From Cliona cf. orientalis (Eukaryota > Porifera > Demospongiae > Clionaida > Clionaidae), in contig OZ005689.1 of assembly GCA_963930775.1 (NCBI GenBank), positions 22,256,058 to 22,320,057 on the forward strand: DNA of 64,000 nt. The letters run 5' to 3'. This document shows positions 1 to 64,000 of the stretch, piece by piece (position 1 is the stretch's first letter; every line of letters begins with the position of its first letter). The notes under the pieces are model-generated. The model was not told the DNA's origin. It ran no database searches and worked only from the letters and a program-made list of their open reading frames with translations. Made by a program: the position numbers and the translations under genes.

Positions 1-3
1 TGA

Positions 4-1080
4 AGCACTCCAGACGCACTTATTGCGAAACAGCAAAGCCAGTTTTATGATCAATGCAAGCAATCATTGAAGCCGGCTGAAATTGTTGTGTCAGCTGATT
101 TTTCCGAGAACTATTCTTTTGTACTTCAGGATGCGGCGCAGGGGTTCCATTGGAACAACAGTCAATCAACTATACACCCTTTCGTGATTTACTTCAATGA
201 TTTATCCCATGCAAGTTTTGTGGTCATTTCAGACTGCACGAGCCATGATACTATTGCTGTCTACTTATTCCAAAAGAGATTGATAAACTTTCTCAGGTCA
301 AAACTTGCATGTCTTCCGAAGAAAATTTATTACTTCTCAGATGGTGCTACCTCCCAGTACAAGAACCGAAAAAACTTTGTCAATCTCTGTCTTCACAATC
401 ACGACTTTGGTATTAAAGCTGAATGGCATTTTTCAGCAACTTCTCATGGGAAGGGTGCTTGTGATGGCTTGGGAGGGACGGTCAAAAGGTTGGCAGCAAA
501 AGCAAGCTTGCAAAGACAGTACGAAGACCAGATCATGACGCCTTTTCAACTTTATGAGTGGGCATTGAAAAACATTCCTTCAGTCACATTCATGTATTGT
601 ACAATAGAGGAGTATGAAAGAGAGAAGTCATTTCTAGAGCATCGCTTTCAGAAAAGTCGTACGATAGCAGGAACAAGAAGTCTACCTACATGCTTTTATC
701 CCAAAAAGTACCGACACAATGACAACAAAGAGATTTTCACTCGACTACTTCCGAAGACGTGAAAGTAATGAAAGAACGTGGTGAACTAGAAATGGAAGAA
801 GTGTCTGGCTATGTCATCTGTATTCATAGTAATCAATGGTGGCTTGGTTGTGCACTAGAGAAGGATTTGGAGAATGTGCAAGTTAAACTCAGTTTGCTTC
901 ATCCGTCTGGTCCAAGTCGATCATTCCGATATCCTCGTGCACCAGATTATCACTGTGCCACTATTTAGGGTTGTTCTGTTGGTTGAACCAAGAACTAGTA
1001 CTGGTAGAACTTATACAATAGCACAGAATATAAGCAAAGCAGCCTCAGCTATACTTAAGGACACTACTAGCACCTGATCA
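4..1080 (+). pseudogene. Transposon-derived DDE-like protein with C-terminal SH3-like module, 5' end outside window
   Basis: The frame is open from base 4 to 762; it starts in mid-protein, so the N-terminus lies left of the window. Conserved acidic positions typical of an RNase H-fold nuclease are visible: VSADFSENY near the start, FSDGATSQYKNRKNF in the middle, and ATSHGKGACDGLGGTVKR, the signature stretch of a protein family scattered through invertebrate genomes in many copies. After a frame change near 745-760 the sequence continues as a small SH3/Tudor-like domain (YVICIHSNQWWLG, then HPSGPSRSF), and after another near 955-965 as the tail (VEPRTSTGRTYTIAQN). Two frameshifts make this copy dead as it stands. 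I know the family from memory as transposon-like but cannot name its superfamily. Nothing else of the element, such as terminal repeats, was identified. Confidence 0.6.
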
Positions 1081-2084
1081 GAGTTTTTGTATATAGATTC
1101 CACTACTTTGCATATGTGAGCAGTATAAAATGTTTAATATATCCTGAACCCCAAAACCAAATTTACATGGTACAAAGAGGAATAGCACAATGTTCTGACC
1201 GAGTATGAAAAATTTTGAAATATCCCGAATGGGTAAAAAACAATATTTATTTTTTTAATTAATAAACTAATTAAAGCTCCATCTCAACTGTGATCCACCC
1301 ACCCATTAAGCACACCAAAAGAAAGCTGAGAACATGAGCTATAATGTGGTGTTTAGTTTTTCATGAAACTAAACTTTATTCAAGAAATAGCCAATTGAAG
1401 GTAGGTAGTAAGGTATGTCCAGAATATGTGGAGAACTAGCCACTTCAACTGGCCCTATCTCCGAAGCCATACAACATTGACCGCAAATACTGATTTTGGT
1501 TACATGTCTTAGTACCTACTACATGTCTACCAAGTTTCAGGGAAATCTGAATTGGGTTGCCATTTTTCATGTTGAACATTTATGGAATGACCCCTATGTT
1601 ACAATCGCCAAATTAAATTCCGCCAAAATTTCATACTCATATAATTATACAATATGGTGATCCCGTACCGAACTGCCAAATTTAAATCCACCAATATTGT
1701 TGTAATAGCGATTTTGGGCTCAACTGCCAAATTTAATTCCCGCCAATATATCCAGCTGTACGGTAGATTAACTTCATTGCAATCAATGGCGCTTCATGAT
1801 CAGTTCCCAGACTTAGTGGCCATGGATCATCATGGAGCTGCTTGATTTACTAGATACCATAGAAGCCGCACCCCGATTAATAGCCACACCTGGAATAGTA
1901 GCCGCACATGGAGCTCTGCAACTAGTCTTCGATATAAAATATGGTAAACATCCAGTATATCTCTCATTTTACTTTAATGTGGTTTGTTACAATTCTTTTA
2001 TCTTATGGTGTGGTTAGCTTGTAGAAAAAACAGATTTAATGCAAATAATGTTTGAGACTCTGGGAAGCTATTCACGACGAACTA
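1081..2084. other. Non-coding stretch with a short direct repeat
   Basis: No gene is recognised. At 1608-1632, 1670-1697 and 1720-1747 there are three direct copies of a ~27-base motif of the form TGCCAAATTTAATTCCCGCC, spaced about 55 bases apart. They look like debris of a small interspersed repeat. Confidence 0.4.
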
Positions 2085-2225
2085 TTCATATGAGCACGCA
2101 GAATGGATCGTACCTGGAAATTTATTGGAAGCGGAATTTTGATTCACACCTTAGAATTAGTTGCAGCCCTTTAAAGTTTTCCCATATGTTTGTATAGGGG
2201 AGCCATGCGTTCGTAATGTTTTCCC
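2085..2225 (+). repeat. Dispersed repeat, related to the 7.1-7.9 kb tandem unit
   Basis: The stretch shares the order CATATGAGCACGCAGAATGG, then GGAATTTTGATTCACACC, then CCCATATGTTTGTATAGG with blocks at 7255-7350 and 7665-7755. It is a solitary, diverged copy of the same repeat. Confidence 0.6.
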
Positions 2226-2914
2226 CCCACTAAGTGCAGTTAAGGACAGTCACCGTTTGTTGCGCGCGCCCGACTACGAGCCAATTAGCGATCTTGTAAC
2301 GTGACATGATTCCACATCAACCGCATACAAGCCACGGTGGAAAGGCCACACGATCGCAGTTTTAGCCTCGAAATCGCTGCCCAATTCTTGCCAGACGCCT
2401 AAATGTTTAATTTCCCGTCTCTACTATCAAACGACTCCTTCCCAAGCTTAAAGCTGTTCTATAGGAGCGATTGTTGCCTTAGTTTGTCAATCGGCCATTA
2501 CATGCGAAAACGTCGGCCACCGAACCACCGATTTTTGTCATTTCCGCGGTTAACTCTTCAGCTATAGCACTTATCCACTATCGCTCCGACGAACACCTTT
2601 AGTATTGTCTACATGCTGGTTAACCGATCATGCGCGATTGTAGCGAATTCGCTACACGCATGCGCGAACGTCATACGGCGGTTGTAGTGAATTCGCAACA
2701 GCTGCACCGCGGTTAGCTTTGTCCGAGACAATACCTCGAAGGAGGAGCCACTTACCTTGCTACGTTACTCAACGTCAACTACACTCCCTCTGGCGACCCC
2801 ACCCATCATTTATTTATCGATCCTGTCGCTTATTCAGCGAGTACTCATTGAACTGGTAAGTTATAAAGTTCATTTCAATAAATTGTAATACATTCTACAA
2901 TAGCTAGCTAAAGA

Positions 2915-5650
2915 ATGGCTAAAAGGGCCCGCATGACGGTGGATGACGTCCTCCAGCACTGTGCTGACAGTGATGACTATGCTGAGTGTGACTATGATCC
3001 AGATGAGCCTGTCATGGAAGGTAGCGATGACGAATTCAGTGATTTGGAAGGAGATGAATCTGATGACGACATCGATGGTGGTGACTACAATGCTATGGAC
3101 AGTGCAGCAGCTTCCAGCAGTGCAGGTACCTCCAACTGGATCCCGAGTCAACATGGAGCACAACCATCAAGCGGCTGAACATTCAACCCTTTACCTCCCC
3201 AGTAGGCCCTACTCAAGACATCTCATCATCACCACTGGAAGTCTTCGACCTGTTTTTCTCGCCAGACCTGATGGAAAGAATAGTGAGACAGAGTAATGCA
3301 TATGCAAAGTCAGCAATGGGCAATGAGAAATATGAGAAATGGTCGAAGATAACAGTTGATGAGCTGAGAGCGTTCTTGGGATTTAGCGTGCTGATGGGAA
3401 TCAACCACCTGCCCTCCTTGAACGATTACTGGTCACGAGATCCTCGTCTAAGGTACGCTCCAGTGGCTGACCGCATCACCCGAGACAGATTTCGCGAGAT
3501 ATCCCGGTATCTTCACTTCGTGGATAATGATACCCTGGTACCACGTGGAGAGGATGGCCATGATCGTCTCGGGATGGTCAGACCACTGATAGACCACTTG
3601 TCCACCAAGTTTTCGGAAGCCTATGAGCCCCACCGTGACATCGCTGTTGATGAGGCAATGATCAAATTTCAGGGAAGATAATCGCTGAAACAATACATGC
3701 CACTGAAACCCACCAAGCGTGGGATCAAGGTGTGGGTTGCCGCAGACAGCACCAATGGCTACTTCTCGAGGTTTGAGGTCTACACAGGGAAGAAGAATAA
3801 TACCACTGAGCATGGTCCAGGAGCTAGAGTTGTGAAGACCCTCACCTCAGATCTGAAGGGAAAGTATCACCATATCTATTTTGACAACTATTTCACTACC
3901 CTGAAACTCCTGGAAGATCTTGAGAAAGACAACACGTACGCCTGCGGCACTGCGAGGAAAGATCGCAACGGTTTCCCTCCCCAGTTGAAGAAGCCAAACC
4001 TGAAGAGTAGGTGTGTGTGCATATAGGCATGTCCATGCATGCATGAGAGTGTGTATGTGTACAACCGTGATAATGCATGTGCATGCATGTGTGAAAATCC
4101 ATTTTTTGAGCATACATAATGTACATGTATATAGCACACATGTAAACACCATTCTAACTACTCCATGCCCATACACCGATTTATGTACGTGTGTGGAGTA
4201 GCTATGTGTACTGTAGAGTATATATGTACGCTCAAAAAATGGAACTCACACACATACGTACATACAAAACAATCCTATCCACTCCACACACACATACACA
4301 CATGGGTGTATGTGCATGTGTGCAGAGTAGCTACTCCTCGGCAAACATGTACGTATGCCGATCTCGGCACACATGTACATGTACATATATTGGTGTATGG
4401 TGTATGGTGTATGGTGTATGTACATGATGTGAGCCAAGCAGGTACTCTTCACACATGTATGCACACACATGGGTGTACATGTGTGCGGAGTAGCTACTCC
4501 ACACACATGTACACGCACCCATGCATGTACACGTGTACACGCATGCTCTGCACACTGTGTTCACACATGCACATACACCCATGTGTGCCAACTAGCTACT
4601 CCACACACATGGGTCTACTCCACACATATGTACACGCATACCCATGCGTGTACATGTGTGTGGAGTAGCTAGTCGGCACACATGGGTGTATGTGCCATGC
4701 GTGTACATGTGTGTGGAGTAGCTAGTCGGCATACATGGGTGTATGTGCATGTGTGAACACAGTGTGCAGAGCATGCGTGTACATGTGTGTGAAGTAGCTA
4801 GTCGGCACACATGGGTGTACGTGTGTATGTGAACACATGTACATGCACCCAAGTGTGCAGAGTAGTAGGTAGGTAGAATAGTGCATCAACATGTGGGCTA
4901 CATTGATATGTCACAAAGAACGGAATACACATGTCAACAGAATGTAGCTATAATAATACATGTCAGTACTGTAATAATAGATAAAATACACATCACACAG
5001 GTGACTTCCTTACGGTCCAGAAAGGCAAAGTTTGTGCAAGTTCCTGGATGGATAGAAAGATCGTCACAGTCATGTCTACCACCAGCCAGCCCGAGTCTAG
5101 TACTGTTCCCCGGCGTCAAAGGGATGGTTCAAGGTTATCTATTCCCTGCCCTATGTCCATCATGGACTACAACACCTTCATGGGCGGCGTCGACAGAGGA
5201 GATCAAGTCAGGCGCTATTACAGCTGCAGAACGAAATGCAGAAAATTTTATAAATACATATTTCACTTTCTGCTGGATGTGGCAATCACCAATGCCTTTA
5301 TTCTTCAAAAAGGATACTGTGAGGATGCACCCTTCAATTTCATCAAGGAGTTTCGCCTGAAGCTGGCCAGTGAGCTAATAGACTATTGCAGCAGAAGGCG
5401 AGCTGGTCGTAGTGGCGGAGTTGTGCGCTCTCTCCCCCTCCGACACTTTCCTACCACCATCCCTGAGAGCGATCCATCAAAAAAGGTAAAGCACGAGAGA
5501 GCACGCTGCACCAGGTGTTACAGCCGGAGCAAACGCAGCGTATACACCTCATGGTACTGCCCCAAGTGTCAGGTGTGGCTTTGTCATACGGGAGAGCAGA
5601 GCACAGACTGCTACATGTCCTGGCATGCCCAACACGTCCCTGAACTGTAA
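2915..5650 (+). pseudogene. piggyBac transposase, copy 1 (two coding exons)
   Basis: This is a piggyBac-family (PGBD-like) DDD transposase. Exon 1 runs from an ATG at 2915 to about 4006 and exon 2 from about 5001 to 5650. The N-terminus is acidic (DDEFSDLEGDESDDD). The catalytic acids are all visible: AVDEAMIKFQGR, YFDNYFTTLKL and FMGGVDRGDQ. The C-terminus is the cysteine-rich zinc domain usual in the family (CTRCYSRSKRS, then YCPKCQVWLCHTG). A GT/AG intron also sits just upstream of the ATG (about 2859-2902). Copy 2 at 57.5 kb shows two faults here: a frame change between about 3165 and 3195, and a TAA at 3679 directly after FQGR where copy 2 has serine. The internal intron, about 1 kb long, is filled by a minisatellite. 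TTAA-flanked termini were not located. Confidence 0.88.
4010..4880. repeat. CA/TG-rich minisatellite inside the piggyBac intron
   Basis: About 870 bases are built of repeated and inverted ACACATGTACAC and TGTGTGGAGTAGCTA blocks. Repeats such as GTGTGGAGTAGCTAGTCGGC followed by ACACATGGGTGTATGTGC recur at 4660-4810, and inverted versions occur at 4490-4620, so the transcript could fold into long hairpins. Open frames here on both strands are artefacts of the repeat. Confidence 0.85.
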
Positions 5651-6229
5651 AGTGTGATAATAATATTTTGTATTTTTATGATTGTGCATGTTGCTATCTA
5701 TTTATGGCAGCTATCAGAAACTGCCTCTGCATACTTTTGCAACTCTCATATATAACTTCCTAGGTCAAAGAGCCTACAAACTGAATAAATACTCAAGCCA
5801 TCAGCGTAATTTATGCTGCTACCATCTCTAGCTACGCTATCAAACCTTGACATGCAATACTTACCTGAATTGACTTGTAGCGATCTCATTTCCAGAGCTG
5901 CTGTTCACGATCGAGTTCGGTATCAATCGAGAGCCCATCGATCGCTCCTGAGTCCGGTGGCTTCATCCTAACTCAAGCGCTGCCCCAAAGCCAGTTCTGA
6001 CCGCTTTTAGTCACATATGGTGTCAAAAATTACGTTCCGTAAAAAATTAATTTCGTTCTAACAGAACATCGCGCGCGGCGCGATCTTCGCGCATAATCAG
6101 CTAAGGTCGGGATACAAGGGGTTCTTCCCCTCTGGCAAACTCGATTTTTACGTTTGGAGGGCATGACTTCAGAAGCTCCTCCTACTTAATTGGCTTGTTG
6201 TTTGCAGCTACTTTAGTGTTAAGGGGATA
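5651..6229. other. Intergenic, piggyBac 3' flank
   Basis: No gene or clear repeat is seen. The first ~150 bases are probably the 3' untranslated part of the piggyBac transcript. A GC-rich patch with GCGCGCGGCGCG lies at about 6070. Confidence 0.4.
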
Positions 6230-6328
6230 TCGTATAGCGGGAAATATTTGAGGGTATTAACTTTCGCTGTTTTCGTGGATCAGGGTGAATCCGCGAAATT
6301 TATACCTCCAAAATTTCCCGCTATACGG
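6230..6328. mobile_element. Short MITE, CCGTATAGCGGG termini, TA target
   Basis: The left end reads TCGTATAGCGGGAAAT and the right end ATTTCCCGCTATACGG, an inverted repeat with one mismatch at the first base. TA flanks both ends (6228-6229, 6329-6330). At 99 bp it is the shortest member of the CCGTA...TACGG group in this window. A further isolated right end of the same type lies at about 6853-6880. Confidence 0.7.
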
Positions 6329-6330
6329 TA

Positions 6331-6480
6331 TGACTTGACGACCCGTTCCTACACTGACGTAGCTCAAGCATGCGCAGTCCCACCAGCATATGATATCAGT
6401 AGAATGGGTGTGGTCGATATAAACCACAAGGCATGCTATTTGTAGCGTTAGCAAGTCATTTTTGAAGAAAGAGTGAACAT
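6331..6480. repeat. Dispersed repeat shared with 9212-9350
   Basis: Both stretches carry the same order of words: TGACGACCC, GAGCATGCGCAGTC or a near match, GGGCGTGGTCGAT or a near match, AAACCACA, and ATTTGTAGC. They are two copies of one interspersed repeat. The 99-bp MITE sits at the left edge of this copy. Confidence 0.6.
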
Positions 6481-7067
6481 ATAGCTGACATTTTTCTTGG
6501 GGACGCGTCCAACTATTGTTGAAGACTCGGGTTTTGTGACAGCTACAGCGTAGGGGTCACGGACGTTGCCAGGCTCTCGGATACACGTCAGATTTTCTCC
6601 AACTTCAGCCTCCTAAATGCTTTGATATTCGTGGTAGCCACGGATCATCGCCTCCACAACACAGCTTCGTAGTTCAGATAGTTTGCTCGTGTTTAACACT
6701 ATCTGCTATGATTTCCAGAGCCACGCACGTGTGAAAGAGAAGGGGCGTGTTTTTTAATTGCATCCAATTTGGGGGTGTGGCTTTGTCTCAGGGCTGATCC
6801 TCGAAAATTAAAACGCGAAAAAGTTCAAAATCCCACATCTGCGAAAATTGCTACCCTCGAAAATTTCCCGCTATACGGTAGTACTAGGATTGAATTTTCA
6901 TATGAGCACCATAAAGACAGCACTGCATGTTGTAATACTTCTAGAATAAGCTCTCAATCTAGGTTAAAAAGAATAAAAAATTCACTGGTGACATGCCTTA
7001 ACTGCACTGAGCACATGCTACATGGAAAACGGGGAATACCCGTGGTGTGCGTTATTTAGACTCTTAC

Positions 7068-7957
7068 TCAAAATTGAGGTTGTTTGCTTGCTTTGTATGG
7101 CTCTACTGTGCATCCTAGGTGTATTATGTTGGTTTCTGGACAATTTTTTTTCTGCTTAGTGTGCAGGCTTGCTTGTTATGCACTCGCTAAGTAGAAATAA
7201 AAAGGATTTAAATAATTAATATTTGGGGGTTTGGGAGCATTTGGGGAGATAATTTTTACATGGGTACGCAGAATTAGAGATTGACGACGGGGAATTTTGA
7301 TTCACACCTTAGAATTAAAGTTACGGCCCTTTGAAGTTATCCCATATGTTTGTATAGGAAGCCATATGCATTTGCAATGTTTTCCGTCCATGTGCTACGT
7401 GAGGGGCGGGGCCATGTGTGCATATGTTCGTGACGACCATTACCCATTACCCACTTTGGTCAAAATTGATGTATAGGCTGCCTGCTTGCATTGTATGGCT
7501 CTACTATGCATCCAGCTAAACTATGTGGTGGTTTTTGGACAATTTTTTTCTGCTTAGTGTATAGTGTATAGTGTGTGGTCTCCTTGTTATACACTACTAA
7601 GTAGAAAAAAGTTTTTAAATAATTGTTTTGGGGGTTTGGGAGCACTTGGGGAGATAACTTTTACATGGACACGCACAATGGGTCGAAACGAGATTTGACC
7701 TTGGGGAATTTTGATTCACGCCTTAAAATTAAAGTTCTCCCATTTGTTTGTATAGGAAGCCATGCATTTGCAGTAGTTTCCGCCCACGCGCTACGTGAGG
7801 GGCGGGGCCAAGCACGTACAGTAACGTGATGACCCTTACCCACCTTGATCAAAATTGATGTATAGGCTACATTGTATGGCTCTACCATGCATCCAGCTCA
7901 ACTATGAGGCGATTTTCGAGCAGTGCTTAGTGTATAGTGTATGTATGGTCTCCTTGA
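7068..7957. repeat. Tandem segmental repeat, ~390-bp unit, 2.3 copies
   Basis: Unit starts are marked by TCAAAATTGA followed by TTGTATGGCTCTAC at about 7068, 7464 and 7849. Each unit contains TTTCTGCTTAGTGT, then GGGGGTTTGGGAGCA, then GGAATTTTGATTCAC and TTTGTATAGGAAGCCAT. The third copy is partial. The open frames inside are not conserved between copies, so I read it as non-coding. Confidence 0.8.
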
Positions 7958-8454
7958 AAAAAGGAGGAAACGAAAAACACATTTAAAGGGCATGATAAGG
8001 AGATGAAAAATACGTTTAGTGACACAAGTATGTACTAGGGATGATAGGGTAAGTAAGATAAAGGAGGGATAAAAGGGATTTATGGGGCAGATGAATGTTT
8101 AGAGATACGAAGTTTGAAGGAAGATGCACTGGGACTGTTTACAACATAAAGAGGAAGTCAGTTCCATAAAGGGATGACATCGACAAAAAAAAAGAAAACT
8201 TATGTGCATAAGTACTGGTATATGGGATAAAAAGGACTTTTGAGTGAGGATGTCTGGGGGATGGGTGCGAGTGGGGGGTAAAGGTTGTAGCAGGAATAAT
8301 TGATAAATTATTTAGGATATTATAACACACTGAACTTTTGAATCTTTCTCCGGGTGGTCAGTTTGCCAGTTCAGTTTGAGCACAAGGAGGGATAGTCTGA
8401 CTTCCACTCGTGAGTTATTACTCTGGCAGCAAACGTTTGTACGTTTTCAATATA

Positions 8455-9084
8455 CTGACTAGGTAAGTAAAAATAAAGGCTACCATATTTTCCCGCTATT
8501 ATATCTCCACAGGAAGAAAACCTGCGCTTAATAACGAAGTGCGCCTAACAGCGAGATGCGCCTAACTAAAAAGAGCTAAAATTAATCAAGAACGCATGCG
8601 CGTTTGCGGTATCATTTAAGGGGCGTGGCCAATCGATCGCTCGCCCGATCGTTCACATTGCTCCAGGTCGGAATGGCGTTCATTGATGGAAGAACCTGAG
8701 AATCGACTGTAGCCATCGTGATTTCGGCTAACTTGGAGCCCTGGGCAAGCTAGCAAGCGTGGATATGTCGAGGTCAGTGGTCACATATGCGCTTATACGC
8801 GAAATGCGCCTAATAACGAGTGCTTAGGCCAACAAAATAGCATGCATGCGCTTAATAACGAATATGCGCTTATAAGCGAAATGCGCCTAATAACGAGAAA
8901 ATACGGTATTTCGCCTTGGTAATTTACGTCTACCCTCCATAGGTGGTGGCAACAGTTAGAAAGGTTCTTTGACACAGATATGACAAAAACTGGACTTCCA
9001 TATTTTTTGACCGGAGATACCAAAAATGCGCGTTGCGCATACGCGCGTTTGACAAATATGCCAAGTTTTCTCAGATCCGGTCAC
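8455..9084 (-). mobile_element. TGTGACC-family MITE, partial, carrying a nested MITE
   Basis: On the minus strand the element begins with TGTGACCGGATCTGAGAAAA (ending at plus 9084) and runs into a segment shared with 47446-47545 and 61190-61310 (AGGTTCTTTGACA, then CCTCCATAG, then TTTCGCC). It is interrupted at 8483-8906 by another element. The far end appears lost to the left of 8455. Confidence 0.7.
8483..8906. mobile_element. 424-bp MITE, CCRTATTTTC termini, TA target, nested
   Basis: The left end CCATATTTTCCCGCTATTA matches the inverted right end (CCGTATTTTCTCGTTATTA). TA flanks both sides (8481-8482, 8907-8908). Just inside the right end are tandem words such as GCGCTTATAAGCGAAATGCG. 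Removing the element with one TA rejoins GGCTA to TTTCGCC, which matches the uninterrupted version at 47455-47465. The insertion point is therefore exact. Confidence 0.85.
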
Positions 9085-9211
9085 ATATGTTGGCTTTCGA
9101 GCAGCTATGTCCACATGTGAAGACATAATTAACTAGAGCTCTGTAGAGCACATACCCCGCGCGCTCTGTAGCCACTGTAGCGTAGTACTGCAACACTCTG
9201 CAGCAGAGCTG

Positions 9212-9350
9212 TTTCATGACCTGACGACCCTTTCCAATACTGAGCTTGAGCATGCGCAGTCGCATGAGCATGCTAAAAGAGTGGGCGTGGTCGATAAACC
9301 ACAGGCATGTTGAACAGAAAATGCACGATTTGTAGCACTAGTAAGCCTTT
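9212..9350. repeat. Dispersed repeat, second copy of 6331-6480
   Basis: Same word order as the 6.3-kb copy (TGACGACCC, GAGCATGCGCAGTCGCATG, GGGCGTGGTCGATAAACCAC). Confidence 0.6.
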
Positions 9351-10822
9351 TTGAGCAATTCGAAGCCCGTACAAACCAGTTTTTCATCGATTGGATGTGC
9401 TTATAGCACGCACAGACGCCTAGAACTCGAGATCTGGCGATTTTCGTGCCGACGACGACAACAACGACAGACGGACAAACCGATTACTTTACCCCTTGCG
9501 CATGCGCGCGGGGTAACAATGACATGCACAATTGAGTTATCTGATCATGTTGACCTTGCCATGATCAGTCCAGAAGGGGATCACCTTGCATGGGGTGGAG
9601 CCAAATAGGGGTTAAACCGATCAAAAGAGAGCAGCAGGCACAGGTTGACAGTCTAAGGAATATTAATATCTATGATTTATATCACTATACTATATGCAAA
9701 CTGAAATTTTTTGTGATTATAAGTTTTCTAAAGATGTTGTATTCAACCCACACCAGACACACTGCCCACCCCTATGTCTAGTAATAGTGTGAGGGAAGGG
9801 ATTGCTCCTAATTCATGGCTCATGAATAGTTTATGTCCCTGAAATTATGGTATTTCAGCCTACCTGTGAGTATTTAGAGCCCACTGCAGGTCCTTAAGGA
9901 GTTCAATAGCGTACACATACAGAGCCAGAATGCTCACATTGTACAATTAGATTGAGATATTGAAATCCTGTGTATTGTGGCCTTTATGTCAACCCCTTGT
10001 CTAATGCTTGCGGCATATCGTAGGGAGTGCAACATCTGGTTTTATCGCAGCCAGAGGTTCCTAATGGCAAGGTGAGTTTGCCCAAGGAGTTGTTGATCGA
10101 TATCATGAAAATCGAATTTCACTACAGTGCTACCAGGCAAGAGAGTAGATTTTGACCACTGTGTGGTTTCTGCAGATTTTACATGTGAATCTTGCATGTA
10201 TTCAGTTTCAATTTTGTACACAGTTAGGTCAATGATTGGACTATCTACATGTCAAATGATGGAGTGTAATGAACTTTCGTCTGGGATCTAGAGAGGAAAA
10301 TGTCCGAAAATTGTGCATTTTTATGTTAGTTAGGTGGTGATTCTTGAGTTTCACTTGTAGTTAAGAACCTTGATTTGGCCTGCTGGTAGGTACCATCGAG
10401 TTGTACTTCCGTACCAAATTTGATGCCTTAACTACAAACTGCCTTGGAGATATTAACCACAATAGTCAAATTTTAGTGAAAATTTGGTACATTTACGTTA
10501 GGGTTGTGAATTTTGCATGAATATCATAGTTAAGAGTCAATATTGTATTCTATGCATCCTAATGCATTACTAATTCTAGTGCATCTGTGGAACTGCGAAT
10601 ATTTTGCAGGAAGCGCCGAATCCGGAAGCCAACATTACCGCCGGTTGCTTCAGATGGGTCGAAGTCCGCCTTGATGACGTAGTACCAAACGCACATGCAC
10701 AATAGTGATGATTTCATTGACCACGCCCACTGGCGATCTAAGAACGAGAAGGTAGCAAAAACAGAGTTTTAGCGTTCAACGCATGGAGCCCTTCGCTTCT
10801 AAGGCATCCAAGCGAGGTAAGA
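9351..10822. other. Non-coding stretch
   Basis: Short open frames are present but none resembles a protein I know. No tandem repeat or terminal inverted repeat is seen. Confidence 0.4.
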
Positions 10823-10824
10823 TA

Positions 10825-11058
10825 CCGTAGAGTCTGGTTAATAAGCGCATGCGCTTATCACTCTCGGTGGTAAGGAAACATGCGCCTATTAGACGATGTG
10901 CGCTTAATAGAGAGTGAAGTTTTGGCCCCGCCCACTGCCAGCACGTTCGAGCGCTCAATCATAAAGCTAGCAAGTTACCTAATAACAGGAAGGAAGCATG
11001 CGCTTATTAAAAAATATGCGCTTAATAAGCATGTGCGCTTATTAACCAGACTTTACGG
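10825..11058. mobile_element. 234-bp MITE, CCGTARAGTCTGG termini, TA target
   Basis: Left end CCGTAGAGTCTGGTTAATAA; the right end inverted reads CCGTAAAGTCTGGTTAATAA. TA flanks both sides (10823-10824, 11059-11060). Inside the ends are repeated ATGCGCTTAT words. Its architecture is like that of the 8483-8906 element but the repeat sequence differs. Confidence 0.85.
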
Positions 11059-11060
11059 TA

Positions 11061-13697
11061 ATAACAATAGACAGCCCAAAAGCCTTTTTAAAGCTCCGAA
11101 ATATTTTTGTGGGGTTGACAGTTACTAGGCGGTCTGACGGTCGCTCGTATTAGCTACCTACGATAATATTGTGTAGAACGACATACGAGAGCGATTCTCC
11201 ACCTTCAGAAACTTACCTCATCTTATCTATAGCCTTTGATCTCGCAATTTTTGATCGCTTGTATTGCTATGTATGGTGCACGTGATGTCAGTTCAACGTC
11301 ATTGTTCGTCATAGCTTCTGTTACGGAGCGGTCTTTCTTTCATGATTTACAAATTCACACTGCAGCTAAAGGCACTATTTCTATTAATAGTAGGTCAAAA
11401 TAAGTCTGTATGCAAAGTTAGAAAAAATCTACTCTCTTGCCCAGTAGCACTGTAGTGCAACCCTACTACTGTATGGCGGATAATTTTCATTATTTTCACG
11501 GTTGACTTGGTAGTCATGAAAATTTTCCACCCACGAAAATTAATGCCTACGGTGATATGCGAGTCCATGATGATGGGCGTGGCCACAAACATCGTGGCAG
11601 TGCGGCCAACACTTTCCCAGTATTAGCACACAACAGTAGCAATTGTCATCCAGCTGATCGCGTATTCGACAATAATAATGTGCTATTATGCTATTTATCC
11701 AAGTCTCTGAAGGTATGACTTAGTAACAAAGAAGATGGCGAGTGCATGTATCATTGCTTGTGCAGTAATGCCACGCCCCTGGACTGGTTGCTACCACGAA
11801 AATTAATTTTGAGGGCCTTCTTGGATTTGTCATACGGATCGATCATGGATAAGAAGGCGCTAGGCATAGGTGAACTACTTGCTAGCGCGTGCAGTGCTAA
11901 TGCTCCGCTGGAGTGATCATAGATATATGAAAGCGCAAGGCTCGAGGAGCGGTAACGTACAGATCATAGAATTATGCCGAGTAGCTGCTGCTAACAATAA
12001 AATTTAGAACTTGGTTGAGTCTCATCACTACTTGGGCCACCTAAAACAGCCTTCTTTATCAGCCTGCTTCATCACATAGGCATATGAACGTAAGTTAACG
12101 AGAGGCACGGCTACGAAACTTCGGCACCTCCAATCGTCCACTTAAGGTATCCCCAAGGTGCGTGAGCGTGAGGCAAGGTGGGGATATGACACCTAAACTA
12201 CATCAAAGTTATTAGTGAAGTGCATGTTGTGTGACCACGCCCTTAGGACATTAGGAGGGTATGAAGGTTAATTGCTGGCATGCAGTTGCATCCTGGATTG
12301 CTGGATTTCTGCAACCAAATTATCACGTACAGCCTAGGCTGCGAGGTGCGAAATTCCGATGGTAGGTAGGCACTCTTGTATAACCTAACCCTAACCCTAA
12401 CCGTGGTCAGCTACAAATGACACTCTAGGAGTCAAACAAAACTTTCCAAGTAAGTTTTCTCTTGGTAGATATTTAGATAATAAGCATAAACCTATAAACA
12501 GGGAGAAGCTCCCAAAAAATAAAATTTTTCGGACCGGATTTGGCATTTTGTGTTATGGGAGTGATGTTAGTAAACATTGCGGTTTGTACCACCGGAAGAA
12601 GGCGTGGCCACTTTGTTTACATGCATGGCTAGCAGAAGAGTAGTACTAACTGCTGATTGTTGTCTGGTGTTGTACATTTATGTACTTCAAGAGATATCGT
12701 TCCTTGAATACCAGCTATTTTACTTAACAATTATGGTGACCCGGTCCTTAACTGGCCTGAGCAAGCTCAAATGTGCCAGCTTGTATACATAACCTGTCCC
12801 ACCGAATACGATCTGATGCAAGACTAGTTGATTAATTCTCCCTCCTCGTGCTCGTCGCCGGCTTAAGCCAGTCACTCCCTTCTCTCCTTGCCCCTCCCCC
12901 AATTTCTACAAGTACATCATACATGTACATGCACAGTGACATAGATATGTACATATGCACACACATGCTCTTCAACATGCACACAAACTCCCTGTTTATT
13001 GTCCAACTATACATGTACCTTAGAGTCTGACACATGAGATAGCCATTCGTAGCTGAGAATTTACTAGCTAGCTTTGTGTGCTGTTTGATATGAACTACGG
13101 TTGTGAAAAGCTTTACCTTTGTTGTACTTTATTGTAGAAAATGTAAGTTCAAAGGCTGTGTACTGCGCTGTGAGTCTACCAACTGATTGAATGTGATACT
13201 CTCACTGTGAGGATGAATCTGCTCATCGTTTAGATTTGGAAAGCCTTCGTACTTTGGCAGAAGTACTTCATGTTGAATCACACCTAGCGGGTGTTTATTA
13301 CATGCATGCAGCCTTAGCTATAAGAACAGTCACAAAGTGTAGAGCCCATCACTTCTCTTGATATCTTCTCCCTAAGACTAGGACTGCTGTATTGGCGCTC
13401 TCTCTGTGGCCATTTTTCCCGACAAATTTATTACGGCGCTAACCGCCTGGTGTAATACTGAGCATATACGGAACCATTGAACTTTGAGCTCTGTACGTAC
13501 AAAACGCTCTGTTTCTCAAAAAATTATTAACTGAGTCACGGATAACCCGTGTACAAATTTTTGGCCATAATTCGGCTTAGGAAACCTTTTAGAGCCTGGC
13601 TATTTGACCATTGAGCTCTACAGTAAACACTGCCTGCATCGATCCATAACAAAAATGCAATAATCGCGAGTGGTCGGTTATTTCATAGTGGGTCACA
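11061..13697. other. Non-coding stretch with short telomere-like run
   Basis: No gene is recognised in 2.6 kb. About three copies of CCCTAA (TAACCTAACCCTAACCCTAA) stand at 12381-12402. This is too short for a telomere and is best read as an interstitial telomere-like tract. Confidence 0.45.
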
Positions 13698-14350
13698 TGT
13701 GATCAGATCTGAGAAAACCCGGTATATTATTATCAAAAGCGCATATGGCGCAATGCGCATATTCTTGGTATCAACAGTCAAAAGTTATCAAAAGTATAGT
13801 TTTTGTCATATTAATTTTATGTCAAAGAACCCTTCTACTAATCTACGGAGGGTAAATGTAAGTTACGAAGGCAAAATAAGCCTTCATCTTCACCTACCTA
13901 GTCAGTACGGCTGCCGTACACGGAGCCGTTCCTATGGGCACTAATTCTCTACCTAGATATACCTGGATATGTGACTGTCAGAAAACCTGGCATATGGGAT
14001 TTTTTGTGAAAGTTGAGTTTTATGTATGGTTGATAAGCTCTAACATAGAGCTAACCCATATTCACGTTTCAGACTGTGCGCTTCATTGTGGAGATACAGC
14101 GCTTTGCGATCGCATCGCACCCCCAATAATCTATGCACGCATATGGCGTTTCCGCATACTACGTGTGACCCGGAAATCAATTAAATGGACCTGGGTGGAG
14201 CCGTTCCAAAGATCGAACAAGAGTTGAATTTTGTTGTTGGGCATCCAAGAACAATTGGCTGTCAACAATGAAATTCAACTCTTGCTTGATCTTCAGGTTC
14301 ATTTCGAACGGCTCCTCCCAGGCCCATTTAATTGATTTCCAGGTCATATA
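13698..14350 (+). mobile_element. TGTGACC-family MITE, rearranged copy with inverted duplication
   Basis: The left end is TGTGATCAGATCTGAGAAAA. Internal sequence matches the copies at 46834, 48472, 30735 and 61129. From 14165 to 14240 the words GGAAATCAATTAAATGG and AGAGTTGAATTTTGTTG appear forward, and at 14265-14345 they appear again in reverse complement. This copy therefore ends in a foldback of its own sequence. Confidence 0.75.
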
Positions 14351-14895
14351 TAATATCGTAATAGAACGCAAGCTAAAGAAATAATTACGATTTTAAATTT
14401 TGCGTAATTTTCCGGTAAAGGTCCAATAAGATACACTATGAAAAATCTTTCGCTTATTTGGTCATGCGTTTTATTAGCATAAACATAGTATTATTGTGTC
14501 TAAGCTGCACATGTACATCTCACTTCCGCCCCCCCCCCCCCCCCCCCCCATCCCCGGGCATGCATGGAATCTTGCCTCACATTGTGCTTAGAACTGCTGA
14601 GTTTGCATGCTGTGTGTGTGCATATAATCTTGGGAATAAGTACAGGTATGCATGAAGCTGCACGATCATGTCAATGTATATCTCACTCCCCCCCCCCCCC
14701 CCCCAGCAAGGACGGAATCTAGCCTTATCTTAAAGTTGGAACAGTGCTCAGAATTGCTGTTTGCTCTGTGTGTGTGCATGCATGCATGCATGTATATGTG
14801 CATATGAGCAAAAAATTATGAGCAAACAATTATGAATAAGCCTTTGTACATGTATACACATGTATGTATGTATGTATGTATGTATGTATGTATAT

Positions 14896-14970
14896 AATAG
14901 TTATCTGCCAGTAATTGGGGTGCATGAGATGCATGGTCGAATGCACCCCAATTACTGGCAGATAACTATT
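14896..14970. repeat. Perfect 30-bp-arm palindrome
   Basis: Arms at 14896-14925 and 14941-14970 are exact reverse complements, with a 15-base loop. The arm includes AGTTATCTGCCAGTAATTGG. The hairpin lies between a TATG microsatellite and a small MITE, and its right arm overlaps the conserved left flank of that MITE. Confidence 0.9.
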
Positions 14971-15083
14971 TTGTTGGTAGTTGTCCTCTGTTCATCATTT
15001 GCCTACTTTATGATGACCCAACCCCTTCTTATAGCCGGCAAATTGCCTATAAAAACTGTGGTTGCTAAGCAACTACCAACAAA
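14969..15083. mobile_element. 115-bp MITE bounded by TTTGTTGGTAGTTG repeats
   Basis: Inverted ends TTTGTTGGTAGTTG and CAACTACCAACAAA enclose about 85 bases. A near-identical copy sits at 59223-59338, and both copies share about 20 bases of 5' flank (CAGATAACTA). Both stand in or beside simple-sequence DNA. Confidence 0.8.
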
Positions 15084-15181
15084 TATGTATGTATGTAGGT
15101 ATGTATGTGTATGTGTATATGCATGCATGTATGTATGTATGTATATGTGTGCATATGAGCAAAAAAATTATGAATAAGTAC

Positions 15182-15183
<2 letters not shown>

Positions 15184-15212
<29 letters not shown>

Positions 15213-15273
15213 TGTATGTATGTATGTATGTATGTATGTATGTATGTATGTATGCATGCATGCATGCATGCAT
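15184..15273. repeat. TATG microsatellite
   Basis: About 20 tandem TATG units ending in CATG units. Shorter runs of the same repeat lie at 14860-14892 and 15085-15150. Apparent open frames on both strands (MYVC and HTYI repeats) are artefacts. Confidence 0.95.
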
Positions 15274-17500
15274 GTATGTTGTGTCCGAGCTGCTCAGTTG
15301 TATATACGTGTATATCTTACTCCCCCTTACCCTCTCCATCTCCCTTTCTCTTTCCCTTTACTTCTCTTAACAGCATGCACTACCTAAAATAACACCAAAA
15401 CTGGGACAATTCTCAGCAAATACACATGTATACATGTACAAGTGTGTATATGGCAAAAGCAATACTTCTTACGGTTGGGGAGAATGAATTTAATATGATC
15501 ATGCTGCTACCAAAACTATCATGATTATGCATATGGCTAACATCGCCAGCTGTGTGCGACGTACTACAGATTAACTGTGGATTTGCACGTTGTGCCATTT
15601 GTGAACTGACACCAAAAATAAATGGCCCTAAAGAAATTGATACGCAACAGCGAGCTTCTGAGTTCAAACAACTATTTAGCAAGTGTACCAATTACGGTAT
15701 TGACGAAATCTCTACTTCAAGAATGATGGCAAAAATGGCTCCCTTTTCAACAGGGACTGTACTTAGCAATCATTAAGAAAAAGGTGGCACTCTAAGGAGA
15801 CAAGGTGCGATTATGAGAAAGCCTTTTCAACTGCCAACTGGAAAGGTTTACCCTTGAGAAGAAGCAACTACACACTCAAGGCCTGCCACAAGCAATATCC
15901 ACATCGGCATACCCTCAAAGCCCATACTACGAAGAATTGGTTTTATCCGTCAATACTAAAGGTCTTCACCTAATCGGAGGAAAAAAGCTACCCGCCAAGC
16001 TCTAGCTGAAATTAACACTGCTTTCACTGACACTTTAAACGCTACCTTCATGGAGCTACTAGTGAAACACAAAATGGAAATTCAAACAAAACCAGTAGAA
16101 AAAAAAAGAGAAAGCGACGATCAATTTACAGACAGTGCCATGATAAAAAGAAACGAATCTCTTAAAAGGGCTGCTGCTGTTCTTACCGAGGACAAATTGC
16201 AACGAGCTTATCAGAGTAAGAGAGAAGCACAAATACTTCGATACACCACCTTCTACCAAGATACCAAAAGTAAAATCTCACCTGATTCCTCTAACGTTAT
16301 GAGGAAGTACTACATGACCTACAGCAGCATCTACAGTTTCCCCCACCAATGAATTGGCAGCTATTTGCCAGAGTTTACAATGTTCTGGGTTCAAATGCAG
16401 GTCAAATAGTACAAGAGTTTGCTCAAGAATCGGGCATAGACACAATCAAACTGGATGGTCAGTGTACATATCAACCACGTTCTCAAATCAAAAAGGAAGC
16501 TGATTGGTGGAGAGATTTCTGTTCCTTTGACTCCAAGACCAGCAACGATTAAGGATGAATAGAAGAAAATGCTACAATCCGGTGAGGTATCACTCGGAGT
16601 AAGCTGTATTCCTTACAATATGGTAAACAGGAATTGTAGTTTTTGGTAGATAATTTCCGTTTCTAGATCTATGGAAGAAGCTTCTGGGCAAGCATGAACC
16701 ATACATGCGCTTGCTAACAGCAAACTATAGTGGGAAGAGATTCTCTAGCATGATCATGGTACCATCTTCGGTCTTGGTTGTGTTCTGATCACTATTCACG
16801 TTGCATAATATGATCTTGTTATTTTCTACACCCAGTCCGAGTATGAGAAGTACAGACAGTCCATCTCAATTCAGTCACTTGTGGAGCGACCTAGACTTCA
16901 CATCGTTGCAGCCGAATCATTTCAATTGAGCACCAGAATCATAGATAGTATACACCTTGACCGGGATTGGAAACGGGATCACGTGAGCAATATATTTCGA
17001 TGTTGAGCTAAAATGTTTCCATGCTCGTTGCGGTTGCTAACGCGAAGCCACAGCTATGTCGTTTTGAGCCACCGAACATAAACAAAGGTTAGATACAGCG
17101 TCAAAAAGCTAATTTCATACTTTTTTGGTGCATACTGCTATTCTTTGCCGTATTATTGGCAGGTTGGGCCGCGGCCATGCTGTTTATCTATATGGGTACC
17201 AATAGCAGACGCAGTAAGAGTCTGGTGTTGTTCATTATAGCATCTAGGCTATCACACTTACAGCTAGAGGCCACCATAAAGGGAGGTTGACTCTTTCTTA
17301 GGCAAGAACTCATTAGTTGTGTGTTGAGCTGCCATTATATATATGCCTTGAGTGGGTACCTGTTTCTCCATACTGAAGTTACACTAGGTACTGAATTCTT
17401 CATTAGTGTTGAGACATAAGGCTGTAGAGTTGGGCATGGTGCCATTCTTATTCTAGTATCCTATAAGAAACTACAGTAGACCTATGAAGTCCATGTTCCA
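15274..17500. other. Stretch with unrecognised coding-like fragments
   Basis: Short frames at 15552-15776 (with CAICELTPKINGPKEID), 16050-16352 and 16349-16552 have protein-like composition and stand in the same orientation. They may be remnants of one decayed gene. None resembles a family I can name, and no clear splice chain links them. Confidence 0.3.
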
Positions 17501-17509
17501 CGGTCAAAG

Positions 17510-18579
17510 GTGATGCTCTACCCAATAACAGTTTCTTTGGAGCTAGTAAAACTACCATCAACCTTCCGTGTGACATCCTTGGAACAGCTGAGCAAAATGA
17601 TTGCTGACCATGTACCACCCAACTGGTCATACAATGCTGCCGAGACGGCCTTGGAGAGCCAAATCCTGCCCAAGTACTTGCGTATCTACCGTGAATACTT
17701 GAAGAATTGGACCGGGCTATGGAAGAGGCCACCTGCTCCTCCTCTAACTTTACAACCCTGTCCTGGTTCTTTGGATTGTACAAGTTCGGTCAATGGCAGT
17801 TGTTTTGTGGAAGGGATGTGCTGGGACCACAATCCTTTGGGTTTGGTTCCATGTTTAATATTGACCAGCTTGATGCCGTTTCGGTTCATCTGGCTTTAAA
17901 CTTTGCCTGTGAAGACGAAGGTTTTGACCTATTTTGGGACCGAGCAAGGATCCGTGAGTGGATGAGCGGTGAGACCATTTGTGTAATTTAGTTTGACTGT
18001 GAAATTTGACGTCTCCATTTAGGGGTAGCGTTCACATTCCCACTGTTTTCCCTGTGGGAGCTTGGAAACCTTGCCGTCAAGGGCCCCGTGCAACCAGTGT
18101 TGGAGGACGCTATAGGGCCACAAGGCAGACGGGATTATGCCCTTGATTTCCAGACCACACCTACTCACTTTTATGCTGGGTGAGCCATTCCACTCATTAA
18201 GGACTAGTTCTTGCTGACACCAAAGCAGATAAAACAAGTCATCGACCCCAGGCTACGGCTCACCCGATGCATCAGAAACGCTGTCACTGCTGTCAGGGCG
18301 AAGACCACCTCCACCTTCACCAGACACCTCTTGTCCGTGGTATGCATAGTGGCTATCATTCTGGCAAGGGATGAGAAGCTACTGCGTACGCCCACAAACT
18401 TCCAATGTGTTTGCAGGGCAACAAATTTGTCACTGTTTGTGAGCCTTAAGCAACTGGAGCGTATCATTAGCAAGGCAGACAGCGGAGAGCTTGACACATG
18501 CAATGTCTGCATGGTGGATACAACAAAGGTTATCAGGCACAGCTGCAGCCGCAGAGGAACTCACTCTGCCTCCTCTTGA
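17510..18579 (+). pseudogene. Decayed spliced gene of unknown function
   Basis: Protein-like sequence runs from 17510 (KMIADHVPPNWSYNAAETAL) and, after a 1-base frame change near 17700, on through GLYKFGQWQLFCGRDVLGPQ to a GTGAGA donor at about 17970. The next exon starts at 18023 and joins in phase (WMSG then VAFTFPLFSLWELG), ending near 18180 at a GTGAGC donor. A further frame at 18208-18579 (IDPRLRLTRCIRNAVTAVRA, later CNVCMVDTTKV) may be the next exon, but its phase does not fit. I do not recognise the family. The spacing and splice sites suggest a real gene that has lost its frame. Confidence 0.4.
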
Positions 18580-19789
18580 ATCCCGTCCCACCCTCTAATG
18601 TACACATCTCACTGTAATCTATTAATGTTGAAGAGACCATAGGTGTCCATACTATATTTTAGAAACGTATGTATAAAAGCCCTTATAGACCAGATGATGA
18701 TGATGAGGGTTTTGAGAAATTTCTAGCTATATATGGCAATGAAAAGATGGATGGGGAACATGAGCTGAAGACAAAGCACCACTGCTTGGGGTCCAAAAAG
18801 AAGGCACATTGCATGGATCAGGTATCGGCCACCAAGCAGCCTTTTGCCGATCAGCCAACAAGTTATTAGCCGATCTCCGACAATGAGTCCACTAAAACAA
18901 TGTAAGTATTGGGGTCAAAGTTTACACACTATGGTTTCACAGGATCAATCAGGAAGAACATACTTCATGTAAAGGTAAAGCATCCCAACTGGATGCGAGT
19001 TTCATAAGAGGAAAGTGGACTACACATGAACTCCATCAGTTACGTACACACTCGTTACTATTTGGATAAGAAACAACTACACGGTACTGAAGCGTGTCAA
19101 TCCTTTCTTGCCAAGTATGAAGTTAAACGTGGCCAAACAACAAGAGATGTGTATGACAGAGTGAGGCAAATTATTTTTCCAAAGAAATAACTTTATGCAT
19201 GCATGCAAACTTATGCATACCCTAGTTGATAATATTATATTTGCATTTAATTATTTTACATTTTGTATACATTATTGCTTGTAGTTGTGGTTGTAAATCT
19301 TTTGTGCCTACATTATTGCTTGTGGTTTGTATGTTAATTATAATGGTTGCATGTTTCTAGATCAGTAGACTGCCATAGCTTCTGGCAAGTCCTTGTGTTC
19401 AGATATAGCTGCACAAAATCACAGAAAAGTGAGATGGTAGCATACCTGTGTCGACCAATGGTGTGAAGTTATGCATAAGGATTCAGTCACTGTTACCTTA
19501 CATGAGGCATACATGCATGCACAAATAATTATAATATTATTTCATTGACCACCCTATGTGAGTCACTATAGAGCATGCATACGACAACCACGATTGATTG
19601 CTAATAACATTCAATAGCACAAATTACGGACTTAGCGTAGGCTGAAAAACGAAATACATGTTCAATATCATCAGCAAAACCTCAAAAATGTGAATCATAC
19701 CAACCACAACCAAAACCACATCGTTTAAAAGACATGGGAAACTTTAAGTTCCCACAATGGAAGCATCAAAATATAATATAGCTAAACGA
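18580..19789. other. Non-coding stretch
   Basis: There is a short acidic frame at 18669-18869 (YRPDDDDEGFEKF) that may be an exon remnant. The rest is AT-rich with no recognisable feature. Confidence 0.35.
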
Positions 19790-20313
19790 AAACAAACTGC
19801 ATATACATCATCAGTGCAGCCTCCCGAGTGTGAAACACATCAACCACAGGCAAAACCACGAAGTTTAGGGGACGTCACATTGGGGGAAAATTGTAAGTGC
19901 CAATCTTAAACCAAAGAGATACAAAAAAAACAGCATGAACATCATCAGTGCAGCCTTTTGAGCGAGAACCACACCGACCATGGGCAAAACCACGAAGTTT
20001 AGGGGACGTCACTTTGGGGGAATAACACCTTAAACCAAAGAGATACAAAAAAATGAACAGCATGTACATCATCAGTGCAGCCTTTTGAGCGAGAACCACA
20101 CCGACCATGGGCAAAAACACGAAGTTTAGGGGACGTCACTTTGGGGGAATTTGTGCCAACAACACCTCGAGACGAAGAGATACACAAAAAAAACTGCATG
20201 TACATCATCATCAGCGCAGCATCCCCAGTGACAACCACATCAACCATGGGCAAAACCACGAAGTTTAGGGGATGTCACTTGGGGGGAATTTGTAAGTGCC
20301 AACAATTAACACC
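19790..20313. repeat. ~120-bp tandem repeat, target of the TTAA element
   Basis: At least four diverging units contain CATCATCAGTGCAGCC, then ACCACACCGACCATGGGCAA, then ACGAAGTTTAGGGGACGTCA and CCTTAAACCAAAGAGATAC. The array stops at 20313 where the transposon begins, and a further, more diverged unit continues at 24813. The element therefore landed inside the array. Long minus-strand frames here simply follow the repeat. Confidence 0.85.
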
Positions 20314-20331
20314 TTAAACGAGGAGGCGGGG

Positions 20332-20339
20332 TATAAAAG
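20332..20339 (+). promoter_or_regulatory. TATA box for the plus-strand transposase gene
   Basis: TATAAAAG lies 14 bases inside the left terminal repeat, in a GC-rich context, 253 bases before the ATG at 20585. A weaker ATATAAAG lies at 20524-20531. Confidence 0.65.
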
Positions 20340-20584
20340 GGCCCGCCCTGGACGGAAGCAATGTTTATTTTACCACATCTGTCACATGAGCCAATATGGC
20401 TGTATTACAAAAAATCGCGAGTTATCTGCCATGCCATGCCATGCCATGGCAATGGCGCCAGCTATTTTACACATGACAGACACACAGTACAGTACAGCGA
20501 ACCAGCGTTGGCGCCATAGCGCGAATATAAAGAAAGCGCGAGGCACCTCAGAGACACCTTTTCGAAGGAACCTGTAAGGAATAA

Positions 20585-23367
20585 ATGGCTAGTTTGAATG
20601 AGCAGAGAAAGAAGCGCGCGAGACTCGGATTTCGCTATACGATGGAGCTGAACTTCGCCAGTGAGGATAGCAAGAAGTCGTTCTTGTCGAGGGTGGAGAG
20701 CGCTAAGCTGAGACTCGCTCCCAGAGGCTCACCGCTGCTGGACAGTCGCGAGCTACTTAGATCTCTATTGGATTTGGCTGAAGCCACTCCTCCACCTGCT
20801 ACCACGTGCACTGAAGATCAGTTTCGAAGCCAGGCAGTCCCTACAGGATCTATGACAATGCTGGAAAACTCAGGTGTGTATTAGATTCACGTAATAGCTT
20901 AGTCATGAACAACAAACTAACTATTGTGTTTAGGATTCTTTGTACCCGGTGATGAAGGCAATGATGAAGCCCAATCATTGTTTGTTTGTGAGCGCAAGAC
21001 GTTTGAGGATCTTTGCGCTGGGCTCACACAACCATGTCAGTGCCAAGCTAGTGCACGGAAGATGATCAAGACTGTTCAGGTGTGCATAGCCCATTCAAGT
21101 GAACTTATCAAATATTTAGTTGGTGTTTATGCGTGTACCTCAGAGAGGACATGTCCTTCGTGTCGAGTTTCAGTGTCAGCAGTGTGAACAGAAGCAGCGG
21201 TGGGCCAGTTCACGAACACTTGGAGGACGCTACCTTATTAACCAGAAGTAAGTATCCATTACTTTCCATTACAAGAGCTAGGTACTGAAATGTTTTCAGG
21301 ATCGTGCATTCGTTCACCTGTGCTGGTATTCTGCCGAGCCAGTACATCCATTTTTCCACTCATGCAAACTTGGGCACACTGGGGCCATGGTATATCAATT
21401 CAGGTGAGTTTGCAAAAGAAATGGGGTGATGGTCGATTGACTCTTTGCTATTTGCTAGTCTACAAAAGTGGTGGGTACTTGGAAGCAGTGAACACCTGTG
21501 CCAAGTTATCGATGATGACAGCTATCACAGAAGTGAAAGCATTGCCAAATTACACTGCTAGTGGTGAGGTATGTGCACATTTATAACCCTCCTACAAATT
21601 AATGATTAATATTATTATTGTATCTCTCAATAGTGGGTTATTACTGATGCTCGACACGACTCGACATCCAATGCCTTCCATACCACCGTCCCCTGCTTGT
21701 CTGGAAGGTAATTATGTGTTCAATTGTTATTGTGAATAGGAGTATAGAACACGATACGTTACATGTACACATACGTTATTGTATTATAATTATTATGATA
21801 GCACAAAACGAATTCTTGGCTGTGCAACAGTATCCAGAAGGGAGCATGCCATCGCTCAAACAAGGGAACTTGAGGCCACCAAAGTAGTACTGCCTCAAGT
21901 CCTTGAACAAGGTGGTATAATATTTCATGTATTTATGTGAACATTGATTATTGAATTAGATCTATACATGTATGCAGATCTGAAGGTTGTGGAAGTAGCG
22001 CATGATAATGCAGCAACAGTCAAGAATTACATCACTGAGGATTTACATCTCCTGAACTCATACGACTCGTGGCATGGTACAGTTACTGATTCCCAATACT
22101 TGTGGTGGTGTTCAGTGTGCTTTAATTAGGTACCAAGAATGTAGCAAAGGGCATGAGGAAGATCTCATGTGGTACCAAAAAGACAGAAGGAAAATCTTGG
22201 TTTGTAGAGTTATCAGACAAATGTAAGTTACCAACTCGTGAGTCTCCACCATTATGATATTCTACATGCATGTACATGTAATTAGGCAAAAGTACAAAAG
22301 TTCATTTGTACTACTGCATGAAAAACTGTGCCCAGTCTCCAACAAAGCTTAGGGAGAGCATTTAAACATTATTAGCCACTACCAGGTGAGTCAGAAGCAT
22401 AGAGTACCCTTCTTATGTATGACTTTACACAATTCTTCTTGCTATACAAAGAACAAGCACTCCCAGTGCCACGAAGAATCCTTCTGTAGACGCTCTGGGT
22501 ACAGTCCCTCAAAGTTGCGACTCACCGATCCTGCCGCAATACAGGCATATGAGAAGGCACTCAAGGCCACTCTCATTTACAAGAATGCGGAATCATACTG
22601 TCGGGTAAGTAATTTTGAAAGATTTTACGACGTGTTGAGCAAGTTATTCTATCATTAGTGTCGGGATACTTTCTGGATCGAGTCGTTCAACCATCAGTTG
22701 CTCACTTACCTTCCCAAACGTATTCATTTTGGCTCCACCACCTTCAAGATGAGAATGAACCTTGCTATTATGGATTGGGTATAATAATGCTCACAATTTA
22801 TTGTGTTCACACATGTTGACTCCCCCCCCCTCCCGGCACACTAATATCTAGAATGAGAATGTACAAAGAGCCAGCACAAGTGAGCATTTTGTTTTGGATA
22901 TGAGGAGACCCGACCGAATAACTCCCATGAAGGTGCTAGTCAAGAAGACTTTTAATTTTGTTGGTGATATCTGGAGGACATACACTCGTTGGAAGGTTAC
23001 CGACCTCAGGTGAGTGCATCTTGTATGGTAGATAATGGTGTGGCACTTCATGTACAGTATTATTGTGTGTATACACATGTTCACATACACTTGCATGTAC
23101 ATGTACATGTATTATGCATGTTTGCATGTATCTCGCCCTTGCTCCCTCCCTTTCTCCCCCTTCTAAGTGAATCCTAACCTGAAGTTATATTGAGGTTGGA
23201 GAGAGAGTGACATAGTGTATACCACAGTGTTTTTCTTTTCAAAATCTTATAGGGAAGTTGACGAGAACGACAGTGATGTGGATGTGGGTGATGAGGAGGA
23301 TGATATATTGGCTGATGGGGAAGGTTTACCGGAGGATGAAGTTGATGAGGTGGAACAGCAAGAATAA
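20585..23367 (+). CDS. Kolobok-like DDE transposase, 14 exons, one frameshift
   Basis: Exons: 20585-20873, 20934-21079, 21144-21247, 21300-21403, 21459-21568, 21634-21707, 21802-21911, 21978-22076, 22130-22222, 22286-22385, 22452-22604, 22659-22778, 22852-23009 and 23253-23367, all with GT/AG introns and matching phases, for about 591 residues. The start ATG follows a TATA box and begins MASLNEQRKKRARLGF. A zinc-like CQQCEQKQRW precedes the catalytic region. Likely catalytic acids lie in TDARHDSTSNAFH, VAHDNAATVKN and FWIESFNHQLL. The tail is strongly acidic and ends at TAA 23365-23367. One T appears to be missing at about 22361 (ATTTAAAC where the family pattern needs ATTTTAAAC); otherwise all exons are open. 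It would cut and paste the element through its terminal repeats. Confidence 0.75.
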
Positions 23368-23437
23368 ATGAACTACATGTAACAACATGTAAGTGTGTGA
23401 AACCGCCTAATAGTACATGTACATATGAGTGTGATTA

Positions 23438-24528
23438 TTAGAAACGTGATGATGGTTGGAAGTCGGTGTAAGGGACTCCGGGTGGATTGGGAAATCGACC
23501 ACGCACCTCCTGAAAAGATGACACTTGTTATTGTAAGTTGCTATGGTTGTAGACTACCTATACTTACCCTTACTACACATGCAGGCAGCACATCCCTGGT
23601 GTCCAGTACACTCGTCTTTGTGGATTTATAGTGTGCATATTCCATAGTTGCCAAGTTTACAAGAGAGACCGGGACAGAGTAGAAAATATAATTAATGCGC
23701 GCAAAGCGCGCGCGAAAATTTACGGACCACGCCCACTTTTGGGAGACCACACCCACTTTCGGGCGATTATGTACTGCCACACCCACTAAACATCGAGATA
23801 TACGGACTGAAGTTCGATAATATACTGAGTTTATGCTTGTGCCACACCTCCATTTGTGCAATCGAGCTGGATTCCAGGACAATGCTGCAAAATCAGGTAA
23901 ACCGGGACACAACCGGGACATAGGCCCAAAATCCGGGACTGTCCCGGCCAAACCGGGACACTTGGCAACTATGATATTCGGGATGGTTCCACACTCCCAG
24001 CTGATTCAGGAAGGTCCAAAATCTCCTATACAGAGTGTAGCGTTTGGAATTGTTTGCGAGGCTGGGTGCCGAGGAGCCCCTCACCCATCTGGGTGGTCGG
24101 TCTACTACACAGGGGGAGAGGTGGCAGTACGGACAGGCATTGGGTCCATTGAGCTCGGGAGGATTGTACCTACATGGACCTACGAAGATAAGTTACCACT
24201 ATATGTAATGTATAGAGTTCTGGAAAATTGGTGATAATGTTTAGTAACTGCAGGATAACCTTTCTTGGACTTCTCTGCTGTGGGAGCAGTGACTTGGCCA
24301 GTAGCAGAAGAGCTGGAAGAACTGGTAGACTGACAGCTGTCAAGGATACACCTCGTTGATGAGAGTTCTATCCCTGGATAGGAGGCTACCAAGACTCTGA
24401 ACCCCTCCAAAAAGTCATTTGGAGGCTGTTCCTTGTAGTATACTTCAAGCTAATGGATATTTAGTTATTATTTATTATGTTTTGTTGATATTCAGCTAGC
24501 TCACCTTGAGTTTTGCCTGTGAAGCCAT
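23438..24528 (-). CDS. Second gene of the TTAA element: small zinc-ligand protein
   Basis: Exons on the minus strand: 24528-24505 (MASQAKLK), 24449-24260, 24179-23568 (with a 331-bp MITE inside) and 23509-23438. Exon 2 is serine-rich. Exon 3 carries CPYCHLSPCVV, a CxxC...C motif, then PPRWVRGSSAPSL and RYTLYRRFWTFLNQLGVW. The last exon reads EVRGRFPNPPGVPY and ends at TAA. I recall the CPYC..SPC/PP.W.RG pattern as a small, unnamed protein found in many copies in invertebrates, often beside this kind of transposase. Its role is unknown; DNA or transposase binding is a guess. The two genes are convergent, with only about 70 bases between their stops, and belong to the same element. Confidence 0.7.
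23643..23973. mobile_element. 331-bp MITE in exon 3 of the second gene
   Basis: Ends CATAGTTGCCAAG and CTTGGCAACTATG are inverted repeats, flanked by a 6-base duplication ATATTC (23637-23642, 23974-23979). Removing the MITE and one ATATTC restores the frame across WNHPEYAHYKS. This dates it after the arrival of the host transposon. Confidence 0.9.
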
Positions 24529-24733
24529 TATTTGCTAGGTTTTTTTGTTATGAAACTGTCAGACAGCAGCTGTTCAAATTTCTATTGTTTGGCGCGCTTG
24601 TATGGTACCGCGCATGCTATGTAAAGTGCATTGTGAGGGCTTCACAGTGGTAAGAGAATGGCTACATAGCCATGGCAAACTCGCCGAATTTGAATCTTGG
24701 CGGCGAGGTCAAAGGTCGTGCCCTGGGCACGCG

Positions 24734-24742
24734 CCTTAAATA
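24734..24742 (-). promoter_or_regulatory. TATA-like box for the minus-strand gene
   Basis: On the minus strand TATTTAAGG is followed by CGCGTGCCC, mirroring the TATAAAAGG-GCCCGCCC arrangement at the left end. It lies about 206 bases upstream of the ATG at 24528. Confidence 0.5.
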
Positions 24743-24812
24743 CCCGCAGTCCGCAAACGATCGCGCGTTGGAAACTTTCGCGTATTGCAATATTTAACCC
24801 CAACTTCCTTGT

Positions 24813-25052
24813 TTAAACCAAAGAGATACAAAAAAAAACAAACTAACAGGACAAGAAGAATTACAAAGATGTTCCCCTAATTCAGCTTCCGAGAGCCAAA
24901 CGCATCAAGCAAGACCACACTGTACGAACTAGAAATTGTCGAGGATGTCTATAACAAAAATGTTAAAGTACATTACATAGGATACGACTCTGATGACGAA
25001 TGGTGAGATAAAGCTGATATCTTGAGCTGGAAACCACAGCACGAGCCTGGTA
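24813..25052 (+). pseudogene. Repeat unit followed by a Tudor-knot domain fragment
   Basis: After the TTAA, one diverged ~120-bp repeat unit passes into coding-like sequence. LPRAKRIKQD at about 24890-24925 and, after a 1-base frame change, YELEIVEDVYNKNVKVHYIG followed by YDSDDEW up to about 25006 match the Tudor-knot gene at 40447-41173 (LPRRKRAKPQDKLYDIEVVE and so on). A TGA stands where the other gene has arginine after DEW. The exon ends at a GTAAGC donor near 25051. It is a decayed paralogue; the rest of the gene is absent, replaced downstream by the retroelement. Confidence 0.65.
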
Positions 25053-26599
25053 AGCCTAATAATGATACTAAGCCATGATGATAGTGTTAGTTATTATAAT
25101 GTAACGTGCTAGGTAAGTAGTCCATGTAGCTAAGCTATATATTCTATGCAGGTCCATTTCAACTTCATTCAGAGCTAGCATATCCTTGAACGGGTACAAT
25201 TATCAAACTGGGCAGCACCTATTGTCCCCGTGGTGAAACGAGATGGATCTATCAGAATCTGTGGCGTTTACAAGCTTACAATTAATCAGGTGGCACAAAC
25301 TGACACATACTCCCTTTCAAGAATTGAAGACCTGTTTGCATCTCTGTCAGGAGGAAAATCCTTTACCAAGCTCGACCTTGCTCATGCATACCAACAAATT
25401 GCACTGGATGAAGAAGCATACCACATCAACAAACACAATAGTCTTTACCTTTACAATCATTCACCATTTGGAGTTGCGTCTGCACCCTCAATTTTTCAAC
25501 GTACCGTGGAAAACATCCTTCAAAGCCTACCTCATGTCTGTGTCTACATCGATGACATATTAGTGACCGGAGCTACAACAGAAGAGCACCTCAGCAACTT
25601 GTAGGAGGTTCTCACTCGTTTAGAAAATGCCAATGCTCACTTAAAACGAAACAAATGCAAATTCATGCTTCTTTCAGTAGAGTACCTTAGCCATCGAATC
25701 TCAGCTCAAGGCCTGCAGCCTACTGACACATAGGTACAAGCCATCTGTAATGCTCCACCTCCTAGGCTAGGAATCTAGGAATGTTTCGCAACTATCTTTC
25801 CTAGGTCTGCTAAATTATTACTGCAAATTTCTCCCCAATCTCTCTAGCACCCCCTGGCTCCTCTCTACAAGCTTCTCAACAAGACTACAGCGTGGCGTTT
25901 AACAGAACAGCAACAAGCTTTCCAACATGCAAAAGATTCTCACACCTGAATGTCTACTTGTCCATTATGATCCAACTAGAGAACTTGTTCTCGCTTGCAA
26001 TGCCTCTCCCTATGGTGTGGGTGCTGTCCTTTCCCACAAATCCGAAGATAGACAGGACCAACCAATTGCTTTCGCTTCACGCTCACTGGCACCAGCTGAA
26101 AAGAAGTATTCCCGGCTCGATAAGGAAGCATTAGCCATTGTTTTTGGTGTGAAATGTTTTCCCCAGTATCTTTTCCGCCGTCGTTTCACAATTCTCTCAG
26201 ATCACAAACCTCTCCAGCATCAAGACAAAGTGACACCGCCCCTTGCATCAGCTAGGATCCATAGATGGGCTCTAACTTTAGGAGCTTATGATTATCAGAT
26301 TATGTATAAATCCGGATCCAAGCATGGCAATGCCAACATGCTAAGCCGTCTATAACTACCTGTATCCCCTACTGAAGTACGAGACGATAATGCTCATGGA
26401 TATGCTGAACTCCCTTCCAGTGACATCACATCAGATCAAGATTTGGACTGATCATGACCCAGTATTATCCAAAGTCCGCGACTCCGTTCTCAAAGGTGGC
26501 AAGACTCGACAGATCGTATCAACAGCGGAAGCTAGAGCTCAGTGTTCGCCTCCTTTAGGGAACTCGAGTGATCATAGGACCTGCTGGTCATGCACCACA

Positions 26600-29415
26600 G
26601 CACAAAAGTAGGCCGTGCGCAGCTTGGAAACTCTCTTGTGCACGTACGTATCCAAGTGGTGCACAAGTTTGAATACTGCCTGTGTGCCACTTGGAAACTG
26701 CTTGGGAAATGAACTCAATTTCCCAAGAGAGTATCCAAGGTTGTCATACTTGGAGTGTACAGCTTGTGCACATTTGCACACATTTTGGTCACATCTTGTA
26801 CACTACTTTGTGCACTTCTGAGGCTAGTACACCTTTGCACACTTTTTGCCCACTCCACAAGCACTATTGAATACTGCTAGTTCACAGCCATTAGATTCTA
26901 ATAATAACAATGATAATTAATTTATAACCATATAAGGTCAATATCATCATAATAACAATATTATTATTGTACAATGTAGATAATAATATAAGGTGTCCAT
27001 GGTCCATACTAATCTACGCCAGTTCAACATAGATCTTGACCTTTGTATAAAATATATCATTAGCATTGATAATGACACTCAGTGTGGTCTGCCAATGTAA
27101 ACTACACAAGTCCACAACATTTCAGGCCCACTATATATATTATACAATAAAGCACTGAATAGTGTAAAATTCCGGGCGTGTTGCAATAGCTATAGCCATG
27201 TACTCATGCTATAGCTATCATGTTGTAAATTTGTAAGCTAAGCCAGCAGCCTTGTTTCCAATGTATAGACCAGGTATGTAGCAGTTATCGTGGTAACAGA
27301 CACACACACAACACTCGCATAAAACGACTACCATAACCCTCATGCATGCACTGAGGGTTAATGACTATATTAATTTTAGTGCACATACCTGCATCAGTAG
27401 TTCACTCAGGAGCATCCTTAGGTAGGTTCCTTGTGGATGGTGCTCCATTTCTCCATACCGTCTTTGGCATAGTCCCCCCTTCCTCGGGACCTTCTTAAAC
27501 TATTGCATGTTTATCTAGCCGGCATATAAATTCATTCAGATCTGCGTAAATGCACATGACAGAATAATACTATTGTCAATATAACTACTACAAATGTACA
27601 TGTATATGGCATAACATTTTATTAGCAAGGAGATTGAAATTAGTACACACTGTAAACATGCAATTCTAATTGTAGCTCACCAAGCAAGCTGTCATCATTA
27701 CGGCCTGGGTGCCTCTCTTCAGTCAATGATGAGTCGTTCCAAACACTTTTCTTTTTTATTCAATATCACTGATCGACAATTATAAAATTCCTGAAGTTGA
27801 AATAAATATTTGAGTAGCACTGGCAGTGTGATTCTAACACTCCTACCCTATAAAAAGGTGCTCTCTGAATATCTTTCTCTTAGCATCTTCTTCCACCTTA
27901 GACTCACTTTCCTCCATGTCATCTATCTGCTTTCCACTGTGATCAAACACTATCGTATTTTCGACAAGCTGCAGCTGCATGCACACAGTAAGTCTCCCCA
28001 TAGTATAATACAGCAAGAATACTAGTCTTGTACCCAGCCCCCTTCACACACGGAAAGAGAAGGGGTCTGGATAAACGTATATATAGTGCCCGTATCGCTG
28101 ACGAATGCAGCACAGCAAACACACAACACAGCAAAACACTTGGCAGGCTCTATCTAGCTGAACACGGACTGTCAGCCGTGACTGACGAAGTCTGTGCACA
28201 GCAAACACACATGGGGGGTTCTATTTAGCTGAACACAGACTGTCAGCCGTGACTGACAAAGTCCATGCACAGCAAATTCAAATGGTGGGCTCTATTTAGC
28301 TGAACACAGACTGTCAGCCGTGACTGACGAAGTCCGCGCACAGCAAAAACACATGGGGGGCTCTATTCAGCTGAACACAGACTGTCAGCCTAGACTGACG
28401 AAGTCCGCGCACAGCCAAAACCTGGGGGGCTCTATTTAGCTGAACACAGACTGTCAGCCGTAACTGACGAAGTCCGCGCACAGCAAATTCAAATGGTGGG
28501 CTCTATTTAGCTGAACACAGACTGTCAGCCGTGACTGACGAAGTCCGCGCACAGCAAAAACACATGGGGGGCTCCATTTAGCTGAACACAGACTGTCAGC
28601 CTAGACTGACGAAGTCCGTGCACAGCCAAAACACATGGGGGAGGGGCTCTATTTAGCTGAACACAGACTGTCAGCCGTGACTGACGAAGTCCGCACACAA
28701 CAAAAACACATGACGGGGTCAACTTACATGTAGCTGAACACAGTCCGAGTCCGCGCAAAGCTAATACTCATGCTACTAAACTTACTCAATAGCAACACGC
28801 TTATAGCCGAGTATAAGGATTTAGGCTGGCGTGGCCGGTTCTCTTACTGATTGTTTGAATAGGCTTCATTTGTGCTGTCTACGATGGTGGGCCACGTACG
28901 GTACGGTAGGCTATTTAAAATTAATGTGTTCCTCGAGAATACCGACTTGAAATAAAATATTAAATCAGGTATGAAAGGTTGCCGTGATTTCGGTAGATAT
29001 ACTGCTACCCCATTTGGATCCCCTCATACACACACATTTAAGATACTCATCTATAAGGTCCTTTCCACCTGGCCTGATAAGTATGGCTACGGAATCAAAG
29101 GTAGCACGTCTGTCACGTCTCAGACTCTGACAGCTACTAGTAGCTAGCTGGGTGAGTTTTCTCACGCGTGTTCTGGCCTGGGCTCCTGACCTGCACGTGC
29201 TACATATCATAAGCGCTTAAGCGCATGTGCATATTAAAACTAACGTGCGCAAGCGTGTGGGCAAATGGAAAACACGTTTCGTGGTCTGGCTTAATAGTTT
29301 GCAAAGGGTTTGCAAGCTTGCATACTTGGCATGGTTGCAAACTTGTGCACTGGCTTGTGAATGTGAAGTGCACAAGTTTGAGAACTCTTGGAAACTGACA
29401 TTGTTCATGCTGTGC
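26600..29415. mobile_element. ~2.8-kb insertion within the retroelement
   Basis: Retroelement sequence stops near 26600 and resumes near 29415. The insert carries no recognisable protein. Both edge regions are rich in related words (CTTGGAAACT, TTGTGCAC, CACAAGTTTG at 26620-26830 and, partly inverted, at 29280-29410), suggesting that the edges belong to one non-autonomous element. Exact borders and target duplication could not be fixed. A 71-bp tandem array lies at 28148-28760. Confidence 0.55.
28148..28760. repeat. 71-bp tandem repeat, about 8-9 units
   Basis: Units begin CTCTATTTAGCTGAACACAG at 28148, 28219, 28290, 28361, 28430, 28501, 28572 and 28647, with a worn unit after that. Each unit contains the short palindrome GTCAGCCGTGACTGAC and ACGAAGTCCGCGCACAGC. 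Alternating unit types (ACACATGGGG and TTCAAATGGTGGG) suggest that the array also grew by a two-unit repeat. Confidence 0.92.
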
Positions 29416-30734
29416 ACGTATCAAGGAAGAGCTCCACTCGGATCACCCAGGTGCTTCCAGAATGAAAAGTCTAGCACGCAGTTTTGTTTAGTGGCCACAA
29501 ACGGATCGAGAATTAGAGGATACCGTCAAGCAATGTGCCACCAGTAGCGCCCTTACGACCCTGGGAATGGCCACAACGCCCTTGGGTCAGATTACATGCT
29601 GATTATGCAATGCCATTTTTTGGAAAAATGTTTTTGTGGATGCACTTTCCAAGTGGATGGAAGTCAAGTCAGTCTCTGCGGCCACGTCGACTCAAACTGT
29701 TGAACATCTCCGCAATATTTTTGCTACCCATGGCCTTCCAGAGATGTTAGTCACAGAAAACGGTTCTGTCTTCACCAGCTTTGAGTTTCAGGACTTCACT
29801 AAGAGAAACGGTATTCGCCACGTGACCTCTGCTCCATACCATCCAGCATCAAATGGACTCACTGAGCGAATGGTGCAAACTTTCAAAGAACATATCCGAA
29901 TGAAGGACGGATCTGTAGACACTCGAATCTCTCGTTTTATGTTCCAGTATTGTACCACACCTCACACGACAACAGGAGTATCACCTGCAGAGCTGTTGCT
30001 TGGCTGCAGACCCCGCACTATTTTGGATCTCTTAATCCCAAATACATCAGAGTTCAAAAAAGCAAGAACAACAGAAACCAAGCAATAACTAAAATACTCG
30101 AGAACGAGAATTTCAAGTTGGAGATTTGGTTTATATAAGAAAGTTTCCTAACATTAAAGAGTGGATTCCAGGAAAATTGCTGAAGCATTTGGCCCACTAT
30201 CACTTGAAATTGAGTTGGAATCGGATCAGAGTACTATCCGCAGACATATTGATCATATCAAGTCAAGACAGAAGGCAATAACTCCTGAACACACTGAAAC
30301 ATCTGCTAGCCAACAATTAGATGATTGGACATATCTCCCTGATCTAGCTTTGTCGACTAATCACCATGATGAGGTCTCACCAGATCCAGAACCTCAACCT
30401 CCCACTCTATGTCGATCATCTAGAGCCACTCATCCCCCAGATCGTTTTGGATACTCGTATCTTTCCAGAAGGGGAGTGTAACAACTAGTAAACTTTTGAT
30501 TAGCATAGTTAAGTGTTAAGCTGTTAGTAATATCACGTGTGAACTTTGTTAGTTAACATTTTAGGTGTTGGTGACTGTTCAAATGATGTAACATGTTCAA
30601 TTGTTAATTACTCCTTTAGGTTTTGATTTTGTATATAAGTGTTGTTTGTTTCACTTTATGCACGTCAGTTTTCTTGCTACTCTAATTATAATCTTTAATG
30701 GTTAAACCGTTCCCAAGTTACCACAGAAATCCAA

Positions 30735-31017
30735 CTCTTACTCAATCTTTACGTTCATTTCGAACGGCAACTGATTTCCGGGTAGTGTGTAGTATGCGGA
30801 AACGCCATACGTGTGCATAGCAACACCTTTAGACCGTAATTTCTCGATTATTGGGGGTGTGGCACAATCATAAACAAAGCGCTGTATCTCCACAATGAAG
30901 CGCACAGTCGGTCTGAAAGTAGAACATGGGTTAGCTCTATGGTAGAGCTTATCAACCATACATAAAACTCAACTTTCACAAAAAATCCCATATGCCGGGT
31001 TTTCTCAGACGCTCACA
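30735..31017 (-). mobile_element. TGTGACC-family MITE, partial copy
   Basis: It matches 61470-61780 in the same orientation (ATTTCGAACGGC, CCGCATACTACG or its equivalent, ATTATTGGGGGTGTGGC, AGCGCTGTATCTCC) and ends GGGTTTTCTCAGACGCTCACA. It directly follows the LTR-like sequence and is close to the assembly gap. Confidence 0.75.
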
Positions 31018-31032
31018 ATTATACTTAAGGTT

Positions 31033-31055
31033 NNNNNNNNNNNNNNNNNNNNNNN
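31033..31055. other. Assembly gap (Ns)
   Basis: 23 unknown bases. Linkage across this point depends on scaffolding. Confidence 1.
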
Positions 31056-31552
31056 CTATAGATCCACGCCCAACATGTTAATTGATCACTGTGGACGTAA
31101 AACGGAAATTCAATTGCAAAGGGCACAGAATGTATTCTGTATTCTGTTTAGATGGAATGGAATGGAATGTTACATTTTTATGGCGCGTAGCATTTCCCTT
31201 GCACCAATACCCTCTAGCCCTAAATATGATATACCGACTCAATAGGGGTGGGTGGTTCTGCTGCAGCTCCAGCAAAACTTGAGGCCTGTATGTAGATGAA
31301 CAGATATGTCAAAAGCAGGTTGGTAAGTCAGTCCTAGACAGTATGATATACATATTATACACACCCAGAGCTATAAATTTGTTAGCATCTGACATCTTGT
31401 CCTAGGTATTGTGAGATTTGGTCGGCCATCTGATTCGTCACAATTGTTTATCATTTCTTTGCACTGATCATTACTCATAGTAGGTTTATTTAATCTGGGA
31501 TGTGTGAAATGTAACATTAAGAGTTACACAGTAATGGTAATTTCACTCAATC

Positions 31553-31912
31553 AAGGGCGGAGAATAGGTAGCAAAAGTGGGGGGGGGGCTCAAACCTTTG
31601 ATTGTGTACTGTGACAATGGTTAAGCTATGTGCATATGCCTATAGCCCACCTAGGGGGGTCTGGGGGCATGCTCCCCCAGAAAATTTTGGAAACTTTGAC
31701 TCTCTGAGAGTGTTTCTGATGCATTCTGGCAGCAGTTGTTGGACTGATTTAGTAGCTATTTTTACCCGAGCACTCTTTTGCAAACACCCAGAACTATGTT
31801 GCTGTAATTTTATAGCATGGGCATGTGATAAAATGGGGGGGCTCAGCCCCCTTGTTACCAAAGTGGGGGGGGCTGAAGCCCCCCCTGCCCCCCCTATTTT
31901 TCCGCCCCTGTC
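31553..31912. mobile_element. GGGGCGGA-type MITE with G/C homopolymer runs
   Basis: The left edge AAGGGCGGAGAATAGG and the inverted right edge AGGGGCGGAAAAATAGG form imperfect inverted ends. The interior has GGGGGGCTCAGCCCCC and similar palindromic runs. Such ends are usual for hAT-derived MITEs, but no clean 8-base duplication was found. Confidence 0.55.
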
Positions 31913-31952
31913 AATGTACAATACTACAAGTCATATTTGTCATCTATCCAAT

Positions 31953-32200
31953 TTAACTATCCCAGTCATATAAGATATCAGTGTCATTTGAAGATTCAGA
32001 GTCTGCATCACTAGTACTATTGTGTCTCCTGAATTTCATTCCGCTTCTTTCTGGATTCTCTTCTTTGTTGCCGGTTTGGGCATCGAGTTTGGCCATCCAC
32101 CACAGCTCAATGCTATTGTCCACCTTGAAATATTCCACCTTCGCTTTCTCTACATTATTGTTAGACTTATTATTTCTGTATCAAAACTTGTGCACAATTA
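31953..32200 (-). CDS. Possible 3' exon of an unknown minus-strand gene
   Basis: The minus-strand frame reads VEYFKVDNSIELWWMAKLDA and ends with an acidic, serine-rich tail (DADSESSNDTDILYDWDS) before a stop. The composition is protein-like, but no upstream exon was linked and the family is not recognised. Confidence 0.3.
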
Positions 32201-32825
32201 TGCATGCATGTGCTCCTTGCACTACTCCGCTGGCTCAGCTCGCAATGTTGTTTCCATACCCAACACGCGCTTGAAGTACAGCTTCAAGGAACTAGCTACA
32301 CCATCACAAGCACAGGAAGAAAGCCAAGCTACACTGTGTGCTGCTTTCTGGACAGTTAATGTGTCGTTTGGAAAAAGAAACAACAAAAAATTTATAACAA
32401 AAGGGTTGCTAGGCCACTATGGCCACTCGAGTTACTGGATGGTTGGTCAAGTAAAGTCTCTCCTTGGAAAATGGCTGATGGCCGACAATTATTAAATTTT
32501 ATAGCTCTGGGCTTTACTATGAAAACTTTATGCTAATAAAATGCAAGATCTAATTTTTTCATATTCAGGTTTATAATGTATTTTAATGTAGCACCTGAAG
32601 CCTTTAACAGAAAATCATGCAAAAGTGAAATTTTTAGCTTGTAGCATAAACATGGTAAGTTAATAATATAAACCAAGCTGGTCAGTACATACCGACTGCT
32701 CCATCCTGCGCCGTTTCGTCGGAGGGATAACCTACATTATAATAGTCGACAATGACAGTTTAAAATAGCAATATACCTTATATAGCCAGAAATTTCACCC
32801 AAAGGAAACTTCTGTTATGTTATTG

Positions 32826-33395
32826 AGCGTTATTTATGGTTGTGGATGGTTATGGAGTGTTATTGATGGTTATTGAGTGTTATCAATGGTTGTGGGTGGT
32901 TATGGAGTGTTATGGTTATGGGTGGTTATTGAGTGTTATGATTGGTTGTGGATGGTTATTGAGTGTTATCAATGGTTGTGGGTGGTTATGGAGTGTTATG
33001 GTTATGGGTGGTTATTGAGTGTTATGATTGGTTGTGGATGGTTATTGAGTGTTATCATTGGTTGTGGATGGTTATATATGGTTATTGAGTGTTATCTATG
33101 GTTGTGGATGGTTATCCTTGGTTATTGAGTGTTATCTATGGTTGTAGATGGTTATTGAGTGTTATTTATGGTTGTGGATGGTTGAGTGTTATTCTTGGTT
33201 ATTGAGTGTTATCTATGGTTATGGATGGTTATTGAGTGTTATCTATGGTTTTGGATGGTTATGGAGTGTTATTGATGGTTATTGAGTGTTATATATGGTT
33301 ATCCAGTGTTATCTATGGTTGTGGATGGTTATTGAGTGTTATAATATTATATGGTTATCCATGGTTATTGAGTGTTATCTATGGTTGTGGATGTG
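32826..33395. repeat. Minisatellite of 26/30-bp units
   Basis: Tandem variants of TGGTTATTGAGTGTTAT and GGTTGTGGATGG recur about 20 times, with alternating 26- and 30-base spacing and almost no C on the plus strand. Frames of tryptophan and tyrosine repeats are artefacts. Confidence 0.95.
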
Positions 33396-33487
33396 TAATA
33401 TATTATGTGCTATGTAAAGTTATGTGATTCGTGTATTATAATTATTATATGCTATGTAAATTAGTTACGTGATTTGTGTACAGCTTT

Positions 33488-33572
33488 GATATTCCTTTTC
33501 TGTAATCATTCCCTATAGTGTTGATATTCCTTTTCTGTAATCATTCCCTATAGTGTTGATATTCCTTTTTCT
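33488..33572. repeat. 35-bp tandem repeat, 2.4 copies
   Basis: The unit TTGATATTCCTTTTCTGTAA plus TCATTCCCTATAGTG is repeated head to tail. Confidence 0.9.
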
Positions 33573-33729
33573 GTACTCACATTTATGATTAATTTAACTG
33601 TAAACAGCTGATTTCATTCCATTAAGTCTCACATGCTTCCCCTGGCTTGGTGACCCCATTCAGCTTCACCTCTTTTGAGTTATTTCATCTTGTACTAAGG
33701 TCTAACTAAAGAATTTAATTTGTGCTGCA

Positions 33730-35422
33730 TCAAGTATAAAAGTTATACCACTGGCCGCATTTTGAGCATGAAACCCACCAGGTACGGGAGTTGGGTCTCT
33801 TCATGGTACAAATGCCTCGTGGGCAGACACTCTTGTCATCTTTTGCTATGCTCTTCTCCCTCTCTGGACAAATCATTGCCCCTGAAGTTGCCTCCATTGA
33901 CACAAGTGGCTTGTGTCCGGGTGTGGTCAGAGGCTGATGGTCACCCCCGTCTTCATCTGAACTTGACTTGGAGTGTCCGGGTGAGGTCAGAGGCTGATGG
34001 TCACCCTCGTCTTCATCTGAACTTGACTTGGAGTGTCTGGGTGAGGTCAGAGGCTGATGGTCACCCTCGTCTTCATCTGAACTTGACTTGGAGTGTCCGG
34101 GTGAGGTCAGAGGCTGATGGTCACCCTCGTCTTCATCTGAACTTGACTTGGACACATTGTCAACTGGCTTTGGTGTTGAGGTCATCAGAGGCTGATGATG
34201 ATCGAATTGATTACCATGTGCTAGAGAGATATTATGAATATTATTATTATGAATAAGGAAACCAGGATAATTTTAGTACTTATATAGATCATCCAGAGAT
34301 TCCTGCCCAGGTATGATCAGAGGCTGATGCCCACCATCTTGATCAAGATCTTCCTCTGAACTTGAGGACATGTCCAGCTGAGATTCCTCACTTTTGTCTT
34401 CAGTACCATCATTGACAGTAAGATCACAGCATGCTATTATTATTATGACATAGTGTAATGTGAGCAGTATGTTATTGCTGCAGTGTACTTTAATCATTAA
34501 CTTTACCTTTATCTATAGCTTCCAGTAGATATGTGGGGATAGAAGATCGAGGAATATATGAAACTGATCTTTGGTTTTTTCCTGTCTTCGTGCTCACAAC
34601 ACTTGCTGTCAATGTCGGCTTCAGGAAGACCCCTGACTCACTGTTGCTGCCACCAGCTCTCTTAATGGCCTCCTTCACATCGCCTTCCACATTCGGACTC
34701 AGTGATAGATATTCACGAACCATGGGAATATAGAGAGCAATAGCGGGCCCACTCCTGCGATTAACTGATGGCCTGAACATTTGAAGAACCTGCCAAAATT
34801 TTCATTGTAATGATATAACTTACTAGTCTAAGACCATTACAGTTATTATAATAAGTATTAATGAACCTCTTGAATCGTTAGTGGCTGAAGTACAGAGCAA
34901 AGGTCGAGAAGAAACCTGGACAGAGTACCCCCACCAGTTAAGTGCAGATGTAAAATAATCTTTGCCCAAGTTTCCTCAAAGAAATGCTTGATGGTTTGAA
35001 ACTCGATTATTCTCCTTGGAATACTTCTACAAAGCTGAAGTGAAAAAACAATTGGTATGCTTCACAAATTTGTGTCCTTAGATTTGTAGTTTTAAATTAT
35101 TTCTCCATTAAGTTACCAATTTTGCAGCAAAAAGTATCAGGGCATAGCACTTTTGTACACGGAAATGAACAGATGGAAGACGTTTCATAACCATTGGAAG
35201 AATTTTCTCCTGGTACTCCTGCGCTGATTGACTTTGGAGACTCTGGCCAAGATATATTAGCAGCCCTAGGCTCGCTGATGCTTTGGAGCGTCCCTGCTTG
35301 AGAACTCCTTGGACGTGTAACTGTGACTGAGCAATTTGATGTGTAGGTTTGAAGAAGGGTATGTGAATGATTCTCTGCAAGTTCCTGTAAGAAGACAACC
35401 ATATGAAGAAGATTGAGGACAT
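33730..35422 (-). CDS. Spliced gene with 20-aa acidic repeats and C-terminal zinc-like motif
   Basis: Minus-strand exons join in phase: about 35422-35119 (GVLKQGRSKASASLGLLIYL), about 35034-34868 (SIPRRIIEFQTIKHFFEETW), about 34795-34505 (MFRPSVNRRSGPAIALYIPM), about 34440-34280 (SSSEEDLDQDGGHQPL) and about 34200-33730. The last exon contains four copies of SKSSSDEDEGDHQPLTSPGH, encoded by a 60-bp DNA repeat, then CPRGICTMKRPNSRTWWVSC and SKCGQWYNF before a TGA. The C..C/W..C..C..WY pattern resembles a PHD-like or related zinc fold. The N-terminus and first exon are unsure. I do not recognise the family. It is divergent from the RAG1-like gene, whose first recognised exon lies about 1.2 kb away, which may mean both belong to one element, but nothing proves this. 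No break was seen in the four downstream exons. Confidence 0.5.
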
Positions 35423-35930
35423 TCCACACTGTCTGACACATGTTCACACCATAGCAAGTATAGGGAAAATGCACTAGAAATGTTATTTTTATATAATAAT
35501 TCCATTATGATTAATATTTAAGCTTTGTACAACTTACAGTGATCTTCTATAGATTATTTGCTTTGGATTGATACCAAACATAAAAAATTCCATGATACAC
35601 AAGTTGCGCCATTACAATTCAAAGGATATTCAGGGTTTGTATTACAAAGCATAGGGAATACCAGAGAGTGCAAAGTTCAAATGCGTTTCTTTCCAAATAC
35701 GCGAATTTTGAAATTTTATACAACTCAGTCTGTGCTGTAGTAGAAGGTGTTGATTCTATCTGACAAGGATACAGTGTGTAAAAGAGTTCTGTGTTTGCGC
35801 CATTTTCGTTAAAAGATAAAGTAAAAATTTGAAGGTAAGTCCATGTGGCCGTGGGCTACTTGGATACGTGTTAAAGAGTTGATTTCTCACAGAATAGGCT
35901 CAGTCAGCACTAAACGGTTCACAGTCATCA

Positions 35931-36061
35931 TGGGTATTAAATACCTAGCTGTTTTCACAGCTGCTCTGTTCCTGCTCGTGCTGATTAAGTGCTGCTCTGC
36001 TGCTGGGGGGAGTATGGCAACTGAAGATCCCTGTTCAGCCTATCTCACTGTGTTGATTACC
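35931..36061 (+). CDS. Possible first exon with signal peptide
   Basis: An ATG opens MGIKYLAVFTAALFLLVLIK, a textbook hydrophobic signal sequence, then CCSAAGG as a likely cleavage zone, and the frame runs into a GTAAGTG donor at about 36062. No following exon of a secreted protein was found before the transposase exon at 36.6 kb, so it is either a host exon stranded by insertion or a chance frame. Confidence 0.35.
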
Positions 36062-36629
36062 AAGTAAGTGATGGCCTTCCTATTAAAACTAGTTATATAC
36101 CTACTGTATGAGGGGTGAACAGTGCCAAAACTAGGCACCATACACTTCCCATTTATACAGTGTAGAGGGGCATGTTTTATGAAGTGGATGGTGTATGTTT
36201 TATGAAGTGGAGGGGATATGCTTTTCTGTTTGTGGAATGGAGGGGGTACGTACCGTATTTAGTGAATTGGAGGAGGCATCTTTAGTGAAGTGGAGGTGGC
36301 ATGCATGTTTAGTCCAGTGGAGCTGAGGGTCCAGGATACTGGTTTGGTGTGGTGACCTATATTTTGTGCAGAATTAAGATCTAGGGTTGTGAAGAGCTGC
36401 ATATGTGCACACTTTGTGACCACACCCAAAAAACTTTCATCCCAGGTCACCATTTGTGGCTAACCATATTCTGAGCATACATGTACAATGCAGAACACTG
36501 ACATGGGTTGTCTGCTGTTGATCATCCATAATGTTCAAGCATCTACCCATTCTAGAATACATTACCTACCTTATCCATACGCTTACACTTACTTAAATCA
36601 TTAGTTATTGCTTTTGTCTTTATATTTAG

Positions 36630-39409
36630 TCGGCTGCTGTATGACTTGACGTACAATGATCCCTCCCGTCCCTCTGAGTCTGCAGTTAGACGTTGGATTA
36701 AAGGAATCAACAATGCTCTCCATGCTGGACTTCGGTTTTCAGAACGGCTTGCAAAGACTTCGATCCAACGAGCCAATTACTTGCGCACAAAGTCAAGGGG
36801 TCACATGGGAGGTCGAGCTCGTCAACGATTCTTTTCCAGTACATGGACTTTGCAGATCACAGCTGATGAAATAGACAAGACTCTATCGGATGAAAATTCT
36901 CGGTTACAACAGGAGGTTACCAAATTACAGGAACAGCTACATGCATCATCCCGTATTCTTAGGGACATTCAATCTAATGGTGAACACTCTGTTAGCCGAA
37001 AACGTACGCCTAAGCACTACTCCAAACGTCACAAAAGAAGAGTAAAAAAGCAGAGAGTAGTGGAATGTTCAGCTGCGCTGTCTTGGCTTGAAGATGGACT
37101 TACTCCAGTGCAAATCGTTGTCCTGAACAAGGAAAGTAAGCAGCTAGACAGAATCACACTTCAAACAGACATTGCGAGAGCGCTGAATATAGGTGATGAG
37201 CAGATCAGTGATCAAGACGTCGACATGATTTCAATGATGCAAGGACAAGTACAACATATCGGGCAGTGCATACCATGAAATGGCTTCTCTGTGTCAACAA
37301 ATGCCTCGGCACTACCGCTTGAAACAGCGAATCTCTGAGCTAAATACTAAATGGAATATTCGACCTACACCCGAAGGTACCATTGGTGTCCAGCAACCTC
37401 TGAAGGAGCGTTTAGAATATTGCATTGAGCGATTGGTAAGTTAGGATGTGTATTAATTAGAATTTCGGTATACCACACACATACAGTGGCGCCATGGCCT
37501 ATGTCCATGTGATTTACAATGTACTGTACACGTACATGACATGTACATATACAGTATACATGTAGCTGTATGGGTGAGTATCAATTAGAATAATTTCTAC
37601 TAAGTAGGTGTACATATGTACATGTAAATGTACATGTACATGTAATTACTATTGTTGGGGCTCTGTGCTTTGGTGATTTAATTATCCCGGCAGACTCCGT
37701 GAACATAGTTTGGGTATAGGGTTGACTTTCGCCCTTAAAGCTGGAGGGGGGGAGTTTGGGTTCCTAAGGGTGGTCGTGGCTCAGTGGTAGAGTGCTGGCG
37801 GCTTAAAGTCAGTGGCCCTGGGTTCGATTCCCGGCAGCTGCCCGGATTATTTCTCTTCCAGCTAGCTTTAGGATGTAGATGGGGTGATGCATACCTGTGG
37901 TGCTCTGGTACAGTTCGGCTGCTATCAACACAGACAAGTGAGAGTGTGTGTGCCCATCCTTGTTAAGCTAAGAACTATCATGTATATGCATGATGCATAG
38001 TAGTATATAGTACAGCGTATAATAATTTTTACGTATCTTAAATTTCAGATTGAAAACTCTCCAAATGCTCCATTCATAGAGGAAGGAAAGCTAAGAATAA
38101 AGCTAACAGGTGATGGAACCAATATAGGAAAACATTTGCACGTCGTGAATTTTGCTTTCACGATTCTTGAAGAAGGAGACCGAGCCATAGCGTCGCTGGC
38201 AATCATTGTATTGCCATCTTCAAAGAATCTGAGAGCTACGATGCAATGAAAGTATGTCTTAGCGATATCGTAAAGGATGTGAAGGAGCTAGAGACAATTC
38301 AGGTGCTTGATCATAGTTTCAGTCTTGAATTTTATCTAGGGGGGGACCGGAAATTTCTTGCAATGATCACAGGGATAGATTCGGCAACTTCCACTCATGC
38401 TTGCATCTGGTGCAAGTGTCCCTCCCTTGAACGCTACGACAGTTCTCAGACGTGGTCCATTAGTGATCCTTCTCTTGGCGCTAGAACAATAGAAGAAAAT
38501 GCATTGATTTCAAAATCTCGACTTAAGAAGTACAATGTCTCACATGAGCCAATCTTCCAGACCATCCCATTGACACGAGTCATAGTCGACAATTTGCATA
38601 TGTTCCTTAGGGTTGCTGATACTTTAATTGATCTTTTGCTGTTAGAACTCAGACGTTTAGACAAAATCGAGAGGGCAACTAAAGTCAAGAGCTTAGACCA
38701 GCTGCAGTACATCAAAAAGTATGAAGCCACCTTACAGTCGCTGGGAATTAGTGGCTTTGCATTTTGGATTGGACGTGAATCGAAAAAACTTAAGTGTCGT
38801 ACCCTGACTGGACCGGAAAAGCTGCTTTTATTTGAAAAATTGAATATTGTGGTAACTTTCCCGGAGATACCCAATAGCGAAGAAGTGCAAACCCTGTGGC
38901 GAGAGCTTTTGAAAATCAACAGATTGTTGTCCGTACGCCCTTGTGATCTGTCAGAGCATACCAGTAAGAAATTTGAGCAGAAATCAAAAGAGTTTGTCGG
39001 TATGTTCACCGACATCTACCCAGCGAAGCATGTGACGCCTTATATGCATGCTATGATGATGCACGTAAGCCAATTTATGGAGATTCATGGAGCTATACTT
39101 CCATTTACGCAACATGGAATGGAGAAGTACGATTCGATGACTAAGGACTATTTTCGTTCTTCTTCTCACCGTGGACAAGAATGCCTCACTCAGATTCTTC
39201 AGAAACAGAATCACCTAGAACACCTTGAACACACAGGAGGAAAGCGAGCAAAGAAATTTTTAGTCACGTGTGGAAATTGTGGTGAGCAAGGTCACAATAA
39301 GAGCACCTGTACAAAACCTTGTAAGAACTGTGGTCATGCACCCTATTGTGGACATTTAGTTAAGAAAGATACCAGTAGTGCTAGAATCCCACAGTGCCTC
39401 GATCAGTAG
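36630..39409 (+). pseudogene. RAG1/Transib-superfamily-like DDE transposase with C-terminal zinc knuckle
   Basis: Coding runs 36630-37434, then an intron, then 38048-39409. The N-terminal part holds a coiled coil (LSDENSRLQQEVTKLQEQL) and a basic stretch (SKRHKRRVKKQR). After the intron, LRIKLTGDGTNIG followed by FAFTIL parallels the first catalytic block of RAG1 (CDGMGD...FSFTIM). YLGGDRKFL supplies the second acid, HACIWC the CxxC and PYMHAMMMHV the HxxxxH of the RAG1 zinc site, and GMEKYDS (39122) the third acid. The tail has CGNCGEQGHNKSTC plus a second CxxC cluster, recalling the zinc knuckle at the end of invertebrate RAG1-like proteins. Two frame changes, near 37236 and 38194, break this copy. 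These motif matches are by eye from memory; the superfamily call is inference, and the protein may be a sister family. No RAG2-like (kelch) gene is seen. Confidence 0.65.
37770..37960 (+). mobile_element. tRNA-derived SINE in the transposase intron
   Basis: TGGCTCAGTGGTAGAGTGC matches an RNA polymerase III A box and GGTTCGATTCCC a B box, about 35 bases apart. The flanks do not pair as an acceptor stem, and related-looking tail sequence continues for about 110 bases, so a SINE fits better than a tRNA gene. Confidence 0.65.
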
Positions 39410-39813
39410 TCCATAATACCATAATAATTATTATTATGTGTAGGACTGTTTTATGTGCACCATGAAACTTATCACAATCATTTGTGTATCCCGACTACAT
39501 TTTTGTTCACATTTCATACCAGACCACTATGTACATGCTTGTACATGCCTTCTTTTTTGTGCTAATTGTGTATAAGCAACACACAAAGGCTTTACCTATA
39601 ATCTTGTACTGGTAGAACTACAGACAATTAAGACTCATAATTGCCAGGTGTAAACATGAAAATTCCACGTCAAAGGGCTAGGCCCAAAGTACAGTAGGGC
39701 ACTAATAATTATTTGAAGCTCCACGTGGTTCTCTACTAAGACTAAGAGGTGCTTTTGTTGGCAGCAGGGGAAAATCAAGACTTTGTTGTGTACTGAACAC
39801 CAGCTAAATTAAG

Positions 39814-40146
39814 ATGGAGGGAGATAAAACATTCCTGGTATGGAGGAGGATATCTTTATTGGCACTCACAATAAGATCTTATGCTGTCATTCACAACCTG
39901 CAGATCAGCCCCCCACAGTGGTATCTTGATAATAACCGAGGGGGTTGTTTCAAATGCATAATAACATGCTTCCTCTGGATAGTTGGTTTTCGACATGTGG
40001 AAGGCGTAAGTATTCCAACAAGCTTAATTAAGTTATGTATGTACTTAATCATGTGTACAATTGTGCATAAACAGGAACTTATCAATCTAGATGATTTTGA
40101 AGCATATCAGGAAAAAAGAGGATTAAGACCTAAGGCTAAAAAGTAA
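39814..40146 (+). CDS. Unrecognised short frame, possible terminal exon
   Basis: The frame ends INLDDFEAYQEKRGLRPKAKK and stop, a charged and plausible C-terminus. The middle (CIITCFLWIVGF) is hydrophobic and may be intronic. There is no family match and no proven splice partner. Confidence 0.2.
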   Translation: MEGDKTFLVWRRISLLALTIRSYAVIHNLQISPPQWYLDNNRGGCFKCIITCFLWIVGFRHVEGVSIPTSLIKLCMYLIMCTIVHKQELINLDDFEAYQEKRGLRPKAKK

Positions 40147-40446
40147 GCTAATTATGTACAATATTTCATGATTAATTAATTTTTATTATTACATGTATTT
40201 TGCTAAATTATGCAAGTGACATTTACACAATTTGTCCTGAACCAGATATCAATCACATGGTTCCCTCACTACAGAGCTAGCTAGCCATAGAGATTGCTGA
40301 AACAAACGTGCACATGTACCACTTTCTATTTATAGCACACCACAATTCAGTTCAATTTTTCGTTTGATCTTGCATGGTGGTAATACATGTATATTGTAAT
40401 GCAATGTCATGTATAATAAAAATGTATATTAAATAAAGTCTGCTAC

Positions 40447-41173
40447 CTTGCTCTTGTTTCCGTCACCTCGCACAAAACTGAATACCATTGCATGTGGTTG
40501 TTCGATGTAAACAGGATCAAACGTTAGCGTACCATCCTCCTTACGCAAGACTTCATAGTCCAGTATTGGTTGGCGCATGGCGCATGGTGAAGTGAAATGA
40601 AACAGTCTCACGTATGACATAGGAAAAATCTCCAATTGGGTTTGTGACCCTAAAATGCCACTTCTCTCCCAGGAGCTCATCGAGGTCACCGTAACATGTG
40701 ATCGTGTACCGCTCCTTGCTTAACGTATCATCAGTGGAACCACCCCTTCTGCGTCCAGCAAGGATTCCCTTGTGTTGCAGCAATCTAAAGGTGCCAAGGT
40801 CACAGGGGACCTGGATTCTTACTTCTGGCTCTTCAGATCGGCTGGGCTTCAGACTCTTCTTGATGGAACAAGCTAGCTCTGTCAACGGAGAGTAGGACTC
40901 TTCCTCACTACTTGGCAGAAAACCAGGTTTGTTCAAGATTACTTCACTTCTAGGCCGCCACTCGTCATACTCGCTTCCGTATCCTGTATAATGGATCCTT
41001 ACTCGAGCCCCCACTTCTTCCACCACTTCAATATCATACAGCTTGTCCTGCGGTTTGGCTCTTTTTCGTCGAGGTAGTCCGAAATCGGCTACTGTAGCTG
41101 CTTCAACGCTGCGAGTAGACATTTCTCTCGCTTTTCGGTTCTTGATTGCACCGAGACACTGAAGATTTGCCAT
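40447..41173 (-). CDS. Tudor-knot (chromo-barrel) domain protein, one probable frameshift
   Basis: On the minus strand an ATG at 41173 opens a protein with a Tudor-knot/chromo-barrel domain at about residues 43-78: LYDIEVVEEVGARVRIHYTG then YGSEYDEWRPRSEV. Such domains bind modified histone tails or nucleic acid in chromatin proteins. The rest, including RIQVPCDLGTFRLLQHKG and CYGDLDELLGEKWHFRV, is not a domain I know. Near 40600-40640 the coding pattern passes to another frame (MRQPILDYEVLRKEDG to FVRGDGNKSK), so this copy has a 1-base shift there. After GNKSK either a GTAGCA donor or the TAA a few codons on ends it. A decayed relative lies at 24.9-25.05 kb. The gene may be a transposon passenger rather than a host gene. 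Confidence 0.55.
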
Positions 41174-41764
41174 CCTTGGAGACTGAATGATAGCCCAACG
41201 AGCCCGGCTTCAGCATAAATAGCCATGGTTGAGTGCTCAGCTTGCATCAAAAGGCCAAAGTACAGAAGTATCGATGGGCGGGGTCTATGTAGTGACGTAA
41301 GACTGCATATGCGCACGCAAGCATATTCATACTTGCATGGTAACGACTAATGCAGTATTATTCACACGAATTCCTGCTGCCAAAGTTAGCTAACACGTTG
41401 GTGTCTAGGCTACTGTTGTTGGTATTTAACACACCAGTGCTACGAAGGAAAGTGTTAATGACACCCTTCAGCAGAAATGTCCCATTTTACCCTAAACTTC
41501 TTCATATGCATTGTAACGTACTTATAACGTAAGCAGCAAAGCAGCTATTTATAAGAAAGTGATGGCCCTTACAGGGCTACTGCATTACAGCATGAAATGT
41601 CTGTGACTACATTAAAATAAAACAATGTTTGCATAAACAATAATTCAGTGGTACAGATATAGGTCAACAATCCCGAGACAGCAGCACAGCTGCTACAATA
41701 TTAATTCTGAGAGTGTAAATTATTATAGTAGCATGCATTGTATCACAATAATAATTATATTATA

Positions 41765-43220
41765 TACCTTTCACTTGTGTCAAAGGAGTTGTTTGATGTC
41801 AGAATCACTGATGTCCTTGGCTTGTGCTCACCTTTACTAATAGTATTGTGAGAGAAACCATTAAAAAACTGTACTGCTATGTTTTCTGCCTTTTTGGCAC
41901 TTCGGATGTCATCAATTCCTATAGTACGAATTGGATAAGATTGGTGAAAGTTTATGGTAATGTCTAATTAATATTATTACCAATTGGAAATGTTGTGCCT
42001 GCAGCCCATGCTACGATAGCAGCTGGAGGAGTGTCAGGACCAGTGATGTGAGCTTGTTCCAAACCAAAGAGGCTTTCGATGTTTCTAAGTGTTGTAGACT
42101 TTCCTGTTGTATAATAGAGAATTGCAAGTGGTTAATAATATTGTGCTGTATTGTTTATACTTAGTCATAACAATAACAATAATTATTAATATAGCTATTA
42201 ATACCTGTTCCAGACTGGGAGCTATAGCACAGAATAAGGGGGCACTCATCCTGCATTCCCAAAATTGTTTCATAGTGTAGCAAAACAATACTTCCCGCAA
42301 CTGTTATGAATGAACTGATGAAGTTGTTTTTCAAGGCATGCTTCTAGTAACTCTATCATGGGCTTCGTGTCGAGAGGGAGCTGGAATCGCATGACAATTG
42401 TTTAGAGCACTCTGTGTGCCTGTGGAATAAAAATAATATTATATTCATTCTTAGCATTATACGTGTCTACTGTTTACTACTTTAATTTTCAACTCACCAA
42501 AAGAATTTTTGCTCCTGTTGTGGAATAAGCTGACCATCGCAATCAATCTGAACATCGGGAGACAGCACCCAATCGGATGATCTCGGCTGCTTCCCCACAC
42601 ACGACACAAGAATTTTTTGAGTACAAGTGTCACTCTTTGCAAACTCTTTAGATAGCTTAAGTGTGTAGAGACTCCAGAGTGAATCGGAAATCTTTGCATG
42701 TTGAAGATTGGGATGGACTTTGGAAGCTGCTCGAACAAATGATCTAAGGGTCTGTGCATCATCGTTACCGATGAAGCAATCCCTACAATTAAAGGGGATG
42801 TTAAGTTAGCTAGATTATTGATGGTATGAACTCATGCTCGCTACTTATTATGCACAATGCTTTCATAATAGAGCCTCTAGTCACGGTATGCTCACCCCGC
42901 GCATACGCACAGTGCAGCAATGTTCACCCCGCGCATGCGCACAGGTGAACTTAGCTATAGCTATAATATAGCTACAACTTAATGTACAGAATATGTATGA
43001 AATACCTTCGAATTCCGGTTGAAGTAGTAATCGCATACACATAGCCGAACGATATCCGTGCCTCTGCTGGTGATGATACAGCATGGACAATTTCAAAGCA
43101 GAAATTGGTGTGGCTTTCAAAACGTCCGTTGCTGATTACGCCGATCTCGCCACCTTGGACAACCAGGCTTCGCTGGCGTCTGCTATTTGACTTGGTGCTG
43201 GGACCTCTCTTCTCAGCCAT
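41765..43220 (-). pseudogene. P-loop ATPase-like protein, spliced, damaged
   Basis: Exon 1 (about 43220-43003) opens MAEKRGPSTKSNSRRQRSLV and VVQGGEIGVISNGRFESHTN. Exon 2 (about 42785-42497) reads DCFIGNDDAQTLRSFVRAAS and ends QQEQKFFW at a GTGAGT donor. Later exons give NNCHAIPAPSRHEAHDRV, then after a frame change ECPLILCYSSQSGT, joined across an intron to GKSTTLRNIESLFG: together a Walker A motif (GxxxxGKS/T pattern). Below that come IDDIRSAKKAENIAVQFFNG and RTSVILTSNNSF, which look like Walker B and sensor-1 positions of an AAA+ or SF3-type ATPase. A frame change near 42330 breaks this copy. It stands head to head with the KDZ-like gene and may be its partner or a passenger. The family name is unknown to me. 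Confidence 0.5.
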
Positions 43221-43854
43221 TGTAGCTCAACTCAATTAGTTGCTAGCCAGCCACACGGTGCAAGTCTCAGGTGAGAAAGTTCAGGCTTCGGAGGAGTGAT
43301 GCTGTAGATATCCGTAGTGAGGAGACACCAAGGTGAGATTAATTCTTGCAATTATTGGTGAATCTGATGGTGAAGACTTGGCTTCGGTTATTCGGAGATT
43401 ATTAGAAATTCGGACTCGGATGAGGTTCGGACTCTTGAGTTTCGGAATAAATGTGCGAAACTATAGTTCATTAGCCTATACTATAGTCGTGTTAGTAGGT
43501 TAGGTGTTACAGTACGCTTCACCCGACCTAATCGGCAGTCGAATGAGAAGTGCGCATGCTCCCATGCTACAAGATTTGGGCGGTAAAATTAAAAATAGAT
43601 TAATTTTTTAGTCCTGGTGTTGAAAAGCTAGGAAGTAGAACCTCGAGTAGAACAGTTAGCTACTGTCAACTTCGAAGTTAGCCAAACTGAAATCCAATAG
43701 TACTTCATTATCACACTCATCGAGCGTCTGGTATGAGGCTAGTCATCGACAGCTAGGATCTAGCTAGACTATAGCACTCTACGAAATCGAGTACCATCAG
43801 CATGGATAGATTTGTACACCGAGTAGGAAAAGAAGACGCAAAGCTACGAAGCTT

Positions 43855-46110
43855 TTGGATGAAATGGTACAAATGACACCATCCCCACCACTTGTAAAGA
43901 AGAGGTTTGATCCATTGCCTTCCATGAGCACATCTAAGGACACACGATCGACAATGTCTAGCGGCCTTGATGGGTGCACTATGGTATCGACGCTAACCCT
44001 TAGCGCTACTCCAACCTCTACTGGATGTCGAGGTGAGTGCCATGGAGTGTTTATAGGAACAGTAATTTTAAGCAGTCTGTCACCATAAATAAGTAGCTAG
44101 CAATAGTTATAACGATATTAATTTGATGCTCACAATTATAGCTGGTGGAATTCAGATTGGTATACCCGAAAATCTTCTACGGCAACTGGATTACTTCGTT
44201 CCTTCCGAGTTCCTTCGCTACAAATTATTGCTGAGGTGCTTTCATGTGCAACAAAGATGAATTATACAGCCTTAGAAGTTCAAGAATTGCTAGGGACTAA
44301 GGACGAGTTCAGCAATCTTTCGAGAGAAGCTGTTGGAAATCCACCCTCGGGATTGCTTTGGGAGGCCTCAGTGAAGTGTAGCTCCCCCCGAACCCTCTAT
44401 CTAGCTCCACCTTGTGATAGCTGCCTAGTTTGCACTTCACCATTAATCGTACACAACCTCCCACTACCGTGATCTGCTACACAGAACAAGGCCCAGTACC
44501 AGCAGTCAAAATCATCCTTCGTTGCTCGAGAGAAGGATGCGGAATTAACTACCGCTACAATCAATATGGCAGTGAAAGTATGGGTGGATATCGGTATTAT
44601 TCTGATGCCGACGGTGTCCGTCCGTATGTCAAAGCTAGCCAGACCTGCTTTGTGGAGAGGACCCTTTATGAGAAATGGTGTGCGTATAGGTAGGTGGCCT
44701 TAGTAAATAGCCACGTAATAGTAGTAATACAGACTAAGGGGGGGGGGGCATAGCAATAATTTTGTTATAGAGTAACTGTTATACAGTTTGTGCTCTTATC
44801 TGGCGTAGTCATCATGCATGAGTGAGCTTTGAAGCCATGGCTGAAGTGTACAATGAAGCTGGAATGGGACTCCCAAGCGTTAGGTTGACTCAAGCATATT
44901 TGCAAGATAACCCTCTTCGAGGTACCTTCATTATTATCGGATAAAATCACTGCAATTAGTAATTTTAACCTTACAGGAACAGAATCATCAAGCTTACATC
45001 TCCTTCACCGGAAAACAGTTGCTGAAGCATTTTGGAATGTATGTGGCGAGTTCCAATGCAAGTCAAGGGATTTCAGGGGTGTCTAAGCTATGTGGATTGC
45101 TGTCCCAATCAGCCGGTGCCTGGCAAAGCATTTTGTGCTGCCCACTGCACTGAAGCAGAAAGCAAACAACTGCCAACCTCAATAAGAGAGCAATCTGGTA
45201 CAATAATATTATATACCTTATCGTAGTTACTATTATAGGGGTTACATATGTTTTATTATTGGCTACAGCAGCTTCCAGTGGAGTGCATGTGGAATCAAGA
45301 ACATCGACAAGTGCTGCTGATTGTCAAGGTAATAACTTGCATGATTAGCTACTTATAAAATTAATATTGGTTTATGCAAATATTATCATTGGTCAGGTAC
45401 AACTAAGCTCCTGACTTCCGGAGTGGCACCTCATTTAGATGAAGGATCCGAAGACCCCACCACTTTAACGGCATGCAACAAAGACACAGGAGAGAAAAGC
45501 AGGCTGCAAAAGTGGACGAGAGGGGTATGGTATGGTTTTGCGTCAGTGGCAGCGGGCACATTCAGATGTGGCAACCACTCTACCAGTGGGTATTTTATTG
45601 TGACTTGCTCAGTCTTGCATTCCTTAGGTACTTATTAATTTTAATAAATACAGATCTGAGGGCCCCGCACAAGTGTTTTTGCTGGTGTTGACATGGCTCG
45701 TAGCTGCATTTGGGAGCAAAACCAGAGAAGATTGGAAGAAGGTCATTGTGAGCTACGACAACATGTGCCACCTCAATAATTTGAAAGTGTCCAAAAGACT
45801 ATTGCCACTACCGGGTGATTTGGCATACATATGGCACGATGTGACAAAGATAATCGACTCACTACATCTAAGGAACCACAAAGACCAAAGATGCCAGCAG
45901 TACGACCCTAAGAATGTGTTGGAGCCAGGAATGAACACCATGTCACATTTGCTTGGTTGTCACGGTACAAAAAGATATTGAGTGCAATGCCTAAAATCCA
46001 TCACCACTTTTACCTACATCGTATGGTGCAAAGAAGAAACAAGTACATTTCGAGATGCTACAGTTTGGGAAGGAGGCCAGTCCAGCCAAGGGTGCGATAT
46101 GTTGAAAAAT
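43855..46110 (+). pseudogene. KDZ-like transposase, spliced and broken
   Basis: Fragments in order: basic N-terminus just before 43855 (KRRRKATKLLDEM), GIQIGIPENLLRQLDYFVPS, a cysteine cluster (CDSCLVC, CSREGCGINYRYNQYG), AHCTEAESKQLP, then CNKDTGEKSRLQKWTRGVW, VIVSYDNMCHLNNLKVSKRL and LAYIWHDVTKIIDSLHLRNH, ending KIHHHFYLHRMVQRRNKYIS at a stop near 46110. The YDNMC block with N-terminal cysteine clusters resembles KDZ (Kyakuja-Dileera-Zisupton) transposases; I recall this exact pattern in many invertebrate proteins. Introns have GT/AG borders (for example after TGCR at about 44031). Frame changes near 44210 and 44455, one near 45080 and a small deletion near 45945 (before WLSRYKKI) show decay. 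Confidence 0.55.
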
Positions 46111-46833
46111 GAGGAGCAGACCACACATGCACATAGCTAATGGCCCCCTTTGTAGCTCAGCATTCCACGGGATCAACTGTAAACGTGAGTAGCAAAGTAA
46201 GTTGATGGCTGATAACATTGATAACCAATATAACAGGTTACTTAGTAAATTAAATGATACACATTTTACTATATTGAGCCACAAGTGGACTGGTAGGGCA
46301 GGCAGCTTCTCTCAAAATGATTGAAAATGGGCGTGACCTTAATTTTTGGCGCAGTAGTATAACAGAACCCCCCTTCAAGAAATCCTGCATCCGCCACTGG
46401 TAATGTGCATGCATGTATGCTTGCATAAATTTAATAATTGTCTGCAACGTACATACGTGCATTATCACGTCCACATAACGTGATGAATGCATGCAAGCTC
46501 AGGATGCAAAGCATGCACCACAAACATTTACAGTCTACTGCTACCAGTGATGGGTCAGTTGAGATCTACACTACTCTGGTTGAAAAGAAACCATCGCTGT
46601 CTCTTTTGAACATCAAGAGTTCATTACGAAGCAAACAAGGCCGAGATGATCCGCCATAACTTTCGAATGAAGCATCTTCAACAAATTCCGCATACGTTCC
46701 AGTTGTTAAAATCGCCACGAGAAGCCTAATGGCACCTTGGTTTTAACGTAAAATAAGTTATGGAGCAACTAGTGTGGTAACAGACGACATACATACAAAG
46801 TGACTACCATAACCTTCACGCGAGGGTGACAAA
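46111..46833. other. Non-coding stretch with hAT-MITE end
   Basis: CTGCATCCGCCACTG at 46384-46399 looks like the end of a GGGGCGGATGCAGG-type MITE. No gene was recognised. Confidence 0.4.
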
Positions 46834-47545
46834 TGTGACCGGATTTGGGAAACCCACCCCCCCCCCCCCCCCCCCCCCGTAAGGGATCCGCGCGCGATTC
46901 ACGCAATGCGCGTTTTTAGTAGCTCAGGTCGAAATTTGTCAAAGTCCAGATTTTGTCATATGTGTTCATCTATGGGAAAATCCGCCATATGGGATTTTTT
47001 GTGAAAATTGAGTTTGATGCATCTGTGATAAGCTCAACCACAGAGCTAACTCGCGTTCAAGTCCTAGACCGATCACGCGCTCTATTATGGAGATACAGCG
47101 CTTTGTTTGCGATCACGCCACACCCTCAATAATCGAGAAATTACGGTCTAAAGGCGTTGCTATGCATGCGTATGGCATTTCGGCACACTACGCGTGACCC
47201 GGAAAGCAATTAAATTAAATGGACCTGAGCGGAGCCGTTCGAAATGAGCGTAAAGATCGAGCAAGAGTTGAATTTTGTTGTTGACAACGACAGACGATTG
47301 TTCTTAGATGCCCAAGAAGCTAAAAAGGTGAGCAAACGTACAGTAGTTTGATGAATCTAGCTGTAGCTAGGTAGAAAATTCTAATTAGCGCCCATAGCAA
47401 CGGGTCCGGGTACGGCAGCTGGGCCGACTAGGTGGGTCAAAATGAAGGCTTATTTCGCCTTTGTAACTTACGGTTAGCCTCCATAGATGACTGCAAAGGT
47501 TAGTAGAAAGGTTCTTTGACATGAATATGACAAAAACTGGAGGCC
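46834..47545 (+). mobile_element. TGTGACC-family MITE, composite copy
   Basis: Starts TGTGACCGGATTTGGGAAAC, followed by a C homopolymer. At about 46884-46960 it carries a block that in the 61-kb copy lies near the left end, and from about 46975 it restarts at ATGGGAAAATCCGCCATATG. The remainder matches 61300-61780 in inverted order, to AGGTTCTTTGACATGAATATG near 47530. The far terminus is missing. Confidence 0.75.
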
Positions 47546-48050
47546 ACAACTACAAACCAAGTCTTCCTATCCCTATTTCCATTGACAAGTACAGAGCAGT
47601 ACAACCTACATGTAACCTGCAAAGCTCTGTAATAGACACCCTGGCTCAAACATACACTCAGTGGTTGTGCTAATTATTGAATAGACACCTGGGCCCTGGG
47701 CTGTCTGCAATGGCTGGTTAGTTACATTGTATGTAGCTGGGAAGTATAGAAGAAGAGGGTGCACGTGTGTATGAGCCATATTTCACTCCCCTACGCAAGT
47801 CTTGTAGGGAAAATATGACCATATTTCCCTCCCCTCGCTATGATTTCTACCAGACTTACTGTTTCAAATAGTTATTCCACCACACCATTGTATATCATAG
47901 AACCTTTCTACTGATGATCATAGCAGCAGCGGCGTGCATTGGTTTTATGACATGCCGTGATAATTTTTAAACAGTATGTACTGAGTGTTTTTCACTTGAC
48001 CTGTAAGTACTGTTAATTTACCCTTTTTTATATAGCCAACAATGTGTGAG

Positions 48051-48450
48051 CTAAAAAGGCATGTGCGGTGGGGGATATCTGCCCTTGCACATTCCCTAAG
48101 GAGGGGCAGCATATTCAAGGATGTACGGAGCCACATGCCAACCACCAATGTGAGTTATTATGAATTCACATACGTATCTATTGCACTTATTTTTTGGTGA
48201 TTTTTTTCCACAGAACCTTTATAACATCGTTGCTGAGGAGAGTGCAGGAGTTGGGGTTAGTCATGTTGCATTCATGTACTAATAGTATAGGATGCAGTAG
48301 CAAGTCACAGGCATAGTGTATAGTGTCTGAAGCCAGGAAGGCATTCAAACATGTATCACTAAATGATGTTTACCTTCAACTGATCTGCTGCTGTTGTTTT
48401 TTTTTGCAGGATGCACGTACAACAAGGATGACCACCACCATTGAAGTGAG
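48051..48450 (+). CDS. Exon chain of an unrecognised gene (part 1)
   Basis: Three exon-like pieces with GT/AG borders stand in the same orientation: CELKRHVRWGISALAHSLRR to MPTTN (ending at a GTGAGT donor near 48149), NLYNIVAEESAGVG (after TTCCACAG, near 48214-48256) and DARTTRMTTTIE (after TTTGCAG, near 48410-48446). A further piece near 48910-48965 (DDVEQSDWAPLLAAAG) also ends at a GTAAGT donor. They may be the upstream part of the chain at 50.5-54.4 kb. The family is not recognised. Confidence 0.35.
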
Positions 48451-48471
48451 TACACCACAGTTATTAATATT

Positions 48472-48593
48472 TGTGACCGGATTTGGGAAAACCCTCCGTA
48501 TGGGATATTTTTTTTCTGAAAATCGAGTTTGTTGCATGGTTGATAAGCTCTGCCATAGAGCTAACCCACGTTCAAGTCTTAGGCCGATCGCTT
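48472..48593 (+). mobile_element. TGTGACC-family MITE, fragment
   Basis: TGTGACCGGATTTGGGAAAA followed by about 100 bases matching the 5' part of the other copies (GATAAGCTCTGCCATAGAGC). Confidence 0.8.
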
Positions 48594-49175
48594 TAGAGGG
48601 TTTCCACTGTATTTGTTTGCGTGTCATAATAATATTATGTCGTATACATCTGAAATCAAAGTTGAATAAGCATTTCACCACATTCTTTTACTGATCTGCG
48701 TATGGATACGAGAATATGCAATCAGGTACTTTGGGAAAACGTCCGTTCCGTTCGTAACATATCACAGTCTCGTGGGCCAGCCACTTCACAAGGGAGGAGG
48801 AAGGATCTGGTGTTGTGTCCATACCGGAGTTGTACCAGTGCTTAGCTACTATGCCTGTGTGCAAAACGTCACTTGTGAGATGTAGTCTAGTAGCCTAGCA
48901 AGCCCTGTAAAAATTGGTGATGACGTGGAGCAATCTGATTGGGCTCCACTCCTGGCTGCAGCAGGTAAGTCTAGTATACATAGGTATGACACCAGATCCT
49001 TCCTCCTCCCTAGTCATAACAATACAAATCTAGCGTTCCAGGTGACATACATACAGTTCGATAGTCAGGAAAGACGACAATAGTATCAGTACGCCATATT
49101 ATAATAATAATTGTACCATGGTCTGACCAATCAGATTGATTTATAGGTGTCTAAATAAAATAGACACCTCCTAGG

Positions 49176-49595
49176 AGGTGTCTATCTAGATCAAGAGTAG
49201 ATAATAAGAGAAAGAAGAGAGTATCCAACGCCCAATAAGATGTCTGCGGAAGGTCACGCACCAGGAATTCAAAAATTGACCAATGAGAGCGCTCGATTCA
49301 ACTGGTATGTCGTGGGTGTAGCCTCGAGTGCAAGCTAACGCAAGCACGATTTCGACTGAAAACGCTAGCAGATAACAATATAAAACAAGCGTTCATGAAG
49401 ATTCTAGCACAAAACTCACAAAAAACTCCCCTATTCTTCATAATCTTACGAAAAGCCAAGTATTTAGCCCCTAGGGCTAGTCACGTGCGCAAGGTGGGAA
49501 ATCACGTTACTCGACACAATCATGTTGTATGGAGCATATAGCGCATTTGATACTCTCTTCTCTTTATTAGCTACTCTTGATCTAGATAGACACCT
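49176..49595. mobile_element. 420-bp foldback MITE, AGGTGTCTATCTAGATCAAG ends
   Basis: The left end AGGTGTCTATCTAGATCAAG continues to AGTAGATAATAAGAG and AAGAAGAGAGTATC. The inverted right end is the same for about 50 bases with few differences. Directly to the left, 49160-49184 is itself a palindrome (TAGACACCTCCTAGGAGGTG). No coding content. Confidence 0.85.
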
Positions 49596-50503
49596 ACCTC
49601 TGAGGCTACGAAATTTTACATGACCATGCCTGCTAGGGTAGTTACAGCATCTATTGTTAGTGAAAAGATAAAGTACAGAGCTCTAGTGCTATGCAGAGTA
49701 CTGTATGCAGATGATTAGTGGGTGGAGCGAATGATTGACATGTCAGCAGTAGTAAAAACTGAGCTGCCACTCTGACTACCTCGAATTGAAATCAAGACAG
49801 CGATGACATGGCCGGCATTTTGTACGCAGCGACGATAGTATTGTGGTTCTGAATGTCAAGGAAGAAGCTCGAATTGGACAGAAAAAGGCGTCGGCTCACT
49901 ATGCATCGATGTCCAGAATCGACGACGATGATTTGAACTGTTCCTAGGTACGCGCTCGAGCCTTTCATGGCCGGAGCTGTAGTTGCTAGGCCGTAGATGC
50001 GTTGTCAGGACCACATAACCCATGGTACAAGTCAGTTACTCCGGCCCTCGATGTAAATCCCATAGAGACCTCCACCTCGTAATGTAACCTATACTTATGC
50101 TCACACAAATAGAGATCTCACAACTATGAGATTACTTACATGCTAATTTATCACTACGATAATGGGACGCGTAGCTGCGCGAATCGTGTCACACACGCAC
50201 GACAGACACAGACACAGAACTTACCAATTATCTCGGCAGTGCGCAGACAAAGTTCACGTGGCACGATGGACGATATGCGCGTGCGCAGATGGACAGGGGA
50301 GGGGCTGATGCATGCAGATTTGGAAGGGGTGGGGCTGAAAGCACGACCTTTGACCTTAAAAATGACGACCGACAGCGGATACCAAACGGAGTCATTCATG
50401 TCTCCTACAACGCTAAAAATGCTCAGCAAAGGGTAAGCGGCTAAAAGAGACTTATATGAGCGCTTCTGGGTCAATTTGGGGATATATCCACCCACGCAAT
50501 TAG

Positions 50504-53500
50504 GAGGTACCTTAAGAAGAGAGAAAAAGAGCAAGAAAAGCTAAAGTCCCACCAACAAAGGTAGCTATGAACTAACCACTAACCAGCTGTATGCACCTAT
50601 AATTCAAGTGCATCTTATTTTGGATCCAACAGCAGAAACCAGCTGAAGTAGAATCCACTTATGAGCTAGGCCGAAAAGCAAGGATCAGAGCCAACCAATA
50701 CAGACAACTGTTTTATCACAGGTAATTTGAAAGTGCGATGTAATATACAGTTACTCCATCAGGATTGTAGGTTAACTGTAATTACCGTAGTCTCCCGGGT
50801 AAGCGCCCATGGGCACTCTACCATAACACGCTGATTTCGCCATACTGGGCGCTTACCATGTGCAAAAATCGAAATAGGCGGGGCCAGTTTTGTGGGCGTG
50901 GCAGTAAGCTAGACTCGTGGTAAGCGCTCTATATAGAGCGCACGCTTCGCGTTTTATAGGAAGCGACGAGAAAGGTTTAAACTACACAAGCTGCCAGAGA
51001 AAGTTAGCTAGTCATCTGAATCAGAGAAGGGATCGAGATCGTCATCTTCGCCAGCACCCTCCTGATCGGCTTCACCGTCGCCGTCCTCGAGATCCCTCGG
51101 GATTTATTCTCAAATGAAGTGATCTTCGGACCCATCGACTGCGTTAGAGTTAAATATTATTGTTATATATTTTATATTGCTGTGTAGAGGCAGTGATCTT
51201 GTAAATTTTTTCTTGATGGGCGCTTGCCATGTTGATCTAGGCGCAGCCTACCTGGGCGCTTAACATTCGACTGGGCAAAACAGTTACCTGGGCGCTTACC
51301 CAGGAGTGGGCGCTTGCCCGGGAGACTACGGTAGTATATCCTAATTATAATCTGTTATCTTCATTTCTCTATCATTTATTCATAGAAGACCGATGAAGGG
51401 CCAAATGCCGGGTAAATCTTTTATGTGAAACTATGAAAATACATTTTTATACTTGCAATTGGTGTTCTGCAGGGATGACATACTTACACTCATAGACAGT
51501 AAGGAGAGCTCTCTATGCAAGTTCATACGGAAAAGAGATGGTATGTACGGTTGCCAGGGTTCTCCCCAGAAAATTTTAGAGGTGATAAAAATGGAGCCGG
51601 CAATCATAGGCATGAACTTACACGTAATTATTAAAATTATTGATAATTGCACATTTTATAATAAATATAAAACAATACTGCATTTCATCACAAACAATAC
51701 TGATTTCACAATTAAGTCATGTTGACAGTCTTCTATTTTTTTTCTTTGCCCATTAAGTTACTGCTTCTGTAACGGGATAGTCTTCAACTCTTGGACCTTC
51801 TGTCACAATACGCAATAGCGAATCAAGAGTTTGTTCACTCATTCGGTTTCTGATACTTGTCTTGATTAATTTTAGTTTTGAAAATGTCGTTTCAACGTCA
51901 GCTGTATGGATGAGAATTACTCGACAGATTTTCCCAATCTTACTTATGTTCGGATAAACAGAAGCTGCAAGAGATGTAGGGAAGCAGAGGTCACTTACTA
52001 TATCACTCTGCATGCTTTAATTGGCTGCAATTGTCTTTTGGGTACTGCCTAAAGCTAGCCCACTCTTCAAGACACTCCTGTACATCAATAGCACCATCAA
52101 ATTGCTTGGCAAGACTCTCTATCTCTTTATTTCCGTACTGAACAAAAGTATTTAATTCTTCTACAGTGGGTACTGTAGACAATTTTGGTAACTTAAGGGG
52201 GTTTAATACATCAAAGGCAGCCATTATAGACTTGTCATCAAACCTGTTCTGTATGTTTTTTATTAAGCAGCAAAGGAATGGTTTCAAAGTACTGTTCTCC
52301 AAGATTAGACTGCTTGATGATGTCAATTCCTGCAGAGGTAAGTTGCTCCAAAAACTGGTCTAGTCCACCAAGATTAATGTCACCCACAATTTTGAGCTGC
52401 TCTAAAGAGCTAATAGTAGATGCTACCATCCTAGGAATAATACTATAATCACATTCAGTGATATGAAAACATTTGGACAAATGTGTAACATGGGGAAGAA
52501 CATCACACAACAAGAGCATCGTGCAGATAAATCTGTATTCAGATACCAAACGGCTCAGACCTACAGCTTTGGCATCTGATCTTTCTTCCCCTTCCCGCTG
52601 TAAGCTTAAAACAACAGATACAAAGCAAGCCTTGAGCCTATTCACACTTCTCTGTGCTAAGCCACCTTGTTGAACACGGAGCCAGCAATTTCCCTTTTTC
52701 CTGTACAAGTGTCTGTATGGCCTGTAGACCTGCTGAACGCACAGCACTGTTATCAAAATAGTCAAACAACTGACGTAGAATATTGTTGAATTTCTTCACA
52801 TAAGGAATTGCATCACCAGCTTGTGATGATGCTAAGTTTAGCCTATGTGCTGCACAGTGCACACCAATTGCTGAAGGTGCAGTTTCCTTCAGACGAGCAA
52901 CTACTCCGTTACGACAACCAATCATAGTCGAAGCTCCATCAGTCCCTATGCCTCTTAGCTTTATTGTGTCTAGCTGTGCCTCAGAAATAAATTCACATAT
53001 TCTCTCTCTTACTGTACTAGCACACACACTAATACGAGTGTCCATTTCTGTATGTGTACTAGCATCCTGTAAGGCATCTATTTCAGGTTGTAGATAGCAT
53101 GATTTCAGAGCTCCAGATTCCTTATCTATATAGCGACCATGAATAGCTAGTTGTTCTGTCACAGAACAATCTGTCGTTTCGTCAAACATGAGGGCAAAGT
53201 GATCGGATTCTCTCATTTCATTCAAACTTTTTGTCTCGATTATTTCAGATAAAATAAAGAGCATTTCCTGAATAGATCTCATGCTCGTATAAGTTGCATT
53301 CCGTGCAATTTGTATATCGGATTTCACACTAACACCCAGTAGTTCCAAAAAGTCTAATAGTGGCTCAAAGTTAGTTGTATGTGGGATTCTTTGTTTTGCA
53401 AGGAAGTATAGACTCGCAAAAGCCTGCTCTATTCCCCTTCTTGGTATGACAGGATTGGTAAGGTGTGCTATATTCTGCGACTGAAATCTCAGCTCTAGTC

Positions 53501-54390
53501 TTACTGATTCCATATGTGCACTGCTATTTTCATGTGAAACAATACTCTGTAATCTTAAGCGTCTGCATGGAGTTTGGTTCCAGATATCATGGCCAAATGA
53601 ATGTTGATTGTACTTTCTACAGTTTACAAAGCATTCCCTTTCCCTGTAAGTATTCCAACCAATGTTCTCTCCCATTTAGCCACTTCTTTGAAAATGTTAC
53701 AGCCTGTTTAGAACCACTACTAGTTTCTGTAATACTCGTATCTGTAGAAGTAGTTACTCTACTAGTTTCAGGCTCACTTTCAGGACTGTCCTCTTCGCTA
53801 CTTCTCCAGTTGGCTCATCATTGTTTTTCCTAGCTCTTTTTACAGTTGATTATTCACTGAGGTCCTCCCCAGGAATTCTTTTTCGTGCTGAAAAAAACCT
53901 CAAGAGCTACATTACCAAGAGCCTAGCCTAGCTGCCTCCGCGAGTACACGTGCTAGCGTGGTATTGCACAATCTGCACACATGACACATTATTATATTAT
54001 TATTGCACGGTCACGTGCAATTTCATTCTAAATCATGCACACCAATAAACATTGAAGCATGCAAAGCACTTGCTGGCTGTCTAGAAGTAACAGATATCCT
54101 CAGCACTGGTCGGAAAAGGTGAGTGGTGGTCGATTCTACTGTAGTGCTGGTCGGGAGATTACCAGAACCGACCAGTGTGGGGAGAACCCTGGGTTGCATG
54201 CGTATAATTTATTGGCTAATAGTATTTCTTGTATGCATATCCCTCTACAGAAATGTATGCAGAATTGGTGTTCACTGAGAACATTGCTGTTGCAGACGAC
54301 TTAATGGACATAGCCCTCTACGAAGTTATTCCAAGAGACCAAGAACTCCGACGTGCCGAGAAGTATGTGGCTGAGCTGGAGGTTATTACA
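50504..54390 (+). CDS. Exon chain of an unrecognised gene with transposons in its introns (part 2)
   Basis: Exon-like blocks with GT/AG borders lie in one orientation: about 50504-50561 (RYLKKREKEQEKLKSHQQ), 50633-50721 (ESTYELGRKARIRANQYRQL), about 51387-51410 (RPMKGQMPG), about 51472-51541 (DDILTLIDSKESSLCKFIRK) and about 54250-54381 (MYAELVFTENIAVADDLMDI to KYVAELE). Phases look compatible but were not fully checked. If the chain is real, a MITE (50785-51331) and a minus-strand hAT (51753-53880) sit in its introns, which would make this one of the few host genes here. The charged, helical composition suggests coiled coil. The family is not recognised. Confidence 0.35.
50785..51331. mobile_element. 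547-bp MITE, CCGTAGTCTCCCGGG termini, TA target
   Basis: Left end CCGTAGTCTCCCGGGTAAGC; the right end inverted reads CCGTAGTCTCCCGGGCAAGC. TA flanks both sides (50783-50784, 51332-51333). Tandem CTGGGCGCTTACC words precede the right end. Confidence 0.9.
51753..53880 (-). pseudogene. hAT transposase (ZMYM/TTF-type zinc finger), broken
   Basis: The minus-strand protein has a TTF-type zinc finger (YRERECFVNCRKYNQ, then SIVSHENSSAH), the hAT catalytic region (HFALMFDETTDCSVTEQLAI, then GIGTDGASTMIGCRNG and GVHCAAHRLNLA) and the C-terminal dimerisation block (IHTADVETTFSKLKLIKTSI). Blocks follow each other as 53675-52638, 52765-52238, 52326-52003 and 52013-51753. Frame changes fall near 53665, near 52660-52740, near 52300 and near 52010. 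hAT transposases cut and paste with 8-base target duplications; terminal repeats were not found here. The element stands on the strand opposite to a putative exon chain and probably lies in one of its introns. Confidence 0.88.
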
Positions 54391-54725
54391 ACTGTAAACC
54401 TTGCAGTGATAATGCATACTACATACATGCAACATAATTTATGGTTGCTATATATACCTTTTTGCAGAGCAACTTTGTTTTTACTGTGGTTCTTTAGGTA
54501 GTCTTCACACCTTGTTCAATTAGTAGTGCTGTTTGCACAATTATGGTGTGTGTGTGCATGTTCTTGCCATTAGATAGCTAATTCAAGTTATCCCTCCATG
54601 GGAATATATTGGAATAATGTTAGGTTCAGTGTGCCACTAGGCTGGGGTTCCCTATCAAACACACTATATAATTGCTATTGCATCCTTTACTTTGGCTACT
54701 ATAGTCCTTAGATTGATGGGTAGAT

Positions 54726-55058
54726 ACAGGGGCGGATCCAGGGGGGTCATGGGGGGATATGACCCCCCCTTCCAGGACTGAATATCTTGTACTAGCTTGA
54801 TGTGCTTGGCTAAACAACCAGCTTTACCACCCTCCCTTCAACTAATGAACCTTGATCTGACACAAAATATAGCTAAAAACCTGTTAGTACGGTGAGAAAG
54901 TCGGGTTCCATTGACACCTCGGGCTGTTTGTCTCGATTGTGGCAACGATGTGGGCGTGGTTTTCACGAAAAAATGGGCGTGGCCAAAACTTTCGCGCGCG
55001 CTTATTTAGTGTATGACCCCCCCCCAACTTGATGTCCTGGATCCACCCCGGAGATAAT
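54726..55058. mobile_element. hAT-type MITE, CAGGGGCGGATCCAGG termini
   Basis: The left end CAGGGGCGGATCCAGG and the right end CCTGGATCCACCCCGG form inverted repeats with two mismatches. The ends are followed inside by GACCCCCCC-type runs. This terminal sequence is typical of hAT-derived MITEs. A clean 8-base duplication is not seen. Confidence 0.7.
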
Positions 55059-57290
55059 TTTAATCGTGCAGGCTAACTATACATAGTGTTGCGGACTATA
55101 AGCTCTGCTTTCCTATGCAGTCTTGGTATTAGCAGTTGTGTGTAGTACATGTATCTAAATGGGCACAAAGCTTGTAACCCCAGCTGTTGCCACTGCAAGT
55201 TTCTAAATAATGCCACACACCCATATGATTGCACTGTGATGGCTAAACACTGACATTCCATTAACTAAATACCTTGAAATGTATTGTGGCACAACTAATC
55301 AAGGGGGCCAAATTGACCCATATAAGTCTCATGGGAACCATAATATTATGCTGGATTCCATTGTGCACTGATGATAGGTAGCTCAGTGAATGGAACGTAA
55401 CGCAAATGTGATGTCGAGCAACTTTTAATGTAATGTAGCTACTTACATGTAATAAGTGTAGGAGGATGATTTGGTAAACAGGTGCTTTGATACTTACATG
55501 TATGTGTACACTATAAGATTAAAATCACTTCTAATTCAGAGCAAAGTGTGGATTTTGTGTGTTTCACTCAGAAATTTCATGGGCACACTAGCACCCGATG
55601 CACCCATGCTTCCTACGCCTACGCCAGTGCATGAACATGTATAGCTGTCTCCACAGCAGCTAGGGTATGATGGCTAGATAGCTTACTCCCATTACGTAAC
55701 TCGGGTGTATGTGACTGCGTGTATATAGCTACTGTGATAGAGATGAGCTTGTAGCTAGGGCAATGACTATTATTATAATACATGTAAGTATAACTCACGG
55801 TAGGATGAAGTGGAGGATGCAGCTGTAACACTCATAGCTACATATACCATGCGGCCAGCTTGCTGTTGATGCATCTGATCAATGTGAATTATCCATGATA
55901 GCTCAGACTTAAGTGGCAGTTTATTTATATTATCTACCAGCTTCATTTCCTTACGTCAAATCTCAGAGCCTGCCATGTCCAAAACACCACCAGTACGATA
56001 CACAGGGGGACTGGGGATAAGTAATTGAACTACTTTTGGGCACCTAGCTAGCTATGTACTAGATTAGCTATAATCATATAGAGTCTAGTGTGCAACCACT
56101 TTTAAGACATTTTCTTCTGAATAATGCCCACTGTGGACACTCAGCACCGTTATGGCTAGCTGGTATATAGCTGAGAGTTGAGGAAGAGGACAGTGATTAA
56201 ATACTTAGGAACACAAATTTTCAAAGTGTACTATTCTTAGATATACAGCAAGCCAGTGAGCTGTGACTGTGACCTAGCTACCAAATAGAAGTGCATACCA
56301 AATATGCCTATCATAGCCAAATTGCACTTCAGCCGTGAAGTGGCTTCAACGGTACAGTGGCTTAAGATGTTTAGAAGTGTATGCGTGGGAGGAGAGGGAG
56401 GTCAGTGAGGATCAGAGCTGATAATTCAGTAGCTATGGCAGGTTATGCCAGGTAGCTACAATCAACTTGGTCTGGCGTATGCTCCCACAGGAAAATTTAG
56501 AGATAGATATCCGGTGCATTCTGAGTGCGCTGGTTCACAAATTAACTTCTTTGTACCAATTATTGTTTAACTATTAGATACTGAGACTAGCCTGCTCTCT
56601 CCAAACTATTATTTTTGGTAGCCGTACACGTTTAACATAGCAGCAAGTATCATCAACTCCTAATTGTAGGATAGGTAGTTAGAGATGATAGAGGGATATT
56701 CGTAACTACCAGATATCTTGTTCATAGAGTAGCTAGCAGCTAAGCTACAATGTATACCAAAAACTAGGAATTTATTGAGAGAGGGACAAGACCTTGAGGC
56801 AGCTACCCAGCATACATATATGTCCATTCCTTCTACTGGAGCTCTACAGACGACTCAGTCACTGTTGCTGTTGCTGCCTTGCAGCACCCCCCTGCTGTTT
56901 TTATATTATAGCTAATAATAATTATTCAGTTCTGTAGTGTTAATTCAATTCTCAATTAATTATACCTTCAAATTGAACCTGCAGAAATTATTTAACCTGA
57001 TATTTTTATATGGAAGAGCGAAAATATAAAAAAGTAAGAAGCACGTTGTCTTCGAGATAAAGTAAAGCTTAAGCCTGTTGACAGGTACATGCGTAACAGT
57101 TGAATTTTGATCAAACCCTCAATTATTTACGAATCACCTTTTCATGTATTGATTTACATTTTATTCACTACGTAACAAGTTTTGTTGACATTTGTCACAA
57201 TTACCAATACAATTATGCACGAGATACATGCATGCGCGTGCATGTCATTAAGCGCGAGATACGCCTTAAGGATGCAGCTGCAAAGCGTTG
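55059..57290. other. Non-coding stretch
   Basis: 2.2 kb with many stop codons on both strands. No protein, tandem repeat or terminal inverted repeat was recognised. Confidence 0.45.
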
Positions 57291-59079
57291 ACTAGAACAA
57301 CCCGCTGTGTCTTGAATAGGCAGTGCTACTTTATCGCGGTCTTTGCGAGGGCTTCCTGAGTGGTTGCACTTTACTCTGGTGTGGTCAAGTTACGTGGCTG
57401 CCATAGGGGATTTTCCTGGAATTTGACCTTGAAGATTATAGTACGTTCCTGAGGTAAGATTATATTAAATGCATGCAGGTGGTACTGTTACCACGGACAG
57501 CAATAACTTATCATAACAAAAAAATTGCAGTAATACTGAGCTAGAGAATGGCTAGGAGGCTGCCATCTACAGAAGCTGCGCTAGAGGAGCTTGAGCTTGA
57601 TGACTTTGATGTTGATGAACCCATGATGGCAGGTAGTGATGACGAATTCGATGACATTGAAGATGTGTACCTGGAGGATGTGGAAGACGACGATGATGAT
57701 GACAGTAATGGTGCTGCTCCACCCCAACCCCCTCCCAATGATACACAAAGCTCAAGCTCAGGCTCCCTCCCTTCCTGGTCTTCCAGTCTTACATCTATCA
57801 CCATCCCTCCCTTCAGCTCACCAGTGGGTCCTACGATCGACATCCCAGAGTCACCAATTGACACCTTTGACCTCATGTTCACGCCTGATCTTCTGGATGA
57901 CATCGTGCAGGAGACCAACTTGTACGCAAAGGTGATGGGAGAAGAAAAGTACAGTGCTTGGAATAAAGTCACAAGCGAAGAGCTCAGAGCATACATTGGC
58001 TTCAGCATCTTGATTGGCATCAACCATCTGCCTGCCCTCGTTGATTACTGGAGCACAGAGATCCAGCCCTCCACTACTCGGCTATAGCAGATAGAATAAC
58101 AAGAGATAGGTTTCGAGAAATCACACGTTACCTTCACTTTGTGGACAATGCCAGTCTCACTCCAAGGGGATCTCCTGGTTACGACCAGCTTGGTAAGGGT
58201 AAGGTGCAGCCTGTGATAAACCATCTCATCACGCTTCTCAGACCTTTACGATCCCCACCAAGAGGTACCGGGTGACGAAGCAATAATCAAGTTCACAGGT
58301 CGCTCCACCTTGAAACAGTACATGCCACTGAAGAGAGGCATCAAGGTGTGGGCCCTCGCTGACAGCCATAACGGGTATTTTCACAAGTTCCAAGTCTACA
58401 CTGGCTGACAATTTCTTTACCAGCGAGGAGCTTCTGCGTGACCTCGCTGAAGACAACATCTACGCATGCGGGACGGCACGGAAGGATCGCAGAGGCTTTC
58501 CTCAAGCTCTGAAGACGGCAAAGCTAAGAATAGGTCTGTACATAATATTAATGCAGTTCATGTGTGAGCGTGTGTGTCCAGCCTGATGGGATAGTGCCGG
58601 AACGGAAGGGGGTGGATGACGGTCCCACCACGACCTCTGTGTTTGCGACTACAGCAGTTCCTTTGCGAGTTGCAGTCGGAACGACTTGAAGTCCTTGAAG
58701 GGGCAAGAGCCTGAAGCCTTGAGCAGGAGGTAAGCATTGGTGATTGCCACATCAAAGAGAAAGAAAAAAATATATTTATAAAATTTTCTACTCTTTGATC
58801 TGCAGCGGTAGTACCCACGCAGCTGGTCCCCACAATCAACTCCACCCATGAACTTATAGGAAATTATGCTGTCTGGGCAGGGTACTTCCACACTTGTTCC
58901 GTCTCGCTGCTTCCTGTTGACTGTGCCACAACTTGAAGGCTGACAGTTGGTACTCATCACCATCACCGTCTTTCTGTCCATCCAGGCACTTGCTGTCACT
59001 TTTCCAGCCTGGACAGTTACTGACTCCCATCTGTTGAATAGTACGTTCTGTGTCACCAATAAGTATATTACTTGTCTCT

Positions 59080-59190
59080 CTCTCCACACACACACACACA
59101 CACATGTACTCACATACAAACGCATACGCACCTACACCTACACTTACACCTACACCTACGCCTACACCTCTACACATACACGTACACACA
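59080..59190. repeat. ACAC/ACCTAC simple repeats
   Basis: Runs of CACACACA and CTACACCTACAC lie inside the inverted segment; they correspond to the minisatellite-rich intron of copy 1. Confidence 0.8.
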
Positions 59191-59222
59191 AAGTAATGCT
59201 CCCCAGTTACTGTCAGATAACT

Positions 59223-59338
59223 ATTTTGTTGGTAGTTGACCTCTGTTCATCATTGGCCTACTTTATGATGACCCACCCCCATCCCATAGCCGGCAATTTG
59301 ACTTTAAAAACTTGGATTGCTAGGCAACTACCAACAAA
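59223..59338. mobile_element. 115-bp MITE, second copy of 14969-15083
   Basis: Inverted ends TTTGTTGGTAGTTG and CAACTACCAACAAA; the interior (CTCTGTTCATCATT, CCTACTTTATGATGACCCA) is nearly identical to the 15-kb copy. It stands inside the inverted intron segment of the piggyBac copy. Confidence 0.8.
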
Positions 59339-59945
59339 TATACGTCCATACACACACGTACATATGCACACACATACATACTAAGTTACACATACACATA
59401 CACATACACACACATACTATAATAATAATAATTTATTATTTTGTTATTTTGTATGCACTTACACAATTTTTTCTCTCAATCACAAACAAATAGGTTAATG
59501 GTGTATATCACCAGGATTCCAAGCATTATCCAATGTGGATGCATTGATACATGTGTACACTTATACACATGTGTACACATATACACAGAAATTTCTACTC
59601 AAATTTTATATTCACACTAGTCTGGCAATGGGATGAAAACAGTTGCCGAGATATCCTCTGAAGTTGGTAAGTATTTATGATGATACGTTTGTGTATATCT
59701 GTTTATTCCTCTTTTGATCATGCACACACACAGCATACATAATATTATATGCATATACACACTTACATGTGCATATATACATAGTGATGGGTCGAGACGT
59801 CCACAAGGCAACTGTGCCCTTCACTGAGATCTCCACCATCGTTGTGTTTCCACCACGTGGTTCTGTCGGGAGTGTGGGGAGTGGCTGTGCCATACAGGAG
59901 ACACAAGTGACTGCTTCATGAAATGGCACACACGACAGCATGTCT

Positions 59946-60780
59946 AACTTATTTTTGCTGACTTACATGTACCTGTATATTCTATTCTCACTATATCAAA
60001 GCACTGTATAGTGCTCTCTATAAACATCATGGCTCCATTTGGAGCAATCAAACGAAGTGTAGCATGCTCAGGGTAAGATAGAAAGCAATTTTTAACGCAA
60101 GTGCAACTAGTAGTACACTCGCCTGCTCAACACTAAAAATCAATTTGTACAAGTTTCAACCGGGTGAGTGGAGCGAGTGCTACGTCCACTATAATTGCTA
60201 ACTATGACTTTTTACCCCTTAGCTCCTCCTTATCCGTCCTTTGACAATAACACTCATTATTAACCGCTACTCATCTGTGCTACTCTCCTCCCTCAAAGTC
60301 AACTTACGTTTTCGTTCTTTTCCGATAATATTTAGCCAGAAGACCTTCCATGAGCATCGTTGCAACTCATCCTGTGTCGATCGATAGCTGTGCCAAATCT
60401 CTTCACGATGATATCAACTTGTCCACACAAAAAACAAAGCGTCTTGGAGATATGACCTTTGGCAATCACATGGTGTCCAATATTTCACTCCGCCCAACGG
60501 AGCGTGTGCGCCACACTTCGCGTATAATCGGTTAACTTTAATTATTCTGATCACAAGATATTATATAGTTATCCTACAATCTCTAGATGAGTTTTGTACA
60601 TAATTCTTGATACTTTCCTGACGTTCTCATAATTTTCAGATTACACAACCCGACACTCTTCATATGCTTATAATACACGAATTCTAGATACCTGTGGAAA
60701 AATATTTGTGAGATGGAATGCATACACAATTTAGATTGAAGGCAGATAATATTCAAACAAAGCTGGTGCCACTTTCAAGA
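59946..60780. other. Non-coding stretch
   Basis: A short frame at 60350-60535 (SIVATHPVSIDSCAKSL) is not recognised. Nothing else is visible. Confidence 0.4.
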
Positions 60781-61920
60781 CTAGTTGCAGATAAAATTCA
60801 AATTTTTTGTAGATAATCTTAATATTGACATAAGCACGGCAATATTTTGGACATAATTAAAGTCACCTAAAACAATAGATTGTAAGTCTGGTGTAGAGAT
60901 ATGATTTAATACTCTGGACAGTAAGCTGGTCAATGATTGCAATGGTAAGCTAGGCGACCTGTACAATAGTGCTATCTGGATTAGTCTGTTTTCTAATAGT
61001 AATCTAATACTAATTGCCATTGGATGCATATCTGTGAGTGTTAGTTGGTTGCATGCATACGTTCAGGAACACTAACCATAACTCCACCTTTGTTGTCCCC
61101 TGATGCTCTGTCACATCTGACTGCTATATGTGACCGTCTACGGGAAAACCCGGCATATGGGATCCGCGCGCTATTCGCGCAATGCGCGTTTTTAGTAGCT
61201 CAGTTAGAAATTTGTCAAAAGTCCAGATTTTGTCATATACATGTCGAACAACCCTTCTTCTAACTGTTGCCGTCTTCTACGGAGGCTAGTCGTGCTATAC
61301 GAAGGCCTTCACTTTGACCCACCTACTCGGCAACAGCCGCTGTACACGGAGCCCGTTGCTATGGGCGGTAATTAGAATTCTCTACCTAGATACAGCTAGA
61401 TTCATCGAACTACTGTACGTTCGCTCACCTTTTTAGCTTCTTGGGCATCTAAAAACAATCGGCTGTCGTTGTCAACAACGAAATTCAACTCTTGCTCGAT
61501 CTTTACGTTCATTTCGAACGGCTCCGCCCAATTGATTTCCGGGTCACACGTAGTATGCGGAAACGCCATACGCGTGCATAGCAACGCCTTTGGACCATAA
61601 TTTCTCGATTATTGGGGGTGTGGCGCGATCGCAAACAAAGCGCTGTATCTCCACAACGAAGCGCATGATCGGTCAAGAACTTGAACGTGAGTTAGCTCTA
61701 TGGTAGAGCTAATCATAGATGCATCAAACTCAACTTTCACATAAAATCCCATATGGTGGGTTTTCCCATAGACGGTCACATATGATTTTTTGCACTACAG
61801 GGGAACACTGAGGTAGAGTCAGCCAGATTTCACAAAAGCATAGTATACTAGAGTATTTGAGGTTATCATCACATGCTATGTCAGGCAGTTTAGCAACAAT
61901 TGATTTTATATTCAACAATG
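60781..61920 (-). pseudogene. LINE endonuclease (APE-type) fragment, split by a MITE
   Basis: On the minus strand, 61920-61783 reads LLNIKSIVAKLPDIACDDNL then SSILCFCEIWLTLPQCSPVV, with the metal-binding glutamate block of a LINE APE endonuclease. After the MITE it continues at about 61126-61050 as IAVRCDRASGDNKGGVMVSV and, in another frame, at 61029-60781 as LIQIALLYRSPSLPLQSLTS and SIVLGDFNYV, the GDFN block. No reverse transcriptase follows, so this is a fragment. Confidence 0.75.
61129..61780. mobile_element. 652-bp MITE, TGTGACCGTCTA termini, TA target (complete copy)
   Basis: Left end TGTGACCGTCTACGGGAAAA; the right end inverted reads TGTGACCGTCTATGGGAAAA. The match runs on through CCATATGGGAT-like sequence for about 38 bases. 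TA flanks both ends (61127-61128, 61781-61782). Removing it rejoins the two halves of the LINE endonuclease. It is the reference copy for fragments at 8.5, 13.7, 30.7, 46.8 and 48.5 kb. Confidence 0.9.
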
Positions 61921-61987
61921 CAATCGTAACATGGTTGTCATGACATTGTAGTTTATGCAGTTGTTAGCAACTTCGTGTTCAATCTGA

Positions 61988-63640
61988 TCATTTCACTATG
62001 CACATCATTACTTTTTTAATGGCAGAGGCACTGAAATTCAAAGTATGTAGTCCTTGCAATGTTTTTACTCGACTGAATGCTACATAGGCTTGCCCAGCAT
62101 TGAATCTACCACCTTTCATGTCTACAACTATTTCATCTATTGTGAGGCCCAGCACTTTATGTATAGTGGTTGCCCCAGCTAGTGTCTGTGGAAACTGTAA
62201 TCGTGTAATTTGAGAGCCATGTTTGCGCTTTGCACGAAACACCACTTCATGTTTACTCAAAGGCACTGCATCGGGAAAGTTAGCTTGGTATGGGCTTGTT
62301 CGGATTGCTTTAATGCCAACCTGTTGGTTATCAAACTTGACGAGCACATTCATTACCATGCTGTTAGCATTAGTCACAATATGAACAACTCCTCTTGCTC
62401 TGTTAACAAGGCCATCTGACACGTCAATATTCGCTACAAGCATAACACGTGCACCAATAGCTAGAGCTAGGTTAAGGGTATCATGAAGGCCACCAGTTTC
62501 ATTTCTATTCTTAGGTAGACTTTGCAGATCAATGTGTGTGGTTTGCCCAGCTATATAGCATCACTAGCCTTGACGGTATACTGTTCACATTGTGGGGCCA
62601 AGCTGTTCAACATCAGTCTGTTTTGGTCATAGTAATTCAATCGGTACACATGCAAAACAAGGGTGGGATAATTAGCACTATCAGCTGTTATTACCCTCCA
62701 TTTGAGAACATCAAGGTCCTCAGGTGTGCAATCATTAGTTCTCACTCGACAAAAGTACTATCACCTCTTTGCCTCATGATTTCATCTCGTTCAACCAGTT
62801 GGAATTCATCTATCCACAGAGAACCTCAACGATACAACTGGGCATAACAGTCACCTGTGCTGACTAATGGTGCTTGGGCAACTGGAGGTAACTGATACAA
62901 GTCTCCCACTGCTAGTATGCTTACACCAGCAAATATTACACCATCAGACACCTTCAATTTACTTGGATAGTTTGCTTCTCAAGGTGTTAAGTCTATCATG
63001 GCTAAGGTTGAAAGCCAGTATACTTGCCACCTCCTAACAGAAATGCAGAATGCAAGATCATACCATTAATATTGAATGCTGCTACACCAGTGGGGGCAGT
63101 TAGTAATACAATTACCGTAGAATCCCGCGATTACGCCCCCCCTTTGTGCATGCTAGGATTGGGCAAAAGTGGGGAGGGGGCTTATACGCGGGATCCTAAC
63201 ATTTCCATGTGACGACCATTACCGACCGTCGAATACCACGTGGGCGCGCGATCTCTGCACATTCTCTGGCAGGCTGGTGGGCAAAACTCGAGAAAAACGA
63301 CAAAGTAAGGCATATCATGACACAAATAGCTAGTTTGCTAGCTGTAGCTACTGTTTATATTGACTTATGGACTCCATTTTACAGTCAGGGAGGGGGGGGG
63401 GCTTATACGCGAGACAAAACTACCTATGCAGGAACTTGAGCTAGAAATGCAGGGGGGGCTTATGCGCGAGGGGGGGCGTAATCGCGGGATTATACGGTAC
63501 ATCATCTGGCTCTATAGCACCTGATAATCTTAGAAACTTGAGTGTGTCAGAATAGATCAACTTAACGTAGGATTTACCAACACCACCTGGACCACTGAGG
63601 AAGATACGATGTGGCTCAATTGGTTTGCCTTCTTATATAA
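61988..63640 (-). pseudogene. PIF1-family helicase, possibly Helitron-derived, damaged
   Basis: On the minus strand, RIFLSGPGGVGKS (Walker A, near 63600-63565) is followed, after a MITE, by IVLLTAPTGVAAFNINGMIL, then SILAVGDLYQLPPVAQAPL, WIDEFQLVERDEIMRQRGDS, a block at 62745-62551 (CTPEDLDVLKWRVI) and the C-terminal part at 62443-61988 (ANIDVSDGLVNRARGVVHIV, then TIHKVLGLTIDEIVVDMKGG and GQAYVAFSRVKTLQGL). PIF1 helicases unwind DNA 5' to 3' and form the C-terminal half of Helitron proteins. Between about 62985 and 62955 roughly 20-25 residues that should hold the Walker B motif (IDEISM type) are missing, and several frame changes and stops are present, so it is dead. No Rep domain is in the window. 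Confidence 0.85.
63115..63497. mobile_element. 383-bp MITE, CCGTAGAATCCCGCGATTAC termini, TA target
   Basis: Left end CCGTAGAATCCCGCGATTAC; the right end inverted reads CCGTATAATCCCGCGATTAC. TA flanks both sides (63113-63114, 63498-63499). Deleting the element with one TA restores the helicase frame across EPDDVIVLLTAPTG. The interior has repeated GGGGGCTTATACGCGGGA-type words. Confidence 0.92.
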
Positions 63641-64000
63641 AGCTATGATTGCTTTTTTGCACTAGGAGGTATTGCCTTGCCAGAGGTATAAGTGGGTATA
63701 TTCCCATAGTATATTAAGCTGTGCACTGTTCTAATGCACTATGTAATTGTACACGTCCACAAAAATTAATATTAATTGGATGTGGTTTCATAAGAATCCA
63801 TTAATAGCAGGCACCAAGCTGGATTCTAGTTGCCTTAATAAGGCCGTAATCAAGGTCAACATGCACGACAAAAAAGGGTTTAGTTCCTGGCTACTGGGTT
63901 TGTGGACTCGGCTGATATCTAAAGCATAGCTACCTTGCTACAGACGCCCTAATATCAGCCATAAAGATTTGGTCAACTTATTTCAAATCTCTGAACAATC

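What the first reader, a model, noticed from the sequence alone, without database searches (positions are those of the whole stretch)
36630..39409. RAG1/Transib-like transposase with CxxC/HxxxxH zinc site and C-terminal zinc knuckle
The protein shows, in the right order, the landmarks of the RAG1 core: GDGTNIG then FAFTIL (RAG1: DGMG...FSFTIM), GGDRKFL (second acid), CIWC, PIFQTIPLTRVIVDNLHMF (RAG1: PFIETVPSIDALHCDIGNA), HAMMMH, and an acid in GMEKYDS. A CCHC knuckle at the end recalls the tail of invertebrate RAG1-like proteins. If correct, it is a divergent RAG1-superfamily transposase in an early animal lineage, of direct interest for the origin of V(D)J recombination.
Basis: partly seen in the sequence, partly recalled or inferred. 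Interest (0 to 1): 0.9.

Follow-up and report, generated by a model that had tools for sequence, protein, structure and literature searches.

The report
Broken distant cousin of RAG1 transposase
A decayed gene in this eukaryotic DNA encodes a distant relative of RAG1, the enzyme that cuts antibody genes in vertebrates; it is about as far from RAG1 as a known Transib jumping-gene enzyme is, but it also carries a zinc-binding tail like that of invertebrate RAG1-like proteins.

Summary

The similarity to RAG1 is real. All 5 of 5 solved-structure sequences matched at E<=10 by the catalytic part are RAG1, best E only 0.1; the reversed sequence matched 1 unrelated. Pairwise BLASTP gives E=8e-9; local alignment stands 14 SD above shuffles, 0 of 2000 reaching it. 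Six of seven landmark residues tested (D708, C727, C730, H937, H942, E962) align with the same residue; the first acid (D600) was not placed.

Distance: window to RAG1 15.0 bits, RAG1 to HzTransib 16.6, RAG1 to lancelet RAG1L 210.8. So it lies in the RAG1/Transib superfamily, outside the RAG1/RAG1L clade, yet has the exact Cx2Cx3GHx4C tail of RAG1L.

No convincing terminal repeats, RAG2-like gene, second copy or relative was found; the structure model failed (pLDDT 34.7). A convergent, also frameshifted gene with a histone-reader-like domain lies 1 kb downstream. Host unknown.

The parts
36630..37236 (+). Coding stretch A: N-terminal part, coiled-coil-like (DENSRLQQEVTKLQEQL) followed by a very basic stretch (KRTPKHYSKRHKRRVKKQR)
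   Evidence: open frame after an acceptor-like TTTAG; weak matches, several to coiled-coil or zipper families, all below their cut-offs
37238..37435 (+). Coding stretch B (CKDKYNISGSAYHEMAS...CIERL), one frame away from A: first frameshift at about 37237
37436..38048 (+). Intron of 613 bp, GTAAGT...TTTCAG, phase 0; carries a tRNA-derived (SINE-like) insert at 37770-37842
   Evidence: Rfam tRNA 37.5 bits, ARAGORN tRNA-??? with a four-base anticodon
38049..38192 (+). Coding stretch C: GDGTNIG (proposed first acid, D codon 38112-38114) and FAFTIL
   Evidence: D600 equivalence inferred, not placed by alignment
38195..39409 (+). Coding stretch D, after the second frameshift (about 38193), to the stop: rest of RNase H-like core, zinc site, C-terminal tail. 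ATG-initiated ORF 38246-39409 lies inside it
   Evidence: RAG1 alignment
38345..38347 (+). Second acid, aligned with RAG1 D708 (GGDRKFL)
38402..38413 (+). CIWC, aligned with RAG1 C727 and C730 (ZnC2)
39047..39064 (+). HAMMMH, aligned with RAG1 H937 and H942 (ZnH2)
39122..39124 (+). Third acid, aligned with RAG1 E962 (GMEKYDS); 259 residues after the second acid, 254 in mouse RAG1
39269..39310 (+). Zinc knuckle CGNCGEQGHNKSTC = Cx2Cx3GHx4C, the motif that defines CTT* of lancelet RAG1L
   Evidence: motif as given in PMC7204232
40429..41173 (-). Convergent neighbouring gene, chromo-barrel/MBT-like domain (YDIEVVEEVGARVRIHYTGYGSEYDEWRPRSEV), apparently with one frameshift near 40600; membership in the same element not shown

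Best explanation
The locus is a decayed copy of a cut-and-paste DNA transposon's transposase of the RAG1/Transib superfamily, about as distant from vertebrate RAG1 as HzTransib is, with a RAG1L/Subgroup I-type zinc-knuckle tail. Inferred mechanism for its intact relatives: the protein pairs up (possibly through the N-terminal coiled coil), the basic N-terminal stretch and the C-terminal knuckle bind the element's ends, and an RNase H-like DDE core, held together by a zinc ion between CxxC and HxxxxH, nicks each end, makes a hairpin on the flanking DNA and joins the freed ends to a new site. Shown here: homology, the second and third acids, the zinc residues, the knuckle motif, splice-site-like intron borders and the frameshifts. 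Inferred: first acid, fold, DNA binding, cutting chemistry, mobility.
For: 5 of 5 matches at E<=10 among 177,635 solved-structure sequences are RAG1 when the tail is left out; reversed control 1 unrelated match, E=0.68. BLASTP with composition adjustment 42 bits, E=8e-9 for the pair, 66/308 identical. Smith-Waterman 109 against shuffle mean 35.1, SD 5.3, max 66, 0 of 2000; with the longer core 118 against max 71 in 1000 shuffles. Of seven landmark residues tested, six (D708, C727, C730, H937, H942, E962) align with the same residue without being forced. D-to-E spacing 259 against 254. Yardstick: mouse RAG1 to HzTransib scores 16.6 bits, E=0.033 by the same program; the window's best score against RAG1 is 15.0 bits, E=0.1. 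RAG1 is the only Pfam family listed at E<=1 for the catalytic ORF and at E<=10 for that ORF without the tail. Tail motif exact. Other transposon fragments in the window fit a mobile-element-rich region.
Against: The Pfam RAG1 match is under its gathering score (13.2 and 13.6 bits against 25), is absent for the longer read-throughs of 721 and 453 aa and for a 162-aa C-terminal piece; NCBIfam gives no match. The phmmer E of 0.1 is not significant alone; the pairwise 8e-9 becomes about 1e-3 if multiplied by the 177,635 sequences among which RAG1 was picked. A profile of mouse RAG1 plus this protein scored HzTransib and RAG1L lower, not higher (13.8 against 16.6; 193.9 against 210.8). First acid not aligned; the proposed first and the second acid are 78 residues apart, 108 in RAG1. 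No heptamer ends with duplication and no second copy. Structure model unusable. The N-terminal half matched nothing of RAG1.
Confidence: 0.85

Rival explanations
1. It is a true RAG1L of the RAG1/RAG2-like transposon lineage (ProtoRAG kind), merely fast-evolving.
For: Exact Cx2Cx3GHx4C tail (PMC7204232); D-to-E spacing as in RAG1; phmmer lists RAG1 but not HzTransib at E<=10 (it does not list lancelet RAG1L either).
Against: 21-25% identity to mouse RAG1 core, while PMC7204232 puts Transib under 22% against RAG1/RAG1L and PMC4411706 puts TransibSU over 30%; 15.0 bits against 210.8 for lancelet RAG1L; no kelch or PHD family listed at E<=1 in the six frames of 31-46 kb or, in short pieces, on the - strand of 39.4-43.4 kb (low sensitivity, the RAG1 match itself is lost in the long translation); no RING-type match in the N-terminal part.
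Confidence: 0.08
2. It is a domesticated host gene derived from such a transposase, spliced to an upstream signal-peptide-like exon (35930-36063), and the two frameshifts are assembly errors.
For: Consensus-like splice sites; the upstream exon would join in frame; no convincing ends found; only one copy in the window.
Against: In-frame joining has a 1 in 3 chance; two frameshifts here and apparently one in the neighbouring gene; a signal peptide would be odd on a nuclear transposase; no expression or second-species data.
Confidence: 0.12
3. It belongs to another DDE superfamily with a zinc insert (Chapaev, CACTA/EnSpm, hAT), and the RAG1 resemblance is the shared deep ancestry of these groups.
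For: Score against RAG1 is modest; PMC4411706 places Chapaev and Chapaev3 as distant clades inside the Transib superfamily (passages), so a place near them is not excluded.
Against: No other transposase family is listed at E<=1 or E<=10 in Pfam, and no other transposase at E<=10 in the solved structures; the aligned stretches around CxxC and HxxxxHVxE...G...GxE are colinear with RAG1. Which of those groups have a Pfam model or a solved structure was not checked.
Confidence: 0.12

Closest known systems
Transib transposases, Subgroup I in the sense of Tao et al. 2022 (PMC9435367, whole text read)
   Same: Similarity to RAG1 at the level of HzTransib; C-terminal knuckle of the kind called CTT1 (earlier CTT*), which that paper gives to Subgroup I and RAG1L, with a different tail in Subgroup II
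   Different: Asymmetric terminal repeats and 5-bp duplications not found here; direct comparison with Subgroup I sequences could not be made; alpha11-alpha12 region not tested
Invertebrate RAG1L (ProtoRAG / RAGL transposons; PMC7204232, passages read)
   Same: CTT* motif Cx2Cx3GHx4C exact; zinc residues and second and third acids
   Different: Far lower similarity to RAG1 than lancelet RAG1L has; no RAG2L gene found, weak test; no RING or RAG1-type zinc-finger match in the N-terminus
Vertebrate RAG1 core
   Same: Six of seven tested catalytic and zinc residues, spacing of the second and third acids
   Different: 21-25% identity; first acid not placed; knuckle tail present here; broken copy; spliced gene
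HzTransib (6pqn and kin)
   Same: About equal similarity to RAG1
   Different: No direct match between the window protein and 6pqn at E<=10

Membership tests
RAG1/Transib superfamily (protein) | Sequence homology with the RAG1 core | tested here: met
   yardstick. The Pfam cut-off is not reached
RAG1/Transib superfamily (protein) | DDE triad: second and third acids | tested here: met
   D708 and E962 aligned with D and E
RAG1/Transib superfamily (protein) | DDE triad: first acid | tested here: inconclusive
   GDGTNIG lies upstream as expected, but the global alignment is off by two residues and the local one does not reach it
RAG1/Transib superfamily (protein) | CxxC...HxxxxH zinc site between second and third acids | tested here: met
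   C727, C730, H937, H942 all aligned with identical residues
RAG1/Transib superfamily (protein) | RNase H fold | tested here: inconclusive
   single-sequence model of stretch D only, mean pLDDT 34.7, no fold search made with it
Transib/RAGL transposon (element) | Terminal repeats beginning CACWRTG-like and 5-bp target duplication | tested here: not met
   no such pair between 33.0-36.6 kb and 39.4-40.45 or 41.17-44.5 kb (40.45-41.17 kb not searched). A search for any 14-bp repeats with a 5-bp duplication gave one AT-rich pair, at the level of shuffles (0-2 in ten). Ends of a decayed copy may be lost. The element is not filed as a Transib transposon; only the protein is placed in the superfamily
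RAG1L clade | C-terminal Cx2Cx3GHx4C motif | tested here: met
   definition from PMC7204232. The same pattern is a general retroviral-type zinc knuckle (nucleocapsid proteins among weak hits)
RAG1L clade | High similarity to RAG1 core (TransibSU over 30% identity, PMC4411706) | tested here: not met
   21-25%; 15.0 bits against 210.8 for lancelet RAG1L
RAGL transposon | Convergent RAG2-like gene (kelch and PHD) | tested here: inconclusive
   no such family listed, but the long translation lost the known RAG1 match, so sensitivity is low; the convergent gene present is chromo-barrel/MBT-like
Transib Subgroup I | alpha11-alpha12 region and place in the tree | not testable with these tools
   no Transib sequences were obtained

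The most novel reading that the evidence does not exclude
The transposase and the convergent downstream gene at 41173-40429 are two genes of one element: a RAG-like transposon in which the place of RAG2 (kelch plus a histone-reading PHD finger) is taken by a different histone-reader module of the chromo-barrel/MBT kind. That would mean RAG1-type transposases have recruited chromatin-reading partners more than once, tail to tail.
Probability: 0.1. Interest if true: 0.85.

Novelty: new member of a known kind. Interest (0 to 1): 0.5.

Why it matters
RAG1 in vertebrate immunity descends from transposases of this superfamily, and whether RAGL came from Transib or the reverse, and which domains are ancestral, is still discussed (PMC7204232, PMC9435367). 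A protein at Transib distance that keeps the RAG1L-type tail bears on the claim that the tail is ancestral. Intact copies, if found, would be a useful outgroup. This one broken copy settles nothing by itself.

Tried and rejected
Relatives elsewhere: none in viral contigs with the ORF, two degenerate motifs, a third looser motif, the neighbour gene or the mouse RAG1 segment (searches had 3, 4 and 9 pattern matches that tblastn did not confirm); none in the prokaryote genome contigs (26 pattern matches not confirmed); two matches of a degenerate motif there (L001, L002) lie in frames of 123 and 88 aa, and tblastn of the ORF against both loci gives only weak, short matches (best E=0.62); no RAG1-family match in the two genomes they lie in (0 of 2); none in phages or plasmids, nor in plasmids with the mouse RAG1 segment. 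So no alignment of the family could be made.

Structure: the 404-residue stretch D alone gave pLDDT 34.7; not used for any fold search. The fold was of stretch D only because no single four-letter word was found that reads through the second frameshift.

Ends: no heptamer repeats with duplication; one AT-rich pair (34850/39432) at the level of shuffles. One CACTGTG at 36046 and one CACAGTG-type site at 39914 flank the transposase, but the 5-bp flanks differ and the sequences past the heptamer do not match; such heptamers are expected about once per 4 kb by base count; rejected.

RAG2-like partner: not found, weak test. A profile with RAG1 added did not bring Transib nearer.

Papers: I saw no report of this locus or of RAG1L in sponges in the listings of searches (17, 43 and 58 returned nothing; others listed 20 of 116, 20 of 31 and 10 of 13 papers), nor in the passages read of PMC12220107, PMC13337447 and PMC8201067. 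Two further papers were not held. I recall, from no call, that predicted proteins with a motif like FTQQGLEKYND are common in cnidarian and sponge gene sets; not tested.

Full report
What is there. No genome is held for the window; introns and other transposon fragments mark it as eukaryotic. The finding's motifs are all present on the + strand, spread over two frames within 38048-39409 and three within 36630-39409. The best gene model is: coding stretch A 36630-37236; a frameshift; stretch B 37238-37435; a phase-0 intron 37436-38048 (613 bp) with GTAAGT and TTTCAG borders; stretch C 38049-38192; a second frameshift; stretch D 38195-39409 with the stop. On both sides of each frameshift an open frame reads on, so the breaks are young or are assembly indels. 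The intron holds a tRNA-derived insert at 37770-37842.

Is the RAG1 resemblance real? The catalytic part without its tail (397 aa, X at the second frameshift) was compared with 177,635 solved-structure sequences. Five matched at E<=10 and all five are RAG1, best E=0.1. The exactly reversed sequence matched one unrelated protein at E=0.68. BLASTP of ORF 38246-39406 against the mouse RAG1 segment gave 42 bits, E=8e-9 for the single comparison; multiplied by the size of the set from which RAG1 emerged this is about 1e-3. Smith-Waterman with the mouse segment gave 109 against a shuffle mean of 35.1 (SD 5.3, maximum 66; 0 of 2000 shuffles and 0 of 1000 local shuffles reached it). In 630 chunks covering the six frames of the window the three best scores are from this locus (90, 79, 60), the third barely above the next one elsewhere (56). 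Pfam's RAG1 model is the only one listed for the catalytic ORF at E<=1, or at E<=10 when the tail is left out, yet under its curated cut-off (13.2 and 13.6 bits against 25). It is not listed for the longer read-throughs, nor for a 162-aa C-terminal piece, and NCBIfam lists nothing.

Landmarks. Seven residues were tested against mouse RAG1 599-982. In the unconstrained local alignment D708, C727, C730, H937, H942 and E962 meet the same residue in the window protein: GGDRKFL, CIWC, HAMMMH, GMEKYDS. The seventh, D600, is not settled: GDGTNIG is in the right place, but the local alignment does not reach it, the global one is off by two residues, and MAFFT opens a gap there. Second and third acid are 259 residues apart, 254 in mouse RAG1; from the proposed first acid to the second there are 78, against 108 in mouse RAG1. 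The roles of these residues, their numbers, and the species names of the chains called zebrafish, lancelet and Helicoverpa (Hz) here are my own knowledge; the tool outputs name the molecules only, and mouse for one.

How close? The same program scores mouse RAG1 against the accepted relative HzTransib (6pqn) at 16.6 bits, E=0.033, and against lancelet RAG1L (6b40) at 210.8 bits. The window protein's best score against RAG1 is 15.0 bits. So it stands about as far from RAG1 as HzTransib does and well outside the RAG1/RAG1L clade. Identity is 21% to 25%. PMC7204232 (passages read) says that Transib stays under 22% with RAG1 and RAG1L; PMC9435367 gives an average of 26.2% over RAG1L cores and Transib together. 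A two-sequence profile of RAG1 plus the window protein scored HzTransib and RAG1L lower, not higher; this gives no support to a special tie with either.

The tail. CGNCGEQGHNKSTC at 39269-39310 is exactly Cx2Cx3GHx4C and occurs once in 127,996 codons of six-frame translation. PMC7204232 names this motif as what defines the C-terminal tail (CTT*) of lancelet RAG1L and finds it in essentially all RAG1L of protostomes and deuterostome invertebrates. PMC9435367 (whole text read) gives this tail to RAG1L and to Subgroup I Transib, and a different tail to Subgroup II. The same pattern is also the general retroviral-type zinc knuckle, and nucleocapsid proteins are among the weak hits of the full ORF, so the motif alone proves nothing; in its place, 49 residues after the third acid, it is suggestive. 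The most economical filing is therefore a superfamily member near Transib Subgroup I or a separate deep branch.

What could not be shown. No relatives were found in the collections searched, which is expected as these hold prokaryotes, phages, plasmids and viruses; metagenome contigs were not searched. Hence no tree, no deep alignment, and a useless structure model (pLDDT 34.7). No heptamer-type terminal repeats with a duplication were found and no second copy in the window. The N-terminal half (A, B and C) matched nothing of RAG1 among the solved structures; it shows a coiled-coil-like stretch and a very basic stretch.

The neighbour. On the - strand, 41173-40429, convergent and about 1 kb away, lies a gene, apparently also with one frameshift. 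Its first 187 residues match, at E<=10, 20 sequences: 14 named lethal(3)malignant brain tumor-like, 4 named mortality factor 4-like or EAF3, and 2 KIAA-named, best E=2e-4, though summed over three repeats of the target and weak for each (MBT in Pfam E=0.019 under its cut-off when a 55-aa piece is given; nothing at E<=0.1 for the whole ORF). That these are MBT and chromo-barrel reader domains, KIAA entries included, is my own knowledge. RAGL transposons also carry a convergent partner, RAG2L, with a kelch domain and a PHD finger (PMC7204232). That this gene belongs to the same element is a guess that rests on adjacency, orientation and shared decay alone.

Verdict.

Noticed in passing
window 40429-41173 (-): Convergent gene with a chromo-barrel/MBT-like reader domain and apparently one frameshift; its C-terminal part (VFSFVRGDGNK) matches no Pfam family
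   Followed up: partly
window 35930-36063 (+): Signal-peptide-like exon (MGIKYLAVFTAALFLLVLIKCCSA...) with a GTAAGT donor that would splice in frame onto the first transposase stretch
   Followed up: partly
window 37770-37842 (+): tRNA-derived, SINE-like sequence inside the transposase intron (Rfam tRNA 37.5 bits)
   Followed up: no
window 5048-5650 (+) and 57548-58087 (+): piggyBac-type transposase fragments (DDE_Tnp_1_7, E 6.8e-10 and 8.3e-16)
   Followed up: no
window 52638-53675 (-): DUF4371 / C17orf113-type zinc finger protein, probably hAT-like (E 4.5e-7, under its cut-off)
   Followed up: no
window 39814-40146 (+): 110-aa ORF between the two convergent genes with no Pfam match at E<=0.1
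   Followed up: partly
window 33913-34152 and 28127-28743: Tandem arrays: 60-bp units about 97% alike, and an array with copies offset by about 71 bp
   Followed up: no
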